In this document: in pieces, positions 1 through 64,000 of the stretch
Numbering within the stretch: the stretch's first letter is position 1
Layout: every line of letters begins with the position of its first letter
NCBI GenBank assembly: GCA_009996515.1
Contig: JAACZV010000001.1
Span: forward strand, 1-64,000
DNA: 64,000 nucleotides
Direction: 5' to 3'
DNA from: Comamonadaceae bacterium
GTDB lineage: Bacteria; Pseudomonadota; Gammaproteobacteria; Burkholderiales; Burkholderiaceae_C
The notes under the pieces: model-generated
What the model was told of the DNA's origin: nothing
Databases searched by the model: none
What the model saw: the letters and a program-made list of their open reading frames with translations, nothing else
Position numbers and translations under genes: made by a program

Positions 1-317
1 ACCCGGCGACGCACACGGTCACCGTGCGCGTCGAGCTGCCCGCCGGCACCGCCGCCGCGCCGGGCGCCTTCGCACGCGCCTGGCTGCCGACGGCCGCGGG
101 CGGCGCCGACGCGGCGGCGCGCGTCTTCATCCCCAGCCGCGCGCTGCTGCGGCGCGCCGAGCTGCAGGCGGTCTACACCGTCGGCGCCGACGGCCGGCCG
201 CTGCTGCGCCAGGTGCGCACCGGCGCGGCCAGCGGCGACCAGGTCGAGGTGCTGTCGGGCCTCAGGGCGGGCGAGCGCATCGCGCTCGACCCCCAGCGGG
301 CGGCAGGGAGGCCGTGA
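1..317 (+). CDS. Efflux RND transporter periplasmic adaptor, C-terminal end (partial)
   Basis: Only the last 104 or so residues are in the window; the gene enters from the left in the frame of base 3. The visible part has the end of a membrane-proximal beta domain of the HlyD/AcrA kind: a IPSRALLRR stretch, then VYTVGADGRPLLRQVRTG and VLSGLRAGERIALDP, typical of the last strands of RND adaptors. Such adaptors bridge the inner-membrane pump and the outer-membrane channel in the periplasm. The stop codon overlaps the start of the RND pump gene (TGATG), which supports the assignment and an operon. The N-terminal lipoyl and hairpin domains lie outside, so the substrate class cannot be judged. Confidence 0.8.
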   Translation, partial: PATHTVTVRVELPAGTAAAPGAFARAWLPTAAGGADAAARVFIPSRALLRRAELQAVYTVGADGRPLLRQVRTGAASGDQVEVLSGLRAGERIALDPQRAAGRP

Positions 318-3300
318 TGGAACTCGGCATCTCCGGGCGCATCGCCCGCTTCTTCCAGTCGGCCCAGATCACGCCGCTGCTGGCGCTGGTGGCGCTGCTG
401 CTGGGCATCTTCGCCGTGGCGGTCACGCCGCGCGAGGAAGAGCCGCAGATCAACGTGACCATGGCCAACGTGCTGATCCCCTTCCCCGGCGCCGCCGTGC
501 AGGACGTGGAGCAGATGGTGGCCACGCCCGCCGAGCAGGTGCTGTCGCGGATGGCCGGCGTGGAGCATGTGATGAGCGTGTCGCGCCCCGGTATGGCCGT
601 GATGACGGTGCAGTTCAAGGTCGGCGTGCCGCGCACCGAGGCGCTGGTGCGGCTGTACGACACGGTGCAGTCCCATGCCGACTGGCTGCCGGCCTCGCTG
701 GGCACGGGCACGCCGCTGGTCAAGCCCAAGGGCATCGACGACGTGCCCATCGTCACGCTGACGCTGTTCGCCAAGGATGCCGACACCGGCGCGTTCGATC
801 TGGAGCGCATCGCCCACAGCCTGGAGGCCGACCTCAAGCGCGTGCCCGGCACGCGCGAGGTGACGACGCTGGGCGGCCCCGGCCGCGCCATCCGTGTCGA
901 GCTGGACCCGGCGCGCCTGGCCGCCGCGGGCCTGGGCGTGGCCGAGCTGCGCCAGGCGCTGCAGGCCGCCAACAGCGGCGCGGCGGCCGGCCAGCTCGTG
1001 GCGGGCGACCGTGCCGTCGACGTCGAGGCCGGCCCCTTCCTGCGCGATGCGCGCGAGCTGGCCCAGCTCGTCGTCGGCGCGCGCAACGGCCGCCCGGTCT
1101 ACCTCGCCGACGTGGCGCAGGTGGTCGACGGGCCGCTGCCGGCGCAGCGCTATGTCTGGCACGGCAGCCAGGGCCGGGAGTACCCGGCCGTGACGGTGTC
1201 CGTCACGAAGAAGCCGGGCGAGAACGCCATCGAGGTGGCCGACGCGCTGATGCGGCGCGTGGCCGAGCTGCGCAACACCGTGATCCCGCACGGCGTGGAG
1301 GTGGCCGAGACGCGCAACTACGGCGCCACGGCCAACGACAAGGCCGTGAAACTGATGCAGAAGCTGGGCTTCGCGACCGCGTCCGTCGTCGCGCTGGTCT
1401 TCCTCGCGCTCGGGCGGCGCGAGGCGGCCATCGTCGGCAGTGCGGTCATCCTGACGCTGACCGTCACGCTGTTCGCCTCCTGGGCCTGGGGCTTCACGCT
1501 GAACCGGGTGTCGCTGTTCGCGCTGATCTTCTCGATCGGCATCCTCGTCGACGACGCCATCGTCGTCGTCGAGAACATCCACCGCCACATGGCGCTGCAC
1601 CCGCAGAAGTCGCTGGCCGAACTGATCCCCGGCGCCGTGGACGAGGTGGGCGGCCCGACCATCCTGGCCACGCTGACCGTCATCGCCGCGCTGCTGCCCA
1701 TGGCCTTTGTGTCGGGCCTGATGGGGCCGTACATGAGCCCCATCCCCATCAACGCGAGCATGGGCATGCTGCTGTCGCTCGCGATCGCCTTCGTCGTGAC
1801 GCCCTGGCTGGCGCGGCTGTGGCTGAAGCACACCGGCCACGCCGCAGCGGCCGGCCACGGCCTGGCCGCCCGGCTGGGCCCGCTGTTCGAGCGCGTGTTC
1901 CGCCCGCTGCTGGACGATGCGCGCGGCGGCCGCAACCGCCGCTGGCTGGCCGGCGGTGTGGCCGGCCTCATCGCGCTGTCGCTGGCGCTGCCGGCACTGG
2001 GCCTGGTGGTGCTGAAGATGCTGCCCTTCGACAACAAGTCGGAGTTCCAGGTCGTCGTCGACATGCCGGCCGGCACGCCACTGGAGCGCACGGCCGCCGT
2101 GCTGCGCGAGCTGGGCGCCTTCGTCGCGCAGCAGCCCGAGGTGACCGACTACCAGGCCTATGCCGGCCTGGCCGCACCGATCAACTTCAACGGCCTGGTG
2201 CGCCAGTACTACCTGCGCGCCGGCGGCGAGGTGGGTGACCTGCAGGTCAATCTGGTGGACAAGCATCAGCGCAGCGCGCAGAGCCACGCGATCGCGATGC
2301 GCATGCGCCCGGCGCTGCAGCAGATCGGCCGGCGCCATGGCGCCAACGTGAAGGTCGTCGAGGTGCCGCCTGGCCCGCCGGTGCTCGCGCCCATCGTGGC
2401 CGAGATCTACGGCCCCGACGCCGGCGGCCGCCAGCAGGTGGCGCGCGCCGTGCGCCGCGTGTTCGAGCAGACGCCCGGCATCGTCGACGTGGACGACTCG
2501 GGCATCGCCGCCGCGCCCAGGAAGCTGCTGCAGGTGGACCGCCGCAAGGCGGCGCTGCTGGGCGTGCCGCAGTCGGCCATCGTGTCGACGCTGTCCGCGG
2601 GCCTCGCCGGCGAGGCCGCCACCTGGCTGCACGACGGCAGCAAATACCCGGCCAGCGCCTGGCTGCAGCTGCCGGCCTCCGCCCAGGGCGACCTCGACAC
2701 GCTGCTGCAGCTGGGCGTGCGCGGCGCAGCGGGCGCGCTGGTGCCGCTGCGCGAGCTCGTCACCGTCAGCGACGGCCTGCGCGAGCAGCCGGTGTTCCAC
2801 AAGGACGGCCTGCCGCTGCACTTCGTCGTCGGCGACATGGCCGGCACGCTGGACAGCCCGCTGTACGGCATGTTCCGCATGCGCGGCGCGCTCGCCCAGC
2901 TCGCCACGCCCGACGGCGGCACACTGGCCGAGACCTTCATCCACCCGCCCAGCGACGCCTGGCGCGGCTACACGCTGAAGTGGGACGGCGAGTGGCAGGT
3001 CACCTACGAGACCTTCCGCGACATGGGCGCCGCCTACGCCGTGGGCCTGGTGCTGATCTACCTGCTGGTCGTCGCGCAGTTCGGTTCCTACCTGACGCCG
3101 CTCATCATCATGGCGCCCATCCCGCTGACGCTGGTGGGCGTGCTGCCGGGCCATGCGCTGCTGGGTGCGCAGTTCACGGCCACCAGCATGATCGGCATGA
3201 TCGCGCTGGCCGGCATCATCGTGCGCAACTCCATCCTGCTGGTGGACTTCATCCGGCTGGAGGTGTCGCAGGGCCGCCCGCTGAAGGAGGCCGTCGTGCA

Positions 3301-3514
3301 CTCCGCGGCGACGCGGGCCCAGCCCATCGTGCTGACCGGCCTGGCCGCGATGCTGGGTGCCTTCTTCATCCTCGACGACCCCATCTTCAACGGGCTGGCG
3401 ATCTCGCTGATCTTCGGCATCCTGGTCAGCACGCTGCTGACCCTGGTCGTCATCCCGTTGCTGTACTTCGTGGCCTACCGCCACGCTTTCACTGACACAA
3501 GGAGTGACTCATGA
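317..3514 (+). CDS. Efflux RND transporter permease (inner-membrane proton antiporter)
   Basis: About 1065 residues, the normal size for AcrB/MexB-type pumps, which export drugs or other small molecules using the proton gradient. A first membrane segment lies near residues 12-35. The TM4 motif GILVDDAIVVVENIHRH, near residues 406-422, carries the paired aspartates of the proton relay. A TM10 segment near residue 965 reads AGIIVRNSILLVDF, with Arg where AcrB has its essential Lys. Two large periplasmic loops follow TM1 and TM7 as expected. ATG at 317 overlaps the adaptor stop; GTG at 314 is an alternative start. The downstream DUF2892 gene overlaps by four bases (ATGA). No outer-membrane channel gene is visible, so it may lie upstream or elsewhere. 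Substrate unknown. Confidence 0.93.
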   Translation: MELGISGRIARFFQSAQITPLLALVALLLGIFAVAVTPREEEPQINVTMANVLIPFPGAAVQDVEQMVATPAEQVLSRMAGVEHVMSVSRPGMAVMTVQFKVGVPRTEALVRLYDTVQSHADWLPASLGTGTPLVKPKGIDDVPIVTLTLFAKDADTGAFDLERIAHSLEADLKRVPGTREVTTLGGPGRAIRVELDPARLAAAGLGVAELRQALQAANSGAAAGQLVAGDRAVDVEAGPFLRDARELAQLVVGARNGRPVYLADVAQVVDGPLPAQRYVWHGSQGREYPAVTVSVTKKPGENAIEVADALMRRVAELRNTVIPHGVEVAETRNYGATANDKAVKLMQKLGFATASVVALVFLALGRREAAIVGSAVILTLTVTLFASWAWGFTLNRVSLFALIFSIGILVDDAIVVVENIHRHMALHPQKSLAELIPGAVDEVGGPTILATLTVIAALLPMAFVSGLMGPYMSPIPINASMGMLLSLAIAFVVTPWLARLWLKHTGHAAAAGHGLAARLGPLFERVFRPLLDDARGGRNRRWLAGGVAGLIALSLALPALGLVVLKMLPFDNKSEFQVVVDMPAGTPLERTAAVLRELGAFVAQQPEVTDYQAYAGLAAPINFNGLVRQYYLRAGGEVGDLQVNLVDKHQRSAQSHAIAMRMRPALQQIGRRHGANVKVVEVPPGPPVLAPIVAEIYGPDAGGRQQVARAVRRVFEQTPGIVDVDDSGIAAAPRKLLQVDRRKAALLGVPQSAIVSTLSAGLAGEAATWLHDGSKYPASAWLQLPASAQGDLDTLLQLGVRGAAGALVPLRELVTVSDGLREQPVFHKDGLPLHFVVGDMAGTLDSPLYGMFRMRGALAQLATPDGGTLAETFIHPPSDAWRGYTLKWDGEWQVTYETFRDMGAAYAVGLVLIYLLVVAQFGSYLTPLIIMAPIPLTLVGVLPGHALLGAQFTATSMIGMIALAGIIVRNSILLVDFIRLEVSQGRPLKEAVVHSAATRAQPIVLTGLAAMLGAFFILDDPIFNGLAISLIFGILVSTLLTLVVIPLLYFVAYRHAFTDTRSDS

Positions 3515-3720
3515 GTTCCTGGCAGATCGTCCGGCTGTTCGCCGGCAGCTTCATCCTGATCTCCCTGCTGCTCGGCGTGCCCGGCAGCCCGGCGTTCGTC
3601 AGCAGCTGGTGGCTGGCCTTCACGGCCTTCGTCGGCGCGAACCTGCTGCAGAGCGCCATCACGCGCTGGTGCCCGCTGGAGATCATCCTGCGCAAGCTCG
3701 GCGTGAAGAGCGGCTGCTGA
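3511..3720 (+). CDS. DUF2892 (YgaP-like) small inner-membrane protein
   Basis: A 69-residue protein with two hydrophobic helices (about residues 6-25 and 30-50) ending in the family-typical CPLEIILRKLGVK signature. Such proteins are small inner-membrane proteins of unknown role, sometimes found beside rhodanese domains; no rhodanese domain is present here. Its ATG overlaps the stop of the RND pump (ATGA), so it is almost certainly translated with the pump, and its presence in the efflux operon is the main clue to its context. The conserved Cys after the second helix is present. No catalytic function can be assigned. Confidence 0.85.
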   Translation: MSSWQIVRLFAGSFILISLLLGVPGSPAFVSSWWLAFTAFVGANLLQSAITRWCPLEIILRKLGVKSGC

Positions 3721-3728
3721 GCAGGCTC

Positions 3729-4343
3729 ATGACCGATCCCGCCGCCGCGTCCTGGGACGCCCGCTTCTCGACGCCGGACTATGTGTTCGGCACCGAACCC
3801 AACCACTGGCTGGCCGCCCAGGCCCACCGCTGGCCGCCGGGCGCGCGCGTGCTGTGCGTGGCCGACGGCGAGGGGCGCAACAGCGTCTGGCTCGCGCGGC
3901 AGGGGCTGGCCGTCGAGGCCTTCGATGTGTCCGCCGTCGGGCTCGACAAGGCCCGGCGGCTGGCCGCCGACGCTGGCGTCGCGGTGAACTATGTGCAGGC
4001 CGGCTGCGACGACTACGACTGGCCCGTCGGCACGCTGGACGGCGTGGCCGCGATCTTCGTGCAGTTCGCCGACCCGGCGCTGCGCGAACGGCTGTTCCGG
4101 CACATGAGGCAGGCCCTCAGGCCGGGCGGCCTGATCGTGCTGCAGGGCTACACGCCCGAGCAGCTGGCGTTCGGCACCGGCGGGCCCCGCGAGCCGTCGC
4201 ACCTCTACACCGAGGCGCTGCTGCGCGAGCATTTCGGCGACATGGAGCTGCTGGCGCTGCAGCGCTACGAGCGCGTGCTGGACGAGGGCGCCGGCCACCG
4301 CGGGCCTTCGGCGCTGATCGGCCTGGTCGCCCGGCGCCGCTGA
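3729..4343 (+). CDS. Class I SAM-dependent methyltransferase
   Basis: A 204-residue Rossmann-type methyltransferase. Motif I is VLCVADGEGRN at residues 41-51. An acidic residue ends the second strand (EAFDVS, residues 63-68). A post-motif loop has LRPGGLIVLQGY at residues 130-141. The N-terminal WDARFSTPDYVFGTEPN signature is common to a bacterial family of small-molecule methyltransferases distantly like TehB. It begins 8 bases after the DUF2892 stop and probably belongs to the same operon as the RND pump. A longer in-frame reading up to 3504 exists, but ATG at 3729 gives the family-typical N-terminus. Substrate unknown. It converges on dnaB with only 28 bases between, without a convincing terminator. 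Confidence 0.85.
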   Translation: MTDPAAASWDARFSTPDYVFGTEPNHWLAAQAHRWPPGARVLCVADGEGRNSVWLARQGLAVEAFDVSAVGLDKARRLAADAGVAVNYVQAGCDDYDWPVGTLDGVAAIFVQFADPALRERLFRHMRQALRPGGLIVLQGYTPEQLAFGTGGPREPSHLYTEALLREHFGDMELLALQRYERVLDEGAGHRGPSALIGLVARRR

Positions 4344-4371
4344 GCGGGCGCCACCGGCCGAGTGCGGCCGC

Positions 4372-5796
4372 TCAGTACTCGTCGCGTTCCACGCCCACAT
4401 AGCCGGGCGCGAGGTTCTCGAACTTGGTGTGCATGCGCTGGAAGGCCAGCTTCACCGTGCCCACCGGGCCGTTACGCTGCTTGGCGATGATGATCTCGGC
4501 CACGCCCGGCTCCTTGCACTCGTCCTTGGTGTAGTACTCGTCGCGGTAGATGAACATGATGATGTCGGCGTCCTGCTCGATGGCGCCGGATTCGCGCAGG
4601 TCGGACATCATGGGCCGCTTGTCGGGGCGCTGCTCCACCGAACGATTCAGCTGCGACAGCGCGATGACGGGGCACTTCAGCTCCTTGGCCAGCGCCTTCA
4701 GGCCGCGCGAGATTTCGCCCAGCACCGTCGCGCGGTTCTCCTCGTTGCCGCCGCCGTTGCCGGTCATCAGCTGCAGGTAGTCGATGACGATCAGCCCCAG
4801 CTGGCCGCAGATGCGGGCCTGGCGGCGCGCACGGGCGCGCACCTCCGAGGGGCTGAGGCCGGGGCTCTCGTCGATGAAGATGCTGGCCTTGCCCAGCTTG
4901 TCGACGGCCTCGGAGAGCCGGCCCCATTCGTCGTCCTTGAGCTGGCCGGTGCGCAGATGGCTCTGGTCGATGCGGCCGATGGAGCCCACCATACGCAGCG
5001 CCAGCTGCGCGGCGCCCATTTCCATCGAGTAGATGACGACCGGCAGGCCCTCGTTGATGGCCACGTTCTCGGCGATGTTGACCGCGAACGCGGTCTTGCC
5101 CATGGAGGGGCGCGCCGCCAGCACGATGAGGTCGCCCGGCTGCAGGCCGGCGGTCTGCTTGTCGAGGTCATAGAAGCCGGTGCGCACGCCGGTGACGTCC
5201 TGATGCCCGGCCTCGGCCAGCTCGTTGACGCGGTCGATCAGCGCGACGACGAGGTTGTCCATGCTCTGGAAGCCCTGGCGGCTGCGCGAACCCTCCTCGC
5301 CGATGCGGAAGATCTTGCCCTCGGCCTCGTCCAGGATCTGCGTGACGGCGCGGCCCTGCGGGTTCAGCGCGGCCGTGGCGATCTCATCGGACGTGGCCAC
5401 CAGCTTGCGCAGGATGGCGCGCTCCCGGACGATCTCGGCATAGCGGCGCAGGTTGGCGGCGCTGGGCACGCTCTGCGCCAGCGCGTTCAGATAGGCCAGG
5501 CCGCCGCACTCCTCGGCGCGGCCCACGGACGTGAGCTCGTCGAAGACGGTGACGACGTCGGCGGGCTTGCCCGCGTTGATGAGCTTGCCGACCGCGGCAT
5601 ACACATGCTTGTGCTCGAAGCGGTAGAAGTCGCCCTCGGTCAGCAGGTCGGCGGCCTTGTCCCAGGCCGAGTTGTCGATCAGCAGGCCGCCCAGCACGCT
5701 CTGCTCGGCCTCCACCGAGTGCGGTGGCACGCGCAGGCGCGCAACCTCGTCATCGGGCGGCGCGGCGGAGGAGGAGGCGGGAAAGATCGCGGACAT
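4372..5796 (-). CDS. dnaB: Replicative DNA helicase DnaB
   Basis: A 474-residue hexameric 5'-3' helicase that unwinds DNA at the fork and interacts with primase. The N-terminal DnaB domain (VPPHSVEAEQSVLGGLL, residues 23-39) leads into the RecA-like motor: Walker A RPSMGKT at 229-235, YSMEM shortly after, Walker B LIVIDYLQLM, and a C-terminal RDEYY region. An in-frame extension up to 5934 exists, but it runs through an apparent terminator and lacks family similarity, so ATG at 5796 is chosen. It is the last gene of the rpsF-priB-rpsR-rplI run, 155 bases after rplI. A perfect DnaA-box sequence sits immediately before the start codon (see separate entry). No intein is present. Confidence 0.97.
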   Translation of the reverse strand: MSAIFPASSSAAPPDDEVARLRVPPHSVEAEQSVLGGLLIDNSAWDKAADLLTEGDFYRFEHKHVYAAVGKLINAGKPADVVTVFDELTSVGRAEECGGLAYLNALAQSVPSAANLRRYAEIVRERAILRKLVATSDEIATAALNPQGRAVTQILDEAEGKIFRIGEEGSRSRQGFQSMDNLVVALIDRVNELAEAGHQDVTGVRTGFYDLDKQTAGLQPGDLIVLAARPSMGKTAFAVNIAENVAINEGLPVVIYSMEMGAAQLALRMVGSIGRIDQSHLRTGQLKDDEWGRLSEAVDKLGKASIFIDESPGLSPSEVRARARRQARICGQLGLIVIDYLQLMTGNGGGNEENRATVLGEISRGLKALAKELKCPVIALSQLNRSVEQRPDKRPMMSDLRESGAIEQDADIIMFIYRDEYYTKDECKEPGVAEIIIAKQRNGPVGTVKLAFQRMHTKFENLAPGYVGVERDEY

Positions 5797-5799
5797 GCC

Positions 5800-5808
5800 T
5801 GTGGATAA
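5800..5808 (-). promoter_or_regulatory. DnaA-box consensus immediately upstream of dnaB start
   Basis: On the minus strand the sequence is TTATCCACA followed by GGC and the dnaB ATG. This matches the high-affinity DnaA box (TTATNCACA) at all positions. A second, poorer TTCACAG lies a few bases upstream. The box occupies the place where a ribosome-binding site would be. I see the sequence; binding and regulation are inferred. Confidence 0.5.
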
Positions 5809-5869
5809 AGCTGTGAACGGACTGGGGGCAAGCGGTGGAAGGCGCGGGAAAACGCATTCCGCAAAGACA

Positions 5870-5901
5870 GAAGGCCGAAACCCCTGCGGGCCTCGGCCTT
5901 C
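5870..5901 (-). terminator. Hairpin between rplI and dnaB, possible weak terminator
   Basis: Nine-base arms GAAGGCCGA and TCGGCCTTC enclose a 14-base loop that can pair further (CCC with GGG). The T-tract is poor on the minus strand (TGTCTTT) and short on the plus strand (TTT). It may partly separate dnaB from the ribosomal-protein genes rather than end transcription completely. Confidence 0.4.
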
Positions 5902-5951
5902 TTTCGATGTTGCGGCGACCGAGGGTCTCCGCACATCAGGGGAAGCGAGAT

Positions 5952-6404
5952 TTACTCGGCTTCGGCAACCACCTGGACGCTGATCTCGACGACCACGTCC
6001 GTGTGGGCGGCGACGTTCACCGGGAACTCGCCGACGGTCTTCAACGGGCCGTTGGGCAGCCGCACTTGCGACTTGGCGATGGGCGAACCCAGCTTGGTCA
6101 GCGCGTCGGCGACGTCGGCGTTGGTGACGGAGCCGAACAGGCGGCCGTCCACACCGGCCTTCTGGGCGATGCGCACGGTCTTGCCGGCCAGGGCCTCACC
6201 CAGCTTCTGGGCGGCAGCCAGCTTCTCGGCGGCGATCTTTTCCAGTTCGGCGCGCTTGGCTTCGAATTCCTTGATCGCGGCCTCGGTGGCGCGGCGAGCG
6301 GCCTTGGTCGGGATCAGGAAGTTGCGGGCGTAGCCGTCCTTGACCTTGACGACATCGCCGAGGTTGCCGAGGTTGGCGACTTTTTCGAGCAGGATCACTT
6401 GCAT
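5952..6404 (-). CDS. rplI: 50S ribosomal protein L9
   Basis: A 150-residue protein of the usual bacterial length. The N-terminal rRNA-binding domain opens with [22 protein letters not shown] and contains [13 protein letters not shown], the L9 signature. A long charged helix (about 43-75) links it to the C-terminal domain. L9 binds 23S rRNA near the L1 stalk and helps maintain reading frame. A strong AAGGAG ribosome-binding site lies about 10 bases before the ATG and overlaps the rpsR stop codon, so translation of the two is probably coupled. Fourth gene in rpsF-priB-rpsR-rplI. Confidence 0.98.
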
Positions 6405-6416
6405 GTCGTCAGCTCC

Positions 6417-6707
6417 TTAGACCTTGTGCTGGTCGCTGTACGGCAGCAGGGCCAGGAAGCGCGCACGCTTGATGGCGACCGTCAGCTGACGCTGGAAGAA
6501 GGCACGCGTGCCGGTCAGGCGAGCGGGCGTGATCTTGCCGTTCTCGGCGACGAAATCGCGCAGCGTGTCGATGTCCTTGTAGTCGATCTGCTCGACACCG
6601 GCGACGGTGAAGCGGCAGAAACGCTTGCGGCGGAACAGCAGCGATTGTTGGTTGCGCTTGGGCTTCTTGTCCTTGGAGAAGCGACCTTTACCACGGGGCG
6701 GGGGCAT
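6417..6707 (-). CDS. rpsR: 30S ribosomal protein S18
   Basis: A 96-residue protein, slightly longer than the 75-residue enterobacterial form because of a basic N-terminal tail ([18 protein letters not shown]). The conserved core has [15 protein letters not shown], then [18 protein letters not shown], and ends in [14 protein letters not shown]18 pairs with S6 on the 30S platform; its partner rpsF is two genes upstream. An AGAGG motif precedes the ATG. It lies 44 bases after priB and 12 before rplI, inside the S6 operon. Confidence 0.98.
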
Positions 6708-6751
6708 AGTGGACCTCTGTTAAATCTATCCGGATTCAATACATCCGGGTT

Positions 6752-7045
6752 CTACGAAGCAGCGGGCTCGATCTCGGTCACGTGGGCGATGAAGCCCCGG
6801 CCGTTGCGCTGGTGGGTCAGGAAGCCGCGGAAGACCGCGACGCCACCGACTCCCAGCGCCTGCAACTGCTTGGCCACCTCGCCCACCGCAACCGCCTTGA
6901 TCTCCAGCGAGACCTTGCGCGGCTTGCCGGCTTCGATGACTTCGGACTCGGCCTTGAGGCTTGCGTCCAGGGCCATCAGCCCGGCGGGGGTGTAGCGAAC
7001 TTGACCGAGTTGCTGGATCTGCGCCGACAGTGAAAGCTGGTTCAC
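6752..7045 (-). CDS. priB: Primosomal replication protein N (PriB)
   Basis: A 97-residue single OB-fold protein of normal PriB length. It opens MNQLSLSAQIQQLGQVRYTP and keeps the VFRGFLTHQRNGRGFIAHV stretch seen in beta- and gammaproteobacterial PriB. PriB is a dimer that stabilises PriA on single-stranded DNA during replication restart and helps load DnaB, whose gene lies in the same cluster. The start is GTG at 7045, with no strong ribosome-binding site, so expression may depend on coupling to rpsF, whose stop lies 50 bases upstream. Position between rpsF and rpsR is the classic arrangement. Confidence 0.95.
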   Translation of the reverse strand: MNQLSLSAQIQQLGQVRYTPAGLMALDASLKAESEVIEAGKPRKVSLEIKAVAVGEVAKQLQALGVGGVAVFRGFLTHQRNGRGFIAHVTEIEPAAS

Positions 7046-7095
7046 GCGTGGGCGCTGCTGCTCGAAAAACCTGGTTCTTTAGCGATGAGCTGGGC

Positions 7096-7458
7096 TCAGG
7101 CCGCTTCTTGCTGCGGCGCCTTGCGGGCTTCTTCGCGCTCGACGGCCTTCATCATGACCGAGGGGGTCGTGATGGCCTTGTCCTGGACCACGGTGAGGTG
7201 GCGCAGCACGGCGTCGTTGAAGCGGAAGCCGGTCTCGAGCTCAGCCAGGACTTCCTTGCTGCACTCGATGTTCAGGCACAGGTAGTGGGCCTTGGCGAGC
7301 TTCTGGATCAGGTAAGCCATCTGGCGACGGCCCCAGTCCTCGACCCGGTGCACGACACCGCCGCCGGCGGTGATCAGGCCCTTGTAGCGCTCCAGCATGG
7401 CCGGAACCTGTTCGCTTTGATCCGGATGGATCAGCAGAACGATTTCGTAGTGACGCAT
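7096..7458 (-). CDS. rpsF: 30S ribosomal protein S6
   Basis: A 120-residue protein beginning [19 protein letters not shown], with the S6 ferredoxin-like fold motifs [16 protein letters not shown] and HYLCLNIEC, and an alanine/glutamate-rich C-terminal tail. S6 binds 16S rRNA together with S18, encoded two genes downstream. A good AAGGAG site precedes the ATG. First gene of its operon: a clear promoter-like pair and a stem-loop that may be the S6:S18 autoregulatory leader lie in the preceding 125 bases. Confidence 0.98.
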
Positions 7459-7474
7459 GTGTACTCCTTGTGGA

Positions 7475-7506
7475 TTCCAGCCCGGCGGGCTTGCCGGGCT
7501 GTGGAA
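7475..7506 (-). promoter_or_regulatory. Stem-loop in the rpsF leader, candidate S6:S18-responsive element
   Basis: On the minus strand arms AGCCCGGC and GCCGGGCT (8 bp) enclose an AAGCCC loop, and TTCC/GGAA pairs further out with a two-base bulge. It ends about 17 bases before the rpsF start and directly precedes the ribosome-binding site. S6:S18-binding leaders are known before rpsF in many bacteria. I cannot confirm the consensus bases here. Confidence 0.35.
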
Positions 7507-7553
7507 GCCGCGCCACGGCGTCTACACGTGGGTACGGCAAGGGGGAACCCGCG

Positions 7554-7582
7554 ATTCTAGCCTGGGAAGACCGATCTGCCAA
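7554..7582 (-). promoter_or_regulatory. Sigma70-like promoter of the rpsF-priB-rpsR-rplI operon
   Basis: On the minus strand TTGGCA and TAGAAT are spaced by exactly 17 bases, each matching the sigma70 consensus at five of six positions. The predicted start near 7547 gives a leader of about 90 bases containing the stem-loop at 7475-7506. Confidence 0.65.
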
Positions 7583-7590
7583 ATCCGACC

Positions 7591-7690
7591 CTTGCGCGGG
7601 CCGAGCGCCGGGCCGTACTGGCGATGTGCTCGCGGCTCGATGCCGCGAGCATCGCCGTCCCCTTGGGGGACCGGCCAAGGTACTCCTTGG
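7591..7690 (-). repeat. Multi-hairpin 3' element, copy A (downstream of the symporter gene)
   Basis: Read on the minus strand, this starts about ten bases after the symporter stop. It consists of CCAAGG/CCTTGG with a four-base loop, then a GTCCCC/GGGGAC hairpin. Next comes a bipartite stem GGCGA + TGCTCGCGG, loop, CCGCGAGCA + CA bulge + TCGCC (7620-7656). A GC-rich block reading GGCCCGGCGCTCGGCCCGC closes it, with two extra bases inserted near its end. The linkers recur in the same order and orientation at 58601-58805, with different but self-complementary stems. It abuts the rpsF promoter. Confidence 0.7.
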
Positions 7691-7700
7691 ACGAGGGGCT

Positions 7701-9761
7701 TCAAGGGCTGCGCAGCGCGTCAACGAAGTCGCGCTGCCGCGCGCCGGGCGCCGCCGTCAGCAGGCTGACCAGCACCAGCGCCAGCGCCCCGGCCGGCACG
7801 CCGAACAGCCCGGCCGAGGCCGGCTGTATGCCCCAGATCATGGCGGCCGGCCCCGGCAGGCCGGTCATGGCGCGCAGTCCGGGATGAGCCATCACCAGGT
7901 AGGCCAGGCACACGCCCAGCCCGGTCAACATGCCGGCCAGCGCGCCGGCCCGGTTGGCGCGGCGCCAGAACACGCCGGCCACCAGGGCCGGGAAGAAGGT
8001 GGAGCCGGCGATGGAGAAGGCGGCCGTGACGACGGCCAGGATGTCCGCCGGGCGGCTGGATGCCACCGCCGCCGCCGCCAGCGCGGCCGCCAGCAGCAAG
8101 GCCTTGGACAGCGTGACCCGGCGCGTGCGCGAGGCCTCCGGGTTGATGGCCTTGTAGTAGTAGTCGTGGGACAGCGCGCTGGAGATGGCCAGCAGCAGGC
8201 CGTCGGCGGTGGACAGTGCCGCCGCCAGGCCGCCGGCCGCCACCATGCCGGAGATGACGTAGGGCAGGCCGCCCAGCTCGGGCAGGACCAGCATCACCAG
8301 GTCGGGATGCAGGTGCAGCTCGCCCAGCTGCAGCCGGCCGTCGCCGTTCAGGTCCACGGCGGACAGCAGCGCCGGATCGACCCGCTGCCATTGACGTATC
8401 CAGGCCGGCAACTGGTCGAAGGCCGTGCCCACCAGGCCGTTGAAGACCTCGGTCTTGACCATGACAGCCAGCGCCGGCGCCGTCAGGTAGAGCAGGCAGA
8501 TGAAGACCAGCGACCAGGCCACCGACTCGCGCGCCGCGGCCACCGTCGGGGTGGTGTAGTAGCGCGTCAGCAGATGCGGCAGGCCGGCCGTGCCCACCAT
8601 CAGGCACAGGGCCAGCGCGATGAAGTTGCGGCGCGACTCGCTGGCCTGTTCGCGCTCGGCCGGGCTGCCGTCGGGGTTGCCGGCGAAGGGCTGGGTGTGC
8701 GGCACCAGGCCCGACAGCGGCCGGGCCAGCTGCGCCTCCGTGGCCTGCTCGCGCCGCCAGCGCTCCTCGGCCTCGGCCGACGTGCGCGGCAGCGCCGCGC
8801 GCTGCTTCTCGGCGACCTGGATCTGCGCCAGCGGCGCGTCCGCGGCCTTCAGCGCGGCCACGCTGGCGGCCGCCCTCGCCTGCTCGTCGGCCAGCGCCCT
8901 GGGCACGTCGGCCAGGCGCGCCGCCGCCGCCTCGGCGCGCTGCTGGTGGATGGCGCGCACCTGCAGCTCGCCCGGGTCGAGGATGAGCTCGCGCTCGCGC
9001 TGGGCCAGCTGATGCAGCTGCTGGCCGTAGACCAGCTGGGGCAGCGGCCAGCCGGTCTGCTTGACGCTCAGCCAGATGACCGGCACCAGGTAGGCCAGGA
9101 TCATGATGAGGTACTGGGCCACCTGGGTCCAGGTGACGGCGCGCATGCCGCCCAGGAAGGAACAGACCAGCACGCCGCCCAGGCCCACGAAGACGCCCAC
9201 CTCGAAACCCAGCCCGGTGAGCCGCGTCGTGATCAGGCCCACGCCATAGATCTGCGCGACCAGATACACGAAGGACACCAGGATGGCCGCCGACGCGCCG
9301 ACCAGGCGCAGCGCGCGGCTCTCGAAGCGCTCGGCCAGGAAGTCGGCCAGCGTGAACTGGCCGAAGCGGCGCAGATAGGGCGCGATGCACAGGGCCACGA
9401 GGCAGAAGCCGCCCGTCCAGCCCAGCACGTAGGCCAGGCCGGCATAGCCGCTCGCGTACAGCGTGCCGACCAGGCCGATGAAGCTGGCCGCGCTCATCCA
9501 GTCGGCGCCGGCGGCCATGCCGTTGTAGAGCGGCGGCACGCGGCGGCCGGCAACGAAGTACTCGGCCGGGTCGGTGGTGCGGCACAGGATGCCGATGACG
9601 GCATAGACCAGCACCGTCGCGCCGAGGAAGGTATAGCCTATCCAGGCCTTGGGCAGGCCGCGCTGCTCGGCCAGTCCCAGGCCGAGGACGAGGCCGATGA
9701 AGCTCAGCGCGAAGAAGGCGTAGCGGCGGTGCAGATGGCGGGCAGTCACGGCCGTGATCAT
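7701..9761 (-). CDS. Sodium:solute symporter, VC_2705-type, with EF-hand-like insert
   Basis: About 686 residues with many membrane helices and the SSS-family signatures AEYFVAGRRVPPLYNGMA, GADWMSAASFIG and GWTGGFCLVAL near residues 66-125. The match resembles the VC_2705 subgroup, often linked to acetate or other carboxylate uptake. Between helices lies a long hydrophilic, alanine/glutamate-rich segment (about 237-380) likely to form coiled coil. After two further helices comes a canonical 12-residue EF-hand loop, DLNGDGRLQLGE (470-481). The usual small DUF4212 partner is not adjacent. The start is uncertain: ATG at 9761 is used, TTG at 9770 or GTG at 9749 are possible, and the ppsA terminator lies directly upstream, leaving no clear ribosome-binding site. 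Substrate not determinable. Confidence 0.85.
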   Translation of the reverse strand: MITAVTARHLHRRYAFFALSFIGLVLGLGLAEQRGLPKAWIGYTFLGATVLVYAVIGILCRTTDPAEYFVAGRRVPPLYNGMAAGADWMSAASFIGLVGTLYASGYAGLAYVLGWTGGFCLVALCIAPYLRRFGQFTLADFLAERFESRALRLVGASAAILVSFVYLVAQIYGVGLITTRLTGLGFEVGVFVGLGGVLVCSFLGGMRAVTWTQVAQYLIMILAYLVPVIWLSVKQTGWPLPQLVYGQQLHQLAQRERELILDPGELQVRAIHQQRAEAAAARLADVPRALADEQARAAASVAALKAADAPLAQIQVAEKQRAALPRTSAEAEERWRREQATEAQLARPLSGLVPHTQPFAGNPDGSPAEREQASESRRNFIALALCLMVGTAGLPHLLTRYYTTPTVAAARESVAWSLVFICLLYLTAPALAVMVKTEVFNGLVGTAFDQLPAWIRQWQRVDPALLSAVDLNGDGRLQLGELHLHPDLVMLVLPELGGLPYVISGMVAAGGLAAALSTADGLLLAISSALSHDYYYKAINPEASRTRRVTLSKALLLAAALAAAAVASSRPADILAVVTAAFSIAGSTFFPALVAGVFWRRANRAGALAGMLTGLGVCLAYLVMAHPGLRAMTGLPGPAAMIWGIQPASAGLFGVPAGALALVLVSLLTAAPGARQRDFVDALRSP

Positions 9762-9768
9762 CGGTAAC

Positions 9769-9802
9769 AAAAAGCCCGGGCTCCCCTGAGGAGAACCCGG
9801 GC
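9769..9802 (-). terminator. Rho-independent terminator of ppsA
   Basis: Minus strand: GCCCGGG and CCCGGGC arms with an inner CTCC/GGAG pairing, followed by TTTTT. It begins 21 bases after the ppsA stop and ends at the very start of the symporter gene. Confidence 0.85.
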
Positions 9803-9822
9803 CGGTCGTCGGCCGCGCGGGC

Positions 9823-12231
9823 TTACTTGGCGGCCAGGCGCTGCCAGGTGTCGATGACCGTGTCGGGGTTCAGCGAGATGGACACGATGCCCTCCTCCGC
9901 CAGCCAGTCGGCGAAGTCCGGATGGTCGCTGGGCCCCTGGCCGCAGATGCCGATGTACTTGCCGGTGGCACGGCAGGCGCGGATGGCGCGCGAGATCAGG
10001 GCCTTCACGGCCGGATCGCGTTCATCGAAGTCGCCGGCCAGCTGCTCCAGGCCCGAATCGCGGTCCAGGCCCAGCGTGAGCTGCGTCAGGTCGTTGGAGC
10101 CTATGGACATGCCGTCGAAATGCTCCAGGAACTGCTCGGCCAGGATGGCATTGCTGGGCACCTCGCACATCATGATGAGGCGCAGGCCGTCGCTGCCGCC
10201 CGCCGCGGCGCGCTTCAGCCCCTTCTCGGCCAGCATGCCCACGACCTTCTCGGCCTGCTTCACGGTGCGCACGAAGGGCACCATGATCTCGACGTTGGTC
10301 AGGCCCATGTCCTTGCGCACGCGCTTCAAGGCCTCGCACTCCATCGCAAAGGCGTCCTGGAACTCGCCGCTGATGTAGCGGGAGGCACCGCGGAAGCCCA
10401 GCATGGGGTTCTCTTCATCCGGCTCGTAGCGCGTGCCGCCGATGAGCTTGCGGTACTCGTTGGACTTGAAGTCCGACAGCCGCACGATGACGGGGCGCGG
10501 GAAGAAGGCCGCGGCGATGGTGGCGATGCCCTCGGCCAGCTTGTCCACGTAGAAGGCCCGCGGCGACGCATGGCCGCGCGCCACCGACTCGACGGCCTTC
10601 TTCAGGTCGGCATCGATGTTGGGATAGTCCAGGATGGCCTTGGGGTGGACGCCGATGTTGTTGTTGATGATGAATTCCAGCCGGGCCAGGCCCACGCCGC
10701 TGGAGGGCATCTGCGCGAAGTTGAAGGCCAGCTGCGGGTTGCCCACGTTCATCATGATCTTGATGGGGCAATAGGGCAGCTCGCCGCGGTGCACCTCGCT
10801 GACCTCGGTCTCCAGCAGGCCGTCGTAGATGTAGCCAGTGTCGCCCTCGGAGCAGGCCACCGTGACCAGCTGGCCGTCCTTGAGCTTGTCCGTCGCGTCG
10901 CCGCAGCCCACCACGGCCGGGATGCCCAGCTCGCGCGCGATGATGGCCGCGTGGCAGGTGCGGCCGCCGCGGTTGGTGACGATGGCCGAGGCGCGCTTCA
11001 TGACCGGCTCCCAGTTCGGGTCGGTCATGTCGGTGACCAGCACGTCGCCGGGCTGCACGCGCTCCATCTCGGCCACGCTGTCCACCAGCCGCACCGGGCC
11101 GGTGCCGATCTTCTGGCCGATGGCGCGGCCCTCGGCCAGCACGGCACTGTGGGCCTTGAGCTTGTAGTGGTGCTCCACCTGGCCGGCCATCTGGCTCTTC
11201 ACGGTCTCGGGGCGGGCCTGCAGGATGTAGAGCTTGCCGTCCTCGCCGTCGCGGCCCCACTCGATGTCCATCGCGCGGCCGTAATGCTGTTCGATGACGA
11301 GGGCGTACTTGGCCAGCTCGGTGACCTCGGCGTCGCTCAGCGAGTAGCGGTTGCGGGCCTCGGGCGCGGTGTCCACCGTCTTCACCAGCTTGCCGCTGGC
11401 GGCCTTCTCCTCGGGCGACGCAAACTCCATGCGGATCAGTTTGGAGCCCAGGTTGCGGCGGATGATGGCCAGCTTGCCGGCCTTCAGCGCGGGCTTGTGG
11501 ACATAGAACTCGTCCGGGTTCACGGCGCCCTGCACCACCGTCTCGCCCAGGCCGTAGCTGGACGTGATGAAGACGGCGTCGGGGAAGCCGCTCTCGGTGT
11601 CGATGGTGAACATCACGCCGGCCGAGCCGAGGTCGGAGCGCACCATGCGCTGCACGCCGGCGGACAAGGCCACGTCGCCATGGGCGAAGCCCTTGTGCAC
11701 GCGGTAGCTGATGGCGCGGTCGTTGTAGAGCGAGGCGAACACCTCGCGCATCTTGTGCAGCACCTCGTCAATGCCATGCACGTTCAGGAAGGTCTCCTGC
11801 TGGCCGGCGAACGAGGCGTCGGGCAGGTCTTCCGCGGTGGCCGACGAGCGCACGGCGAAGGAAGCGCCCGGGTTGTCGGCCGTCAGCTTGGCGAAGGCCT
11901 GGCGCACGTCGGCCTCCAGGTCGGCCGGGAAGGGCTGGCGCTCTATCCAGCCGCGGATCTCGGCGCCGGCCTCGGCCAGCGCACGGACGTCGTCGATATT
12001 CAGCGTGCTCAGCCGCGCCGCGATGCGCGCGTCCAGGCCCTCGTGCTTGAGGAACTGCCGGAAGGCATGTGCCGTGGTGGCAAAGCCGCCGGGGACGCGC
12101 ACGCCGCTGGCGGCGAGCTGCGAGATCATTTCGCCGAGGCTGGCGTTCTTGCCGCCAACGACCTCGACATCGGTCATCCTCAGGTTCTCAAACGGTACGA
12201 CCAGGGCGGTCGCCTCGAACAGGGTGGACAT
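9823..12231 (-). CDS. ppsA: Phosphoenolpyruvate synthase
   Basis: An 802-residue enzyme that converts pyruvate, ATP and water to PEP, AMP and phosphate for gluconeogenesis. The N-terminal ATP-grasp domain contains [12 protein letters not shown] and [21 protein letters not shown] (split over two stretches). The swivelling phosphohistidine domain has [17 protein letters not shown] with the catalytic His. The C-terminal TIM barrel has [10 protein letters not shown] and [17 protein letters not shown] with the catalytic Cys. Full length by family standards. Upstream lie a leader of about 160 bases with a CCCGGAG ribosome-binding site and a promoter-like pair at 12400-12428. ppsR, its regulatory kinase/phosphorylase, is divergently encoded one gene away. 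Confidence 0.97.
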
Positions 12232-12399
12232 GGAAAAACTCCGGGAGGTTGAAAAACCGGTGCCGTCGCATCGTCCGCGCCGCCCATGAGGGACGCCGCC
12301 GAACCAGGGGGCTCAAGGCAGGCGCGGCTCCATCCATTTCTGGATTCTTCTGGGAGGACGGGGGCGCGCATGGGGGCTGATCGCGAGGAATTGGGCCGG

Positions 12400-12428
12400 A
12401 TTCTAGGTGCTGCGTACCGGCATGTAAC
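12400..12428 (-). promoter_or_regulatory. Sigma70-like promoter of ppsA
   Basis: Minus strand GTTACA and TAGAAT (four and five of six consensus matches) with a 17-base spacer. The predicted transcript starts near 12393 and has a leader of about 160 bases. The leader includes a small ATCCA/TGGAT hairpin with a GAAA loop at 12332-12345. Confidence 0.5.
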
Positions 12429-12452
12429 TTCGGCCTGTGCACAATCGCCTGC

Positions 12453-13748
12453 GTGGCAGCCGAACCCTCCTCCGAAGTCAATCCGCATTACCTCGACCAC
12501 GTGATCCACACGTCCGAGGCGCGTCCGGTCCAGGCCATCGAGGACATCGTCAGCCAGAACGGCATCAAGCTGCTCGCCAAGGGCGCCCAGGTCAACGAGA
12601 AGGTGCGCGAGCGCCTGCTGATGCACAAGCTGCAGAAGCCGCTGGAGGATTGCCTGCAGGTCACCCACGGCGTCATGCCGCAGAGCTTCGGCCCCATCGG
12701 CGAAGCCCTGCTCGAGCAGCACCCGCTGCTCAAGGCCATCTGCGCCCACGACCTCTACCCCGGCGCCCCGGCGACGCTGGCCACGCTCAAGCTCAGCAAC
12801 CCGGTGCAGTCGCTGCTGACCGTCTATGCGCAATTCCAGCCCGACCGGCTCAAGCACACGGCCGGCGTCGCCATGCTGGCGCTGGCGCTGGCGCGGCGCC
12901 TGCTGCCCGGGGAGTCCGACCGCCACCGCATGCTGGCGCTGGCCGGGCTGCTGCACGACGTCGGCGAGCTCTACATCGATCCGCAATACATGCGCCCCGG
13001 CACGCCGCTGGGCCCGCAGGAATGGCGGCACGTGGCCTCCCACCCCGTCGTCGGCGAGCGCGTGCTGCGCCACATGCCCGGCGCCGGCCGGGAGGTCGCC
13101 GCTGCCGTGCTGCATCACCACGAGCGGCTGGACGGCTTCGGCTACCCGCGCGGCCTGCAGGGCGCGGCGCTGCCGCTGAACGGCCAGATCCTCGCCGCCG
13201 CCGAATGGCTGATGGCCTTGATCGAGAACAGCGACACGCCGCTGACGCGCGCCAGCGTGGCCAACAAGCTCATCCCCGGCGAATTCAGCCGCGAGCTCAC
13301 CGAGGCCATCACGCTGGCCGCGCAAGGCGGCGTGACCGCGACGGCGGCCGTCGACCCGGTGCCGCTGGAGTCCGCAATCCCGCGCGTCGTCGCCATCGTC
13401 GCGACGTTGCAGCGCTTCCGCGCGGCCCGGCCCTGGATGGACGAGCGCATCGCCGCCGCCCGCCCCAGCCTGCGCGCCGTGCTGGAGGCGGCGCTGCAGC
13501 GCCTGCTGCGCATCCAGACCGCCTTCTCCAGCACCGGGCTGGACGCCGACGATGCCGACGCCCTCGTTGCCGGCTTGGCCGAACAGCGCGACGCCGAGCT
13601 GCAGGTCGAGCTGATGACGGTGGTCGGCGAGCTGGAGTGGCGGCTGCGCGAGCTGGAGCGCGAGTTGCTGCTGCGCGCCGGCCTGCTGCCGGACGAGGAC
13701 ATCGCCGTCATGCGCGAGCTGCTGGCCAGGCTGAAGGCGCCGGCCTGA
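12453..13748 (+). CDS. HD-GYP domain protein, candidate cyclic-di-GMP phosphodiesterase
   Basis: A 431-residue protein. The N-terminal 115 residues have no domain I can name. The HD-GYP domain follows, with His135, the HD pair at 168-169, His197, the HHHE run at 221-224 and an intact GYP at 230-232 (LDGFGYPRGL). These are the metal ligands and signature of enzymes that hydrolyse cyclic di-GMP. The HDxGK lysine is replaced by Glu (HDVGE). A C-terminal helical region (about 345-425) looks coiled. No receiver or membrane segment is seen. The start is GTG at 12453; no upstream ATG is in frame. It sits between divergent ppsA and ppsR. Catalytic activity is inferred, not shown. Confidence 0.8.
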   Translation: MAAEPSSEVNPHYLDHVIHTSEARPVQAIEDIVSQNGIKLLAKGAQVNEKVRERLLMHKLQKPLEDCLQVTHGVMPQSFGPIGEALLEQHPLLKAICAHDLYPGAPATLATLKLSNPVQSLLTVYAQFQPDRLKHTAGVAMLALALARRLLPGESDRHRMLALAGLLHDVGELYIDPQYMRPGTPLGPQEWRHVASHPVVGERVLRHMPGAGREVAAAVLHHHERLDGFGYPRGLQGAALPLNGQILAAAEWLMALIENSDTPLTRASVANKLIPGEFSRELTEAITLAAQGGVTATAAVDPVPLESAIPRVVAIVATLQRFRAARPWMDERIAAARPSLRAVLEAALQRLLRIQTAFSSTGLDADDADALVAGLAEQRDAELQVELMTVVGELEWRLRELERELLLRAGLLPDEDIAVMRELLARLKAPA

Positions 13749-13796
13749 GCCCCGCTGGCTATCATGGCCGCGCCTGAACCGACCGGAGCCGCCGCC

Positions 13797-14618
13797 ATGA
13801 ACGCCAGAACCGTCTACTTCGTCTCCGACGGCACCGGCATCACCGCCGAGACCTTCGGCAACTCCATCCTGGCGCAGTTCTCCATCAAGGCCCGCCATGT
13901 GCGCCGGCCCTTCGTCGACTCCGCCGAGAAGGCCCGTGCCGTCGTCGCCGAGATCAACGAGGTGGGCATGCGCGAGGGCCTGCGGCCCATCGTCTTCGCC
14001 ACGCTGGTCAACCGCGACGTGCTCAAGGTCGTGCGCGAGCATTGCCAGGGCCGCGTGATGGACATGTTCGGCACCTTCATCGAGCCGCTGGAAGACGAGT
14101 TCGGCATCAAGAGCAACCACCGCGTGGGCCGCTTCTCCGACGTCGCCCAGAGCCAGGAGTACCACGATCGCATCGAGGCGATCAACTTCTCGCTGGCCCA
14201 TGACGACGGCCAGTCGTCCAAGAACCTGGACACGGCCGAGGTCATCCTGGTGGGCGTGTCGCGCTGCGGCAAGACACCCACCTCGCTGTACCTGGCGATG
14301 CAGCACGGCATCAAGGCCGCCAACTATCCGCTCATCCCCGAGGACTTCGAGCGCCGCAAGCTGCCCGCGCCGCTGCTGCCGCACAAGCGCAAATGCTTCG
14401 GCCTCACCATCGACCCCGAACGCCTGGCCTCCATCCGCAACGAGCGCCGCCCGGGCAGCCGGTACGCCGACGCGCTGAACTGCCGCTACGAGGTCAACGA
14501 GGCCGAGGCCATGATGAAGCGCGAGGGCATCGCCTGGCTGTCGTCCACGCACAAGTCCATCGAGGAGATCGCGACCACCATCCTGCGCGACATCCGGCCG
14601 GACCGGCTGATGTACTGA
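13797..14618 (+). CDS. ppsR: PEP synthase regulatory protein (kinase/pyrophosphorylase)
   Basis: A 273-residue DUF299 protein. It inactivates PEP synthase by ADP-dependent phosphorylation of an active-site Thr and reactivates it by phosphate-dependent dephosphorylation. It opens VYFVSDGTGITAETFGNSIL and carries the P-loop VGVSRCGKTPTS near residues 154-165, then YEVNEAEAMMKREGIAWLSS. A GGAG ribosome-binding site lies 10 bases before ATG 13797. An in-frame ATG at 13764 is less likely. Its substrate enzyme gene ppsA lies divergently 1.6 kb away; the HD-GYP gene lies between and is only 48 bases upstream, so the two are probably cotranscribed. Confidence 0.95.
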   Translation: MNARTVYFVSDGTGITAETFGNSILAQFSIKARHVRRPFVDSAEKARAVVAEINEVGMREGLRPIVFATLVNRDVLKVVREHCQGRVMDMFGTFIEPLEDEFGIKSNHRVGRFSDVAQSQEYHDRIEAINFSLAHDDGQSSKNLDTAEVILVGVSRCGKTPTSLYLAMQHGIKAANYPLIPEDFERRKLPAPLLPHKRKCFGLTIDPERLASIRNERRPGSRYADALNCRYEVNEAEAMMKREGIAWLSSTHKSIEEIATTILRDIRPDRLMY

Positions 14619-14628
14619 CTGCGGTCCG

Positions 14629-15513
14629 ATGCCCGCCTCGGCCCTCGCCCTCGTCCTCGCCGCCGCCCTCCTCCACGCGCTCTGGAACCTCGCCGCCAAG
14701 CAGTGGGGCGGCGGCACGCATTTCGTCTTCAGCTGCGCCCTCGGCGTGGTCGTGCTGTGGCTGCCGGCCGTGCTGTGGCTGGGGCTGGACGAATTGCCAC
14801 GCTGGTCGCCGCTGGCCTGGGGCTTCGTCGCCGCCAGCGCCGTGGTCCACCTGGCCTACTTCAACTGCCTGATCGCCGGCTATCGGGCCAGCGACCTGAC
14901 CGTGGTCTACCCGGTGGCGCGCGGCAGCGGGCCGCTGCTGTCGGCCGTTGCCGCCGTCGCGCTGCTGGGCGAGCACCTGGGCGTCTACGGCACGCTGGGG
15001 CTGGCGGGCGTCGTGGGCGGCATCCTGCTGATCACGATGGGACCGCGCCTCATCGGCCGCGGCACGGCGCAGGACGCCGAGACCGCGCGGCGGCGGCGCA
15101 TGGGCGTCTGGTGGGGTGCGGCCACCGGCACGCTGATCGCCGGCTACACGGTGCTGGACGGCTATGCCGTCAAGGTGCTGGCCGTGTCGCCGCTGCTGCT
15201 GGACTACTTCGGCAACCTGCTGCGCGTGCCGCTGCAGCTGCCCACGCTGCTGCGCCAGCCGCACAGCTTCTGGCCCGAGTTGCGCCGCTCCTGGCGCGGC
15301 GTGCTGGCCGTCGCAGCCCTGAGCCCGCTGGCCTACATCCTCGTGCTGCTGGCCGTGCGCGAGGCGCCGCTGTCGCGCGTGGCACCGGCGCGCGAGCTGT
15401 CCATGCTGTTCGCGGCACTGCTGGGCGGCCAGCTGCTGGGGGAAGGCGAGCGCGGCTGGCGGCTGGCGGGCGCCGCGCTGATCGGCCTCGGCGTCATCTC
15501 GCTGGCGCTCTGA
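14629..15513 (+). CDS. EamA/DMT-family transporter
   Basis: A 294-residue membrane protein with about ten hydrophobic helices arranged as two EamA repeats. The first repeat ends near residue 143, before a short charged loop (RGTAQDAETARRRRMG). The repeat-typical ALWNLAAKQ in helix 1 and VYPVARGSGPLLSAV in helix 4 are present. The family exports or imports metabolites such as amino acids; substrate unknown. It starts 10 bases after ppsR and is probably cotranscribed. It converges on the DUF2325 gene with only four bases between the stops. Confidence 0.88.
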   Translation: MPASALALVLAAALLHALWNLAAKQWGGGTHFVFSCALGVVVLWLPAVLWLGLDELPRWSPLAWGFVAASAVVHLAYFNCLIAGYRASDLTVVYPVARGSGPLLSAVAAVALLGEHLGVYGTLGLAGVVGGILLITMGPRLIGRGTAQDAETARRRRMGVWWGAATGTLIAGYTVLDGYAVKVLAVSPLLLDYFGNLLRVPLQLPTLLRQPHSFWPELRRSWRGVLAVAALSPLAYILVLLAVREAPLSRVAPARELSMLFAALLGGQLLGEGERGWRLAGAALIGLGVISLAL

Positions 15514-15517
15514 GGAT

Positions 15518-16705
15518 TCAAGGCAGCGGCGCCGGCCCCTCGCCGGCGGCCGCCTGCACCAACGCACGCTCGAAAGCGCCGCGGCCCGGCGTGTCGACGA
15601 ACACGCAGCGCTTGTGGTGGCGCTTGCAGTGGTCCTTCACGCGCCAGTAGGCGTCGTGGCTGATGCAGCCGGTCTGGCAGATAACGAGGTCGGCCGCGGC
15701 GAGCTGCGGCTCCAGCTGCGCCGGCCGGTGCTCGCTGCCACCGTCGTGGTGCAGGAACTGCGCGCCGCAGCCCTCCACCGCCTGGCGGTACTGCGGCACG
15801 CTGCCGCCGCGGCCACCGACGCACAGCACCACGCGGTTCAGCAACGTCATGACCTCGGCCTGCGGCGGCGCGGCCGGCTCCGTATGGGGAGGCGTCACCG
15901 CCAGCGGCGCTCTCGCCATGAGCCGGTTCACCTCGCGCTGCAACGCCTGATTGCGCTCCAGCTGCTCGGCCAGGCGCTCGCGCAAGGCCTCGCGCTCGGG
16001 CAGGTCCGGGCGGGCCGCCTGCAGCTGCTGCAACTGCTGCTGCGCCAGGGCCAGCCGGGTCTGCAGGCCGATCTGCAGCGCTCGCTGCTGCAGGCGCTCG
16101 CGCTCCCAGGCCTGTTGCTCGCGGGCGCGATCCGCGCTCCAGGCCGTCACGCGGCGCTGCACCTCGGCATAGTCGCGCGCCAGCGCCTGGTGCTCGGCGA
16201 CCAGCTCGCGGTGGCGCGCCAGATCGACGCGCTGCGCGGCGCCGAGCTGGTGCTGCAGCATGTGCACCTGGCCCAGCACGCGCATCTCCAGCCATTCGTC
16301 ACAGCGCGCATGGGTCAGCGTGGCCCACAGCGCGCCGGCAATGCCCTCGCCCTGCGCCGCGCGGGCACGCCACCAGGCCATCAAGTCGTCGCGGCACCGG
16401 GCTTGCGCGGCACTGCGCAGGTCCAGCGTGAAGCGCTGCTCGAGGTCTTTCTGCAAGGCCTCGGCCACCGCGTTGCGGCGCGCGGCGGCGGTGACCAGGC
16501 TGCAGTGCAGCGTGTAGTCGTCCCAGTCCCCCTCCTTGCCCTGCAGCACCAGCAACTTCTTCGCGAGCTGGCGCACGCGCTCCAGCGGCACGCAGACGCC
16601 GATGACGGGGCAATGCGCGTGGCTGCCCAGCTCCCACAGGCGGCGGCGGCGCGAGCCGGTGGTGGTGGTGGCGCCAGCCTGGGCGGCGCAGCAGGTGTCG
16701 GCCAT
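15518..16705 (-). CDS. DUF2325 domain protein with central coiled coil
   Basis: A 395-residue soluble protein. Residues 1-170 form a helical region with several Cys and His and no domain I can name. Residues about 175-280 are heptad-like and rich in Gln, Glu, Arg and Leu, a likely coiled coil. The C-terminal DUF2325 domain (about 290-375) opens VVLCVGGRGG, continues HHDGGSEHRPAQLEPQL and contains CQTGCISHDAYWRVKDHCKR with several conserved Cys and His. That looks like a metal or redox site, but no biochemical role is established to my knowledge. It follows hemP on the same strand with a 67-base gap, so it may respond to iron as well. Confidence 0.75.
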   Translation of the reverse strand: MADTCCAAQAGATTTTGSRRRRLWELGSHAHCPVIGVCVPLERVRQLAKKLLVLQGKEGDWDDYTLHCSLVTAAARRNAVAEALQKDLEQRFTLDLRSAAQARCRDDLMAWWRARAAQGEGIAGALWATLTHARCDEWLEMRVLGQVHMLQHQLGAAQRVDLARHRELVAEHQALARDYAEVQRRVTAWSADRAREQQAWERERLQQRALQIGLQTRLALAQQQLQQLQAARPDLPEREALRERLAEQLERNQALQREVNRLMARAPLAVTPPHTEPAAPPQAEVMTLLNRVVLCVGGRGGSVPQYRQAVEGCGAQFLHHDGGSEHRPAQLEPQLAAADLVICQTGCISHDAYWRVKDHCKRHHKRCVFVDTPGRGAFERALVQAAAGEGPAPLP

Positions 16706-16772
16706 TCGGAATCTCCGTGGATGGCGCGGGCTGGCGGCGGCTGGCTTGCGCGGGTGATCGAAAACGCGGGCG

Positions 16773-16970
16773 CTACTTGGTCAGGATCAGCTTGCCCTGG
16801 GAGGTGACGCGCAGGCGGTAGACCTGCTGCTGGTGGTCGATGAAGAGCTCGCCGCCGGGGCCCAGCAGCGTGGCGCTGTCGATGCGACGCTGGCCGAGGG
16901 GCGCCGCTGCGCGGGCAGGCCGGCTGGCCTCGGGCCGGGCCGGCACTGGGGTCGGGATGTCGTCGGGCAT
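16773..16970 (-). CDS. hemP: Hemin uptake protein HemP
   Basis: A 65-residue protein. Its C-terminal half, RIDSATLLGPGGELFIDHQQ followed by VYRLRVTSQGKLILTK, is the HemP/HmuP signature; the N-terminal third is Pro/Ala-rich. HemP proteins are small activators needed for haem-uptake gene expression in Burkholderiales. A Fur box and a promoter-like pair lie directly upstream, placed so that transcription could begin at the ATG. An earlier in-frame ATG at 17012 would put the Fur box inside the gene and is rejected. No haem receptor or transporter genes are nearby. Confidence 0.88.
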   Translation of the reverse strand: MPDDIPTPVPARPEASRPARAAAPLGQRRIDSATLLGPGGELFIDHQQQVYRLRVTSQGKLILTK

Positions 16971-16976
16971 GCAGGC

Positions 16977-17005
16977 ACTGTAATGAGAATCATTATCAAT
17001 TGCAA
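16977..17005 (-). promoter_or_regulatory. Candidate hemP promoter giving a leaderless mRNA
   Basis: Minus strand TTGCAA (17000-17005) and TACAGT (16977-16982) are 17 bases apart. The start predicted seven bases after the -10 falls on the A of the hemP ATG at 16970, and no ribosome-binding site is visible. Confidence 0.45.
16979..16997 (-). promoter_or_regulatory. Fur box of hemP
   Basis: On the minus strand GATAATGATTCTCATTACA matches the 19-base Fur consensus at 15 positions. It overlaps the candidate -10 and the spacer, so iron-loaded Fur would block polymerase. Confidence 0.8.
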
Positions 17006-17067
17006 GCCACATCGGGCTCGGCTGGCAGGGACCGGCTCGCCCGCTTCCGCGGCGAGCCCGAACGACA

Positions 17068-17838
17068 TCAGCCCTGCTGGCGCGCGCTCTCGTACAGGCA
17101 GATGGCCGCCGCCGCCGCGACGTTCAGCGACTCCTCGCCGCCCGGCTGCGGGATGCCCACGGTCAGCGCGCAGCGCGCCATCAGCGCGGGCGACACGCCC
17201 TGCCCTTCATGGCCCATGACCCAGGCGCAGGGCGAGGGCAGCGCGACGCGATGCAGCACATGCTCGGTGTGCGAGCTGGTGGCGATCAGCGGCACCTGCA
17301 GCGCGGCGAGCGCGTCGGCCGCCAGGCCCTCCACCAGCCGCAGCCCGAAATGGGCGCCCTGCCCCGCACGCACGACCTTGGGCGACCACAGCGCCGCGGT
17401 CCCTTTGAGGGCCAGCACCTGGCGCACGCCGAAGGCCGCCGCGCTGCGCAGGATGGCGCCGACATTGCCGGCGTCCTGCAGCCGGTCCAGCACGACGCTG
17501 GCGGCCAGCGGATCGATGGCGGGCGCGGCGGGCAGCGCGAACTCGGCGCCGATCTGCGCCGGCGACTCCAGGCCGCTCAGGCTCTTGAACAGGGCCGTGG
17601 GCACGACCAGGGCGCGCGGCGCGGATTCGGCCAGCGCCGCCAGCCTCGCCTCCTGCAGCGCCGCCTCGGTCAGCACGACGAGGACCGGCCGCCAGCCCCG
17701 CTGCAGCGCCGCGCGCAAGAGATGGTCGCCCTCGATCCAGAGGCTGCCGGTCTTGCGGTAGCCGCCGGGGTCGGCGGCGAGCTTGCGCAGGCGCACGAGG
17801 GCGGGGTTGTCGCGCGAGGTGACGGGGTCGAGCTTCAT
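17068..17838 (-). CDS. TrmH/SpoU-family RNA 2'-O-methyltransferase
   Basis: A 256-residue protein with the three SpoU motifs in order: [20 protein letters not shown] (motif 1), [10 protein letters not shown] (motif 2) and [20 protein letters not shown] (motif 3). An N-terminal substrate-binding region opens [13 protein letters not shown] and has LWIEGDHLL. These knotted enzymes methylate a ribose 2'-OH in rRNA or tRNA; the exact target cannot be read from sequence. ATG 17836-17838 overlaps the rnhB stop (ATGA), so translation is coupled. Last gene of the long rpsB-to-methyltransferase run. A GGCTCGCC/GGCGAGCC hairpin without a T-tract follows at 17034-17058. Confidence 0.88.
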
Positions 17839-18476
17839 GCCGGCGGGTGCTGGGTTGAGGCCATGCACACCTCGCGCACGGGCGCGAAGCTGCGGCGGTG
17901 CCAGGGGCTGGCGCCATGCTCGCGCAGCGCGGCCAGGTGTTCGGGCGTGCCATAGCCCTTGTGGGTGGCAAAGCCGTATTGAGGATGGCTCTGGTGCATC
18001 TGTTCGCAGAACAGGTCGCGCGCGACCTTGGCGAGGATGCTGGCGGCCGAGATGGCCTGCACGCTGGCGTCACCCTTCACGATGGCCTCGGCCGGCATGG
18101 GCAGCACCGGCAGCCGGTTGCCGTCCACGCGCACCAGGGCGGGCTTGAGCCGCAGGCCCATCACGGCCCGCTGCATGGCCAGCAGGGTGGCCTGCAGGAT
18201 GTTGATGCGGTCGATCTCCTCGGTCGTCGCCTGCGCGATGCAACAGCACAGCGCCTTGGCGCGGATCTCGTCGTACAGGCGCGCGCGCCGGGCCGCCGTC
18301 AGCGCCTTGGAGTCGGCGAGGCCCGCAATGGGCTGGAGATCGTCGAGGATGACGGCGGCCGCGAACACCGGACCGGCCAGCGGCCCGCGGCCGGCCTCGT
18401 CCACGCCCGCGACGAGTCCGGGCGGCGTCCAGTCCAGCGCGCCCTGCTCAGGCACCGATGAGCGTCGCGATCGCAT
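17835..18476 (-). CDS. rnhB: Ribonuclease HII
   Basis: A 213-residue enzyme that cuts the RNA strand of RNA-DNA hybrids and starts removal of misincorporated ribonucleotides. The catalytic pair sits in [16 protein letters not shown] (near 22-37). DSKAL follows, and [21 protein letters not shown] near 133-153 supplies further catalytic Asp residues. Length is normal for the family. The ATG at 18476 overlaps lpxB by 29 bases; a GTG at 18455 is a shorter alternative. It is coupled downstream to the SpoU methyltransferase. lpxA-lpxB-rnhB is a common proteobacterial order. Confidence 0.95.
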
Positions 18477-19572
18477 CGCTGGCCCGCCGCGCGGTGTCTT
18501 GGCGCAGCAGCTCGTGGAGTTGGACGAAGCGCTCGTGCAGCGCGGCGCGGCGTGGCGCGTCGGCCAGCAGCCCCTCGGCCTCGCGGGCGAGGTTCTCGGG
18601 CGTGCAGGCGGGCTGGATGAGCTCGGGCACCAGGAAGTCGCGCGCCAGGATGTTGGGCAGGCTGACCCAGGGCAGCAGGCCGCGGCCCTTCATGCGCCAC
18701 CAGTTCAGCGCATTCATGCGGTAGGCGACGACCATGGGCCGCTTGAACAGCGCCGCCTCCAGCGTGGCCGTGCCGCTGGCCACCAGCGTCAGGTCGCAGG
18801 CCGCCAGCGCCGCGTGGGACTGGCCATCGACGAGCTGGATGTCCACGCCGCCCAGCATGGGTTCGACCAGGCCGCGCAGGCCCGGCACGATGGGCATCAC
18901 GAAGCGGCGGCCCGGCCGGGCCAGCCGCCGGGCAGCACCGATCAGCGCCGGCGCGATGTAGTTGATCTCGCTCCTGCGGCTGCCGGGCAGCAGCGCGATG
19001 ACGGTGTCGCCCTCGGGCAGCTGCAGCGCCTCGCGGGCGGCGGCGCGCGGCACCTCCATGGGAATGGCGTCGGCCAGCGGGTGGCCGACGTAGGTCGCAC
19101 CGATGCCGGCCTTGTGCAGGATCTCGGGCTCGAACGGGAACAGGCACAACACATGGTCGGCCGCCGCCTTGATCTTCACCAGACGCTCGGGCCGCCAGGC
19201 CCAGATGGAGGGGCAGACGAAGTGCACCGTCTTGATGCCCGCCTCGCGCAGCCGCGTCTCCAGGCCGAAGTTGAAGTCGGGGGCGTCCACACCGATGAAG
19301 ACATCGGGCCGGTCGGCCAGCAGCCGGTTGCCGAGCTGGCGCCGTATGGACAGCAGCTCGCGGATGTTCATCAGCGCATCCACGTAGCCGAAGATGGACA
19401 GCTTGCTGTGCGGCCACCAGGTCTCGAAGCCCTGGGCCATCATCCTGGGGCCGCCTATGCCTTGCGAGCGCAGCTCGGGCCAGCGCGCGCGCAGGCCTTG
19501 CAGCAGCAGGCCGGCCAGCAGGTCACCGCTGGCCTCGCCGGCCACCATGCCGAGGCGGGGCGCGGTCTGCAT
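18448..19572 (-). CDS. lpxB: Lipid-A-disaccharide synthase
   Basis: A 374-residue GT19 glycosyltransferase. It joins UDP-diacylglucosamine and lipid X to form the lipid A disaccharide at the inner face of the membrane. It opens [18 protein letters not shown] and has [34 protein letters not shown] and [10 protein letters not shown], all LpxB signatures. ATG 19572 lies 4 bases after the lpxA stop; a longer in-frame reading to 19662 would overlap lpxA and is rejected. Part of the skp-lpxD-fabZ-lpxA-lpxB block. Confidence 0.97.
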
Positions 19573-19576
19573 CGGC

Positions 19577-20365
19577 TTATCGAACAATCCCGCGCGTTGA
19601 CGCAGCGAGGAAGGTGAGCATGTTGTCGATGTCGCCATCGGCCGCGCCGCCCTCCGTGCCACGCAAGGCCGCGATGGCCGTCTTGGCCTCGTCCAGCGTG
19701 TGGCCGCTGCGGTAGAGCAGCTTGTAGATCTGGCGGATGACGCCGATGCGCTCGGCGCTGAAGTCGCGGCGCTTCAGGCCCACGACGTTGACGGCGCGCG
19801 CGGCCAGCGGGTTGCCGTCCACCGTCATGAAGGGCGGCACGTCCTGGGCCACATGGGCCTGGAAGCCGATCATCGCGTGGTCGCCGATGCGCATGCGCTG
19901 CAGGATGCCGGTCAGGCCGCCGATGGTGACGTGGTCACCCACCTGCACATGGCCGGCCAGCGTCGCGCCGTTGGCCAGCACGCATTCGTTGCCGAGGACC
20001 ACGTCATGCGCCAGGTGGCAGTAGGCCATGATCCAGTTGTCGTGGCCCACCGTGGTCTCGCCGCGGTCCTGCACGGTGCCGACGTTGAGCGTGCAGAACT
20101 CGCGGACGGTGTTGCGGTCGCCGATGACCAGCGTCGTCGGCTCGCCGGCGTACTTCTTGTCCTGGTTGGCTGCGCCTATGGAGCTGAACTGGAAGAAGTG
20201 GTTGTCGCGCCCTATGGTCGTGTGACCTTCGATGACGACATGCGGCCCGACCTTGGTGCCCGCACCAATCTTCACGTGCGGGCCGATCAACGAGTAAGCC
20301 CCGACCTCGACCGACGAGTCCAGCTCGGCAGCGGGGTCGACGATGGCGGTGGGGTGGATGCTCAT
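19577..20365 (-). CDS. lpxA: UDP-N-acetylglucosamine acyltransferase
   Basis: A 262-residue left-handed beta-helix trimer that transfers a 3-hydroxyacyl chain from ACP to UDP-GlcNAc, the first step of lipid A synthesis. Hexapeptide repeats fill the first 190 residues ([17 protein letters not shown] and so on). The catalytic His lies in [13 protein letters not shown], and [15 protein letters not shown] is family-typical. The C-terminal helical part (about 195-262) opens [11 protein letters not shown]. It starts 7 bases after the fabZ stop. Confidence 0.97.
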
Positions 20366-20372
20366 CGGGCGC

Positions 20373-20834
20373 TCAGGCGTCCAGGCGCCGCATCGTGCAC
20401 ATCAGCTCGGCTTCCGCCGCGAGCTGGTCGCCCACCAGCGCGCGCGCCGAGAACTTGTAGATGCCGGCCTTGGCGCGGCCCAGCGTCACCTCCAGCACCA
20501 GCTGGTCGCCCGGCTCGACCGGGCGCTTGAAGCGCGCACCGTCGATGCCGGCGAAGTACACCACCGACTTCTCGTCCAGCACCATGTCCATGCTGCGCAG
20601 CGCCAGCAGCGTCGCGGCCTGGGCCAGCGCCTCGAGGATGAGCACGCCCGGCATCACCGGCCGGTGCGGGAAATGGCCCAGGAAGAAGGGCTCGTTGATG
20701 GAGACGTTCTTGATCGCGCGGATGCGCTCGCCCTTGACCAGCTCCACCACGCGGTCCACCAGCAGGATGGGGTAGCGATGCGGCAGGCGCGTCAGGATTT
20801 CGTGGATGTCCATCGTGATCGTGTCGGTCGTCAT
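20373..20834 (-). CDS. fabZ: 3-hydroxyacyl-ACP dehydratase FabZ
   Basis: A 153-residue hot-dog fold enzyme that dehydrates 3-hydroxyacyl-ACP in fatty-acid elongation. The active-site His lies in [20 protein letters not shown], and the catalytic Glu is at the end of that stretch. [13 protein letters not shown] near the N-terminus is also typical. ATG 20834 overlaps the lpxD stop (ATGA); a second ATG at 20813 (MDIHEIL) also matches known N-termini. It sits between lpxD and lpxA, where it competes with them for 3-hydroxyacyl-ACP. Confidence 0.97.
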
Positions 20835-21859
20835 TTCTTCTCAAGCGCGCGGACACGCTCTCTCAAGGTGTGGAGCTGGCGCAGCGTCGCCGCGTTCTTG
20901 CGCCAGCTGGCGTTGTCTTCAAAGGGATAGGGGCCGCCGTAGGCCCCCGGCTCGGTGATGCTGCTGGTGACGGTGGTGGCGGCGGCAATGTGCACACCGT
21001 CCACGATGGTCAGATGGCCGACGATATTGACCGCGCCGCCGATGGTGCAGTGCGCGCCGATGCGCGTGGAGCCCGCCACCGCCGCGCAGCCGGCCATGGC
21101 CGTGTGGCGGCCGATGTGCACGTTGTGGGCGATCTGGATCAGGTTGTCCAGCTTGACGCCGTCCTCGATGACGGTGTCGGCCAGCGCGCCGCGGTCGATG
21201 CAGGTGTTGGCGCCGATCTCGACGTCATCGCCGATCGTGACGTTGCCGAGCTGCTCGATCTTCACGTAGCCGCTCTTGCTGGGCGCAAAACCGAAGCCGT
21301 CGGCGCCGATGACGACGCCACTGTGCACGATGCCGCGCGCACCGATGCGGCAGCCGTATCCAAGCACCACGCGCGCGCCAAGCCGCGTGTGCTCGCCCAC
21401 CACCGCGCCGCGCTCGACGAGGCTGTGCGCGCCGATGCGCGCATGGTCGCCGATGACGGCACCGGCCTCGACGACGGCCAGCGGGCCGATCATCACGCCC
21501 TGCCCCAGGCTCGCCTGCGGCGACACCACGGCGCTGGGATGCACGCCGGCCTCAACCGCCGGGCGCGTGCGCGCCGCCCACCACTGCGTGAGACGGGCGA
21601 AGTAGAGGTAGGGGTCGGGCGTGACGATGACCGCGCCACGGGCCGCGGCCACCTCGGCCAGTGCCGGCGCGACGATGACGCAGGCGGCCGCCGTCGTGGC
21701 GAGCTGGGCCTGGTAGCGCGGATTGGCAAGGAAGCTGATGCTCTGCGCGCCCGCTTCATCCAGAGGCGCGATGCCGGCGATGCGGATATCGGCGCCACCA
21801 AGCAAATCGCCGCCCAAGGCGGCGATCAGTTCGGAGAGCGCGACGGAAGTCGAGCTCAT
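20831..21859 (-). CDS. lpxD: UDP-3-O-(3-hydroxyacyl)glucosamine N-acyltransferase
   Basis: A 342-residue enzyme that adds the second hydroxyacyl chain to the amino group of UDP-3-O-acylglucosamine in lipid A synthesis. It has an N-terminal uridine-binding domain (about 1-100, with [14 protein letters not shown]), then a beta-helix of hexapeptide repeats. [32 protein letters not shown] and [12 protein letters not shown] are classic LpxD segments. A C-terminal helix is rich in Arg and Leu. ATG 21859 is preferred over an in-frame TTG at 21865. It starts 12 bases after skp. Confidence 0.96.
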
Positions 21860-21871
21860 GGGCAACCCGGC

Positions 21872-22381
21872 TTACTTCTGCGCGTTCAGCGCGTCGATCA
21901 CCTTCTTGGTGATGTCCACGCGGGCGCTGAAGTGGATGGCGTCCTGCAGGATGAGGTCGTACTTCTCGGCGTCGAAGATCTGCTTGATCACGCGGTTGGC
22001 CTTCTCGACCACGGCGGACAGCTCTTCCTGCTTGCGCTGGGTCAGGTCTTCCTGCCATTCACGGCGCTTGCGCTGCAGGTCACGCTCCTGCTCGACCACG
22101 TCGCGCTGGCGGCGGTTGCGCTCGTTCTCGGACAGCGTGGGCGCGTCCTTCTCGAGCTTCTCGGCGGCGCCGCGCAGCTTGGTTTCCAGATCGCGCAGGT
22201 CCTTCTCGCGCTTGCCGAACTCGGCCTCCAGCTTGGCCTGTGCGGTCTTGGCCAGGTTGGCCTCGCGCAGCACGCGCTCGCTGTTGACGTAGCCGATCTT
22301 CAGTTCCTGGGCTTGCACGGCCGAAACGGCCACCACCATCGAAGCGGCCAGAGCCACCGATTGCAAGAGCTTGCTCATCAT
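21872..22381 (-). CDS. skp: Periplasmic chaperone Skp/OmpH
   Basis: A 169-residue protein with a cleavable signal peptide (about residues 1-24, ending SAVQA before QELKIGYVN). It has the OmpH-type body: a short beta segment, then a long charged coiled coil (about 45-140) forming the tentacles of the trimer, then a return strand (YDLILQDAIHF). Skp carries unfolded outer-membrane proteins across the periplasm to the BAM complex. Its start overlaps the bamA stop, placing chaperone and translocon in one transcript, as in most proteobacteria. Confidence 0.93.
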   Translation of the reverse strand: MMSKLLQSVALAASMVVAVSAVQAQELKIGYVNSERVLREANLAKTAQAKLEAEFGKREKDLRDLETKLRGAAEKLEKDAPTLSENERNRRQRDVVEQERDLQRKRREWQEDLTQRKQEELSAVVEKANRVIKQIFDAEKYDLILQDAIHFSARVDITKKVIDALNAQK

Positions 22382-24699
22382 CAGAATGCAGTCCCGATCT
22401 GGAATTGGAATTTCTCGATTCTATCCGTGCGTTGCTTGCGGATAGGTTTGCCGTAACTCAGGCGCAGCGGGCCCATGGGCGAGATCCACGACAGGCCCAG
22501 GCCGGCCGACACGCGGATGGTGTCGAAGCTGACCTTCTCGGCCAGGCCCGAGCCCCAGACGTTGCCGGCGTCCATGAAGCCGAAGATGCGGAAGCTCTTG
22601 TCATTGCCGCTGCCCGGCACCGGCAGGTAGAGCTCGGCGTTGGTGTTGAAGCGCTTGCTGCCGCCGCTGTAGGAGCCGGTCACGTCCACCGGGCCCAGCG
22701 AGCCGGCCTCGAAGACGCGCACCGAACCCAGGCCGCCGCCGTAGAAGTTCTTGAAGATGGGATAGGGCTTGCCGCCCAGGCCCACGCCCCAGCCCAGCTC
22801 GCTGTTGATGCCCAGCGTGATCTTGTTGGTGATCTCGAAGTACTGCTGGTATTGCAGGTTGACGCGGGCGTACTGCGCATCGCCCAGCAGGCTGGCCTCG
22901 ACGTTGACGCGCTGGTAGCGGCCCTTCATCGGCGAGATGACACTGTCGCGGCTGTCGCGCTGCCAGCCTATGGTCAGCGGCACGGAGTTGCTGCGCTGGC
23001 CGAACTGGTTGGCGAACAGGAAGTAGCTGTTGGGCAGGCCCTTGGACGTCGTGATGTTGGTCTGCTCGTAGCCGACGCCGAAGAACACCGTGTCCAGCTC
23101 CGAGAAGGGCACGCCGAAGCGGATCGCGCCGCCCTTGGTGACGTACTGATACTCCTCGCCCAGCGTGTTGATGGGCTTGGTGGTGCGGTAGAACACGTCG
23201 ATGGCGCGCGACACGCCGTCCACCGTGAAGTACGGGTCCACGGTGCTGATCTGCAGCTGGCGGCCGGTGCTGGCCGTGGCCACGTCGATGCCCAGGTAGT
23301 TGCCCGAGCCGAACACGTTGTCCTGGCGGATGGAGCCGGTGAACGACAGCTTGGTCTGGCTGGAATAGCCGGCACCCACCGTGATGGCGCCGGTGGGACG
23401 CTCGGCCACGGTCAGGATGACGTCGACCTGGTCCTGCGCGCCCGGCACCTCCTGGGTATCGATGTTGACTTCCTTATCCTTGAAGTAGCCCAGGCGCTCC
23501 ACCCGGTCGCGCGAGGCCTTGATCTTCTGGCCGTCGTACCAGGCCGCCTCGAACTGGCGGAACTCGCGGCGGATGACCTCGTCCCGCGTGCGCGAGTTGC
23601 CGGAGATGATGACCTTGCGCACATAGACGCGGCGCTGCGGCTCGGCGACGAAGGTGACGACGACCTGGCCGGTCTCGCGGTTGATCTCGGGCCGGCTGTC
23701 CACGCGCGCGAACGCGTAGCCGTAGGTGCCGAACAGGTCGTTGAAGGCGCGCGTCGTCGTCGCGACGGCCTCGCCCTGGTAGGGCTGGCCGGGCTTGAGG
23801 TAGACCAGATGCTTGAAGTCCTCCTCGCGGCCCAGGAAGTCGCCTTCCAGCTTGATGCCGGTGACCGTGTAGGGCTGGCCCTCGCTGACCGTGATGGCGA
23901 TGCTGATGCTCTGCTTGTCCGGCGAGATCGTCACCTGCGTGGACGTGACGTTGAACTCCAGGTAGCCGCGGTTCAGGTAATAGCTGCGGATGGTTTCCAG
24001 GTCCGCGTTGAGCTTGGCGCGCGAGTAGCGGTCGGTCTTGGTGTACCAGGTCAGCCAGCCGGAGGTGGTCTGCTCCAGCAGGCCCAGGAGGGTGCTCTCG
24101 GAGAACACCTTGCTGCCCAGGATGCGGATCTCGGCGATCTTGGCCGGCTCGCCCTCGGTCACGTTGAAGCTGACGTTGACGCGGTTGCGCTCGATGGGGG
24201 TGATGGTGGTCGTGACCTCGGCACCGTACAGGCTGCGCGTCAGGTACTGGCGCTTGAGCTCCTGCTCGGCGCGGTCGGCCAGCGCCTTGTCGAAGGGCTT
24301 GCCCTCGCCGATGCCGACGTCCTTCAGCGACTTGGACAGCGCCTCGGTGTCGAACTCCTTCAGGCCCACGAAGTTGACGTTGGCGATGATGGGGCGCTCG
24401 TCGATGATGACGACGACGGCATTGCCGTCGATGCTGATGCGCACGTCCTTGAAGAGACCCGTGGCAAACAGTGCGCGCAGCGCGGCCGCGCCTTTTTCAT
24501 CGTTGTAGGTGTCGCCGATGCGGAAGGGCAGCGACGCGAACACGGTGCCCGGGTCGGTGCGCTGCAGGCCTTCGACGCGGATGTCCTTGAGCACGAAGGG
24601 GTCGACGGCCCAGGCAGCGCCCGACTGGAACATCCCCGCGAGAGCCAAAGCCAGGAGTGGGGGGCGCAGCGATGCTCCCGAACTGAAAGAAAAGGACAT
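22381..24699 (-). CDS. bamA: Outer-membrane protein assembly factor BamA
   Basis: A 772-residue Omp85 protein, the core of the BAM complex that inserts beta-barrels into the outer membrane. A signal peptide ends near residue 31 (GAAWA before VDPFVLKDIRVEGLQR). Five POTRA domains occupy roughly residues 32-430, including ITVSEGQPYTVTGIKLEGDF. A 16-strand barrel follows with the conserved GVGYEQTNI region. The end IRKQRTDRIEKFQFQIGTAF finishes in Phe, the outer-membrane sorting signal. It lies 15 bases after rseP and overlaps skp. bamB and bamD are elsewhere in this window. Confidence 0.97.
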   Translation of the reverse strand: MSFSFSSGASLRPPLLALALAGMFQSGAAWAVDPFVLKDIRVEGLQRTDPGTVFASLPFRIGDTYNDEKGAAALRALFATGLFKDVRISIDGNAVVVIIDERPIIANVNFVGLKEFDTEALSKSLKDVGIGEGKPFDKALADRAEQELKRQYLTRSLYGAEVTTTITPIERNRVNVSFNVTEGEPAKIAEIRILGSKVFSESTLLGLLEQTTSGWLTWYTKTDRYSRAKLNADLETIRSYYLNRGYLEFNVTSTQVTISPDKQSISIAITVSEGQPYTVTGIKLEGDFLGREEDFKHLVYLKPGQPYQGEAVATTTRAFNDLFGTYGYAFARVDSRPEINRETGQVVVTFVAEPQRRVYVRKVIISGNSRTRDEVIRREFRQFEAAWYDGQKIKASRDRVERLGYFKDKEVNIDTQEVPGAQDQVDVILTVAERPTGAITVGAGYSSQTKLSFTGSIRQDNVFGSGNYLGIDVATASTGRQLQISTVDPYFTVDGVSRAIDVFYRTTKPINTLGEEYQYVTKGGAIRFGVPFSELDTVFFGVGYEQTNITTSKGLPNSYFLFANQFGQRSNSVPLTIGWQRDSRDSVISPMKGRYQRVNVEASLLGDAQYARVNLQYQQYFEITNKITLGINSELGWGVGLGGKPYPIFKNFYGGGLGSVRVFEAGSLGPVDVTGSYSGGSKRFNTNAELYLPVPGSGNDKSFRIFGFMDAGNVWGSGLAEKVSFDTIRVSAGLGLSWISPMGPLRLSYGKPIRKQRTDRIEKFQFQIGTAF

Positions 24700-24714
24700 G
24701 GGAACCGGGGAGTG

Positions 24715-26076
24715 TCAGTGCCAGCCCGCGAAACGGGCGACGTCGTTGGAAAGGGCCAAGGCCATCATCAGCATCAGGATCAGCGCGCCTGCGCGCTGCA
24801 GTTGCCGTTGCCACCACTCGGAGACGGGGCGGCCACTCAGACCCTCAAAAAGATGATACATGAGGTGCCCGCCGTCCAGCATGGGCAGCGGCAGCAGGTT
24901 CAACACCGCGAGGCTGAGCGAGATCTTGGCGAGGAAGTCCAGATAGGGCGCGAGGCCGGCCTGGGCCGACTGGCCGGCGTAGTCGGCGATGGTCAGCGGG
25001 CCGCTGAGGTTCTTGACTGAGGCCTCGCCGGTCAGCATGCGGCCCAGCAGCCGCACGGTGGTGGCGGCCATGTCCCAGCTCTGCGCCAGGCCGCGCCACA
25101 GGCCGTCGACCAGGCCGTAGCTGACGAACACCCGCTCGGGCGGCGCGCCGACGCTGATGTCCAGCCGCGCCACGCGCTGCCCACCGTCGTCGGCCAGGCG
25201 CGGCGTCGGATGCAGCTCGACGACCTGGCCGCCGCGGTCCACGCGCCAGTCCATGGTGCGCGGCTGCCCGCCGTCATGGGCGCGGCGTATGGTGTCGCGC
25301 AGGAAGCCGGCGTCGGGCACGGGCTGGCCGTCTATGGACAGCACGCGGTCGCCCGCCAGCAGGCCGGCCGCCGCGCCCGCGCCGCCGGCACCGACCTGGC
25401 GGATCAGCGGCTCGGCCATGGGCGCCATGCCGATGTCGTTGAACAACCTGGCATCCGGCGCGCGGCCGGACAGGCGCGCCGTCTCCAGCTGCACGCTGCG
25501 CGAGCCATGACCCTGCGGTCCGGTGACCGACAGATAGAGGTTCTCGCCCAGCGCCTGGGCACGCACGACGGCCGACTGCAGCTCGGACAGCGAGGCCACG
25601 TCCTGCCACTGCTGACCGTCGGGCGAGGTGGCTTGCACCCAGTCACCGGCATGCAGGCCCGCGCGCTCGGCCAGCGAGCCGGCCGGCGGCGTGCCCAGCA
25701 GCGCCTTGGGGACCTCGCTGCCCAGCCAGGCCACCGCGGCGAACAGCAGCACGGCCAGCACCCAGTTGGCCGCCGGGCCGGCCGCGACGATGGCGGCACG
25801 CTGGCGCAGCGGACGGTTGTTGAAGGCCTGCTCGCGCTCGGCCGGCGCGACGGCACCGTCGCGCTCGTCCAGCATGCGCACATAGCCGCCCAGCGGCAGC
25901 GCGCTGAGCGTGAACTCGGTGCCGTCGCGGCCCACGCGGCGCCACAGCACGCGGCCGAAGCCGATGGAGAAGCGCAGCACCTTGACGCCGCAGGCCCGCG
26001 CGACGCGGTAATGCCCCCATTCGTGGACGGCAATCAGCAGGGCCAGGGCGGCGAGAAAGGCGATCAGCGTGGTCAC
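24715..26076 (-). CDS. rseP: RIP metalloprotease RseP
   Basis: A 453-residue site-2 protease that cuts anti-sigma factors and leftover signal peptides within the membrane. The zinc motif HEWGH is at residues 18-22 in the first helix. The second half of the site, NLLPLPMLDGGHLMY, lies in a late helix near residue 400. Two PDZ-like periplasmic segments fill the middle. The start is GTG at 26076, overlapping the dxr stop (GTGA); a longer reading upstream lies inside dxr and is rejected. Position before bamA links envelope-stress signalling with barrel assembly. Confidence 0.95.
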   Translation of the reverse strand: MTTLIAFLAALALLIAVHEWGHYRVARACGVKVLRFSIGFGRVLWRRVGRDGTEFTLSALPLGGYVRMLDERDGAVAPAEREQAFNNRPLRQRAAIVAAGPAANWVLAVLLFAAVAWLGSEVPKALLGTPPAGSLAERAGLHAGDWVQATSPDGQQWQDVASLSELQSAVVRAQALGENLYLSVTGPQGHGSRSVQLETARLSGRAPDARLFNDIGMAPMAEPLIRQVGAGGAGAAAGLLAGDRVLSIDGQPVPDAGFLRDTIRRAHDGGQPRTMDWRVDRGGQVVELHPTPRLADDGGQRVARLDISVGAPPERVFVSYGLVDGLWRGLAQSWDMAATTVRLLGRMLTGEASVKNLSGPLTIADYAGQSAQAGLAPYLDFLAKISLSLAVLNLLPLPMLDGGHLMYHLFEGLSGRPVSEWWQRQLQRAGALILMLMMALALSNDVARFAGWH

Positions 26077-27251
26077 GGCAGTCGGGTCGCCAGGGTCAGG
26101 GCGTGCGCGCGGGCGCGGGCGTCGAGCTCCAGCAGCGCTTCTATGCTGCCGCAGTCGCCCGGCTGAACGTCGGCCAGGCATTGCGAGTTGACCGCGTGGA
26201 TGCGGTCAAAGCGCAGCCGGCCGTTCAGGAAGGCGTCGACGGCCACCTCGTTGGCCGCGTTCAGCACCGTCGTGCTGCCCTCGGCGGCGCGCAGCGCCTG
26301 CCAGGACAGGTGCAGGCCGGGGAAACGCCGGGCGTCGGCCTCCTCGAACGTCAGGCTGGGCGTCGTCAGCAGGTCCAGCCGGCTGGCGCCCGAGGTGATG
26401 CGTTCGGGGAAGGACAGGCCGTAGGCGATGGGCACGCGCATGTCGGGCGTGCCGAGCTGGGCCAGCACCGACTGGTCGCGGCAGACCACCATGGAGTGGA
26501 TGATGCTCTGCGGATGGATGAGCACCCGGATCTGCTCCGGCGCGAGGTCGAACAGCCAGCGCGCCTCGATGACCTCCAGCGCCTTGTTCATCATGGTCGC
26601 CGAATCGACCGAGATCTTGCGCCCCATGACCCAGTTGGGATGGGCGCAGGCCTGGTCGGGCGTCACGTCGGCCAAGGTGCCCGGGTCCCGCGCACGGAAG
26701 GGTCCGCCGGAGGCCGTCAGCACGATGTGGTCGATTCGATCGTGCCAGGTCGTGCGGTCCTCGGGCAGGCACTGGAAGATGGCCGAATGCTCGCTGTCTA
26801 TGGGCAGCAGCGTGGCGCCGCCCTGCGCCACCGCCTGCATGAACAGGGCGCCGCCGACGACGATGGCCTCCTTGTTGGCCAGCAGCAGGCGCTTGCCCGA
26901 ACGCGCCGCGGCGATGGCGGGCGCCAGCCCCGCGGCACCGACGATGGCGGCCATGACGGTGTCGACCTCCGGGTGCGCGGCGATGTCGGCCAGCGCCGGC
27001 GCGCCATCCAGCACCTCGGTGGCGCTGCCGGCCTCGCGCAACAGCGTGCGCAGCCGCGCGGCGGCGTCGCGGTCGGGCATGACGGCATAGCGCGGCTTGT
27101 ACTCAAGACATTGCTTGAGCAGCGCTTCGACGCGGCTCATCGCACTGAGCGCGAAGATTTCGTAGCGCTCGGGATGGCGGGCGATGACATCCAGCGTGTT
27201 GACGCCGATGGAGCCGGTGGAGCCGAGGACGCAGACGCGTTGGCGATTCAT
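26073..27251 (-). CDS. dxr: 1-deoxy-D-xylulose 5-phosphate reductoisomerase
   Basis: A 392-residue enzyme of the MEP pathway that rearranges and reduces DXP to MEP with NADPH. The nucleotide-binding GSTGSIGVNTLDVI is at the N-terminus. LLANKEAIVVGG, IDSEHSAIFQCL, TASGGPF and MGRKISVDSATMMNKALE supply the metal and substrate site. Length is normal. A later MEP-pathway gene, ispG, is also in the window, and uppS, which uses the isoprenoid product, is two genes upstream. It starts 7 bases after cdsA. Confidence 0.97.
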   Translation of the reverse strand: MNRQRVCVLGSTGSIGVNTLDVIARHPERYEIFALSAMSRVEALLKQCLEYKPRYAVMPDRDAAARLRTLLREAGSATEVLDGAPALADIAAHPEVDTVMAAIVGAAGLAPAIAAARSGKRLLLANKEAIVVGGALFMQAVAQGGATLLPIDSEHSAIFQCLPEDRTTWHDRIDHIVLTASGGPFRARDPGTLADVTPDQACAHPNWVMGRKISVDSATMMNKALEVIEARWLFDLAPEQIRVLIHPQSIIHSMVVCRDQSVLAQLGTPDMRVPIAYGLSFPERITSGASRLDLLTTPSLTFEEADARRFPGLHLSWQALRAAEGSTTVLNAANEVAVDAFLNGRLRFDRIHAVNSQCLADVQPGDCGSIEALLELDARARAHALTLATRLP

Positions 27252-27258
27252 GATGAGA

Positions 27259-28095
27259 TCAGAGGCTGATCAGCGCCAGCGCCAGCGGGAACACCGGCAA
27301 CAGCGCATCGATGCGGTCCAGCACGCCGCCATGGCCCGGCAGCAGGCCGCTGCTGTCCTTGGCGCCGGCGGCCCGCTTGACGAGGGATTCGAACAGGTCG
27401 CCGACGACGCTCATCGCGCCCAGGAAGACCAGCGCCAGCAGCGACACCCAGCCATGGCGCTGCACCAGCAGCGTGTACAGGCTGGGCGAGTCCACGGCCA
27501 GCTTCACGTCGATGACGTGGACCCAGACGGCGCCGAGCAGGATGACGCCGACCAGGCCGCCCCAGACGCCTTCCCAGCTCTTGCCCGGGCTGATGGCCGG
27601 CGCCAGCTTGCGCCGGCCGAAGGCGCGGCCGCAGAAGTAGGCGGCGATGTCGGCCATCCAGACCAGGCAGAACACCGACAGGATGAAGTTGATGCCATGC
27701 ACCTTGGCCTGGGTGATGGCCAGCCAGGCGCCCCACAGCAGCACGGCGCCGAGGGCCAGCCGGGTGCCGCGCGCGATGCGCGGCCAGCCCTGCGGGCCGG
27801 CGCGCAGCGCGAAGGCGCCGCCCAGCACCCAGACCAGGCTGGCCAGCGACCAGATCCAGGCCGGCGGCGCGTCCAGGCCGCCCAGCACCAGGGTCCAGAC
27901 GCAGGCCAGCGCCAGCGCCACGCCGGCCGCGATGGCGCCCGAGCCCGGCAGGCCGTTCAGGCGCGCCCATTCCCAGCCGGCCGCGCCGATCATGACGACG
28001 CTCACCCAGGCGAAGGGCCAGGGCGAGGCCTGGAACAGCACCGGCAGCAGGATGGCCAGCAGCACGATGGCGGTGAGGACTCGGGTTCTGAGCAT
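27259..28095 (-). CDS. cdsA: Phosphatidate cytidylyltransferase
   Basis: A 278-residue membrane enzyme that makes CDP-diacylglycerol from phosphatidate and CTP, the branch point of phospholipid synthesis. About eight hydrophobic helices are visible. The CDP-DAG synthase signature lies near the C-terminus, SLVKRAAGAKDSSGLLPGHG followed by GVLDRID, with the metal-binding KD and HGG...D residues. ATG 28095 has a purine-rich AAGGGG upstream; a longer in-frame reading overlaps uppS and is rejected. It starts 10 bases after uppS. Confidence 0.95.
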   Translation of the reverse strand: MLRTRVLTAIVLLAILLPVLFQASPWPFAWVSVVMIGAAGWEWARLNGLPGSGAIAAGVALALACVWTLVLGGLDAPPAWIWSLASLVWVLGGAFALRAGPQGWPRIARGTRLALGAVLLWGAWLAITQAKVHGINFILSVFCLVWMADIAAYFCGRAFGRRKLAPAISPGKSWEGVWGGLVGVILLGAVWVHVIDVKLAVDSPSLYTLLVQRHGWVSLLALVFLGAMSVVGDLFESLVKRAAGAKDSSGLLPGHGGVLDRIDALLPVFPLALALISL

Positions 28096-28105
28096 GGCGA
28101 ACCCC

Positions 28106-28843
28106 TTAGGCGGCAACCGCTTCTTTGACGCCGCCGAAGCGGCGGTCGCGCTCGTGGAAGGCGGCGATGGCCGCATCCAGTTCGCGCTCGCCGAACTCCG
28201 GCCACAGGCAGTCGGAGAACACGAACTCGGTATAGGCCGCCTGCCACAGCAGGAAGTTGCTGATTCGCACCTCGCCGCCGGTGCGGATGAAGAGGTCGGG
28301 GTCGGGCGCATAGCTCATGGCCATGAACTCCGACAGCTTGGCCTCGGTCAGCTGGTCGGGCGGCACGCCGGCGGCCATGGCCTTGCGGCAGGCCTGCACG
28401 ATGTCCCAGCGGCCGCCGTAGTTGAAGGCGACGTTGAGCGTCAGCTTGCTGTTGTGCGCGGTCGTCGTCTCGGCCTCGTTCCAGGCATTGCGCAGCTTGT
28501 CGGAGACCGCATCGCGGTCGCCCACGATGCGGATGCGCACGCCCATCGCCCCCATCTTGGCGAGGTAGCGGCTCACGGCCGCCAGCACCAGACCCATCAG
28601 GCCGGAGACCTCGTCGCTAGGACGCTTCCAGTTCTCGCTGGAGAAGGCGAAGACCGTCAGGTGCTCGATGTCGCGGTTGATGCAGGCCTGCACGACCCTG
28701 ACCAGCGTGTCCACGCCCGCCTTGTGGCCGAAGAAGCGCGGCAGGAAGCGCTTCTTGGCCCAGCGGCCGTTGCCATCCATGACGATGGCCACATGGCGCG
28801 GCGGCGCCGGGCGGTCTGGGGTCACGGGGGCGGCCGCGCTCAA
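28106..28843 (-). CDS. uppS: Undecaprenyl diphosphate synthase (cis-prenyltransferase)
   Basis: A 245-residue enzyme that extends farnesyl-PP with isopentenyl-PP to the C55 lipid carrier used for peptidoglycan and O-antigen. It opens [20 protein letters not shown], which includes the catalytic Asp. [46 protein letters not shown] and ELYF-like [11 protein letters not shown] follow, all family motifs. It overlaps the frr stop by four bases (ATGA) and precedes cdsA. Confidence 0.97.
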
Positions 28844-29400
28844 ACCGCCAGGATCTCGGCTTCCTTGGCCGAGATCAGCTTGTCGATCTCGGCGATCACG
28901 CGGTCGGTGAGCTTCTGCACCTCGTCGAGGCTGCGGCGCTCGTCGTCCTCGCCGATCTCCTTGTCCTTCAGCAGCTTCTTGGCCTGCTCGTTGGCGTCGC
29001 GGCGCAGGTTGCGCACGGCCACCTTGGCATCCTCGCCGGCGTTGCGCACCACCTTGGTCAGGTCCTTGCGGCGCTCCTCGGTCAGCGGCGGCATCGGCAC
29101 ACGGATCAGGTCGCCCTGGCTGGCCGGGTTCAGGCCCAGGTCGCTCTCGCGGATGGCCTTCTCGATCTTGGCGCCCATGCCCTTCTCCCAGGGCTGGACG
29201 GAGATGGTGCGGGCATCCAGCAGCGTGACGTTGGCCACCTGGCTGATCGGCACCATGGAGCCGTAGTAGTCGACGCTGACCTGATCGAGGATGCCGGGGT
29301 GGGCGCGGCCGGTGCGGATCTTGTGCAGCTCGCCCTTCAGCGACTCGACGGACTTGGCCATCTTGGCCTCGGCGTTCTTCTTGATGTCTGCGGTGCTCAT
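28840..29400 (-). CDS. frr: Ribosome recycling factor
   Basis: A 186-residue protein of standard length, a three-helix bundle with a small beta domain. Characteristic stretches are [38 protein letters not shown] and [20 protein letters not shown]. With EF-G it splits post-termination ribosomes into subunits. It lies 25 bases after pyrH and overlaps uppS. The pyrH-frr pair is the usual continuation of rpsB-tsf. Confidence 0.98.
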
Positions 29401-29425
29401 GTTCTCTGTCTCGGTTGGTTCGTCT

Positions 29426-30136
29426 TCAAACGTGGACCAGCGTGCCCTCGTCCTCGCCCTGCACGACGCGCTTGAGCGCGCCGGGCTTGAAGATGCTGAA
29501 GACCTTGATCGGCAGCTTCTGGTCGCGGCACAGCGCGAAGGCGGCGCCGTCCATCACCTGCAGGTTGCGCGTGATGGCCTCGTCGAAGCTGATGCGCGAG
29601 TAGCGCGTCGCTTCGGGGTTCGTCTTGGGGTCGGCCGTGTAGACACCGTCGACCTTGGTGGCCTTCAGCACGATCTCGGCGCCGATCTCGGCACCGCGCA
29701 GCGCGGCGGCGGTGTCGGTCGTGAAGAAGGGGTTGCCCGTGCCGGCGGCGAACACGACGATCTTGCCCTCTTCCAAGTATTGCAGCGCCTTGGGGCGCAC
29801 ATAGGGCTCGACCACCTGCTCGATGCCGATGGCCGACATCACGCGCGCCGTCATGCCTTCCTGGCGCATCGTGTCGGCCAGGGCCAGCGAGTTCATCACG
29901 GTGGCCAGCATGCCCATGTAGTCGGCCGTCGCGCGGTCCATGCCGACCGAGCCGCCGGCCACGCCGCGGAAGATGTTGCCGCCGCCGATGACCACCGCCA
30001 CCTCGATGCCCAGCTGCGTCACTTCGCGGATTTCCTGCACCATGCGCACGATGGTGGCGCGGTTGATGCCGTAGGCGTCGTCGCCCATCAGGGCCTCGCC
30101 GGAGAGTTTGAGCAGGATGCGCTTGTACGCAGGCAT
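29426..30136 (-). CDS. pyrH: UMP kinase
   Basis: A 236-residue amino-acid-kinase-fold enzyme that phosphorylates UMP to UDP. It opens [17 protein letters not shown] and has [11 protein letters not shown] near residue 55, [19 protein letters not shown], and [10 protein letters not shown] toward the C-terminus. ATG 30136 is used; an upstream in-frame ATG at 30190 would run into the tsf terminator. A terminator-like hairpin separates it from tsf, so it may be partly independent, with read-through feeding frr and the envelope genes. Confidence 0.97.
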
Positions 30137-30178
30137 GGTGTCCTCAGTGATTGGGGGCCGCTGGTGGCCCAGAAGTTT

Positions 30179-30203
30179 AAAGGGCGCCAACTTGGCGCCC
30201 TTT
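30179..30203 (-). terminator. Terminator-like hairpin between tsf and pyrH
   Basis: Perfect ten-base arms AAAGGGCGCC and GGCGCCCTTT around a five-base loop. The minus-strand tail is only TTTAAACTT, so termination is probably partial, favouring rpsB-tsf over the downstream genes. Confidence 0.65.
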
Positions 30204-30219
30204 CATTTCGCAAGAGTCT

Positions 30220-31113
30220 TTACTGACCCTTGGCAGCCGCCACCTGGGCTGCCACTTCGGCCGCGAAGTCGTCGACCTTCTTCTCGATGCCTTCGCCGAC
30301 AACGTAGAGCGTGAAGCCCTTGACCGTCGTGTTGACGGACTTCAGGTGGGCGCCCACCGTCTGCTTGCCGTCGGCGGCCTTCACGAAGACCTGATCCAGC
30401 AGCGCGACTTCCTTCAGGAACTTCTGCACCGAGCCTTCCACCATCTTGGCGACGATGTCGGCCGGCTTGCCGGACTCGGCGGCCTTCTCGGTGGCGATCT
30501 TGCGCTCCTTCTCGACCAGATCGGCCGGCACGTCGGCGCTGGACAGCGCAGCCGGCTTCATGGCGGCGATGTGCATGGCCACGTCCTTGGCGGCGACCTC
30601 GTCACCCTCGAACTCGACGACCACGCCGATGCGGGTGCCGTGCAGGTAGGTGGCCAGCTTGGAGCCGCTGTAGCGCTGGAAGCGGCGGATCGTCATGTTC
30701 TCGCCGATCTTGCCGATCAGGCCCTTGCGCACGTCTTCCACCGTCGGGCCGAAGCCTTCCTGCGACAGCGGCAGAGCCGACAGCGCGGCCACGTCGGCCG
30801 GGTTGTGCTCGGCCACCAGGCCGGCCAGCGCGCCCACGAAGGCCAGGAAGGCGTCGTTCTTCGAGACGAAGTCGGTCTCGCAGTTCACTTCGATCATCGC
30901 GCCGTTGCCGTTCACGACGGCAGCGGCCACCACGCCTTCGGCGGTGATGCGCGAGGCTGCCTTGCCGGCCTTGTTGCCCAGCTTGACGCGCAGGATCTCT
31001 TCGGCGCGGGCCAGATCGCCATCGGCCTCGGTCAGCGCCTTCTTGCACTCCATCATCGGGGCGTCGGTGCGGGCACGCAGTTCGCCCACCATGCTTGCGG
31101 TGATAGCAGCCAT
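30220..31113 (-). CDS. tsf: Translation elongation factor Ts
   Basis: A 297-residue nucleotide-exchange factor for EF-Tu. The N-terminal UBA-like domain reads [20 protein letters not shown], in the betaproteobacterial style. [20 protein letters not shown] and [13 protein letters not shown], both EF-Ts signatures, follow. The end is Ala/Val-rich. ATG 31113 has a GGAGAAGAG site upstream. It is separated from rpsB by a hairpin at 31138-31161, the usual rpsB-tsf attenuator position. Confidence 0.98.
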
Positions 31114-31137
31114 TTCTCTTCTCCAGAACTTGTTTGG

Positions 31138-31161
31138 AAAAAGGGGCCGTGAGGCCCCTTT
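31138..31161 (-). terminator. Hairpin between rpsB and tsf (partial terminator)
   Basis: Minus strand AAAGGGGCC, four-base loop TCAC, GGCCCCTTT running into TTTTT. It has terminator form but lies inside the rpsB-tsf unit, so it is likely to attenuate rather than stop transcription. Confidence 0.7.
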
Positions 31162-31182
31162 CAATGCAGGATGGAAGGGGCT

Positions 31183-31929
31183 TTAGGCCTCTTCGGAAAC
31201 CTCGACGAACTCGTCACCGGCGGGGGCGACGGCGGCCAGCACGTCGGCCGAGGCGTTGGCCCGGCCTTCCAGCACGGCGTCGGCGACGGCGCGGGCATAC
31301 AGGGCCACGGCCTTGGCGGAGTCGTCGTTGCCGGGGATGACGTAGTCGATGCCTTCGGGCGAGTGGTTGGTGTCAACCACGCCGATGACGGGAATGCCCA
31401 GCTTCTTGGCCTCGGCCACGGCGATCTTGTGATAGCCGACGTCGATGACGAAGATGGCATCGGGCAGAGCGGTCATGTCCTGGATGCCGCCGATGTTCTT
31501 CTCCAGCTTGGCGATGTCGCGCTGGAACAGCAGGGCTTCCTTCTTGATCGCGGGCTGGGTGCCAGCCTCGACCTGGGCCTGCATGTCCTTCAGGTTCTTC
31601 AGCGAGGTCTTGACCGTCTTGAAGTTGGTCATCATGCCGCCCAGCCAGCGCTGGTCGACATAAGGCATGCCGGCGCGCTGGGCTTCGGCCGCGACGAACT
31701 CGCGGGCCTGGCGCTTCGTGCCGATCATCAGGATGGTGCCGCGCTTGGCTGCCAGCGAGCGCACGAACTTCATCGCCTCGTTGAACGCGGGCAGCGTCTT
31801 CTCGAGGTTGATGATGTGGATCTTGTTGCGATGGCCGTAGATATACGGGGCCATCTTGGGGTTCCAGAAGCGGGTTTGGTGGCCGAAATGGACGCCGGCT
31901 TCCAGCATCTCGCGCATCGTGACAGACAT
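31183..31929 (-). CDS. rpsB: 30S ribosomal protein S2
   Basis: A 248-residue protein of usual length. It opens [20 protein letters not shown] and has [20 protein letters not shown] (joined end to end), [16 protein letters not shown] and [20 protein letters not shown], the S2 signatures. S2 joins the 30S head late and binds S1. A CGGAG site precedes the ATG. First gene of the long rpsB-tsf-pyrH-frr-...-rnhB run; the 298 bases before it hold the control region. Confidence 0.98.
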
Positions 31930-32227
31930 GGGTCTTACTCCGAAGGTTGTGTCTAAAATCCGGCCCGAATTGCGTTGCAGCGCCTGGAAACAGCTGTTTC
32001 CCGAGCACCGCAGACCGCAACACCTTTGCGTGGCCGGTTTGCGATTTGTTGCAACGAGTGGGTGCCGATCTCTCCCGGCCCACACCCCTCACAACCGTTT
32101 TGCCATCGGCCAAGCAGCTCAAAGAGCCACCGCCACCGGCAAAACCTGAAGAGTATACACAACCCATGGCCCCCTCCTGCCGACACCGCGCCGACGCGGT
32201 CGCCAGCCCGTTCCTCGCGACTACCCG
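31930..32227. promoter_or_regulatory. Divergent control region between rpsB and the FAD oxidoreductase gene
   Basis: There is no gene in these 298 bases. A perfect 16-base palindrome GGAAACAGCTGTTTCC lies at 31986-32001. On the minus strand just beyond it are CTGCAA and a weak TTTAGA, spaced 17 bases, as a possible rpsB promoter. An inverted repeat GTTTTGCC/GGCAAAAC lies at 32097-32104 and 32138-32145. A TATACA at 32154-32159 could serve the plus-strand gene. All promoter assignments here are weak. Confidence 0.4.
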
Positions 32228-33490
32228 ATGGGTGCACGCTTGAGCCGCAACGTCGCCGTGGTGGGCGCCGGCCTCGCCGGCGTCACGACAGCCTATGAGC
32301 TGGCCGTGCTGGGCTTCAAGGTGCAGGTCTTCGAGCGCGGCGGCAGCGTGGCCGAGCAGGCCAGCTTCGCCAGCAGCGCCCTGCTCTCGCCCTTCCTGCC
32401 CGGCCTGGCCGACGCCGACGCGCCGGCGCCGCTGGGGTTTCGCTTTCGCCGCTGGCGCGCCGGCCGCAAGGGCGGCGATGCCGCCAGCCAGCTCGCCGCA
32501 CTGAGCCAGCTGAGCCTGGCACGCACCGCCGAACTGCGCCGCGAACTGGGGCTGGACGACGAGGCCAGCGACGGCCTGCTGGTCGCGCTGACCGACGCCA
32601 AGCGCGTGGCAGCCGCCGAAGCCAGGCTGGAGAGCTGGAAAGCCCTGGGCCTGCAGGTCGAGCTCATCGAGGCGGACGCGGCACGGCGGCGCGAGCCCGG
32701 CCTGAACCCCGAGGCCCCGCTGGCGGCCGCGCTCGCGCTGCGCCACGGCGGCGCCGGCAACGCGCGGCTGTTCGCCCAGCAACTGCGGCTGCAAGCCCAG
32801 CGCCTGGGCGTGGAGTTCCGCTTCCACACGACGGTGCGCGCCATCAGCGCCGACGGCGCCGGCCTGCTGCTGCGCCACGAGTACACCCCGCCCGCCGAGG
32901 CGCCCACGCGCGGCGCAGAGCGCGACGCCGGCGACACCCTGCCCCAGCCCACCGGCCCGCAAGACACGCGCTTCGACGCGGTGGTGCTTTGCAACGGCCT
33001 GGACGCGCCCGCCCTGCTGGGCCAGCGCCTGCCGCTGTCGGCCCGGCACGAGGCCTCCGTCACGGCGCCGCTGCGGCTACTGGAGGCTCATCCCGAGCTG
33101 GGCCCCAAGGCCGGCTGGATGGACCCGTCCCGCGACCTCGTGGTGGCACGCACCGGCCAGCGCGTGCGCGTGACCGGCGGCCTCACCGTCACCGACACGC
33201 GCGCCAAGTTCAACGCCGACTACGAGGCCTTGCACCGCGGCCTGCAGCATTGGTTCCCCGGCTCGGTACTGCACCAGCAGGTGCAGCAGGGCCAGAGCCG
33301 GCGCGCGATGAGCGCCGACGGCCTGCCGCTGCTGGGCGCCAGCGGCAGCCCCGGGCTGTGGCTCAACCTCTCGATGGGCGGCCAGGGCTGGGGCCTGAGC
33401 TGCGGCAGCGCCCAGTTGCTGGCCCAGCAGGTCGCCGGGCTCGCGCCGGCGCTGGACATCGCCGCGCTGGGCCCGCAAAGACTGGCCTAA
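32228..33490 (+). CDS. FAD-dependent oxidoreductase, D-amino-acid-dehydrogenase-like
   Basis: A 420-residue protein of the DAO family. The N-terminal dinucleotide fold is VAVVGAGLAGVTTAYELA (near residues 9-26), with an FAD-ribose acidic residue in QVFERGG and the ASFASSALLSPF loop. Near the end are SADGLPLLGAS and LWLNLSMGGQGWGLSCGSAQ, matching the end of DadA-type enzymes. These usually oxidise D-amino acids or related amines and pass electrons to the membrane; the exact substrate is unknown. It is divergent from rpsB and followed 10 bases later by the NAD(P)HX repair gene, with which it probably forms an operon. Confidence 0.85.
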   Translation: MGARLSRNVAVVGAGLAGVTTAYELAVLGFKVQVFERGGSVAEQASFASSALLSPFLPGLADADAPAPLGFRFRRWRAGRKGGDAASQLAALSQLSLARTAELRRELGLDDEASDGLLVALTDAKRVAAAEARLESWKALGLQVELIEADAARRREPGLNPEAPLAAALALRHGGAGNARLFAQQLRLQAQRLGVEFRFHTTVRAISADGAGLLLRHEYTPPAEAPTRGAERDAGDTLPQPTGPQDTRFDAVVLCNGLDAPALLGQRLPLSARHEASVTAPLRLLEAHPELGPKAGWMDPSRDLVVARTGQRVRVTGGLTVTDTRAKFNADYEALHRGLQHWFPGSVLHQQVQQGQSRRAMSADGLPLLGASGSPGLWLNLSMGGQGWGLSCGSAQLLAQQVAGLAPALDIAALGPQRLA

Positions 33491-33500
33491 GCTTGCGGGC

Positions 33501-34853
33501 ATGCGCCCGCTGCTGCCCACCACCGCCACGCTGCCGCTGTACGACGTCGCCGCCAGCCGGCGCATCGAGGCGCGCGCCCTGCTCCATTCCCCCGACCTGA
33601 TGGAGCGGGCCGGCCTGGCCGTCGCCAAGCTCGCACTGGCGCTGCGGCGCGGCGAGGGCCCCGTCTGGGTGGCCTGCGGCCCGGGCAACAACGGCGGCGA
33701 CGGCCGGGTGGCGGCGCGATGGCTGGCCCAGGCGGGCGTGCCGCTTCACGTCGGCCACGACGCGCCGCCCCGCCCCACCCTGGTCATCGACGCGCTGCTG
33801 GGCCTGGGCCTGAACCGCGCCCCTTCGGCCGACCTGCTGGCCACGCTGGCGGCGATGCAGGCCTGTGGCGCCCCCATCCTGGCCGTCGACCTGCCCAGCG
33901 GGCTGCTGGCCGACACCGGCCAGCCCGCCGGCGAACGCGCCCTGCGTGCCGACCACACGCTGACGCTGCTGACGCTCAAGCCGGGGCTGTTCACCGGCGA
34001 GGGCCGCGCCCATGCGGGTCGCATCTGGTTCGACGACCTCGGCATCACGCCCGACGAGCCCCCCACCGCCGACCTGCTGGGACCGGGCGTGGCGCCGCGG
34101 CGCAGCCCCACCAGCCACAAGGGCAGCCACGGCCAGGTGCTGGTGGTGGGCGGCTCACCGGGCCTGCAGGGTGCCGCCCGGCTGGCGGCCCGGGCGGCCC
34201 TGGCCTGCGGCGCGGGTCGCGTCTACCTGGACCTGCCGGCGCTGCCCGCCGACGAGATGGCCGACCCCGGCCGGCCCGAGCTGATGCGCGGCCGGCTCGC
34301 CGACCTGCCGGCCGCCGTGGGCGTCGTCGGCTGCGGCGGCGGCGACGCCATCGCCGCCGCGCTGCCCCCGCTGCTGCAGACACTGCCACGCCTGGTACTC
34401 GATGCCGATGCATTGAACGCCATCGCGGCCGACGCCCGGCTGCAGGCGCTGCTGCGGGCCCGCCCCGCCGGCAGCACGCTGCTGACGCCCCATCCGCTGG
34501 AAGCCGCCCGACTGCTGGCCCGCAGCGTCGATGCCGTCCAGGCCGACCGCCTGGCGGCGGCGCGCGAGCTCGCCCTGCAGCAGGGCTGCACGGTCATCCT
34601 GAAGGGTTCGGGCAGCCTGGTCGCCTCGCCGTCGGAGCGCCCCGCCCTGTGCGCCAGCGGCGGCGCGGCGCTGGCCACGGCGGGCAGCGGCGATGTGCTG
34701 GCCGGCTGGCTGGGCGGCCTGTGGGCCCAGCAGCCGGCCGCAACTGCCCACGCGATCGCCTGCGCCGGCGTGGACCAGCATGGCCGGGCCGGTGAGGTGG
34801 ACGGCGTGCTGCGGGCCGGCGACCTCATCGAACGCCTGGCCGCCCAGCGCTGA
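33501..34853 (+). CDS. nnr: Bifunctional NAD(P)H-hydrate epimerase / ADP-dependent dehydratase
   Basis: A 450-residue two-domain repair enzyme, somewhat shorter than the 500-residue enterobacterial form. The N-terminal YjeF epimerase domain contains ACGPGNNGGDGRVAARWL (near 58-75) and LVIDALLGLGL. The C-terminal ribokinase-like dehydratase domain has HKGSHGQVLVVGGSPGLQGA, DADALNAI, LTPHPLEAARLL and the nucleotide loop ATAGSGDVLAGWLGG. Together they restore NADH and NADPH damaged by hydration. It converges on rnr with a three-base gap and no terminator. Confidence 0.93.
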   Translation: MRPLLPTTATLPLYDVAASRRIEARALLHSPDLMERAGLAVAKLALALRRGEGPVWVACGPGNNGGDGRVAARWLAQAGVPLHVGHDAPPRPTLVIDALLGLGLNRAPSADLLATLAAMQACGAPILAVDLPSGLLADTGQPAGERALRADHTLTLLTLKPGLFTGEGRAHAGRIWFDDLGITPDEPPTADLLGPGVAPRRSPTSHKGSHGQVLVVGGSPGLQGAARLAARAALACGAGRVYLDLPALPADEMADPGRPELMRGRLADLPAAVGVVGCGGGDAIAAALPPLLQTLPRLVLDADALNAIAADARLQALLRARPAGSTLLTPHPLEAARLLARSVDAVQADRLAAARELALQQGCTVILKGSGSLVASPSERPALCASGGAALATAGSGDVLAGWLGGLWAQQPAATAHAIACAGVDQHGRAGEVDGVLRAGDLIERLAAQR

Positions 34854-34856
34854 ACC

Positions 34857-37181
34857 TCAGCGGCGCTTGCGCGTCGCCGGCTTGGCGGCCGTCTTCTTGG
34901 CCGACTTGCCCGCCGCCCGCTTGGCCGCCTGCTGGGCCGCCTTCACGGGATGCAGCGCAGCGACCACCTCCTTGCGGCTCTTCTTGACGTCGCGGTCGGT
35001 CTGGCGCACCTCTTCCAGCTTCTCCACCGCCGTCCTGGGCGCGGCTTTCCTGGCCGCCTGCTTGGCGCCGGCCTTGGTCGCCGGCCTGGGCGCCGCGCCA
35101 CGCGCGACATGGCGGGCCTCCTCGTCATCGCGCACGAGGCGGAAGTCGATGCGGCGGCCGTCCAGGTCCACGCGGCTGACCTGCACCTGCACGCGGGCGC
35201 CGGTGGCGTAGCGGATGCCGGTGCGCTCGCCGCGCAGCTCCTGGCGCACATCGTCGAACTTGAAATACTCGCCGCCCAGCTCGGTGATGTGCACCAGGCC
35301 CTCGACGTAAAGCTCGTCGAGCTGCACGAACAGGCCGAAGCTGGTGACGGCCGACACGGTGCCGGCGAACACCTCGCCCAGGCGGTCGCGCATGTAGCGG
35401 CACTTGAGCCAGGCCTCGACGTCGCGGCTGGCCTCGTCGGCGCGGCGCTCGTTGGCGCTGCAGTGCGCGCCGACGACTTCCCAGCGCTCTGCCTCGTTGC
35501 GCGCCTCGGCGGGGTTGGGCGGCGCCGCGCGGCCGGGGCGCTTGGGCGCCTGCGGCACATCCATCTTGGCGGCATCCAGCGTGTAGCGCTTGCCGCTCAG
35601 CAGGCCCTTGATGACGCGGTGCACCAGCAGGTCGGGATAGCGCCGGATCGGGCTGGTGAAATGGGTGTAGGCCGGGTAGGCCAGGCCGAAGTGACCCGAG
35701 TTGCTGCCGGTGTAGATGGCCTGCTGCATGGAGCGCAGCAGCATGGTGTGGATCTGCTGCGCGTCGGGGCGGTCCTTGGTGGCCTCGGCGAGCTGCTGGA
35801 ACTCGCGCGGCGTCGGGTCGTCCGACAGGCCCATGCCTATGCCCAGCGAGCGCAGATAGGCCTGCAGCGTCTGGCGCTTCTCGGGCGTGGGCCCCTCGTG
35901 CACGCGATACAGCGACGAGTGCTTGTGGGTCTGGATGAAGTCCGCCGAGCAGGTGTTGGCGGCCAGCATGGCCTCCTCGATCAGCCGGTGCGCGTCGTTG
36001 CGCGTGCGCGGGATGATCTTCTCGATGCGGCCGTTGTCGTCGCAGACGATCTGCGTCTCGGTGGTCTCGAAGTCGATGGCGCCGCGGCGGTGGCGCTCGG
36101 CCAGCAGCGCGCGGTAGACCTCGTGCAGATGCAGCAGATGCGGCACCAGCTCGCCACGCTTGGCGGCCTCCGGGCCATGAGTGTTGGCCAGGATGGCGGC
36201 CACCTCGGTGTAGGTGAGGCGCGCATGCGAGCAGATCACCGCCGGGTAGAACTGGTAGGCCGTGACCTCACCGTCGGTGGACACGAGCATGTCGCAGACC
36301 ATGCTGAGCCTGTCCTCGTACGGGTTCAGCGAGCACAGGCCGTTGGAGAGCTTCTCCGGCAGCATGGGGATGACGCGGCGCGGGAAGTAGACGGACGTGG
36401 CGCGCTCGTAGGCGTCGCCGTCCAGCGGCTCGCCGGGCTTGACGTAGTGCGACACGTCGGCGATGGCGACCAGCAGCCGCCAGCCCTCGAAGGCCTTCTT
36501 GCCGCGGCCCTGCTTGAAGGGCTCGCAGTAGACCGCATCGTCGAAGTCGCGGGCATCCTCGCCGTCTATGGTGACCAGCGGCACGTCGCGCAGGTCGATG
36601 CGGTTCTTCAGGTCGGCCGCGCGCAGCTTCTCGGGCAGCCGGGCCGCCTGCGCCAGCGTCTCGGGGCTGAAGCGGTGCGGCACGTCGTACTTGCGCACGG
36701 CGATCTCGATCTCCATGCCGGGGTCGTCGATCTCGCCCAGCACTTCCACCACGCGGCCCACCGGCTGCGAATACAGCGACGGCGGCTCGGTCAGCTCCAC
36801 GGCCACCACCTGCCCGGCCGTCGCGTTGGCGATGCCGTTCTTGGGGATGAGGATGTCCTGGCCCATGCGGCGATCCTCGGGAGCGACCAGCCAGATGCCG
36901 GATTCCAGCAGCAGCCGGCCGATCAGCGGACGCTTCTTGCGCTCCAGGATCTCCAGCACCCGGCCTTCGGGGCGGCCGCGCTTGTCGAAGCGCACCACGC
37001 GCACGCGCAGGCGGTCGCCGTGCATGACGGCATGCATCTCCTGCGGCGACAGGTAGATGTCGGCCGAGCCATCGTCGGGAATCAGGAAGCCGTGGCCATC
37101 GCGGTGGCCCTGCAGCGTGCCCTCGACCTCGCCGAGCAGGCCGGCCCCATCGGCCGGCGGTGAAGTATTTGTGTTCTTCAA
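34857..37181 (-). CDS. rnr: Ribonuclease R
   Basis: A 774-residue processive 3'-5' exoribonuclease that can degrade structured RNA. Two cold-shock domains occupy roughly residues 15-200 (EVEGTLQGHRDGHGFLIPDD opens the first). The RNB catalytic domain follows, with IDGEDARDFDDAVYCE carrying the metal-binding Asp residues. An S1 domain (GTVSAVTSFGLFVQLDELYV) comes next. The last 110 residues are a Lys/Ala-rich tail. The N-terminal helix-turn-helix of longer RNase R forms is absent. The start is uncertain: TTG at 37181 is chosen because the GTG at 37247 would place the start only four bases from tRNA-Leu. No ribosome-binding site is evident. Confidence 0.93.
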   Translation of the reverse strand: MKNTNTSPPADGAGLLGEVEGTLQGHRDGHGFLIPDDGSADIYLSPQEMHAVMHGDRLRVRVVRFDKRGRPEGRVLEILERKKRPLIGRLLLESGIWLVAPEDRRMGQDILIPKNGIANATAGQVVAVELTEPPSLYSQPVGRVVEVLGEIDDPGMEIEIAVRKYDVPHRFSPETLAQAARLPEKLRAADLKNRIDLRDVPLVTIDGEDARDFDDAVYCEPFKQGRGKKAFEGWRLLVAIADVSHYVKPGEPLDGDAYERATSVYFPRRVIPMLPEKLSNGLCSLNPYEDRLSMVCDMLVSTDGEVTAYQFYPAVICSHARLTYTEVAAILANTHGPEAAKRGELVPHLLHLHEVYRALLAERHRRGAIDFETTETQIVCDDNGRIEKIIPRTRNDAHRLIEEAMLAANTCSADFIQTHKHSSLYRVHEGPTPEKRQTLQAYLRSLGIGMGLSDDPTPREFQQLAEATKDRPDAQQIHTMLLRSMQQAIYTGSNSGHFGLAYPAYTHFTSPIRRYPDLLVHRVIKGLLSGKRYTLDAAKMDVPQAPKRPGRAAPPNPAEARNEAERWEVVGAHCSANERRADEASRDVEAWLKCRYMRDRLGEVFAGTVSAVTSFGLFVQLDELYVEGLVHITELGGEYFKFDDVRQELRGERTGIRYATGARVQVQVSRVDLDGRRIDFRLVRDDEEARHVARGAAPRPATKAGAKQAARKAAPRTAVEKLEEVRQTDRDVKKSRKEVVAALHPVKAAQQAAKRAAGKSAKKTAAKPATRKRR

Positions 37182-37198
37182 GTTTTTGATGATATAGT
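37169..37198 (+). promoter_or_regulatory. Candidate promoter of tRNA-Leu
   Basis: TTGTGT and TATAGT are spaced by 18 bases, predicting a start near 37205, about 46 bases before the mature tRNA. It overlaps the start of the divergent rnr gene. Confidence 0.45.
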
Positions 37199-37250
37199 CT
37201 CGGTTTTCCTGAAACGGCTCAGGACTTTCAAAGAAAGTTTTGAGCACCTT

Positions 37251-37335
<85 letters not shown>

Positions 37336-37340
37336 AAACA

Positions 37341-37383
37341 AAAGCAAAAAGGCCGACGCGCAAGCGCCGGCCTTTTTGCTTTT
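37341..37383 (+). terminator. Terminator after tRNA-Leu
   Basis: Arms AAAGCAAAAAGGCCG and CGGCCTTTTTGCTTT, with an inner CGC/GCG pairing and a GCAA loop. The A- and T-tracts make it symmetrical, so it could end transcription in both directions. Confidence 0.85.
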
Positions 37384-37405
37384 GGTGCCCAGGAGAGGAC
37401 TCGAA
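37380..37405 (-). repeat. Inverted copy of the tRNA-Leu 3' end
   Basis: These 26 bases are the exact reverse complement of 37313-37338, which covers the T-arm, the 3' acceptor strand, CCA and three bases beyond it. With the terminator arms the whole forms an inverted repeat of about 40 bases per side. Confidence 0.9.
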
Positions 37406-37596
37406 AGGCGCGCCGTCGTGGACCGAGGACAAGCCGGTGGCTTGTCCGACGCCTCGACGGAGGCGGCGCGCCTCTGGCGCGATGCCGGCCGCCGGGGTCG
37501 CGGGACGTGACCGAGTCCCCGACGATGGGCCCTCGATGGGCCCGTCGTCGAGTCGTGGCACAAACCGAGCTTCTTCGATCCGCGCCACAACGACTC
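37406..37596 (-). repeat. Five-hairpin array 3' of the phosphoribosyltransferase gene (element C)
   Basis: This gap has no gene and is nearly filled by inverted repeats. AGGCGCGCC/GGCGCGCCT (37406-37473) encloses a perfect GACAAGCC/GGCTTGTC hairpin. CGCGA/TCGCG with inner CCGG/CCGG lies at 37478-37502, and GGGAC/GTCCC at 37502-37519. A 12-bp stem with one G-T pair lies at 37521-37549. GAGTCG+TGGC pairs with GCCA+CGACTC, with a bulge, at 37550-37596. On the minus strand it begins three bases after the upstream gene's stop codon. Confidence 0.65.
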
Positions 37597-37599
37597 CCC

Positions 37600-38121
37600 T
37601 CAAACGACGAACTTCTTCGCCAGCGCCTCCGGCCCCATGCCGTCGTATTCCTCGAACGGCTGGTGGATCCAGGGCGAGGTCTCCAGCATCTCGCAATAGT
37701 AGTCCGGCGTGTAGGCCGAGACCTTCTTGGTCCAGATGACGGCCGAGCGCAGCTCGGTGATGGCCGGCATGCCGCGCAGCCGCTCCACGACGGCCTTCAG
37801 CGTGACGCCGGAGTCCGCCAGGTCGTCCACCAGCAGCACGCGGCCGGCCAGTTCGCCCTTGGGCATGGTGATGTACTTGGCCATGTCCAGCCGGCCCTGG
37901 ATGGTGCCGGCCTCGGCGCGATAGGAGCTCGTCGACATGATGCCCAGCGGCTTGTCGAACACGCGCGACAGCACGTCGCCCGGGCGCATGCCGCCGCGGG
38001 CCAGGCAGAGGATCTGGTCGAACTGCCAGCCCGAGGCGTGCACCTTGAGCGCCAGGCGCTCGGTCAGCAGGTGGTACTCGTCCCAGGACACGTAGAGGTG
38101 TTTGCCGTCGTCGGTCAGCAT
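37600..38121 (-). CDS. Purine phosphoribosyltransferase (Hpt/Gpt-like)
   Basis: A 173-residue type I phosphoribosyltransferase. The PRPP-binding loop is RVLLVDDLADSGVT near residues 93-106. An N-terminal WDEYHLLTERLALKV and LCLARGGMRPGDVLSR precede it, and YYCEMLETSPWIHQPFEEYD ends the fold. This resembles xanthine/guanine or hypoxanthine salvage enzymes; the exact base is not decidable. Position 34 bases after purA, on the same strand, fits purine metabolism. A longer in-frame reading into purA is rejected. Confidence 0.88.
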   Translation of the reverse strand: MLTDDGKHLYVSWDEYHLLTERLALKVHASGWQFDQILCLARGGMRPGDVLSRVFDKPLGIMSTSSYRAEAGTIQGRLDMAKYITMPKGELAGRVLLVDDLADSGVTLKAVVERLRGMPAITELRSAVIWTKKVSAYTPDYYCEMLETSPWIHQPFEEYDGMGPEALAKKFVV

Positions 38122-38155
38122 GTTGGGGCGTCTCCGTGATGAGAGGTTGGGTTGT

Positions 38156-40694
<2,539 letters not shown>

Positions 40695-40722
40695 GGGCGC
40701 AGGGGAGGCGGTTAAAAACGGC

Positions 40723-40728
40723 ATTGTA
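40723..40728 (-). promoter_or_regulatory. Candidate -10 element of hisZ
   Basis: Minus strand TACAAT, 29 bases before the hisZ ATG. No good -35 is seen. Confidence 0.35.
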
Positions 40729-40766
40729 CCGGTGCCCTCCCCGGCCCGGCCCCGCCAGCGTTCGGA

Positions 40767-40949
40767 TCAGCGCAACCAGAACCATCCGAGCAGCCCCAGC
40801 AGCATGCTGGCCAGCCCGATGAAGCGGATCTGGCCATCGCTCATCGCGAGGATGCGGCTGAAGACCTCGCGCCAGCGCGCCGGGCTGATCAGGGGCATCA
40901 GCCCCTCGATGATCAGCACCAGCGCCAGCGCGCTCAGCAGTTCGTTCAC
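40767..40949 (-). CDS. DUF2065 small membrane protein (YjeT-like)
   Basis: A 60-residue protein with two hydrophobic helices. It reads NELLSALALVLIIEGLMPLI, then a short charged loop with SPARWREVFSRI, then IRFIGLASMLLGLLGWFWL. This is the DUF2065 pattern, and such genes typically sit directly after hflC, as here. The start is GTG at 40949, overlapping the hflC stop (GTGA), which suggests coupled translation. Function unknown; context suggests a partner of the HflKC membrane complex. Confidence 0.85.
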   Translation of the reverse strand: MNELLSALALVLIIEGLMPLISPARWREVFSRILAMSDGQIRFIGLASMLLGLLGWFWLR

Positions 40950-41839
40950 TTGCGTGCGGCTGCGGCGCCTCCGGCGCCCGGGCCCCGCATGGCCTTGAAG
41001 AAGTCGCTGCTGGGGTCGACCACCATCACGTCGCTCTTCTTGGCGAAGCTGGCGCGATAGGCCTCCAGCGAGCGGTAGAACTGGGCGAACTGCGCGTCGC
41101 GGCCGAAGGCCTCGGCGTAGAGGGCGGAGGCCTTGGCATCGCCCTCGCCCTTGATCTTCTGCGCGTCGCGGTAGGCCTCGGCGACGATGATCTCGCGCTG
41201 CCTGTCGGCATCGGCCTTGATCTTCTCGCCCTCGGCGATGCCGGTGGAGCGCGCCTCGGCGGCCACGCGCTTGCGCTCGGAGTCCATTCGGCGGTAGACC
41301 GACTCGGTGATGCTGGACGCAAAGTCCACGCGCTTGATGCGCACGTCCACCACCTCGATGCCGAACTGCTTGGCCTCGTCGGCCAGGCGCTTGCGCACGT
41401 CGTTCATGACCTTCTCGCGCTCGGTGGCCAGCACGGCGATGACGGTGCGCTTGGTCACCTCCTCGTTGAAGGCAGCCTGCACGACCGGCGCCAGGCGGTT
41501 CTCGACGTTGCGCATGTCGATGCCGCTGTTGCGGATGAACTGGCGCGGCTCGGTGATGCGCCACTTGATCAGCCAGTCGATGACCAGGCTCTTCTTCTCG
41601 GCCGTGAAGATGGGGCGGGACTCCGGGCTGTCCAGCGTCTGCACGCGGCGGTCCAGCATGACGACGTTCTGCAGCGGCGGCGGCAGCTTGAACTTCAGGC
41701 CCGGCTCGGTGATGACTTCCTTGATCTCGCCCAGCGCGTAGACGGCGGCGAACTGGCGCTGGTCGACGATGAAGAGCATCGACGACGCGAGCATCAGGGC
41801 GACCAGGGCGCCGGCGAGGATGGCGGCAATACGGTTCAT
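40946..41839 (-). CDS. hflC: HflC, subunit of the FtsH-modulating HflKC complex
   Basis: A 297-residue SPFH/band-7 protein. An N-terminal signal anchor (about 3-22) precedes VDQRQFAAVYALGEIKEVI. The band-7 domain contains LDRRVQTLD and DWLIKWRITEPRQFIRN, and a long helical part (about 200-270) is rich in Glu, Arg and Ala. With HflK it forms a periplasm-facing cage around FtsH protease. It starts 14 bases after the hflK stop and overlaps the DUF2065 gene. Confidence 0.96.
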   Translation of the reverse strand: MNRIAAILAGALVALMLASSMLFIVDQRQFAAVYALGEIKEVITEPGLKFKLPPPLQNVVMLDRRVQTLDSPESRPIFTAEKKSLVIDWLIKWRITEPRQFIRNSGIDMRNVENRLAPVVQAAFNEEVTKRTVIAVLATEREKVMNDVRKRLADEAKQFGIEVVDVRIKRVDFASSITESVYRRMDSERKRVAAEARSTGIAEGEKIKADADRQREIIVAEAYRDAQKIKGEGDAKASALYAEAFGRDAQFAQFYRSLEAYRASFAKKSDVMVVDPSSDFFKAMRGPGAGGAAAARK

Positions 41840-41853
41840 TCGGTGGTCCTCGA

Positions 41854-43100
41854 TCAGCGGCCGTCGCGGCTGCGCAAGTTGTCACGGCTGCGCAGGTCGT
41901 TGGAACCCGGCAGCGTCTGCGGGTCGGGCAAGGCGCTGGAGGGCTGGGGCGGCGACACCGTCACGGTGTTCGTTGCCCCTTGCTGCAGCAGCTTGTCCAG
42001 CGGCAGGTAGAGCAGGTTGGAGCCCGACTTGCTGTCCACCATGACCTTGCTGACGTTGCTGTAGACCTGCTGCATCGTGTCGATGTAGATGCGATCGCGC
42101 GTGACCTGCGGCGCCTTCTGGTACTCGGCCAGCACGCTCTTGAAGCGCTGCGCATCGCCCTCGGCGGTCGCGATGACGCGGGCCTTGTAGCCCTCGGCCT
42201 GCTCGCGCAGCTTGGCGGCATCGCCCTGGGCGCGCGGGATCACGTCGTTGGCGTAGGCCTGGGCCTCGTTCTTGGTCTGCTCGCGGTTCTGCCCGGCCTT
42301 GAACGCGTCCTCGAAGGCGGCCTGCACCTGCTCGGGCGGCTGCACGCTCTGCACGTTGACGTTCTTGATCTGGATGCCGGCCTTCAGGCGGTCCAGCTGG
42401 GACTGGATGGACTTGACCAGATCGGCCGCGATGGCGTCGCGCTGCTCGTACAGCACCGAGTCCATCGCGCTCTTGCCGACGATCTCGCGCACGGCCGATT
42501 CCGCGGCCAGCAGCACGGCCTGCTCGGGATCGCGGTTCTCGAACAGGAAGTCCTTCAGGTCACGGATGGTGAACTGCACCGTGAAGCGGATGTCGACGAT
42601 GTTCTCGTCCTGCGTCAGCATGGACGAATCGCGCAGACCGGTGGTGGCGACCACCGAACTGCGCCCCACCTCCACCTGACGCAGCTGCGAGACCGGCTGC
42701 ACTTCGTGCGCCTGGAAGGGATAGGGCAGCCGCCACTGGAAGCCCGCCTCCACCGTCTTGCTGTACTTGCCGAAGGACGTGATGACGCCCTGCTGGCCTT
42801 CCTGCACGATGAAGAAGCCGCTGGCCAGCCAGCCCAGCGCCACGACGGCGGCGATCAGGCCCGCGCCGATGCCGGCGCCCTTCATGTCGGGCGTGCCACC
42901 CGACCCATTGGGGCTGGACGGGCCGCCGGACTTGCCGCCGAACATGCCGGAGAGCTTGCGGTTGAAGTCGCGCCAGAGCTCGTCGAGGTCGGGAGGACCA
43001 TCGTTGCGGCCATTGTTCAGCAGCCGGCCTGCGGCTCGGGCCACGGGCGTCAGCAGGCGCTGGGCCCACGGGCTGCGGGGCTGGGAGTGAGGAGTGCTGC

Positions 43101-43104
<4 letters not shown>
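41854..43104 (-). CDS. hflK: HflK, subunit of the FtsH-modulating HflKC complex
   Basis: A 416-residue SPFH protein. A Gly/Pro/Asn-rich cytoplasmic N-terminus (about 1-75, including DLDELWRDFNRKLSGMFGG) precedes one membrane helix (about 77-97). A band-7 domain with VQEGQQGVITSFGKY follows, then helical segments with AYANDVIPRAQGDAAKL, and a disordered C-terminal tail rich in Ser, Pro and Arg. Its ATG overlaps the hflX stop (ATGA). The hfq-hflX-hflK-hflC order is the classic proteobacterial one. Confidence 0.96.
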
Positions 43105-44354
<1,250 letters not shown>

Positions 44355-44364
44355 GGGCGGGGGA

Positions 44365-44607
44365 TCAGGCGTCCGCAGGAGCGTCGCCAGCGTGGAAGTT
44401 GACCGCGCGACCCGGCACGACGGTGGAGATCGCATGCTTGTAGACCATCTGCGTCACGGTGTTGCGCAGCAGCACGACGTACTGGTCAAAGGATTCGATA
44501 TGGCCTTGAAGCTTGATGCCGTTGACGAGGTAGATCGACACCGGCACATGCTCTTTGCGGAGCAGGTTCAAAAAGGGGTCCTGCAAAAGTTGGCCTTTGT
44601 TGCTCAT
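44365..44607 (-). CDS. hfq: RNA chaperone Hfq
   Basis: An 80-residue Sm-like hexameric protein that helps small RNAs pair with mRNAs. The N-terminus [20 protein letters not shown] is almost invariant. Sm1 is [19 protein letters not shown] and Sm2 is [14 protein letters not shown], including the YKHA proximal-site residues. The C-terminal tail is short (about ten residues), typical of betaproteobacteria. It lies 77 bases after der, with a GGAG site, and heads hflX-hflK-hflC. Confidence 0.98.
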
Positions 44608-44684
44608 CGGTATGCTCCGAGTTATCGGGGGAAGGGACTACGGGTTGGACCTTAACACAGGGTTTTGCCCCACCCGCCGGTCAC

Positions 44685-46016
44685 CTAGGTCTTTTCATTG
44701 AAAGGATTCTTCGAAGAACGCAGCTCTATTTTCAGCGGCGTGCCGACCAGCTTGTAGTGGGCGCGTATGCGTCCCTCGAGGTAGCGCTTGTAGACCTCCG
44801 TGACACCTTCCAGCGCATTGCCATGGATGACGACGATGGGCGGGTTCTGGCCGCCCTGGTGGGCGTAGCGCAGCTTGGGCCGCGACAGCCCGGCCCGCTT
44901 GGGCTGCTGGTGCTCCACGGCCTCCTGGATCAGGCGGGTCAGCACCGGCGTGGTCATCTTGCGGTAGGCCGAGGCGTAGGCATCGGCCATCGCGTTCCAC
45001 AGCGCCGCCAGGCCCTGGCGCTTCAGCGCCGAGATCTGGTGCAGCGGCGCGAACTTCAGGAAGGCCAGGCGCTGCTCGATCTGGCGCTTCACCGTCTCGC
45101 GCTGGTAGCTGTCGACCGCGTCCCATTTGTTGACGGCCAGCACGACGGCGCGACCGCTGTCCAGGATGTAGCCGGCGATGTGGGCATCCTGGTCGGTCAC
45201 GCCCTGGGTGGCGTCCAGCAGCAGCAGCACGACGTGGGCGTCGGCGATGGCCTGCAGCGTCTTGACGACCGAGAACTTCTCGATGGCCTCGAACACCCGG
45301 CCCTTGCGCCGCAGGCCCGCCGTGTCGATGAGCTTGAACTTCTGGCCGTTGCGCTCGAAGTCCACCGCGATGGCGTCGCGCGTGGTGCCCGGCATGTCGA
45401 AGGCCACCAGGCGCTCCTCGCCCAGCCAGGTATTGATCAGCGTGCTCTTGCCGACGTTGGGGCGGCCGGCCACGGCCAGCCGGATGACGCCCTCGTCCCG
45501 GGCCTCTTCGTCGCGCTCGGTGGCCTCGAAGGGCTCCAGCACCGCATCCAGCAGGCTGCGTATACCCTGGCCGTGGGCCGAGGAGATGGGATGCGGCTCG
45601 CCCATGCCCAGCTCATGGAACTCGGCCAGCAGCGGCGAATCCAGCATGCCCTCGGCCTTGTTGACGGCCAGATGCACGCGCTTGTTGACGCTGCGCAGAT
45701 AGCGGGCGATCTCGCTGTCGTGGGCGGACAGGCCCAGGCGCACGTCGACGACGAAGATGACCGCATCGGCCTCGGCGACGGCCTGCTTGGTCTGCTTGGC
45801 CATCTCCTTGACGATGCCGGTGGTGCTGTCGGGCTCGAAGCCGCCGGTGTCGATGACGATGAACTCGCGATCGCCCAGGCGGCCGTCGCCGTAGTGGCGG
45901 TCGCGGGTCAGGCCGGCGAAGTCGGCCACGATGGCGTCGCGCGACTTCGTCAGGCGGTTGAACAGCGTCGACTTGCCCACATTGGGGCGGCCGACCAGGG
46001 CAATGACTGGTTTCAT
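44685..46016 (-). CDS. der: Ribosome biogenesis GTPase Der
   Basis: A 443-residue double-GTPase needed for 50S assembly. The first G domain opens [20 protein letters not shown]; the second has [20 protein letters not shown] near residue 185. DTGGFEPD and [11 protein letters not shown] are the two G3 motifs, with NKAEGM and NKWDAV as the G4 motifs. A C-terminal KH-like domain (about 355-443) includes [15 protein letters not shown]. It lies 10 bases after bamB. Confidence 0.97.
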
Positions 46017-46026
46017 ATCGCGGGCT

Positions 46027-47163
46027 TCATTCCGCCTTGATCGCGAACAGCCCGCCGCTCTTGGTCGCGACCAGCGCGGTCTCGCCCAGCAACGCGATGG
46101 TGACGACGGGCGAGCCGTCGGTGGCCAGGCGCGAGCGCGTCTTGCCGCTGTCGCGGTCCAGCAGATGGACCTGACCCTCGAAGTCGCCGATCAGCACCTG
46201 CTTGCCCGACAGCACGGGGGCGGACAGCTTGCGCAGCTGGAACTGGTCGGCCGACCAGGCCAGGTCGCCGTTGGCCAGCTTCCAGGCCGACAGGCGATCC
46301 GAGGCGTCGCCGGCGACGACGATCTGGTCGTCCGCGCCGATGCCGTTGGCGCCACCGACCACGCGGTTCCACAGCGCGCTGCCGCGCTCGGCGTTGACGC
46401 AGCCCACGGAGGACTGGAACGCGCGGGCGCAGATCAGCTCGCCCTGGCGCACGGCGGGGCCGACGAGGTCGGCCAGGCGCTCGACCTCGTTGGTGCCGCG
46501 CGGCGTGGCCACGCTGGCCTCCCAGCGCAGCTGCCCCTTGAGCGGGTCCACGCCGGCCAGGCGCGGCCCCTGCCCCACCACCAGCGTGTCCTTGTAGGCC
46601 AGCAGCACGCCGGCCTTGGCCAGCGTCAGCGGCTCACCGGGGCGCTTGAGTTCCCAGATCTTGCGGCCGTCCAGCGCGTCGAAGGCCAGCACCTGGCGGT
46701 CCAGCGTCAGCGCGAAGACGCGTTCGCCGGCCACCAGCGGCGCGGCCACGACGGGCGTCGGCAGGGCCTTCTTCCAGGCCAGCTTGCCGGCATCCAGCAC
46801 GACCAGCTCGTTGTCACGGTTGACGACGGCGGCAAAGCGGCCGTCGCTGCCCACGCCGGCCAGCAGCTTGGCGCCGGCGTCGCCGCGCCACAGCTCGCGG
46901 CCGTCGGCGGCCGCCAGCGCACGCACGCTGCCGTCGCTGCTGGCGACGACGAAGCGGTCACCCGGCGTCGCGATGCTGAGCGGGAAGTTGATGTTGTCGC
47001 CCTTGGCGCTCCAGACGATGCGGCCCGTCGCCGGGCCCGACAAGGCCTCCAGCACGGCCGGCTTGGTCTTGGCGTCGCCGAACCAGGAGTTCCACGTCGA
47101 GCTGATCGTGGAGCAGCCGGCGAGCGAGGCCGCCAGCGCGGAGATCAGGACGGCGCGCTTCAT
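46027..47163 (-). CDS. bamB: Outer-membrane assembly lipoprotein BamB
   Basis: A 378-residue lipoprotein. A type II signal peptide ends at the lipobox LAGC (Cys near residue 17). The mature part is a PQQ-like eight-bladed beta-propeller with repeated blade motifs such as [28 protein letters not shown] and [13 protein letters not shown]. BamB docks on the POTRA domains of BamA, encoded at 22.4-24.7 kb. The ATG overlaps the stop of yfgM (ATGA). The yfgM-bamB-der order is conserved in proteobacteria. Confidence 0.95.
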
Positions 47164-47831
47164 TGCGGGGCTCCGGTGGCGTCGACGGTGGTGGGCACGC
47201 CCAGCGTCGAGAGCTTGGCCTCGATGACGCGGCGGTAGTCCTGGGTCTTGTCCAGCGCGGCCAGCGCCTTCTGGTACTCGGCCTTGGCGGCGTCGCGCTT
47301 GTCCTGCAGCAGCAGCAGGTCGCCGCGGCGGTCGGCCACGAGGCCGGCGAATTCAGCGGACTTGATCGCATCCAGCGTCTTGGCGGCCTCGTCATAGGCC
47401 TTGGCATCCAGCTGCAGGCCGGCCAGGCGCAGGCGGGCGATGTCGCGGTAGGGGCCACCGTCGGCGCCATGCTCGGCCACCCAGGCCAGGTTTTGCTTGG
47501 CGTCGTCGACCTTGTCCTTGTCCAGCTGCAGCTTGGCCACCTGCAGGCCGGCCTGCGTGGCGTAGGCGGTGCCGCCAAAGCGGGCCTTCAGGTCGCCCGC
47601 GGCGCCGGCTGCCTTGTCCAGGTCCTGGGCCGCGAGGGCGCGATCGAACTCGTCGTACATCGCGGCGGCCTGGGCGGCCTGGTCGCGCTGGTACCAGTTC
47701 CAGCCCTGCCAGGCGGCGAAGGCGGCCAGCACCACGGTCGACACCCAGGTGATGAGGTTGCCCCAGCGCTTCCAGAACGCCTTGAGCTGTTCGAGTTGTT
47801 CTTGTTCTTCGAGGTCGAGATGCGATGCCAT
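47160..47831 (-). CDS. yfgM: YfgM-like membrane-anchored TPR protein
   Basis: A 223-residue protein with a cytoplasmic start MASHLDLEEQEQLEQLKAFW, one membrane helix (about 27-45), then a periplasmic tetratricopeptide-like solenoid (for example AAMYDEFDRALAAQDLDKAA, YQKALAALDKTQDYRRVIEA). In E. coli YfgM sits at the Sec translocon and works with periplasmic chaperones. The same frame stays open upstream across hisS, but ATG 47831 gives the family N-terminus. It lies between hisS (35 bases upstream) and bamB (overlapping). Confidence 0.9.
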   Translation of the reverse strand: MASHLDLEEQEQLEQLKAFWKRWGNLITWVSTVVLAAFAAWQGWNWYQRDQAAQAAAMYDEFDRALAAQDLDKAAGAAGDLKARFGGTAYATQAGLQVAKLQLDKDKVDDAKQNLAWVAEHGADGGPYRDIARLRLAGLQLDAKAYDEAAKTLDAIKSAEFAGLVADRRGDLLLLQDKRDAAKAEYQKALAALDKTQDYRRVIEAKLSTLGVPTTVDATGAPQ

Positions 47832-47866
47832 GAGAGGAATACAGCGAGTGCGGGCAGGGCCCGGGA

Positions 47867-49174
47867 TTATGCGGTGCGCAATTCGGCCGCCCAGGCGGCC
47901 ACGTCGGCGAGCGCGCGGGTGGCCTGCTCGCCCCCGTCGCGCAGGGGCTTTACGGCCACCTCGCCGCGCGCCAGCTCGTCGGCGCCGAACACCAGCGCGT
48001 AGCGCGCGCCGGAGCCGTCCGCCTTCTTGAACTGCGACTTGAAGGAGCCGCCGCCGGCGTGCATCTGCACGCTGACACCGGCCGCTCGCAGCGCCTCCAG
48101 CGTGGGCAGGATGCGCGGCAGCTCGGCGGGGTCGGGCACGACGGCGTAGACGTCGGGCGCGGCGGTCGGGGTCTGCAGACCCAGCGTCTCCAGCAGCAGC
48201 AGCAGCCGCTCCAGGCCCATGCCGAAGCCCACGGCCGGCGTGGGCTTGCCGCCCAGCTGCTCGACCAGGCCGTCGTAGCGGCCACCCGCACAGACGGTGC
48301 CCTGAGCGCCGAGCTTGGTCGTCACCCACTCGAACACGGTGAGGTTGTAGTAGTCCAGCCCGCGCACCAGGCGCGGGTTGATGCGGTAGGCCAGGCCCAC
48401 GGCGTCCAGCAGCGTGCGCACACCGTTGAAGTGGGCCAGCGAGGCCTCGCCCAGGTAGTCCAGCAGCTTGGGCGCCCCCTCGGCCATGGCCTGCATGGCG
48501 GGGTTCTTGGTGTCCAGCACGCGCAGCGGGTTGCTGTACATGCGGGCCTTGGCCTCCTCGTCCAGCACGTCGCGGTGCTGTTCCAGGTAGGCGATCAAGG
48601 CCTCGCGGTGGGCGCGGCGCTCGTCGGGCTGACCCAGGCAGTTGATCTCCAGCGCGACGTCCTCGCCCTCCTTCAGACCCAGCTCGCGCCACAGCGTGCG
48701 GGCCAGCAGGATGACCTCGGCGTCCACGTCCGGGCCGGCGAAGCCCAAAGCCTCTATGCCCATCTGGTGGAACTGGCGGTAGCGGCCCTTCTGCGGCTTC
48801 TCGCGGCGGAACATGGGGCCGACGTAGTAGAGCCGGCGCGGGCTGTCGCGCAGGAAGCTGTGCTCGATCATGGCGCGCACGACGCCGGCCGTGCCCTCGG
48901 GGCGCAGCGCCAGATGCTCGGCCTGGCCATGCTTGTCGGCGCGGTCCTCGAAGGCGTACATCTCCTTCTCGACGATGTCGGTCACCTCGCCGATGCCGCG
49001 CACGAACAGCGCCGTCGGTTCGACGATGGGCACGCGCACATTCTGGTAGCCGTAGCGCCCCAGCACGCTGCGCATGGCAGCCTCCAGCGACTCCCAGCGC
49101 GCCGATTCCGGCGGCAGGATGTCGTTCATGCCTTTCACAGCCTGCAGGGGCTGCACCTTCTTGGTCTCGCTCAT
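47867..49174 (-). CDS. hisS: Histidyl-tRNA synthetase
   Basis: A 435-residue class II aminoacyl-tRNA synthetase. It opens [20 protein letters not shown]. Motif 2 appears as [20 protein letters not shown], and the histidine-specific loops [17 protein letters not shown] and [17 protein letters not shown] are present. Motif 3 is [15 protein letters not shown], and the C-terminal anticodon-binding domain covers about 335-430. It starts 11 bases after ispG. Confidence 0.97.
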
Positions 49175-49185
49175 GGGATCCGGAT

Positions 49186-50447
<1,262 letters not shown>

Positions 50448-50448
<1 letters not shown>

Positions 50449-51347
50449 CAATTCAACTCCAGACGGGCGACGTTGTCCTTGCCAAGCGCGGCCAGGTCGA
50501 TGGCGGCTCCGCGCCACTCGACGCGGGTGCCGCTGACATTGCCGACGCGCACCTTGTAGGGCGCCGCGCCGCTGTACTCCTGCTGCTCACCCTGGCGCAG
50601 CACGCGCGACAGCAGCGTCTGCCCCTGGGCGTCGACTACCTCGACCCAGGTTTCGGCCGTGGCCAGCACGCGCAGCGCGCTGCCGGCTGCGATAGCGGTC
50701 CTGGCGGGCTCGGCGGCGCTCGCCGGCGCAGGCGGCGGTGCGACCTCGCGCAGCTGCAGCGGCGCCGAGGCCACCGGCACGGCAGCAGGCACCGGGGCCT
50801 CGGAGGCCGCGGAGGCCGCGACGGGCGCGGCCACGAACTCCACCGGCGCGCTGGCCGCCCCGACCACGCCCGAGGCCGGGAAGGCCGGCAGGCTGGCCAC
50901 GGTGTCGCGCTGGCCCACCCAGCCGGCCGGCACCCAGTACACGGCGGCGGCGGCCACCAGCATCAGCAACGCACCCCAGACGACGGGCCGTCCGAGCAGC
51001 GCCAGCACGCCGCCGTCGATGGCGCTGCCGGAACCGCGCTCGCGGAAGGGCTGGTTGAGGCCGGGCCGCACGTCCAGGCCCTGTTCGCCGGTACGCGGCA
51101 GCAGGGCCAGCACGGGCGCGGGGTCCACCTTGAGCGCGCGGCACATGGCCGTGGCCAGCGCGCGGGCGAAGGTGGCATCAGGCAGCAGGTCGTGGCGGTC
51201 GGCCTCGAGGGCCTCCAGCTTGGCCTGCGGCACCTTCAGCGTGACGGCCAGCGCCGCGATGTGCAGGCCGCGCTGCTGGCGCGCATTCCTGAGCCAGGCA
51301 CCGGCGGTGGCTGCGGTGCTGGCGGTTCCCTCGGAAATGGGTTCCAT
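50448..51347 (-). CDS. rodZ: RodZ-like membrane protein with HTH and DUF4115 domains
   Basis: A 299-residue bitopic protein. The N-terminal helix-turn-helix (about 17-85, [19 protein letters not shown] onward) is followed by a linker and one membrane helix (about 118-140, [20 protein letters not shown]). A long Ala/Pro/Val-rich periplasmic linker and a DUF4115 domain (about 215-299, with [20 protein letters not shown]) complete it. RodZ links MreB filaments to the wall-synthesis machinery. The position before ispG, after pilW, is the standard one. Confidence 0.88.
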
Positions 51348-51381
51348 CGTCTTGTCGTTCTTGTCGTGTGCCGCGAACGGC

Positions 51382-52161
51382 TTAGTCGTCGTAGCGGCCG
51401 GCGTCCAGGAACTGGGTTTCCGGCGCCTGGGGATACTTGCGGCGCAGCTGCAGCGCGAGCTCGTCCACCATGGCGACGTCGCCCAGCTTGCGCTCGATGC
51501 GCAGCTGCAGCCACAGGCTCTGCGCATTCAGCTGCTCGGGCTGGGCGTTGACGCGCTTGACGTAGAAGCGGGCGCGCTCCAGCTCGCGGTTGCGGAACAG
51601 CACCTCGGACAGGTTGACCGCGATGGCCGGGCTGCCCGGGTCCAGCTCGAAGGCACGCGACAGCGTCTTCTCGGCCACCAGCAGGCGGCCGGCACGGGCC
51701 TCGCAGACGCCCTTGGCCAGCAGCGTGCGCGCCGGGGCCCGGTAGCTGGGCTGCGCCAGGGCCTGGTCGAACAGCGAATCGGCCGTGGGCCAGCGCTGCT
51801 GCTGGCACATGAACCAGCCGTAGTTGTGCAGCGTGTCGGGGTCGTTGGGATAGACGGCCAGCGCGCGGCGGAAGGCCTCTTCGGCGAGCTGGTTGTCGCC
51901 CATCGCGGCATAGATCAGGCCACGCAGGTTGACCGCCTCGCGCATGTCGGGCTTGGCCTGCTGCGCAAGCTTGAGCTCGTCCAGCGCCGTGTTGAACTGG
52001 CCACGCGAGAAATAGCCCTGCGCCAGCTCCAGCCGGATGGCGGCGCGGCGGTCGGCATCGGTCTGGTCGGAATCGGTCTTGATCTCGCGGTCGCTGCTGG
52101 GGGCAGTGCCCGCGCAGGCGGCCAGGAGGGCGGCGATCAGAAGGATGGGCAGGCGCTTCAT
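51382..52161 (-). CDS. pilW: Type IV pilus biogenesis/stability lipoprotein PilW (PilF)
   Basis: A 259-residue outer-membrane lipoprotein. A type II signal ends at the lipobox LLAAC (Cys near residue 15-16). The rest is a run of about six TPR motifs, for example AAIRLELAQGYFSRGQFNTA, AEEAFRRALAVYPNDPDTLH and ALAQPSYRAPARTLLAKGVC. PilW/PilF guides assembly of the PilQ secretin. No other pilus gene is in the window; the rlmN-pilW-rodZ-ispG order is nonetheless normal. ATG 52161 is preferred over TTG 52164. Confidence 0.92.
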   Translation of the reverse strand: MKRLPILLIAALLAACAGTAPSSDREIKTDSDQTDADRRAAIRLELAQGYFSRGQFNTALDELKLAQQAKPDMREAVNLRGLIYAAMGDNQLAEEAFRRALAVYPNDPDTLHNYGWFMCQQQRWPTADSLFDQALAQPSYRAPARTLLAKGVCEARAGRLLVAEKTLSRAFELDPGSPAIAVNLSEVLFRNRELERARFYVKRVNAQPEQLNAQSLWLQLRIERKLGDVAMVDELALQLRRKYPQAPETQFLDAGRYDD

Positions 52162-52182
52162 CAAATCCTCGGCGTTAGAGCG

Positions 52183-53292
52183 TCAGGCGGATTTGGCCAC
52201 CGTCACGGGGGCCCTGACCATGCGGATATGCGCGCGGGTGCGGTCCTGCACCTCGCCGGCGAGCTGGCCGCAGGCGGCATCGATGTCGTCGCCGCGCGTC
52301 TTGCGCACGGTCGTCACGATGCCGGCCTGGATCAGCACGTCGGCAAAGGCCTGCACGCGGGCATTCGTGCTGCGCACGAGGCCCGACGCCGGGAAGGGGT
52401 TGAAGGGGATCAGGTTGATCTTGCAGCTGACCTTGTGCTTCAGCAGCGCGACCAGTTCGCGGGCCTGCTCGGGCGCATCGTTCACCTCCTGCAGCATGCA
52501 GTACTCGAAGGTGATGAAGTCGCGCGGCGCCTTCTCGAGGTAGCGGTTGCAGGCCGCCAGCAGTTCGGCGATCGGGTATTTCTTGTTCAGCGGCACGAGC
52601 TGGTCGCGCAGCGGGTCGGTGGGCGCATGCAGGCTGACGGCCAGCGCCACCGGGCAGTCCTCGCGCAGGCGGTCGATCATGGGCACGACGCCGGAGGTGG
52701 AGACCGTCACGCGGCGGCGGCTCAGGCCGTAGCCATGGTCGTCCAGCATGGTCTTGAGCGCCGGCACGAGCTGGTCGTAGTTTTGCAGCGGCTCGCCCAT
52801 GCCCATCATCACGACGTTGGAGATGACGCGCTCGGTCGTGTTCTGGCGCTTGCGCAGCGCGTGCTCGGCAAACCAGAGCTGGGCCGTGATCTCGGCCGTC
52901 GTCAGGTTGCGGCTGAAGCCCTGGTGGCCGGTGGAGCAGAAGCGGCAGCCCACGGCGCAACCGGCCTGGCTGGAGACGCACAGCGTGCCGCGGTCGTCCT
53001 CGGGGATGAAGACCGCCTCGACGGCATTGCCGGCGCCGACGTCGAACAGCCACTTGATGGTGCCGTCGGCCGACACATGCTCCGAAATCACCGGCAGCGC
53101 GGTGATGTGGGCACGGCCCTTGAGCTTGTCGCGCAGGGACTTGGCGAGGTCGGACATCTGCTCGAAGTCCGACGCGCCCTTCTGGTGGATCCAGCGGAAC
53201 AGCTGGGTCGCACGGAATTTCTTTTCGCCCAGTTCCTCGCAGTAGGCGGCCAGGCCTGTTAGATCGAAACCGAGCAGGTTGACCGCGTCCAT
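52183..53292 (-). CDS. rlmN: Dual-specificity RNA methyltransferase RlmN
   Basis: A 369-residue radical-SAM enzyme that adds C2 methyl groups to A2503 of 23S rRNA and A37 of some tRNAs. The cluster-binding cysteines lie in [18 protein letters not shown]. An N-terminal accessory domain has [30 protein letters not shown] and [20 protein letters not shown] are RlmN-typical, and a C-terminal Cys ([11 protein letters not shown]) completes the reaction. It lies between ndk and pilW. Confidence 0.97.
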
Positions 53293-53333
53293 ACGAAATC
53301 CTGGGCCGGGGTCATGGACCCCGTGGGTGGGAA

Positions 53334-53762
53334 TCAGCGACCGGCGTAGACGTTCATGCCGGGGAAGAAGAACGCCACTTCGGCGGCGGCCGTTTCCGGC
53401 GCGTCCGAGCCGTGCACGGCGTTGGCGTCGATGCTGTCGGCGAAGTCGGCGCGGATCGTGCCCTTCTCGGCCTTCTTCGGGTCGGTCGCGCCCATCAGGT
53501 CACGGTTCTTCAGGATGGCGCCTTCGCCTTCCAGCGCCTGGATCATCACCGGGCCGGAGATCATGAAGTTCACCAGGTCGTTGAAGAACGGGCGGGCCTT
53601 GTGCACGGCGTAGAACGCTTCGGCTTCGCCGCGCGACAGGTGGACCATCTTGGCGGCCACGATCTTCAGGCCGGCGGCCTCGAAACGGGCGTAGATCTGG
53701 CCGATGACGTTCTTCGCCACGGCATCGGGCTTGATGATGGACAGGGTGCGTTCGATCGCCAT
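53334..53762 (-). CDS. ndk: Nucleoside diphosphate kinase
   Basis: A 142-residue enzyme that balances nucleoside triphosphates by phosphohistidine transfer. It opens [20 protein letters not shown], and the active-site His is in [34 protein letters not shown] and [16 protein letters not shown] are conserved. An AGGAG site precedes ATG 53762; an ATG at 53792 is possible but less likely. A TACAAT element lies at 53801-53806. First gene of the long ndk-rlmN-pilW-rodZ-ispG-hisS-yfgM-bamB-der run. Confidence 0.97.
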
Positions 53763-53800
53763 GGATTTCTCCTGATGAGGTGTATTGGACAAAGCCTTGG

Positions 53801-53806
53801 ATTGTA
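53801..53806 (-). promoter_or_regulatory. Candidate -10 element of ndk
   Basis: Minus strand TACAAT, 39 bases before the ndk ATG, followed by an AGGAG ribosome-binding site. The -35 is not clear. Confidence 0.4.
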
Positions 53807-53845
53807 GCTTTGCGGGATGACCCTAGTTGCCTTGACCGGCTGCGC

Positions 53846-55780
53846 TCAGCGGTGACGACCGCCGAAGCCGCCGCCGGAGCGACCGCCACCCCCCTTGCCG
53901 CCGCCACGGTTGCCTCCACCGCCGCCACGGCGCAGGAAGGCATCACCGCCGATGTAGCCCACCGAGGTCTGCATCGGATCGGGCTCGCGCGGGCCACCCT
54001 TCTGGCGGTTGCCACCGCGGTTGTGGTCCTGGGCGCTGCCACCGGCGCCGAAACCCATCGGGATGCCGCGCTTGCCGCCCGTCGCATGGCGGCGGTCGAA
54101 GGTCTGCTCCAGCGGGTTGATGTGGTGCGGAATGAAGTCGTCGTCTTCGTCGTCCTGGCGGCGCGGGCCGCGCTCCTCGCGCGGCGGGCGCGACTGCTGG
54201 GGCTCCTGGGGCCGGCTGGGGCGCGGGCCGGCATGCGAGCCGCGGTCGTCGGCGCGGCGCTTGTTGCGGTCCTTCTTGCCGCCCTGGCCCTGCTGGGCCT
54301 GCGGCCCCTGCTCCTGGCGCTGCTCGCGCTGCGTCGTGTGGCCGGCCAGGCGGCGGATGACGCGCACGTCGTCGTCGCCCAGCTCCACCCAGACGCCGCG
54401 CTTGAGGCCGCGCGGCAGCACGACCGTGCCGTAGCGGATGCGGATCAGGCGACTGACCACCATGCCCACCGCCTCGAACAGCTTGCGCACCTCGCGGTTG
54501 CGGCCCTCGGTGATGACGACGCGATACCAGCGGTTGGCGCCTTCGCCGCCGCCGTCCTCGATGCTCTTGAACGCGGCCGTCTGGCCGTCCACGCTGACGC
54601 CCTCCAGCAGGCGGGCGCGCTGCTCGTCGCTCAGCGAGCCCAGCACGCGCGCCGCGTACTCGCGCTCCACGCCGAAGCGCGGGTGCATCAGCTGGTTGGC
54701 CAGCTCGCCGGAGTTGGTGAACAGCAGCAGGCCTTCGGTGTTGATGTCCAGGCGGCCCACGGACTGCCACTTCTGGCCCTGCACGCGCGGCAGCGTGCGG
54801 AACACGGTGGGGCGGCCCTCGGGGTCGTTGAACGTCGACACCTCGCCCGTGGGCTTGTGATAGGCCAGGATGCGCGGGTTGGGCGGCGAGATGCGCACGC
54901 GCACTTCCTTGCCGTTGACGCGCACGCGGTCACCGAAGGAGATGCGCTGGCCCACATGCGCCACCTCGCCATTCACCTCGATCTTGCCGTCGGCGATCCA
55001 GTCCTCGATGTCGCGGCGCGAGCCGATGCCGGCCTGGGCCAGCACCTTCTGCAGCTTGGGCGCGTCGGCATCCGGCGCCAGCACGCGCTTGGCCTCGCCC
55101 TCGGCCGCAGCGCCTTCGGCGCCCTCGCCCTCCTCCGCCGCGTCCGGCACGGCGGCGAGCTGGGGCGGCTCGGCGGCATCCGGCGCCTCGGACTCGGCAT
55201 CCAGGCTGCCCGACAGCACGTCGGCGAAGCGCGCCCCCGCGGCCTCGACCAGTTCCGGCGCCAACGCCGGGCCCGGCGACTCGCCACCGGCCACCTGCCC
55301 GGCGGCCTGGCGCTCGGCGCGCTCCTTGCGGTTGCGGCGGCGATTGCGGCTGCGGCCACCACGCTCGCCCTCCTCGCCCTGGCCGTCATCGCCCTCGCCC
55401 TCGTCGCCATCCTCCGCCTGGGCCACGGCCGGCACTTCGTCACCCAGCGTGAACAGCGGGGCCTGCTCGGCCGAGGGCGCCGAGGCGGCAGCCTCGACCA
55501 CCACGGGATCGGCCGTGGCCGTCTTGCGCGGCGCCCGCTTGCGGGCAGGCGCCGGCTCGGCCGCCGTGGCCTCGGCAACCGCGGCCTCGGGCTCGGCACC
55601 CGCCTCGTCGGCCGCCGACGCGGCCTTGCGGCGGCTGCGCTTCACCGGCACGGCGGCTTCTGCAGCCTCGGGCGTGGCCTCGGCCGCGGCCTTGGCCGTC
55701 GTGCGACGGCGCTTGGGCGCAGGCGCGTCGGCGTCGGCAGCGGAAGGCAGGTCTTGTTCTTGGTCGGCAGCGTCGTTCAT
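53846..55780 (-). CDS. rluB: 23S rRNA pseudouridine synthase RluB with long low-complexity tails
   Basis: A 644-residue protein whose catalytic core is ordinary but whose ends are very long. Residues 1-235 are Ala/Glu/Arg-rich and probably disordered, with KR clusters. An S4 RNA-binding domain follows (about 241-290, LQKVLAQAGIGSRRDIEDWI), then the pseudouridine synthase domain with catalytic Asp345 in SVGRLDINTEGLLLFTNSGE. The last 160 residues are Gln/Arg/Pro-rich and end in a Gly-rich run. RluB modifies U2605 of 23S rRNA. It overlaps scpB by four bases (ATGA), the common scpB-rluB arrangement. Confidence 0.93.
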   Translation of the reverse strand: MNDAADQEQDLPSAADADAPAPKRRRTTAKAAAEATPEAAEAAVPVKRSRRKAASAADEAGAEPEAAVAEATAAEPAPARKRAPRKTATADPVVVEAAASAPSAEQAPLFTLGDEVPAVAQAEDGDEGEGDDGQGEEGERGGRSRNRRRNRKERAERQAAGQVAGGESPGPALAPELVEAAGARFADVLSGSLDAESEAPDAAEPPQLAAVPDAAEEGEGAEGAAAEGEAKRVLAPDADAPKLQKVLAQAGIGSRRDIEDWIADGKIEVNGEVAHVGQRISFGDRVRVNGKEVRVRISPPNPRILAYHKPTGEVSTFNDPEGRPTVFRTLPRVQGQKWQSVGRLDINTEGLLLFTNSGELANQLMHPRFGVEREYAARVLGSLSDEQRARLLEGVSVDGQTAAFKSIEDGGGEGANRWYRVVITEGRNREVRKLFEAVGMVVSRLIRIRYGTVVLPRGLKRGVWVELGDDDVRVIRRLAGHTTQREQRQEQGPQAQQGQGGKKDRNKRRADDRGSHAGPRPSRPQEPQQSRPPREERGPRRQDDEDDDFIPHHINPLEQTFDRRHATGGKRGIPMGFGAGGSAQDHNRGGNRQKGGPREPDPMQTSVGYIGGDAFLRRGGGGGNRGGGKGGGGRSGGGFGGRHR

Positions 55781-56493
55781 GCGGATTCGGGCTGGGGTTG
55801 CGGGGACGGGTCTTGGGGGTCGGGATCGGGAAGGGCCGGCGTGCCGTCGTCGCCGAACAGGCTCAGCGACGGCGCCGGCACCTCGGCCGCTGGCTCGGTC
55901 TCGGCCGGCGGCGGCGCGGGCGCCGCCTCTTCGGCGGCGTCCAGCAATTGGCCTTGCAGGGCCTCGAAGGCCGGCGGTTCGCTGCCGACCTCCAGGGCCG
56001 GCAGCTGCTCCAGGCTGGCCAGGCCCAGGTCGTCGAGGAAGGTCTTGGTCGTCGCGTAAAGCGCCGGGCGGCCGGGGGTCTCGCGATGGCCTATCGCCTC
56101 GATCCAGCCGCGGTCTTCCAGCTGCTTGATGATCTGGCTGGCGACGACGACACCGCGAATGTCCTCGATGTCGCCGCGCGTGACCGGCTGGCGGTAGGCA
56201 ATGATGGCCAGCGTCTCGAGCACGGCGCGCGAATAGCGCGGCGGCTTCTCGGGGTGCAGGCGGTCGAGATATTCGCGCAGCTCGGGGCGGCTCTGGAAGC
56301 GCCAGCCCGAGGCCAGCGCCACCAGTTCGACGCCCCGGCCCTCCCAGTCGCGGCTCAGCTCGTCGAGCAGGCCGCGCAAGGTGTCGGCACCGAGCTCGTC
56401 GGCGAACAGGCTGCGCAGCTCGCGCAGCGTCAGCGGCTGCGAGGCACAGATCAGCGCGGTCTCGAGGACGCGCTTGGCATCCTGGCTATTCAT
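55777..56493 (-). CDS. scpB: Segregation and condensation protein B
   Basis: A 238-residue subunit of the SMC-ScpAB condensin. Two winged-helix domains occupy about residues 1-165, including VLETALICASQPLTLRELRS and YSRAVLETLAIIAYRQPVTR. RGDIEDIRGVVV and RPALYATTKTFLDDLGL are typical. The last 70 residues are an acidic, Pro-rich tail that is longer than usual. Its stop overlaps the rluB start. A TACAAT element 230 bases upstream may be its promoter. scpA is not in the window. Confidence 0.93.
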   Translation of the reverse strand: MNSQDAKRVLETALICASQPLTLRELRSLFADELGADTLRGLLDELSRDWEGRGVELVALASGWRFQSRPELREYLDRLHPEKPPRYSRAVLETLAIIAYRQPVTRGDIEDIRGVVVASQIIKQLEDRGWIEAIGHRETPGRPALYATTKTFLDDLGLASLEQLPALEVGSEPPAFEALQGQLLDAAEEAAPAPPPAETEPAAEVPAPSLSLFGDDGTPALPDPDPQDPSPQPQPESA

Positions 56494-56734
56494 GAACTCA
56501 ACTTCGCACCCTCAATGGGCAGAGCTCTGGCGTTGTGACCCCGGTCTGGGCGCTCATCAGGCGCTCGCCAGAGGGCTGGGGCGGGTATGGCAACGGCCTT
56601 CAGACGGCCTGTTACACAGCATGGATTGGCGGCTTCCGGGTGGACTGCGATCCCGCGACGGGCTGCCGTCCCCCATCATCTGCTGACACCGGGCACGGCG
56701 CTCACACACGCCAACTGGATCACATTGTAGCCCC
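56494..56734 (-). other. Intergenic region between rluD and scpB
   Basis: This stretch holds 241 bases without a gene. It has a TACAAT -10 candidate at 56724-56729 and two small inverted repeats (GGCGCTC...GCGCTCGCC near 56558-56574, and GGCC...GGCC near 56595). A transcript from that -10 would have a leader of about 220 bases. I see no open frame with coding character. Confidence 0.4.
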
Positions 56735-57733
<999 letters not shown>

Positions 57734-57776
57734 TGTTCCCCGTGACCGGCCGGCGGCACCGCCGTCGACTCCAGAC

Positions 57777-58592
57777 ATGCTTGTTGAGAAATTCAAGGCC
57801 GGCCGCGTCGTCGCCGGCGTCGCCCTGATGGCCATCGCGCTCGGCATGAGCGGCTGCGGCTCCACGGCCAAGGAGGATCCGAACTCCCAGGCGGCGCTGG
57901 ACAAATTGTATGCAGACGCCAAGGATGACCTGAACGCCGGCAGCTACGACCGCGCCATCAAGACCCTCGAGAAGATCGAGGGCCGCGCCGCCGGCACGAC
58001 CATGGGCCAGCAGGCGACGCTGGACGTGGCCTGGGCCTACTACAAGACGGCCGAGCGTGCCCAGGCGATCGCGACGCTGGACCGCTTCATCAAGCTCAAC
58101 CCGTCCAGCCCGGCGATGGACTACGCCCTCTACATGAAGGGCATCGTCAACTTCAACGAGGACCTGGGCCTGTTCGGCCGCCTGGCCAACCAGGATGTCG
58201 CCGAGCGCGACCAGCAGGCCTCGCGCGAGGCCTTGCTGGCCTTCCGCCAGCTGGTCGAGCAGTACCCCGAGTCCAAGTACTCGGCCGACGCGGCGACGCG
58301 CATCGACTTCATCACCAACACGCTGGCGGCCTACGAGATCCACGTGGCGCGCTACTACTTCAACCGCAAGGCCTATGTCGCCGCGGCCAATCGCGCGCAG
58401 AGCGCGGTGGCGGAGTTCCAGCATGCGCCGGGCATCGAGGAAGGCCTGTTCATCATGAGCGAGAGCTACGACAAGCTGGGCCTGACCCAGCTGCGCGACG
58501 ACGCCCGCCGCGTGCTGGACAAGAACTTCCCCGACAGCCAGTACGCCAGCGGCGGCGGCAAGCGCAAGAAGCCCTGGTGGCAGTTGTGGTGA
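57777..58592 (+). CDS. bamD: Outer-membrane assembly lipoprotein BamD
   Basis: A 271-residue lipoprotein. A type II signal has the lipobox MSGC (Cys near residue 25). Five TPR-like repeats follow, including LYADAKDDLNAGSYDRAIKT, GQQATLDVAWAYYKTAERAQ and FRQLVEQYPESKYSADAATR. The segment ALYMKGIVNFNEDLGLF is diagnostic of BamD/ComL. BamD is the essential lipoprotein partner of BamA. A multi-hairpin element begins about eight bases after its stop codon. Confidence 0.96.
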   Translation: MLVEKFKAGRVVAGVALMAIALGMSGCGSTAKEDPNSQAALDKLYADAKDDLNAGSYDRAIKTLEKIEGRAAGTTMGQQATLDVAWAYYKTAERAQAIATLDRFIKLNPSSPAMDYALYMKGIVNFNEDLGLFGRLANQDVAERDQQASREALLAFRQLVEQYPESKYSADAATRIDFITNTLAAYEIHVARYYFNRKAYVAAANRAQSAVAEFQHAPGIEEGLFIMSESYDKLGLTQLRDDARRVLDKNFPDSQYASGGGKRKKPWWQLW

Positions 58593-58600
58593 CCCCTCGC

Positions 58601-58805
58601 CTGGTCTTGCCGCGCTGAACGCGGGCAAGACCAGTCGGTCCCCCGGGGGGAACGGCGATGCTTGGCGGCCTGACCGCCAAGCACATCGCCAGCGCGGGCC
58701 GGCTTGGGAACTGGAGTCGGACACGAGCAGTCCCTGCGGACTGCTTGTGCCTACGAAAGGCCATTGGCCTCCGGCCAATGGCAGGCCCGGCGCTCGGCCC
58801 GCAAG
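58601..58805 (+). repeat. Multi-hairpin 3' element, copy B (downstream of bamD)
   Basis: Hairpins follow one another in order. A 14-bp stem with one bulge lies at 58601-58634, and a TCCCCC/GGGGGGA block at 58639-58651. GGCGA + TGCTTGGCGG, loop, CCGCCAAGCA + CA bulge + TCGCC lies at 58654-58690. A 12-bp CACGAGCAGTCC stem with a CTGC loop lies at 58722-58749. GCCATTGGCC/GGCCAATGGC with a three-base loop lies at 58760-58782. The block GGCCCGGCGCTCGGCCCGC ends it. The order and linkers match copy A at 7591-7690. It fills the gap between convergent bamD and dinG; no gene is seen. Confidence 0.7.
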
Positions 58806-58814
58806 AATCCGCCG

Positions 58815-60896
58815 TCAAGCTCGATCCGAATTCAGCTCCTGCAACCAGGCCAGCGCCTCGGCCTCATTCGCCACCGGCGTCATCGGCGGCAGCGCGGCGC
58901 GCAGGCGGCGGCCGTAGTTCATGCCCGCCATGCGCGGGTCGCACACCACCAGCAGGCCGCGGTCGGTCTCGGTGCGGATCAGGCGTCCGGCGCCCTGCTT
59001 CAACGCGATCGCCGCTTCGGCGACGAAATACTCCGCGAAGGCGTTGCGGCCCTGCGCCTCCAGGCGCTGCACGCGCGCCTCCACCAGCGGGTCGTTGGGT
59101 GGCGGGAAGGGCAGCTTGTCGATGACGACGCATTGCAGCGCATCGCCCGGCACATCGATGCCCTCCCAGAAGCTGGCCGATCCCACCAGCACGGCCCGCG
59201 GGTTGTCCAGGAAGCGCTGCAGCAGCACGCGCTTCGGGGCGGCGCCCTGCTGCAGCACGGCGATGGCGTCGCCGCCCTCCTCGAAGCGCTCGCGCAGCGC
59301 GTCGGCCACGGCCTGCAGATTGCGCAGCGTCGTCGTCAGCACGAAGCTGCGGCCGCCCAGGGCGCGGGCCAGGCGCGAGGCCAGCAGCGCGACGCTGGCC
59401 GGGTGGCTGGGCTCACTCGGCTTGGGGAAGCCGCGCGGCACGTACAGCCGCGCGTTGGCCGGGTAGTCGAAGGGGCTGCCGACGCGCAACACCTCGGCGT
59501 CGGTGAGGCCGGCGGGCTCGGTGAACCAGGTCAGGCCCTCGTCGTCACCCAAGGTGGCGGACGTGAACACCCAGGCCTTGGGCGGCCCTTCCAGCTGCTG
59601 CTGCATCGCCTCGCGGATGTCCAGCGGCGACTGGACCAGGCGCGCCGCATGCGGGCCTATGTCTATCCAGCGCACATCGCCCGGGTCGGGCTCGGCGGCG
59701 AAGGTCCGGGCCAGGTCGCGCAGCTCCTGGGCGCGCTCGCACAGCCGGGCGAAGTCGGGCGCGGCCTCGCGCACGGCGGTCAAGGCCTCCAGCGCCGCGG
59801 CCGTCGCGGCCTCGACACCGGCCAGCGCCGCCGCGAAGCCCGGCTGGGCCGCCCTCTCCTTCCAGCCCAGCTTGAGCATGCCGCGCAGCTCGCGGCCCGC
59901 GGTGGCCAGCGGGCCGGCGGCCGCTAGCCGCAGCTCGCGCGCGGCCTTCTCGATGCCGCCGTGCAAGGCCTGCCAGTCGTGCACGCCACGCGCATGGGCC
60001 AGGCCCTGGGCCAGCAGGTCGCGGCCGAAGTCCAGCAGCGCCGCCGTGCCCAGCAGCGTGCCGAGGAATTGCACGCCCGCCTCGGCGAGCTGGTGGGCCT
60101 CGTCGAAGATGGCGATCTCGACGCTGGGCAGCAGCTCGGCGACGCCGCTGTCGCGCAGCGTCATGTCGGCGAAGAACAGATGATGGTTGACGACCACCAC
60201 ATCGGCCTCCATGGCCTCGCGCCGCGCCTTGACGACGTAGCAGGCCTTCCAGTCCGGGCAGTCCTGGCCCAGGCAGTTCTCGCGGCTGGAGCTGACGATG
60301 GGAATGATGGGCGAGCGCTCGTCCAGGCCGTCGATCTCGGCGAAGTCGCCGCTGGCCGTGCCCAGCGCCCAGCGCTCGATGCGGGCCAGCGACAGCGCCG
60401 TGCGGCGGTCCGGGAACTCGCCGGACAGGCGCGCCTCCTTCATGCGGTGCAGGCAGAGATAGCTGCTGCGCCCCTTCAGCAGGGCCAGGCGCACGGGCGT
60501 GTTCAGCGCCTTGGTCAGCCGCGGCAGGTCGCGCAGGAAGAGCTGGTCCTGCAGGCTCTTGGTGGCCGTGCTGATCAGCGCGCGGCTGCCGGCCAGCAGG
60601 GCCGGCACGAGATAGGCGAAGGTCTTGCCCACGCCCGTGCCGGCCTCGACGACCAGGGCCTGGCGGCGGCTCAGCGCGCGGGCCACGGCGCGCGTCATCT
60701 GCAGCTGCGGCTCGCGCGGCTTGTAGCCCGGGTCCAGGCGCGCCAGCGGGCCGTCGACATCGAAGGCCGCCAGCACGGCCTGCTCCAGTTCGTCGGCGAG
60801 TGGCCCAGGGCTTGGCGGGCTGCCGCCGTCCAGCGCATCCAGCCAGTCGTCGAGATCGGCATCCGGCGGATTCAACGCCTCGATGGCAGTCGTCAT
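58815..60896 (-). CDS. dinG: ATP-dependent DNA helicase, DinG/YoaA family
   Basis: A 693-residue XPD-like superfamily 2 helicase. Walker A is EAGTGVGKTFAYLVPALL near residues 82-99. The iron-sulfur cysteines lie in SSRENCLGQDCPDWKACYVV, and FDEAHQLAE is the DEAH box. The C-terminal motor has FWEGIDVPGDALQ and QGAGRLIRTETDRGLLVV. No N-terminal exonuclease domain is present. These enzymes unwind R-loops and damaged forks 5' to 3'. The next gene upstream on the same strand, a small YdcH-like gene, lies 99 bases away. Confidence 0.93.
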   Translation of the reverse strand: MTTAIEALNPPDADLDDWLDALDGGSPPSPGPLADELEQAVLAAFDVDGPLARLDPGYKPREPQLQMTRAVARALSRRQALVVEAGTGVGKTFAYLVPALLAGSRALISTATKSLQDQLFLRDLPRLTKALNTPVRLALLKGRSSYLCLHRMKEARLSGEFPDRRTALSLARIERWALGTASGDFAEIDGLDERSPIIPIVSSSRENCLGQDCPDWKACYVVKARREAMEADVVVVNHHLFFADMTLRDSGVAELLPSVEIAIFDEAHQLAEAGVQFLGTLLGTAALLDFGRDLLAQGLAHARGVHDWQALHGGIEKAARELRLAAAGPLATAGRELRGMLKLGWKERAAQPGFAAALAGVEAATAAALEALTAVREAAPDFARLCERAQELRDLARTFAAEPDPGDVRWIDIGPHAARLVQSPLDIREAMQQQLEGPPKAWVFTSATLGDDEGLTWFTEPAGLTDAEVLRVGSPFDYPANARLYVPRGFPKPSEPSHPASVALLASRLARALGGRSFVLTTTLRNLQAVADALRERFEEGGDAIAVLQQGAAPKRVLLQRFLDNPRAVLVGSASFWEGIDVPGDALQCVVIDKLPFPPPNDPLVEARVQRLEAQGRNAFAEYFVAEAAIALKQGAGRLIRTETDRGLLVVCDPRMAGMNYGRRLRAALPPMTPVANEAEALAWLQELNSDRA

Positions 60897-60995
60897 GGCT
60901 GCCTCATCCAGCGGCCAGCATGGAGCCGGCTTGGCCGGGCCATCGCCGGCGCGCCCTCGAAGGGAGCCGGCGAAGCGGGTAGGCGGTGAGCCGGT

Positions 60996-61199
60996 TCATG
61001 CGGGTTCATCGGGCTCTGTGGCGGCCTCCAGCCGGGCGATCAGGTCGCGCAGCACCAGGCGGCGCTTCTTCAGGCGCTGCAGCGCCAGTTCGTCCACCGG
61101 CGACTGCCCGGCGAGGCGATCGATCATCGCGTCGAGGTCCGCATGCTCCATGCGCAGCTCGATGAGGCGCCGCGGCAACGAGTGAAGTTGTTCATCCAT
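60996..61199 (-). CDS. YdcH family (DUF465) small coiled-coil protein
   Basis: A 67-residue, all-helical charged protein, MDEQLHSLPRRLIELRMEHA followed by DLDAMIDRLAGQSPVDELAL and LKKRRLVLRDLIARLE. This is the DUF465 pattern of two antiparallel helices. Function unknown. It is divergent from the PP2C gene across a 71-base gap. A Cys/Arg-rich longer reading to 61235 is rejected because ATG 61199 gives the family start. Confidence 0.85.
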   Translation of the reverse strand: MDEQLHSLPRRLIELRMEHADLDAMIDRLAGQSPVDELALQRLKKRRLVLRDLIARLEAATEPDEPA

Positions 61200-61257
61200 C
61201 CGAAGGTTTCTGGCGCAGGTGGCGGGGGCGCGCAAGCTTGTCGGGCCCGCCGCCCAG

Positions 61258-61263
61258 TATAGT
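61258..61263 (+). promoter_or_regulatory. Candidate -10 element of the PP2C gene
   Basis: TATAGT ends only seven bases before the ATG at 61271, so transcription would start at or next to the start codon. No ribosome-binding site is visible. The -35 is unclear. Confidence 0.4.
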
Positions 61264-61270
61264 TTTCGGC

Positions 61271-62041
61271 ATGCCGCCTCCCACCGCCGCCGGATTCCGA
61301 CTCAACGCTGCCACCGGCACCCATCGCGGCGACCGCACCTACCAGCAGGACCAGGTGGCCGTGTTCGCCCACCCGCGCGTCGAGGGCTGCGTGATGGGCA
61401 TCGTGGCCGACGGCATGGGGGGCAAGAGCGGCGGCCGCAAGGCCGCCGACCAGGTCGTGCTGACCGCGCGCCAGCTGTTCGAGCGCTACTCGCCCGAGGA
61501 TGAATCACCCGCCGAGCTGCTGGGCCAGATCGTGTCGGAGGCCCATCTGATGATCCGGCTGACGGCCATCTCCGCGGAGGAGGAGCCCCACAGCACCATC
61601 GCCGGCTTCGTCATCACGGGCGACCGTTGCGCGCACTGGATCCATTCCGGCGACTCGCGCATCTACTGGTTCCGCGGCGCCGGCATCGTCAAGCGCTCCA
61701 TGGACCATTCCTATGTGCAGCGCCTGGTCGACGAAGGCCAGCTGACCGAAGCCGAAGCCAGCTCGCACCCGCAGAGCAATCTGCTGACCGCCTGCCTGGG
61801 CACGGTGCAGGACCCCACCTCCACCGCCGAGCGCTTCGAAGGCCTGGAGGTGGGCGACACGCTGATGTGCTGCAGCGACGGCCTGTGGCACTACTTCACC
61901 GCCCAGGAGCTGGGCAGCGTGCTGCACAGCCTGCCACCGCGCGAAGCCGCCGAGCTGCTGGTCAGCAAGGCCCGCCAGCGCGCACGCGGCGGCGGCGACA
62001 ACCTGTCCATCGCCATCGTCAAGCTCGAAAGCCTCGACTGA
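61271..62041 (+). CDS. PP2C-family serine/threonine protein phosphatase
   Basis: A 256-residue metal-dependent phosphatase. The motifs are in order: GDRTYQQDQVAVF near residues 19-31, GIVADGMGGKSGG (metal Asp) near 44-56, HSGDSRIYW, LLTACLGTVQ, CCSDGLWHY and GGDNLSIAIVKL. Stand-alone bacterial PP2C enzymes usually oppose Hanks-type kinases or act in type VI secretion control; no kinase gene is nearby. No regulatory or membrane domain is present. It may be translated without a leader. Confidence 0.92.
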   Translation: MPPPTAAGFRLNAATGTHRGDRTYQQDQVAVFAHPRVEGCVMGIVADGMGGKSGGRKAADQVVLTARQLFERYSPEDESPAELLGQIVSEAHLMIRLTAISAEEEPHSTIAGFVITGDRCAHWIHSGDSRIYWFRGAGIVKRSMDHSYVQRLVDEGQLTEAEASSHPQSNLLTACLGTVQDPTSTAERFEGLEVGDTLMCCSDGLWHYFTAQELGSVLHSLPPREAAELLVSKARQRARGGGDNLSIAIVKLESLD

Positions 62042-62045
62042 TCGC

Positions 62046-62624
62046 TCAGTGCGGCGGCCTGGGCGCCGAGGCCGCCCCCGGCAAGGGCAGCGGCGCCGCC
62101 GGCGGCTTGCTGCGGCTCTTCTCCCTGGCCGCATGGGCGGCAATGCGCTGCTGCTGACGCTGCTCCCGCTCGCGGGCCCGCTCGCGGCGCCGGGCCGCCT
62201 CGGCTTCGGCCTGGCGCTCGGCCTGCTGCTGGGCCTGCGCGGCCTGCTCCGGGCTCAGCGCGCGAGCCGGCTGCGAGGGCGGCCGGGTCGGCGATGGCGC
62301 AGCCACCAGGCGCTCGCGGCGCGGCTCCTGGGCCGCGGCCTGCTCGCGTTCGCGCACCCGCTGCGTCTGCGCCTCGGCACGCTCGCGGCGCTCCTGGGCG
62401 GCCAGCTCATGCTCACGCCGCACCAGCGGCGCCAGTGCATCGTGGCGGCGCTGGCGCAGCTCTTCGAGGCAGGCCGAGACGCTGAAGCGCTGTTCGCATT
62501 CGGCCTGCTCACGCGCGAAGCGCTGCTCCAGCGCACTGCGCTGGGCGGCCACCTCGGCACGCGTCGCGGGCTGTGCCGAAGCGACCGCCGCGCCGAACAG
62601 CAGGATCAGGGCTGACGACTTCAT
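62046..62624 (-). CDS. Exported coiled-coil protein of unknown function
   Basis: A 192-residue protein with a clear signal peptide (MKSSALILLFGAAVASAQPA, cleavage near residue 18). The mature part opens with a helix containing two Cys (ECEQRFSVSACLEELRQRRH) that could form a disulfide. It continues as a highly charged coiled coil rich in Arg, Glu, Gln and Ala (about 75-170) and ends in a Pro/Ala tail. I do not recognise a named domain. Its ATG overlaps the zapE stop (ATGA), so it is translated with zapE and may relate to division or envelope. Confidence 0.7.
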   Translation of the reverse strand: MKSSALILLFGAAVASAQPATRAEVAAQRSALEQRFAREQAECEQRFSVSACLEELRQRRHDALAPLVRREHELAAQERRERAEAQTQRVREREQAAAQEPRRERLVAAPSPTRPPSQPARALSPEQAAQAQQQAERQAEAEAARRRERAREREQRQQQRIAAHAAREKSRSKPPAAPLPLPGAASAPRPPH

Positions 62625-63721
62625 GTCAGCGAAGTATCGACCTCGCGGCGCGCCAGGGCCAGGTATTCGGCCGAACGCATCTCCTGCAGCCGCGACACCG
62701 TGCGCGGGAACTCATGGGCCAGCGGGCCTTCCGTGTAGAGCGCTTCGGCCGGCACGGCGGCCGAGATGATGAGCTTGACGCGGCGGTCGTAGAGCACGTC
62801 CACCAGCCAGGTGAAGCGGCGCGCCTCGCTGGCCAGGCGCACGGGCATCTCGGGCACCTCGGACAGGATGACGGTGTGGAACTGGCTGGCCAGCTCCAGG
62901 TAGTCGTTCTGCGAGCGCGGGCCGCCGCAAAGGGTGGCGAAGTCGAACCAGACCACGCCGCCCGCGCGCCGCCGTGCATAGATCGCGCGGTGCTCGATCA
63001 TGAGCTTGCGGTCCTCGTCCTTGGCCTCGGCCAGCGACTCGAAGGCCTGGGTGAGCGCGGCCTCGGTCTGGTCGTTCAAGGGCGTCAGGTAGAGGTTCAT
63101 GTCCTCCAGCGTGCGGCGCCGGTAGTCGGTGCCGGCGTCGACGTTGATGACCTCGAGGTGGTCCTTCAGCAGCTCGATGGCCGGCAGGATGCGGTCGCGG
63201 TGCAGGCCGTTGGGATAGAGCTCGTCGGGATGGAAGTTGGACGTCGTGACGATGGAGACGCGGTTGCGAAACAGCGCGTCCAGCAGCCGGTGCAGGATCA
63301 TCGCGTCGGTCACGTCGGCGACGTGGAACTCGTCGAAGCAGATCAGCCGGAAGCGCCGCGCGATGCGCTTGCCCAGCTCCTCCAGCGGGTCGGCAATGCC
63401 CTTCAACTCCTGCAGCTCGCGGTGCACCTCGCGCATGAACTCGTGGAAGTGCAGCCGCGTCTTGCGCGTCAGCGGCACGGCCTGGAAGAAGCAGTCCATC
63501 AGGAAGCTCTTGCCCCGGCCCACACCGCCGTACATGTAGACGCCGCGCGGAATGGGCGGCCGCACCAGCAGCTTGGTCACCGCATTGCTGCGGCGAGCCT
63601 TGTAGGCGGCCCACTCGTCCTGGCAGCGCTGCAGGGCCTCGATGGCGCGCAGCTGCGCGGCGTCGGCCTTGAAGCCGCGCTCGGCGAGGGTTTGCTGGTA
63701 GAGCTCAGTGACGGAGGTCAT
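62621..63721 (-). CDS. zapE: Cell division protein ZapE (AFG1-like ATPase)
   Basis: A 366-residue AAA-type ATPase. Walker A is GVYMYGGVGRGKSFLMDCFF near residues 61-80, Walker B is RLICFDEFHVADVTDA, and a sensor-like IVTTSNFHPDELYPNGL follows. In E. coli ZapE associates with the Z-ring and is needed under stress; mitochondrial AFG1 aids quality control of respiratory proteins. It lies between lpdA, from which a strong terminator separates it, and the exported coiled-coil gene it overlaps. Confidence 0.94.
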   Translation of the reverse strand: MTSVTELYQQTLAERGFKADAAQLRAIEALQRCQDEWAAYKARRSNAVTKLLVRPPIPRGVYMYGGVGRGKSFLMDCFFQAVPLTRKTRLHFHEFMREVHRELQELKGIADPLEELGKRIARRFRLICFDEFHVADVTDAMILHRLLDALFRNRVSIVTTSNFHPDELYPNGLHRDRILPAIELLKDHLEVINVDAGTDYRRRTLEDMNLYLTPLNDQTEAALTQAFESLAEAKDEDRKLMIEHRAIYARRRAGGVVWFDFATLCGGPRSQNDYLELASQFHTVILSEVPEMPVRLASEARRFTWLVDVLYDRRVKLIISAAVPAEALYTEGPLAHEFPRTVSRLQEMRSAEYLALARREVDTSLT

Positions 63722-63735
63722 GCGAAGGGATCATC

Positions 63736-63767
63736 AAAAAAAAGGGGCGACTGCTGGGCCGCCCCTT
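63736..63767 (-). terminator. Rho-independent terminator of lpdA
   Basis: Minus strand AAGGGGCG and CGCCCCTT arms around a ten-base loop, followed by a run of eight T. It begins about 20 bases after the lpdA stop and ends 14 bases before the zapE start. Confidence 0.92.
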
Positions 63768-63785
63768 CTCGTTGGCATCGCCGGA

Positions 63786-64000
63786 TCAGAAGTTCAGCGT
63801 GCGCTTGTCGACGGCCAGCGCCGCTTCCTTGGTCGCCTCGGACAGCGAAGGGTGGGCGTGGCAGATGCGGGCGATGTCCTCGGCCGAGGCCTTGAACTCC
63901 ATCGCGACGACGGCTTCCGAGATCAGCTCGGACGCGAACGGGCCGATGATGTGCACGCCCAGGATCTCGTCGGTCTTGGCGTCGGCCAGGAACTTGACGA
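63786..64000 (-). CDS. lpdA: Dihydrolipoyl dehydrogenase, C-terminal end (partial)
   Basis: The last 70 or so residues of an FAD-disulfide oxidoreductase; the gene continues beyond the right edge. Translated from the minus strand it reads [20 protein letters not shown], then [20 protein letters not shown] and [28 protein letters not shown] holds the catalytic His-Glu pair of the dimer interface. This is the E3 subunit of pyruvate or 2-oxoglutarate dehydrogenase; next to zapE it is most likely the 2-oxoglutarate version in Burkholderiales. Its terminator follows. Confidence 0.93.

Follow-up and report, generated by a model that had tools for sequence, protein, structure and literature searches.

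The 64,000-nt stretch of DNA analysed here (the window) carries a run of hairpins directly behind bamD, which raises the question of what kind of element this is and what keeps its stems paired. An earlier note had described it as one of two copies of a multi-hairpin 3' element with compensating stem changes. That the two copies share one architecture was confirmed, with both being matches to one composite palindromic repeat, and the pieces named for them (the GGTCCCCC..GGGG block, GGCGATGC with its long stem, CACATCGCCAG with a two-base bulge, and a 19-mer) are present in each, whilst the central stems of copies A and B do differ on both sides. The hairpins and linkers had been captured correctly, but a 5' box, the anchoring to a stop codon and an open frame crossing the element were missing from that description.

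The bounds first given for the copy behind bamD (copy B, 58601–58805) were nearly right, save for the missed 5' box: the whole element, a long form, spans 58593–58802 on the plus strand (match to model R1 at 58593–58748 plus the 3' 19-mer). Its box CCCCTCG (58593–58599, read from the sequence and found family-wide) abuts the TGA (58590–58592) of bamD, an outer membrane lipoprotein gene (PF13525; 57777–58592, plus strand). Four hairpins follow on the same strand: H1, the variable first hairpin, here of type 1 (58598–58637; inverted repeat I1 and covariation); H2, a GTCCCC/GGGGAC hairpin that is imperfect in this copy (58638–58653; sequence and family alignment); H3, the long GGCGATG stem with a two-base bulge on its 3' side (58654–58690; inverted repeat I3 and covariation); and H4, with its 5' arm GCGGGCCGGCTTGGG at 58694–58708 (sequence, folding and family alignment) and its 3' arm, the conserved 19-mer GGCCCGGCGCTCGGCCCGC, at 58784–58802 (sequence and family alignment). 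The H4 loop holds a 75-nt insert (58709–58783, plus strand) containing both of the extra hairpins that had been ascribed to copy B (58722–58749 and 58760–58782). The convergent neighbour is a helicase gene on the minus strand (PF13307; open reading frame 58815–60896, called gene 58815–60776), which we take to be dinG-like. Copy A lies on the minus strand at 7596–7698 and is a short form with a type-2 first hairpin that has lost the 5' arm of H4: its 5' box CCCCTCG (7692–7698) is placed 2 nt past the stop codon of a sodium:solute symporter gene (PF00474; 7701–9761, minus strand), with the H3 long stem at 7620–7656 and the conserved 19-mer at 7596–7614, and 199 nt separate the copy from the next gene. 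Folding energies are far below those of dinucleotide shuffles for both regions (z-scores of -7.15 for 58592–58810 and -4.68 for 7580–7700 on the minus strand). Neither window copy is bridged by the open frame described below, and no close co-directional gene lies behind either.

Alignment of 27 short copies from the same genome gave a consensus plan of CCCCTCG box, H1 (variable, in two types), H2 (GTCCCC/GGGGAC), H3 (GGCGATG stem with two-base bulge) and H4 (GCGGGCCGGCTTGGG / GGCCCGGCGCTCGGCCCGC), with a length of about 137 nt that rises to about 290 nt where extra hairpin modules are present. The 5' box, allowing up to 2 changes, stands at the start of 196 of 206 copies and is missing in 10. 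The hairpin modules of the larger copies are placed inside loops: the module of about 75 nt in the H4 loop is found in copy B and in L002–L009 (L009 consists only of this part and H4), another is found inside H2 (L005 and L008), and at one site common to two genomes the copies are alike save for a module in H2 of one of them. Thus, the element appears to resize through gain and loss of hairpins within hairpins. Some variants depart further from the plan. Minimal copies without H3 occur in other genera, and a 79-nt minimal form of this kind stands reversed just ahead of genes in L340, L341, L345, L347, L350 and L356 (around 1501–1580), with the box reading CGAGGGG-YTGTC-ATG, a Shine-Dalgarno-like site at fixed spacing; in other genera the box lies as CGAGGGG 5–6 nt ahead of a start in 7 of 23 boxed elements. 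The long copies in L044 (5855–5891), L071, L087 and L150 share an extra 3' tail resembling GTTTCATGCGTCGCGGGTGCCGCG..GGAATGGACAACTGACATG, which closes with the three-codon frame ATG-N6-TGA ahead of the following start (in 10 cases an ATG stands 9 nt upstream of the TGA). In a few long copies, a left ATGAAAC also seems, by eye, to base-pair with GTTTCAT on the right. A different partner for the 5' box, CGAGGGG, was considered and rejected: although 94.7% paired, this pairing lacks covariation support since no pair was changed on both sides. Against Rfam nothing on the element exceeded the gathering threshold, the best loose match being Scr4115 (27.5 bits against 58).

Covariance-model searches of the own and related genomes, suggested earlier as a check, returned dozens of further copies that are oriented and have covarying stems, rather than no further copies, random orientation or no covariation. 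The own genome (4.58 Mb) holds 88 matches at E ≤ 0.001, likely a lower bound as these come from 150 scored candidates, whereas a sequence search with copy B gave 42. All 20 genomes of the genus (own included) were positive, compared to none of the 20 from other genera or families in the same draw; a wider draw at E ≤ 1e-5 found 38 positives among 200 family genomes and 29 among 141 genera, ranging from a single weak match to many copies (58 matches in G161), and the family is therefore patchy and extends over more than one genus. The exact core pattern occurs in at least 109 stretches from named genomes; among the 80 matches listed, 63 titles name Roseateles, Pelomonas or Paucibacter, 15 are unnamed Burkholderiales bins and 2 are others. 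Head-to-tail tandem arrays resembling a variable-number repeat were seen in G188 (six matches in L332 1098–1957, an array that comes after a stop codon, and three in L333 1454–1872), and contigs of G161 also carry tandem arrays. A blastn search of one copy against plasmids and phages gave no match; BamD had no relative among viral contigs, which has no bearing on the element.

The position of the copies was analysed with genes from a home-made, codon-based caller seeded from the window genes. A same-strand gene lies upstream of 81 of the 88 own matches, and the 5' end of the element falls between -5 and 20 nt from a same-strand stop codon in 62 of these 88 and in 94 of 115 copies from named species (118 copies, less 3 without a called upstream gene; L146 at 40 bits, the cut-off L050 1–104 and the weak L075 at 39.5 bits stand outside the 118), compared to a null of about 5% when intergenic base and strand are drawn at random. 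Further sets, which have some copies in common with the first, gave 38/51 and 28/37. Orientation is equally biased, with 138 sense and 17 antisense copies at tandem junctions (62+76 vs 5+12). Divergent gaps hold only 1 of 88 and 1 of 118 copies, against 24% of the intergenic bases in the named loci. In flank tests, based on the 183 or 184 copies with both ends readable, the 5' flank ends in G in 84% of cases, often as TGAAG, and the tail logo of 184 copies shows no T-run after the hairpins such as marks an intrinsic terminator, being GCAA-like with T at no more than 24% at any of 20 positions. The label of 3' element is borne out in that the family is dispersed, oriented and located at 3' ends, but covers only part of what it is: 62 of the 88 own matches lie between two co-directional genes, often with little promoter room before the next start, and most copies between co-directional genes sit 5–60 nt from that start.

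Comparison of two genomes that are about 94% alike, G002 (17 copies in 800 kb) and G012 (20 copies in 760 kb), provided 22 comparable sites (from 37 records, of which 7 were second views and 8 had no junction to compare). At 15 of these the element is present in one genome and absent from the other, the pattern seen in mobile repeats, and 7 are occupied in both: 3 in the same and 4 in opposite orientation. The opposite cases, within collinear flanking genes, are found in G012:C16 at 453609, 714495, 304641 and 551606 and in G002:C1 (offset 400000) at 297457, 37754, 448356 and 199774; the flanks of such inverted shared sites are mostly more than 90% alike and the elements 82–89%. Site turnover together with opposite orientations indicates that the element moves, with either repeated hits on shared junctions or inversion in place behind the latter. 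The bamD/helicase gap itself varies among 19 genomes of the genus: intact copies follow bamD in the own genome, G008 and G002, intact reverse copies follow the helicase gene in G012 and G003, apparently decayed copies were noted by eye in G014 (after bamD) and G011 (reverse), and the remaining 12 showed no copy, an ordinary terminator-like hairpin being found in several of them. This plain hairpin, approximately AACGGGCC-NNNN-GGCCCGTT, stands at the bamD 3' site in L202, L204, L206, L209, L210 and L212; immediately behind bamD it was not observed in genomes whose element occupies that position. Several empty tandem sites leave little space, with gaps of 7 or 10 nt and, judged by eye, one stop/start overlap, the latter in a gene pair that is presumably glgC-glgA-like; at this pair and at one more site the native stop has been lost and the ATGAAG end of the element supplies the stop. 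The G002 sites orthologous to the G012 elements at C16:394343, 189962 and 192435 are occupied by another palindromic repeat, whose arms resemble CCACAGAGRCAC.../...CTGTGGTTGCAT, as though one kind of junction served more than one repeat. No target-site duplication of the MITE kind was detected: repeats at the same site were no better than shuffled pairs in the 183 copies with both flanks, and 35 copies with TGA on both sides gave no site-specific match.

The compensating stem changes that had been proposed from two copies are real and far beyond shuffles. In the 27-copy alignment, 17 pairs and 59 cells are changed on both sides, compared to 7.9 and 18.1 in shuffled alignments (0 of 500 shuffles as high), whilst 109 copies gave 30 pairs and 246 cells compared to 13.3 and 65.7, in an alignment that leans to structure because it was fitted to the model. 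The kind of residual mismatch speaks to what maintains the stems. Selection on a sense RNA would favour G.U pairs over A.C mismatches, and the opposite was found: A.C exceeds G.U by 33 to 8 cells in 27 copies and by 94 to 49 in 109 copies, though cells are not independent and counting by columns gives 16 to 5 and an even 27 to 24, respectively, with the A.C tilt mostly in H1. Selection on structure, one of the two causes offered earlier, is hence disfavoured and RNA selection unproven; the other, conversion or correction of palindromes, fits better. The stems would thus seem to stay complementary mainly at the DNA level, through copying between copies or palindrome correction, and not through selection on the RNA fold.

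At junctions between co-directional genes, both ends of the element carry translation signals. TGA-N precedes the downstream start at 38 of 127 element junctions, compared to 8 of 298 control gaps, and stop-N-start is found at the left end in 39 of 156, compared to 5 of 344 controls. The right-end TGA-N-ATG is present in 38 of 121 tandem copies and in only 1 of 40 convergent and 2 of 24 antisense copies: its near absence from convergent copies favours a need at co-directional junctions over a fixed end of the element. A frame is called bridging here if it opens between -4 and +10 relative to the upstream stop, runs through the whole element and closes at +1 or -4 relative to the start that follows. 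Such a frame was found in 43 of 124 junctions of the first set (16 and 10 after frame shifts) and, in new data (51 of 52 matches, L333 at 31.9 bits being excluded), in 8 of 23 (4 and 0) and 4 of 15 (0 and 1), which gives a pooled 55 of 162 compared to 20 and 11 when the frame is shifted by 1 or 2 nt (p=6e-9, optimistic like all p-values here since copies share descent). Stops at +1 stand out (30 vs 3 and 5 shifted), the -4 class alone being weak (25 vs 17 and 6) and other nearby offsets rare (0–3 each); none of the 15 new G002/G012 junctions has its stop at +1. A slight excess of in-phase frames is also found in element-free gaps (24 vs 10 and 18 of 557, p=0.04). A gap of +1 occurs in only 3 of 870 ordinary gene pairs in two of these genomes, and this spacing may thus reflect the element's own ends and not normal coupling. 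Two of the three frames are usually open through the element (96, 89 and 31 of 156), probably because it is GC-rich. Bridging frames run to 38–96 codons in two of the three frames (24 and 18, with 1 unassigned), a spread indicating that continuity is kept and not one peptide. The prediction that bridged copies would have fewer Shine-Dalgarno-like motifs failed (10/55 vs 16/107 unbridged, p=0.65), and the 107 unbridged copies are the majority of the 162 tandem ones. Statistically, the frame is present in these sequences and in phase above chance; that it is translated is what we infer from this.

The explanation that we favour, and consider on balance somewhat probable, is that of a REP-like mobile repeat, anchored at gene ends and often made translatable inside operons; its many copies, site turnover, stop-codon anchoring and covarying stems emerge from comparison of the genomes at the level of sequence. 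Insertion would place the hairpin array just after a stop codon, mostly in sense orientation. In the case of both window copies, with no close co-directional gene, the hairpins would form in the 3' UTR, where they could slow 3' decay or limit re-initiation. An untranslated hairpin array within an operon can uncouple genes and invite Rho-dependent polarity. An untranslated array of 140 nt would be expected to do so, and the in-phase crossing frame would avoid this: in about one third of the co-directional copies, it begins at the upstream stop, with which it overlaps or from which it is 1 nt or a few nt removed, and ends 1 nt before the next start or overlapping it, such that ribosomes ending gene 1 may restart, translate the hairpin region and pass on to gene 2. 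With such a hand-over across the element, insertion would leave the operon uncut. More tentatively, the element could be a mobile intercistronic cassette that brings its own translation hand-over, with stop and restart upstream and stop/start downstream, and that in reversed orientation may serve the next gene otherwise. At one G002/G012 junction a sense copy ends in TGACATG in one genome and a reverse copy gives GAGGGG-CTCC-ATG in the other.

Two further readings divide the same evidence, and we regard each as rather unlikely. The element could be a selfish repeat only, devoid of host function, that inserts at junctions owing to the likeness of its ends or target to stop/start junctions and to the lethality of other sites, with hairpins either required for single-stranded-DNA transposition or kept by palindrome correction. 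Site turnover with opposite orientations at shared sites, growth via modules within hairpins (by which one orthologous pair differs), tandem arrays in another genus, the lack of a G.U excess and the two sites where the ATGAAG end replaces a lost native stop all agree with this; by itself, however, it predicts neither the in-phase frame nor the finding of a right-end TGA-N-ATG almost solely in copies that a co-directional gene follows. Alternatively, a 3' UTR RNA element selected for its structure, as a decay barrier, ribosome termination structure or transcription terminator, would suit the position and orientation, the strong folding, the covariation and the presence of an ordinary GC hairpin followed by T's at the bamD site of some element-free relatives. 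It is at odds with stems that have no excess of G.U, a tail logo of 184 copies without a T-run, and the placement of most copies between co-directional genes, mostly 5–60 nt from the next start.

Mobilisation as a REP by a RAYT tyrosine transposase appears improbable: whilst the own genome has two Y1_Tnp genes (L021 1162–1866 and L022 about 1400–2260) and the element shares the general habit of REPs near 3' ends, no element lies within about 1.5 kb of either gene, and no GTAG or CGTC tag was seen by eye at the hairpin foot in the 27-copy alignment or the flank logos. A small protein-coding gene repeated across operons is hardly credible, for although open frames of 38–96 codons exist, the copies use two different frames and differ in length by single bases, and one typed composite peptide had no Pfam match; a conserved peptide was rejected on account of the two frames. 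If the favoured reading of a gene-end-anchored repeat made translatable inside operons is right, repeats can fill operon junctions and leave them unbroken by being translated, and the family would offer a natural replicate set, with dozens of copies per genome and many of them recent, for the study of post-stop structure, re-initiation and polarity. Even with an idle frame, the family stands out as a repeat anchored to stop codons with unusual precision, and as a marker of junction evolution in Roseateles and relatives.

In the literature, in which subscription journals were thinly covered, nothing was recognised as this family in Roseateles/Pelomonas, nor as a repeat that bridges genes by a relay frame. 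The closest general likeness is to REP/BIME sequences, described in an excerpt of PMC3733652 as extragenic palindromes in high copy number that lie for the most part between convergent or unidirectional genes and near the 3' end of the upstream gene, with GTAG REP ends that often provide a stop codon; an excerpt of PMC12306157 considers a role as translational regulators for REPs that lie no more than 15 nt from stop codons. The element likewise consists of high-copy palindromes near 3' ends whose own ends may supply a stop. However, a REP is a single palindrome of 20–40 bp, whereas the element combines several fixed hairpins with conserved linkers, and it differs from REP/RAYT systems in having neither the tag motif nor an adjoining RAYT in its own genome. 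GT pairs are reported, in the excerpted text, to be frequent in REP stems, unlike the stems here, in which G.U is not in excess, and these REP/BIME excerpts make no mention of an open frame that, as in the element, connects to the next gene. The BRE of Hot et al. 2011 (PMC3110155, excerpt) is a GC-rich, chromosomal and mostly intergenic betaproteobacterial repeat of about 90 bp, partly tandem and suspected to be mobile, from Bordetella, Polaromonas, Delftia and others; compared by description only, it is alike in GC-richness, intergenic site and tandems.

Small palindromic mobile repeats with open frames are known as the Rickettsia palindromic elements and the enterobacterial RU elements (PMC10969869; PMC2759123, both in part), although the frames of these are, according to the sections available, fused in frame inside genes, whilst that of the element lies between genes, from stop to next start. 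Ribosome termination structures (RTS), stable mRNA structures just past stop codons, are proposed to block re-initiation (PMC7518266, in part): as presented there they are a general structural tendency and no repeat family, and bridged copies of the element would, in contrast, rely on re-initiation. Finally, termination-reinitiation coupling is stated in the extract of PMC10666635 to need short overlaps (-4, -1) or very short distances. When compared to such coupled overlapping pairs, the inserted element recreates short distances on both of its sides, with +1 as the commonest right-hand spacing.
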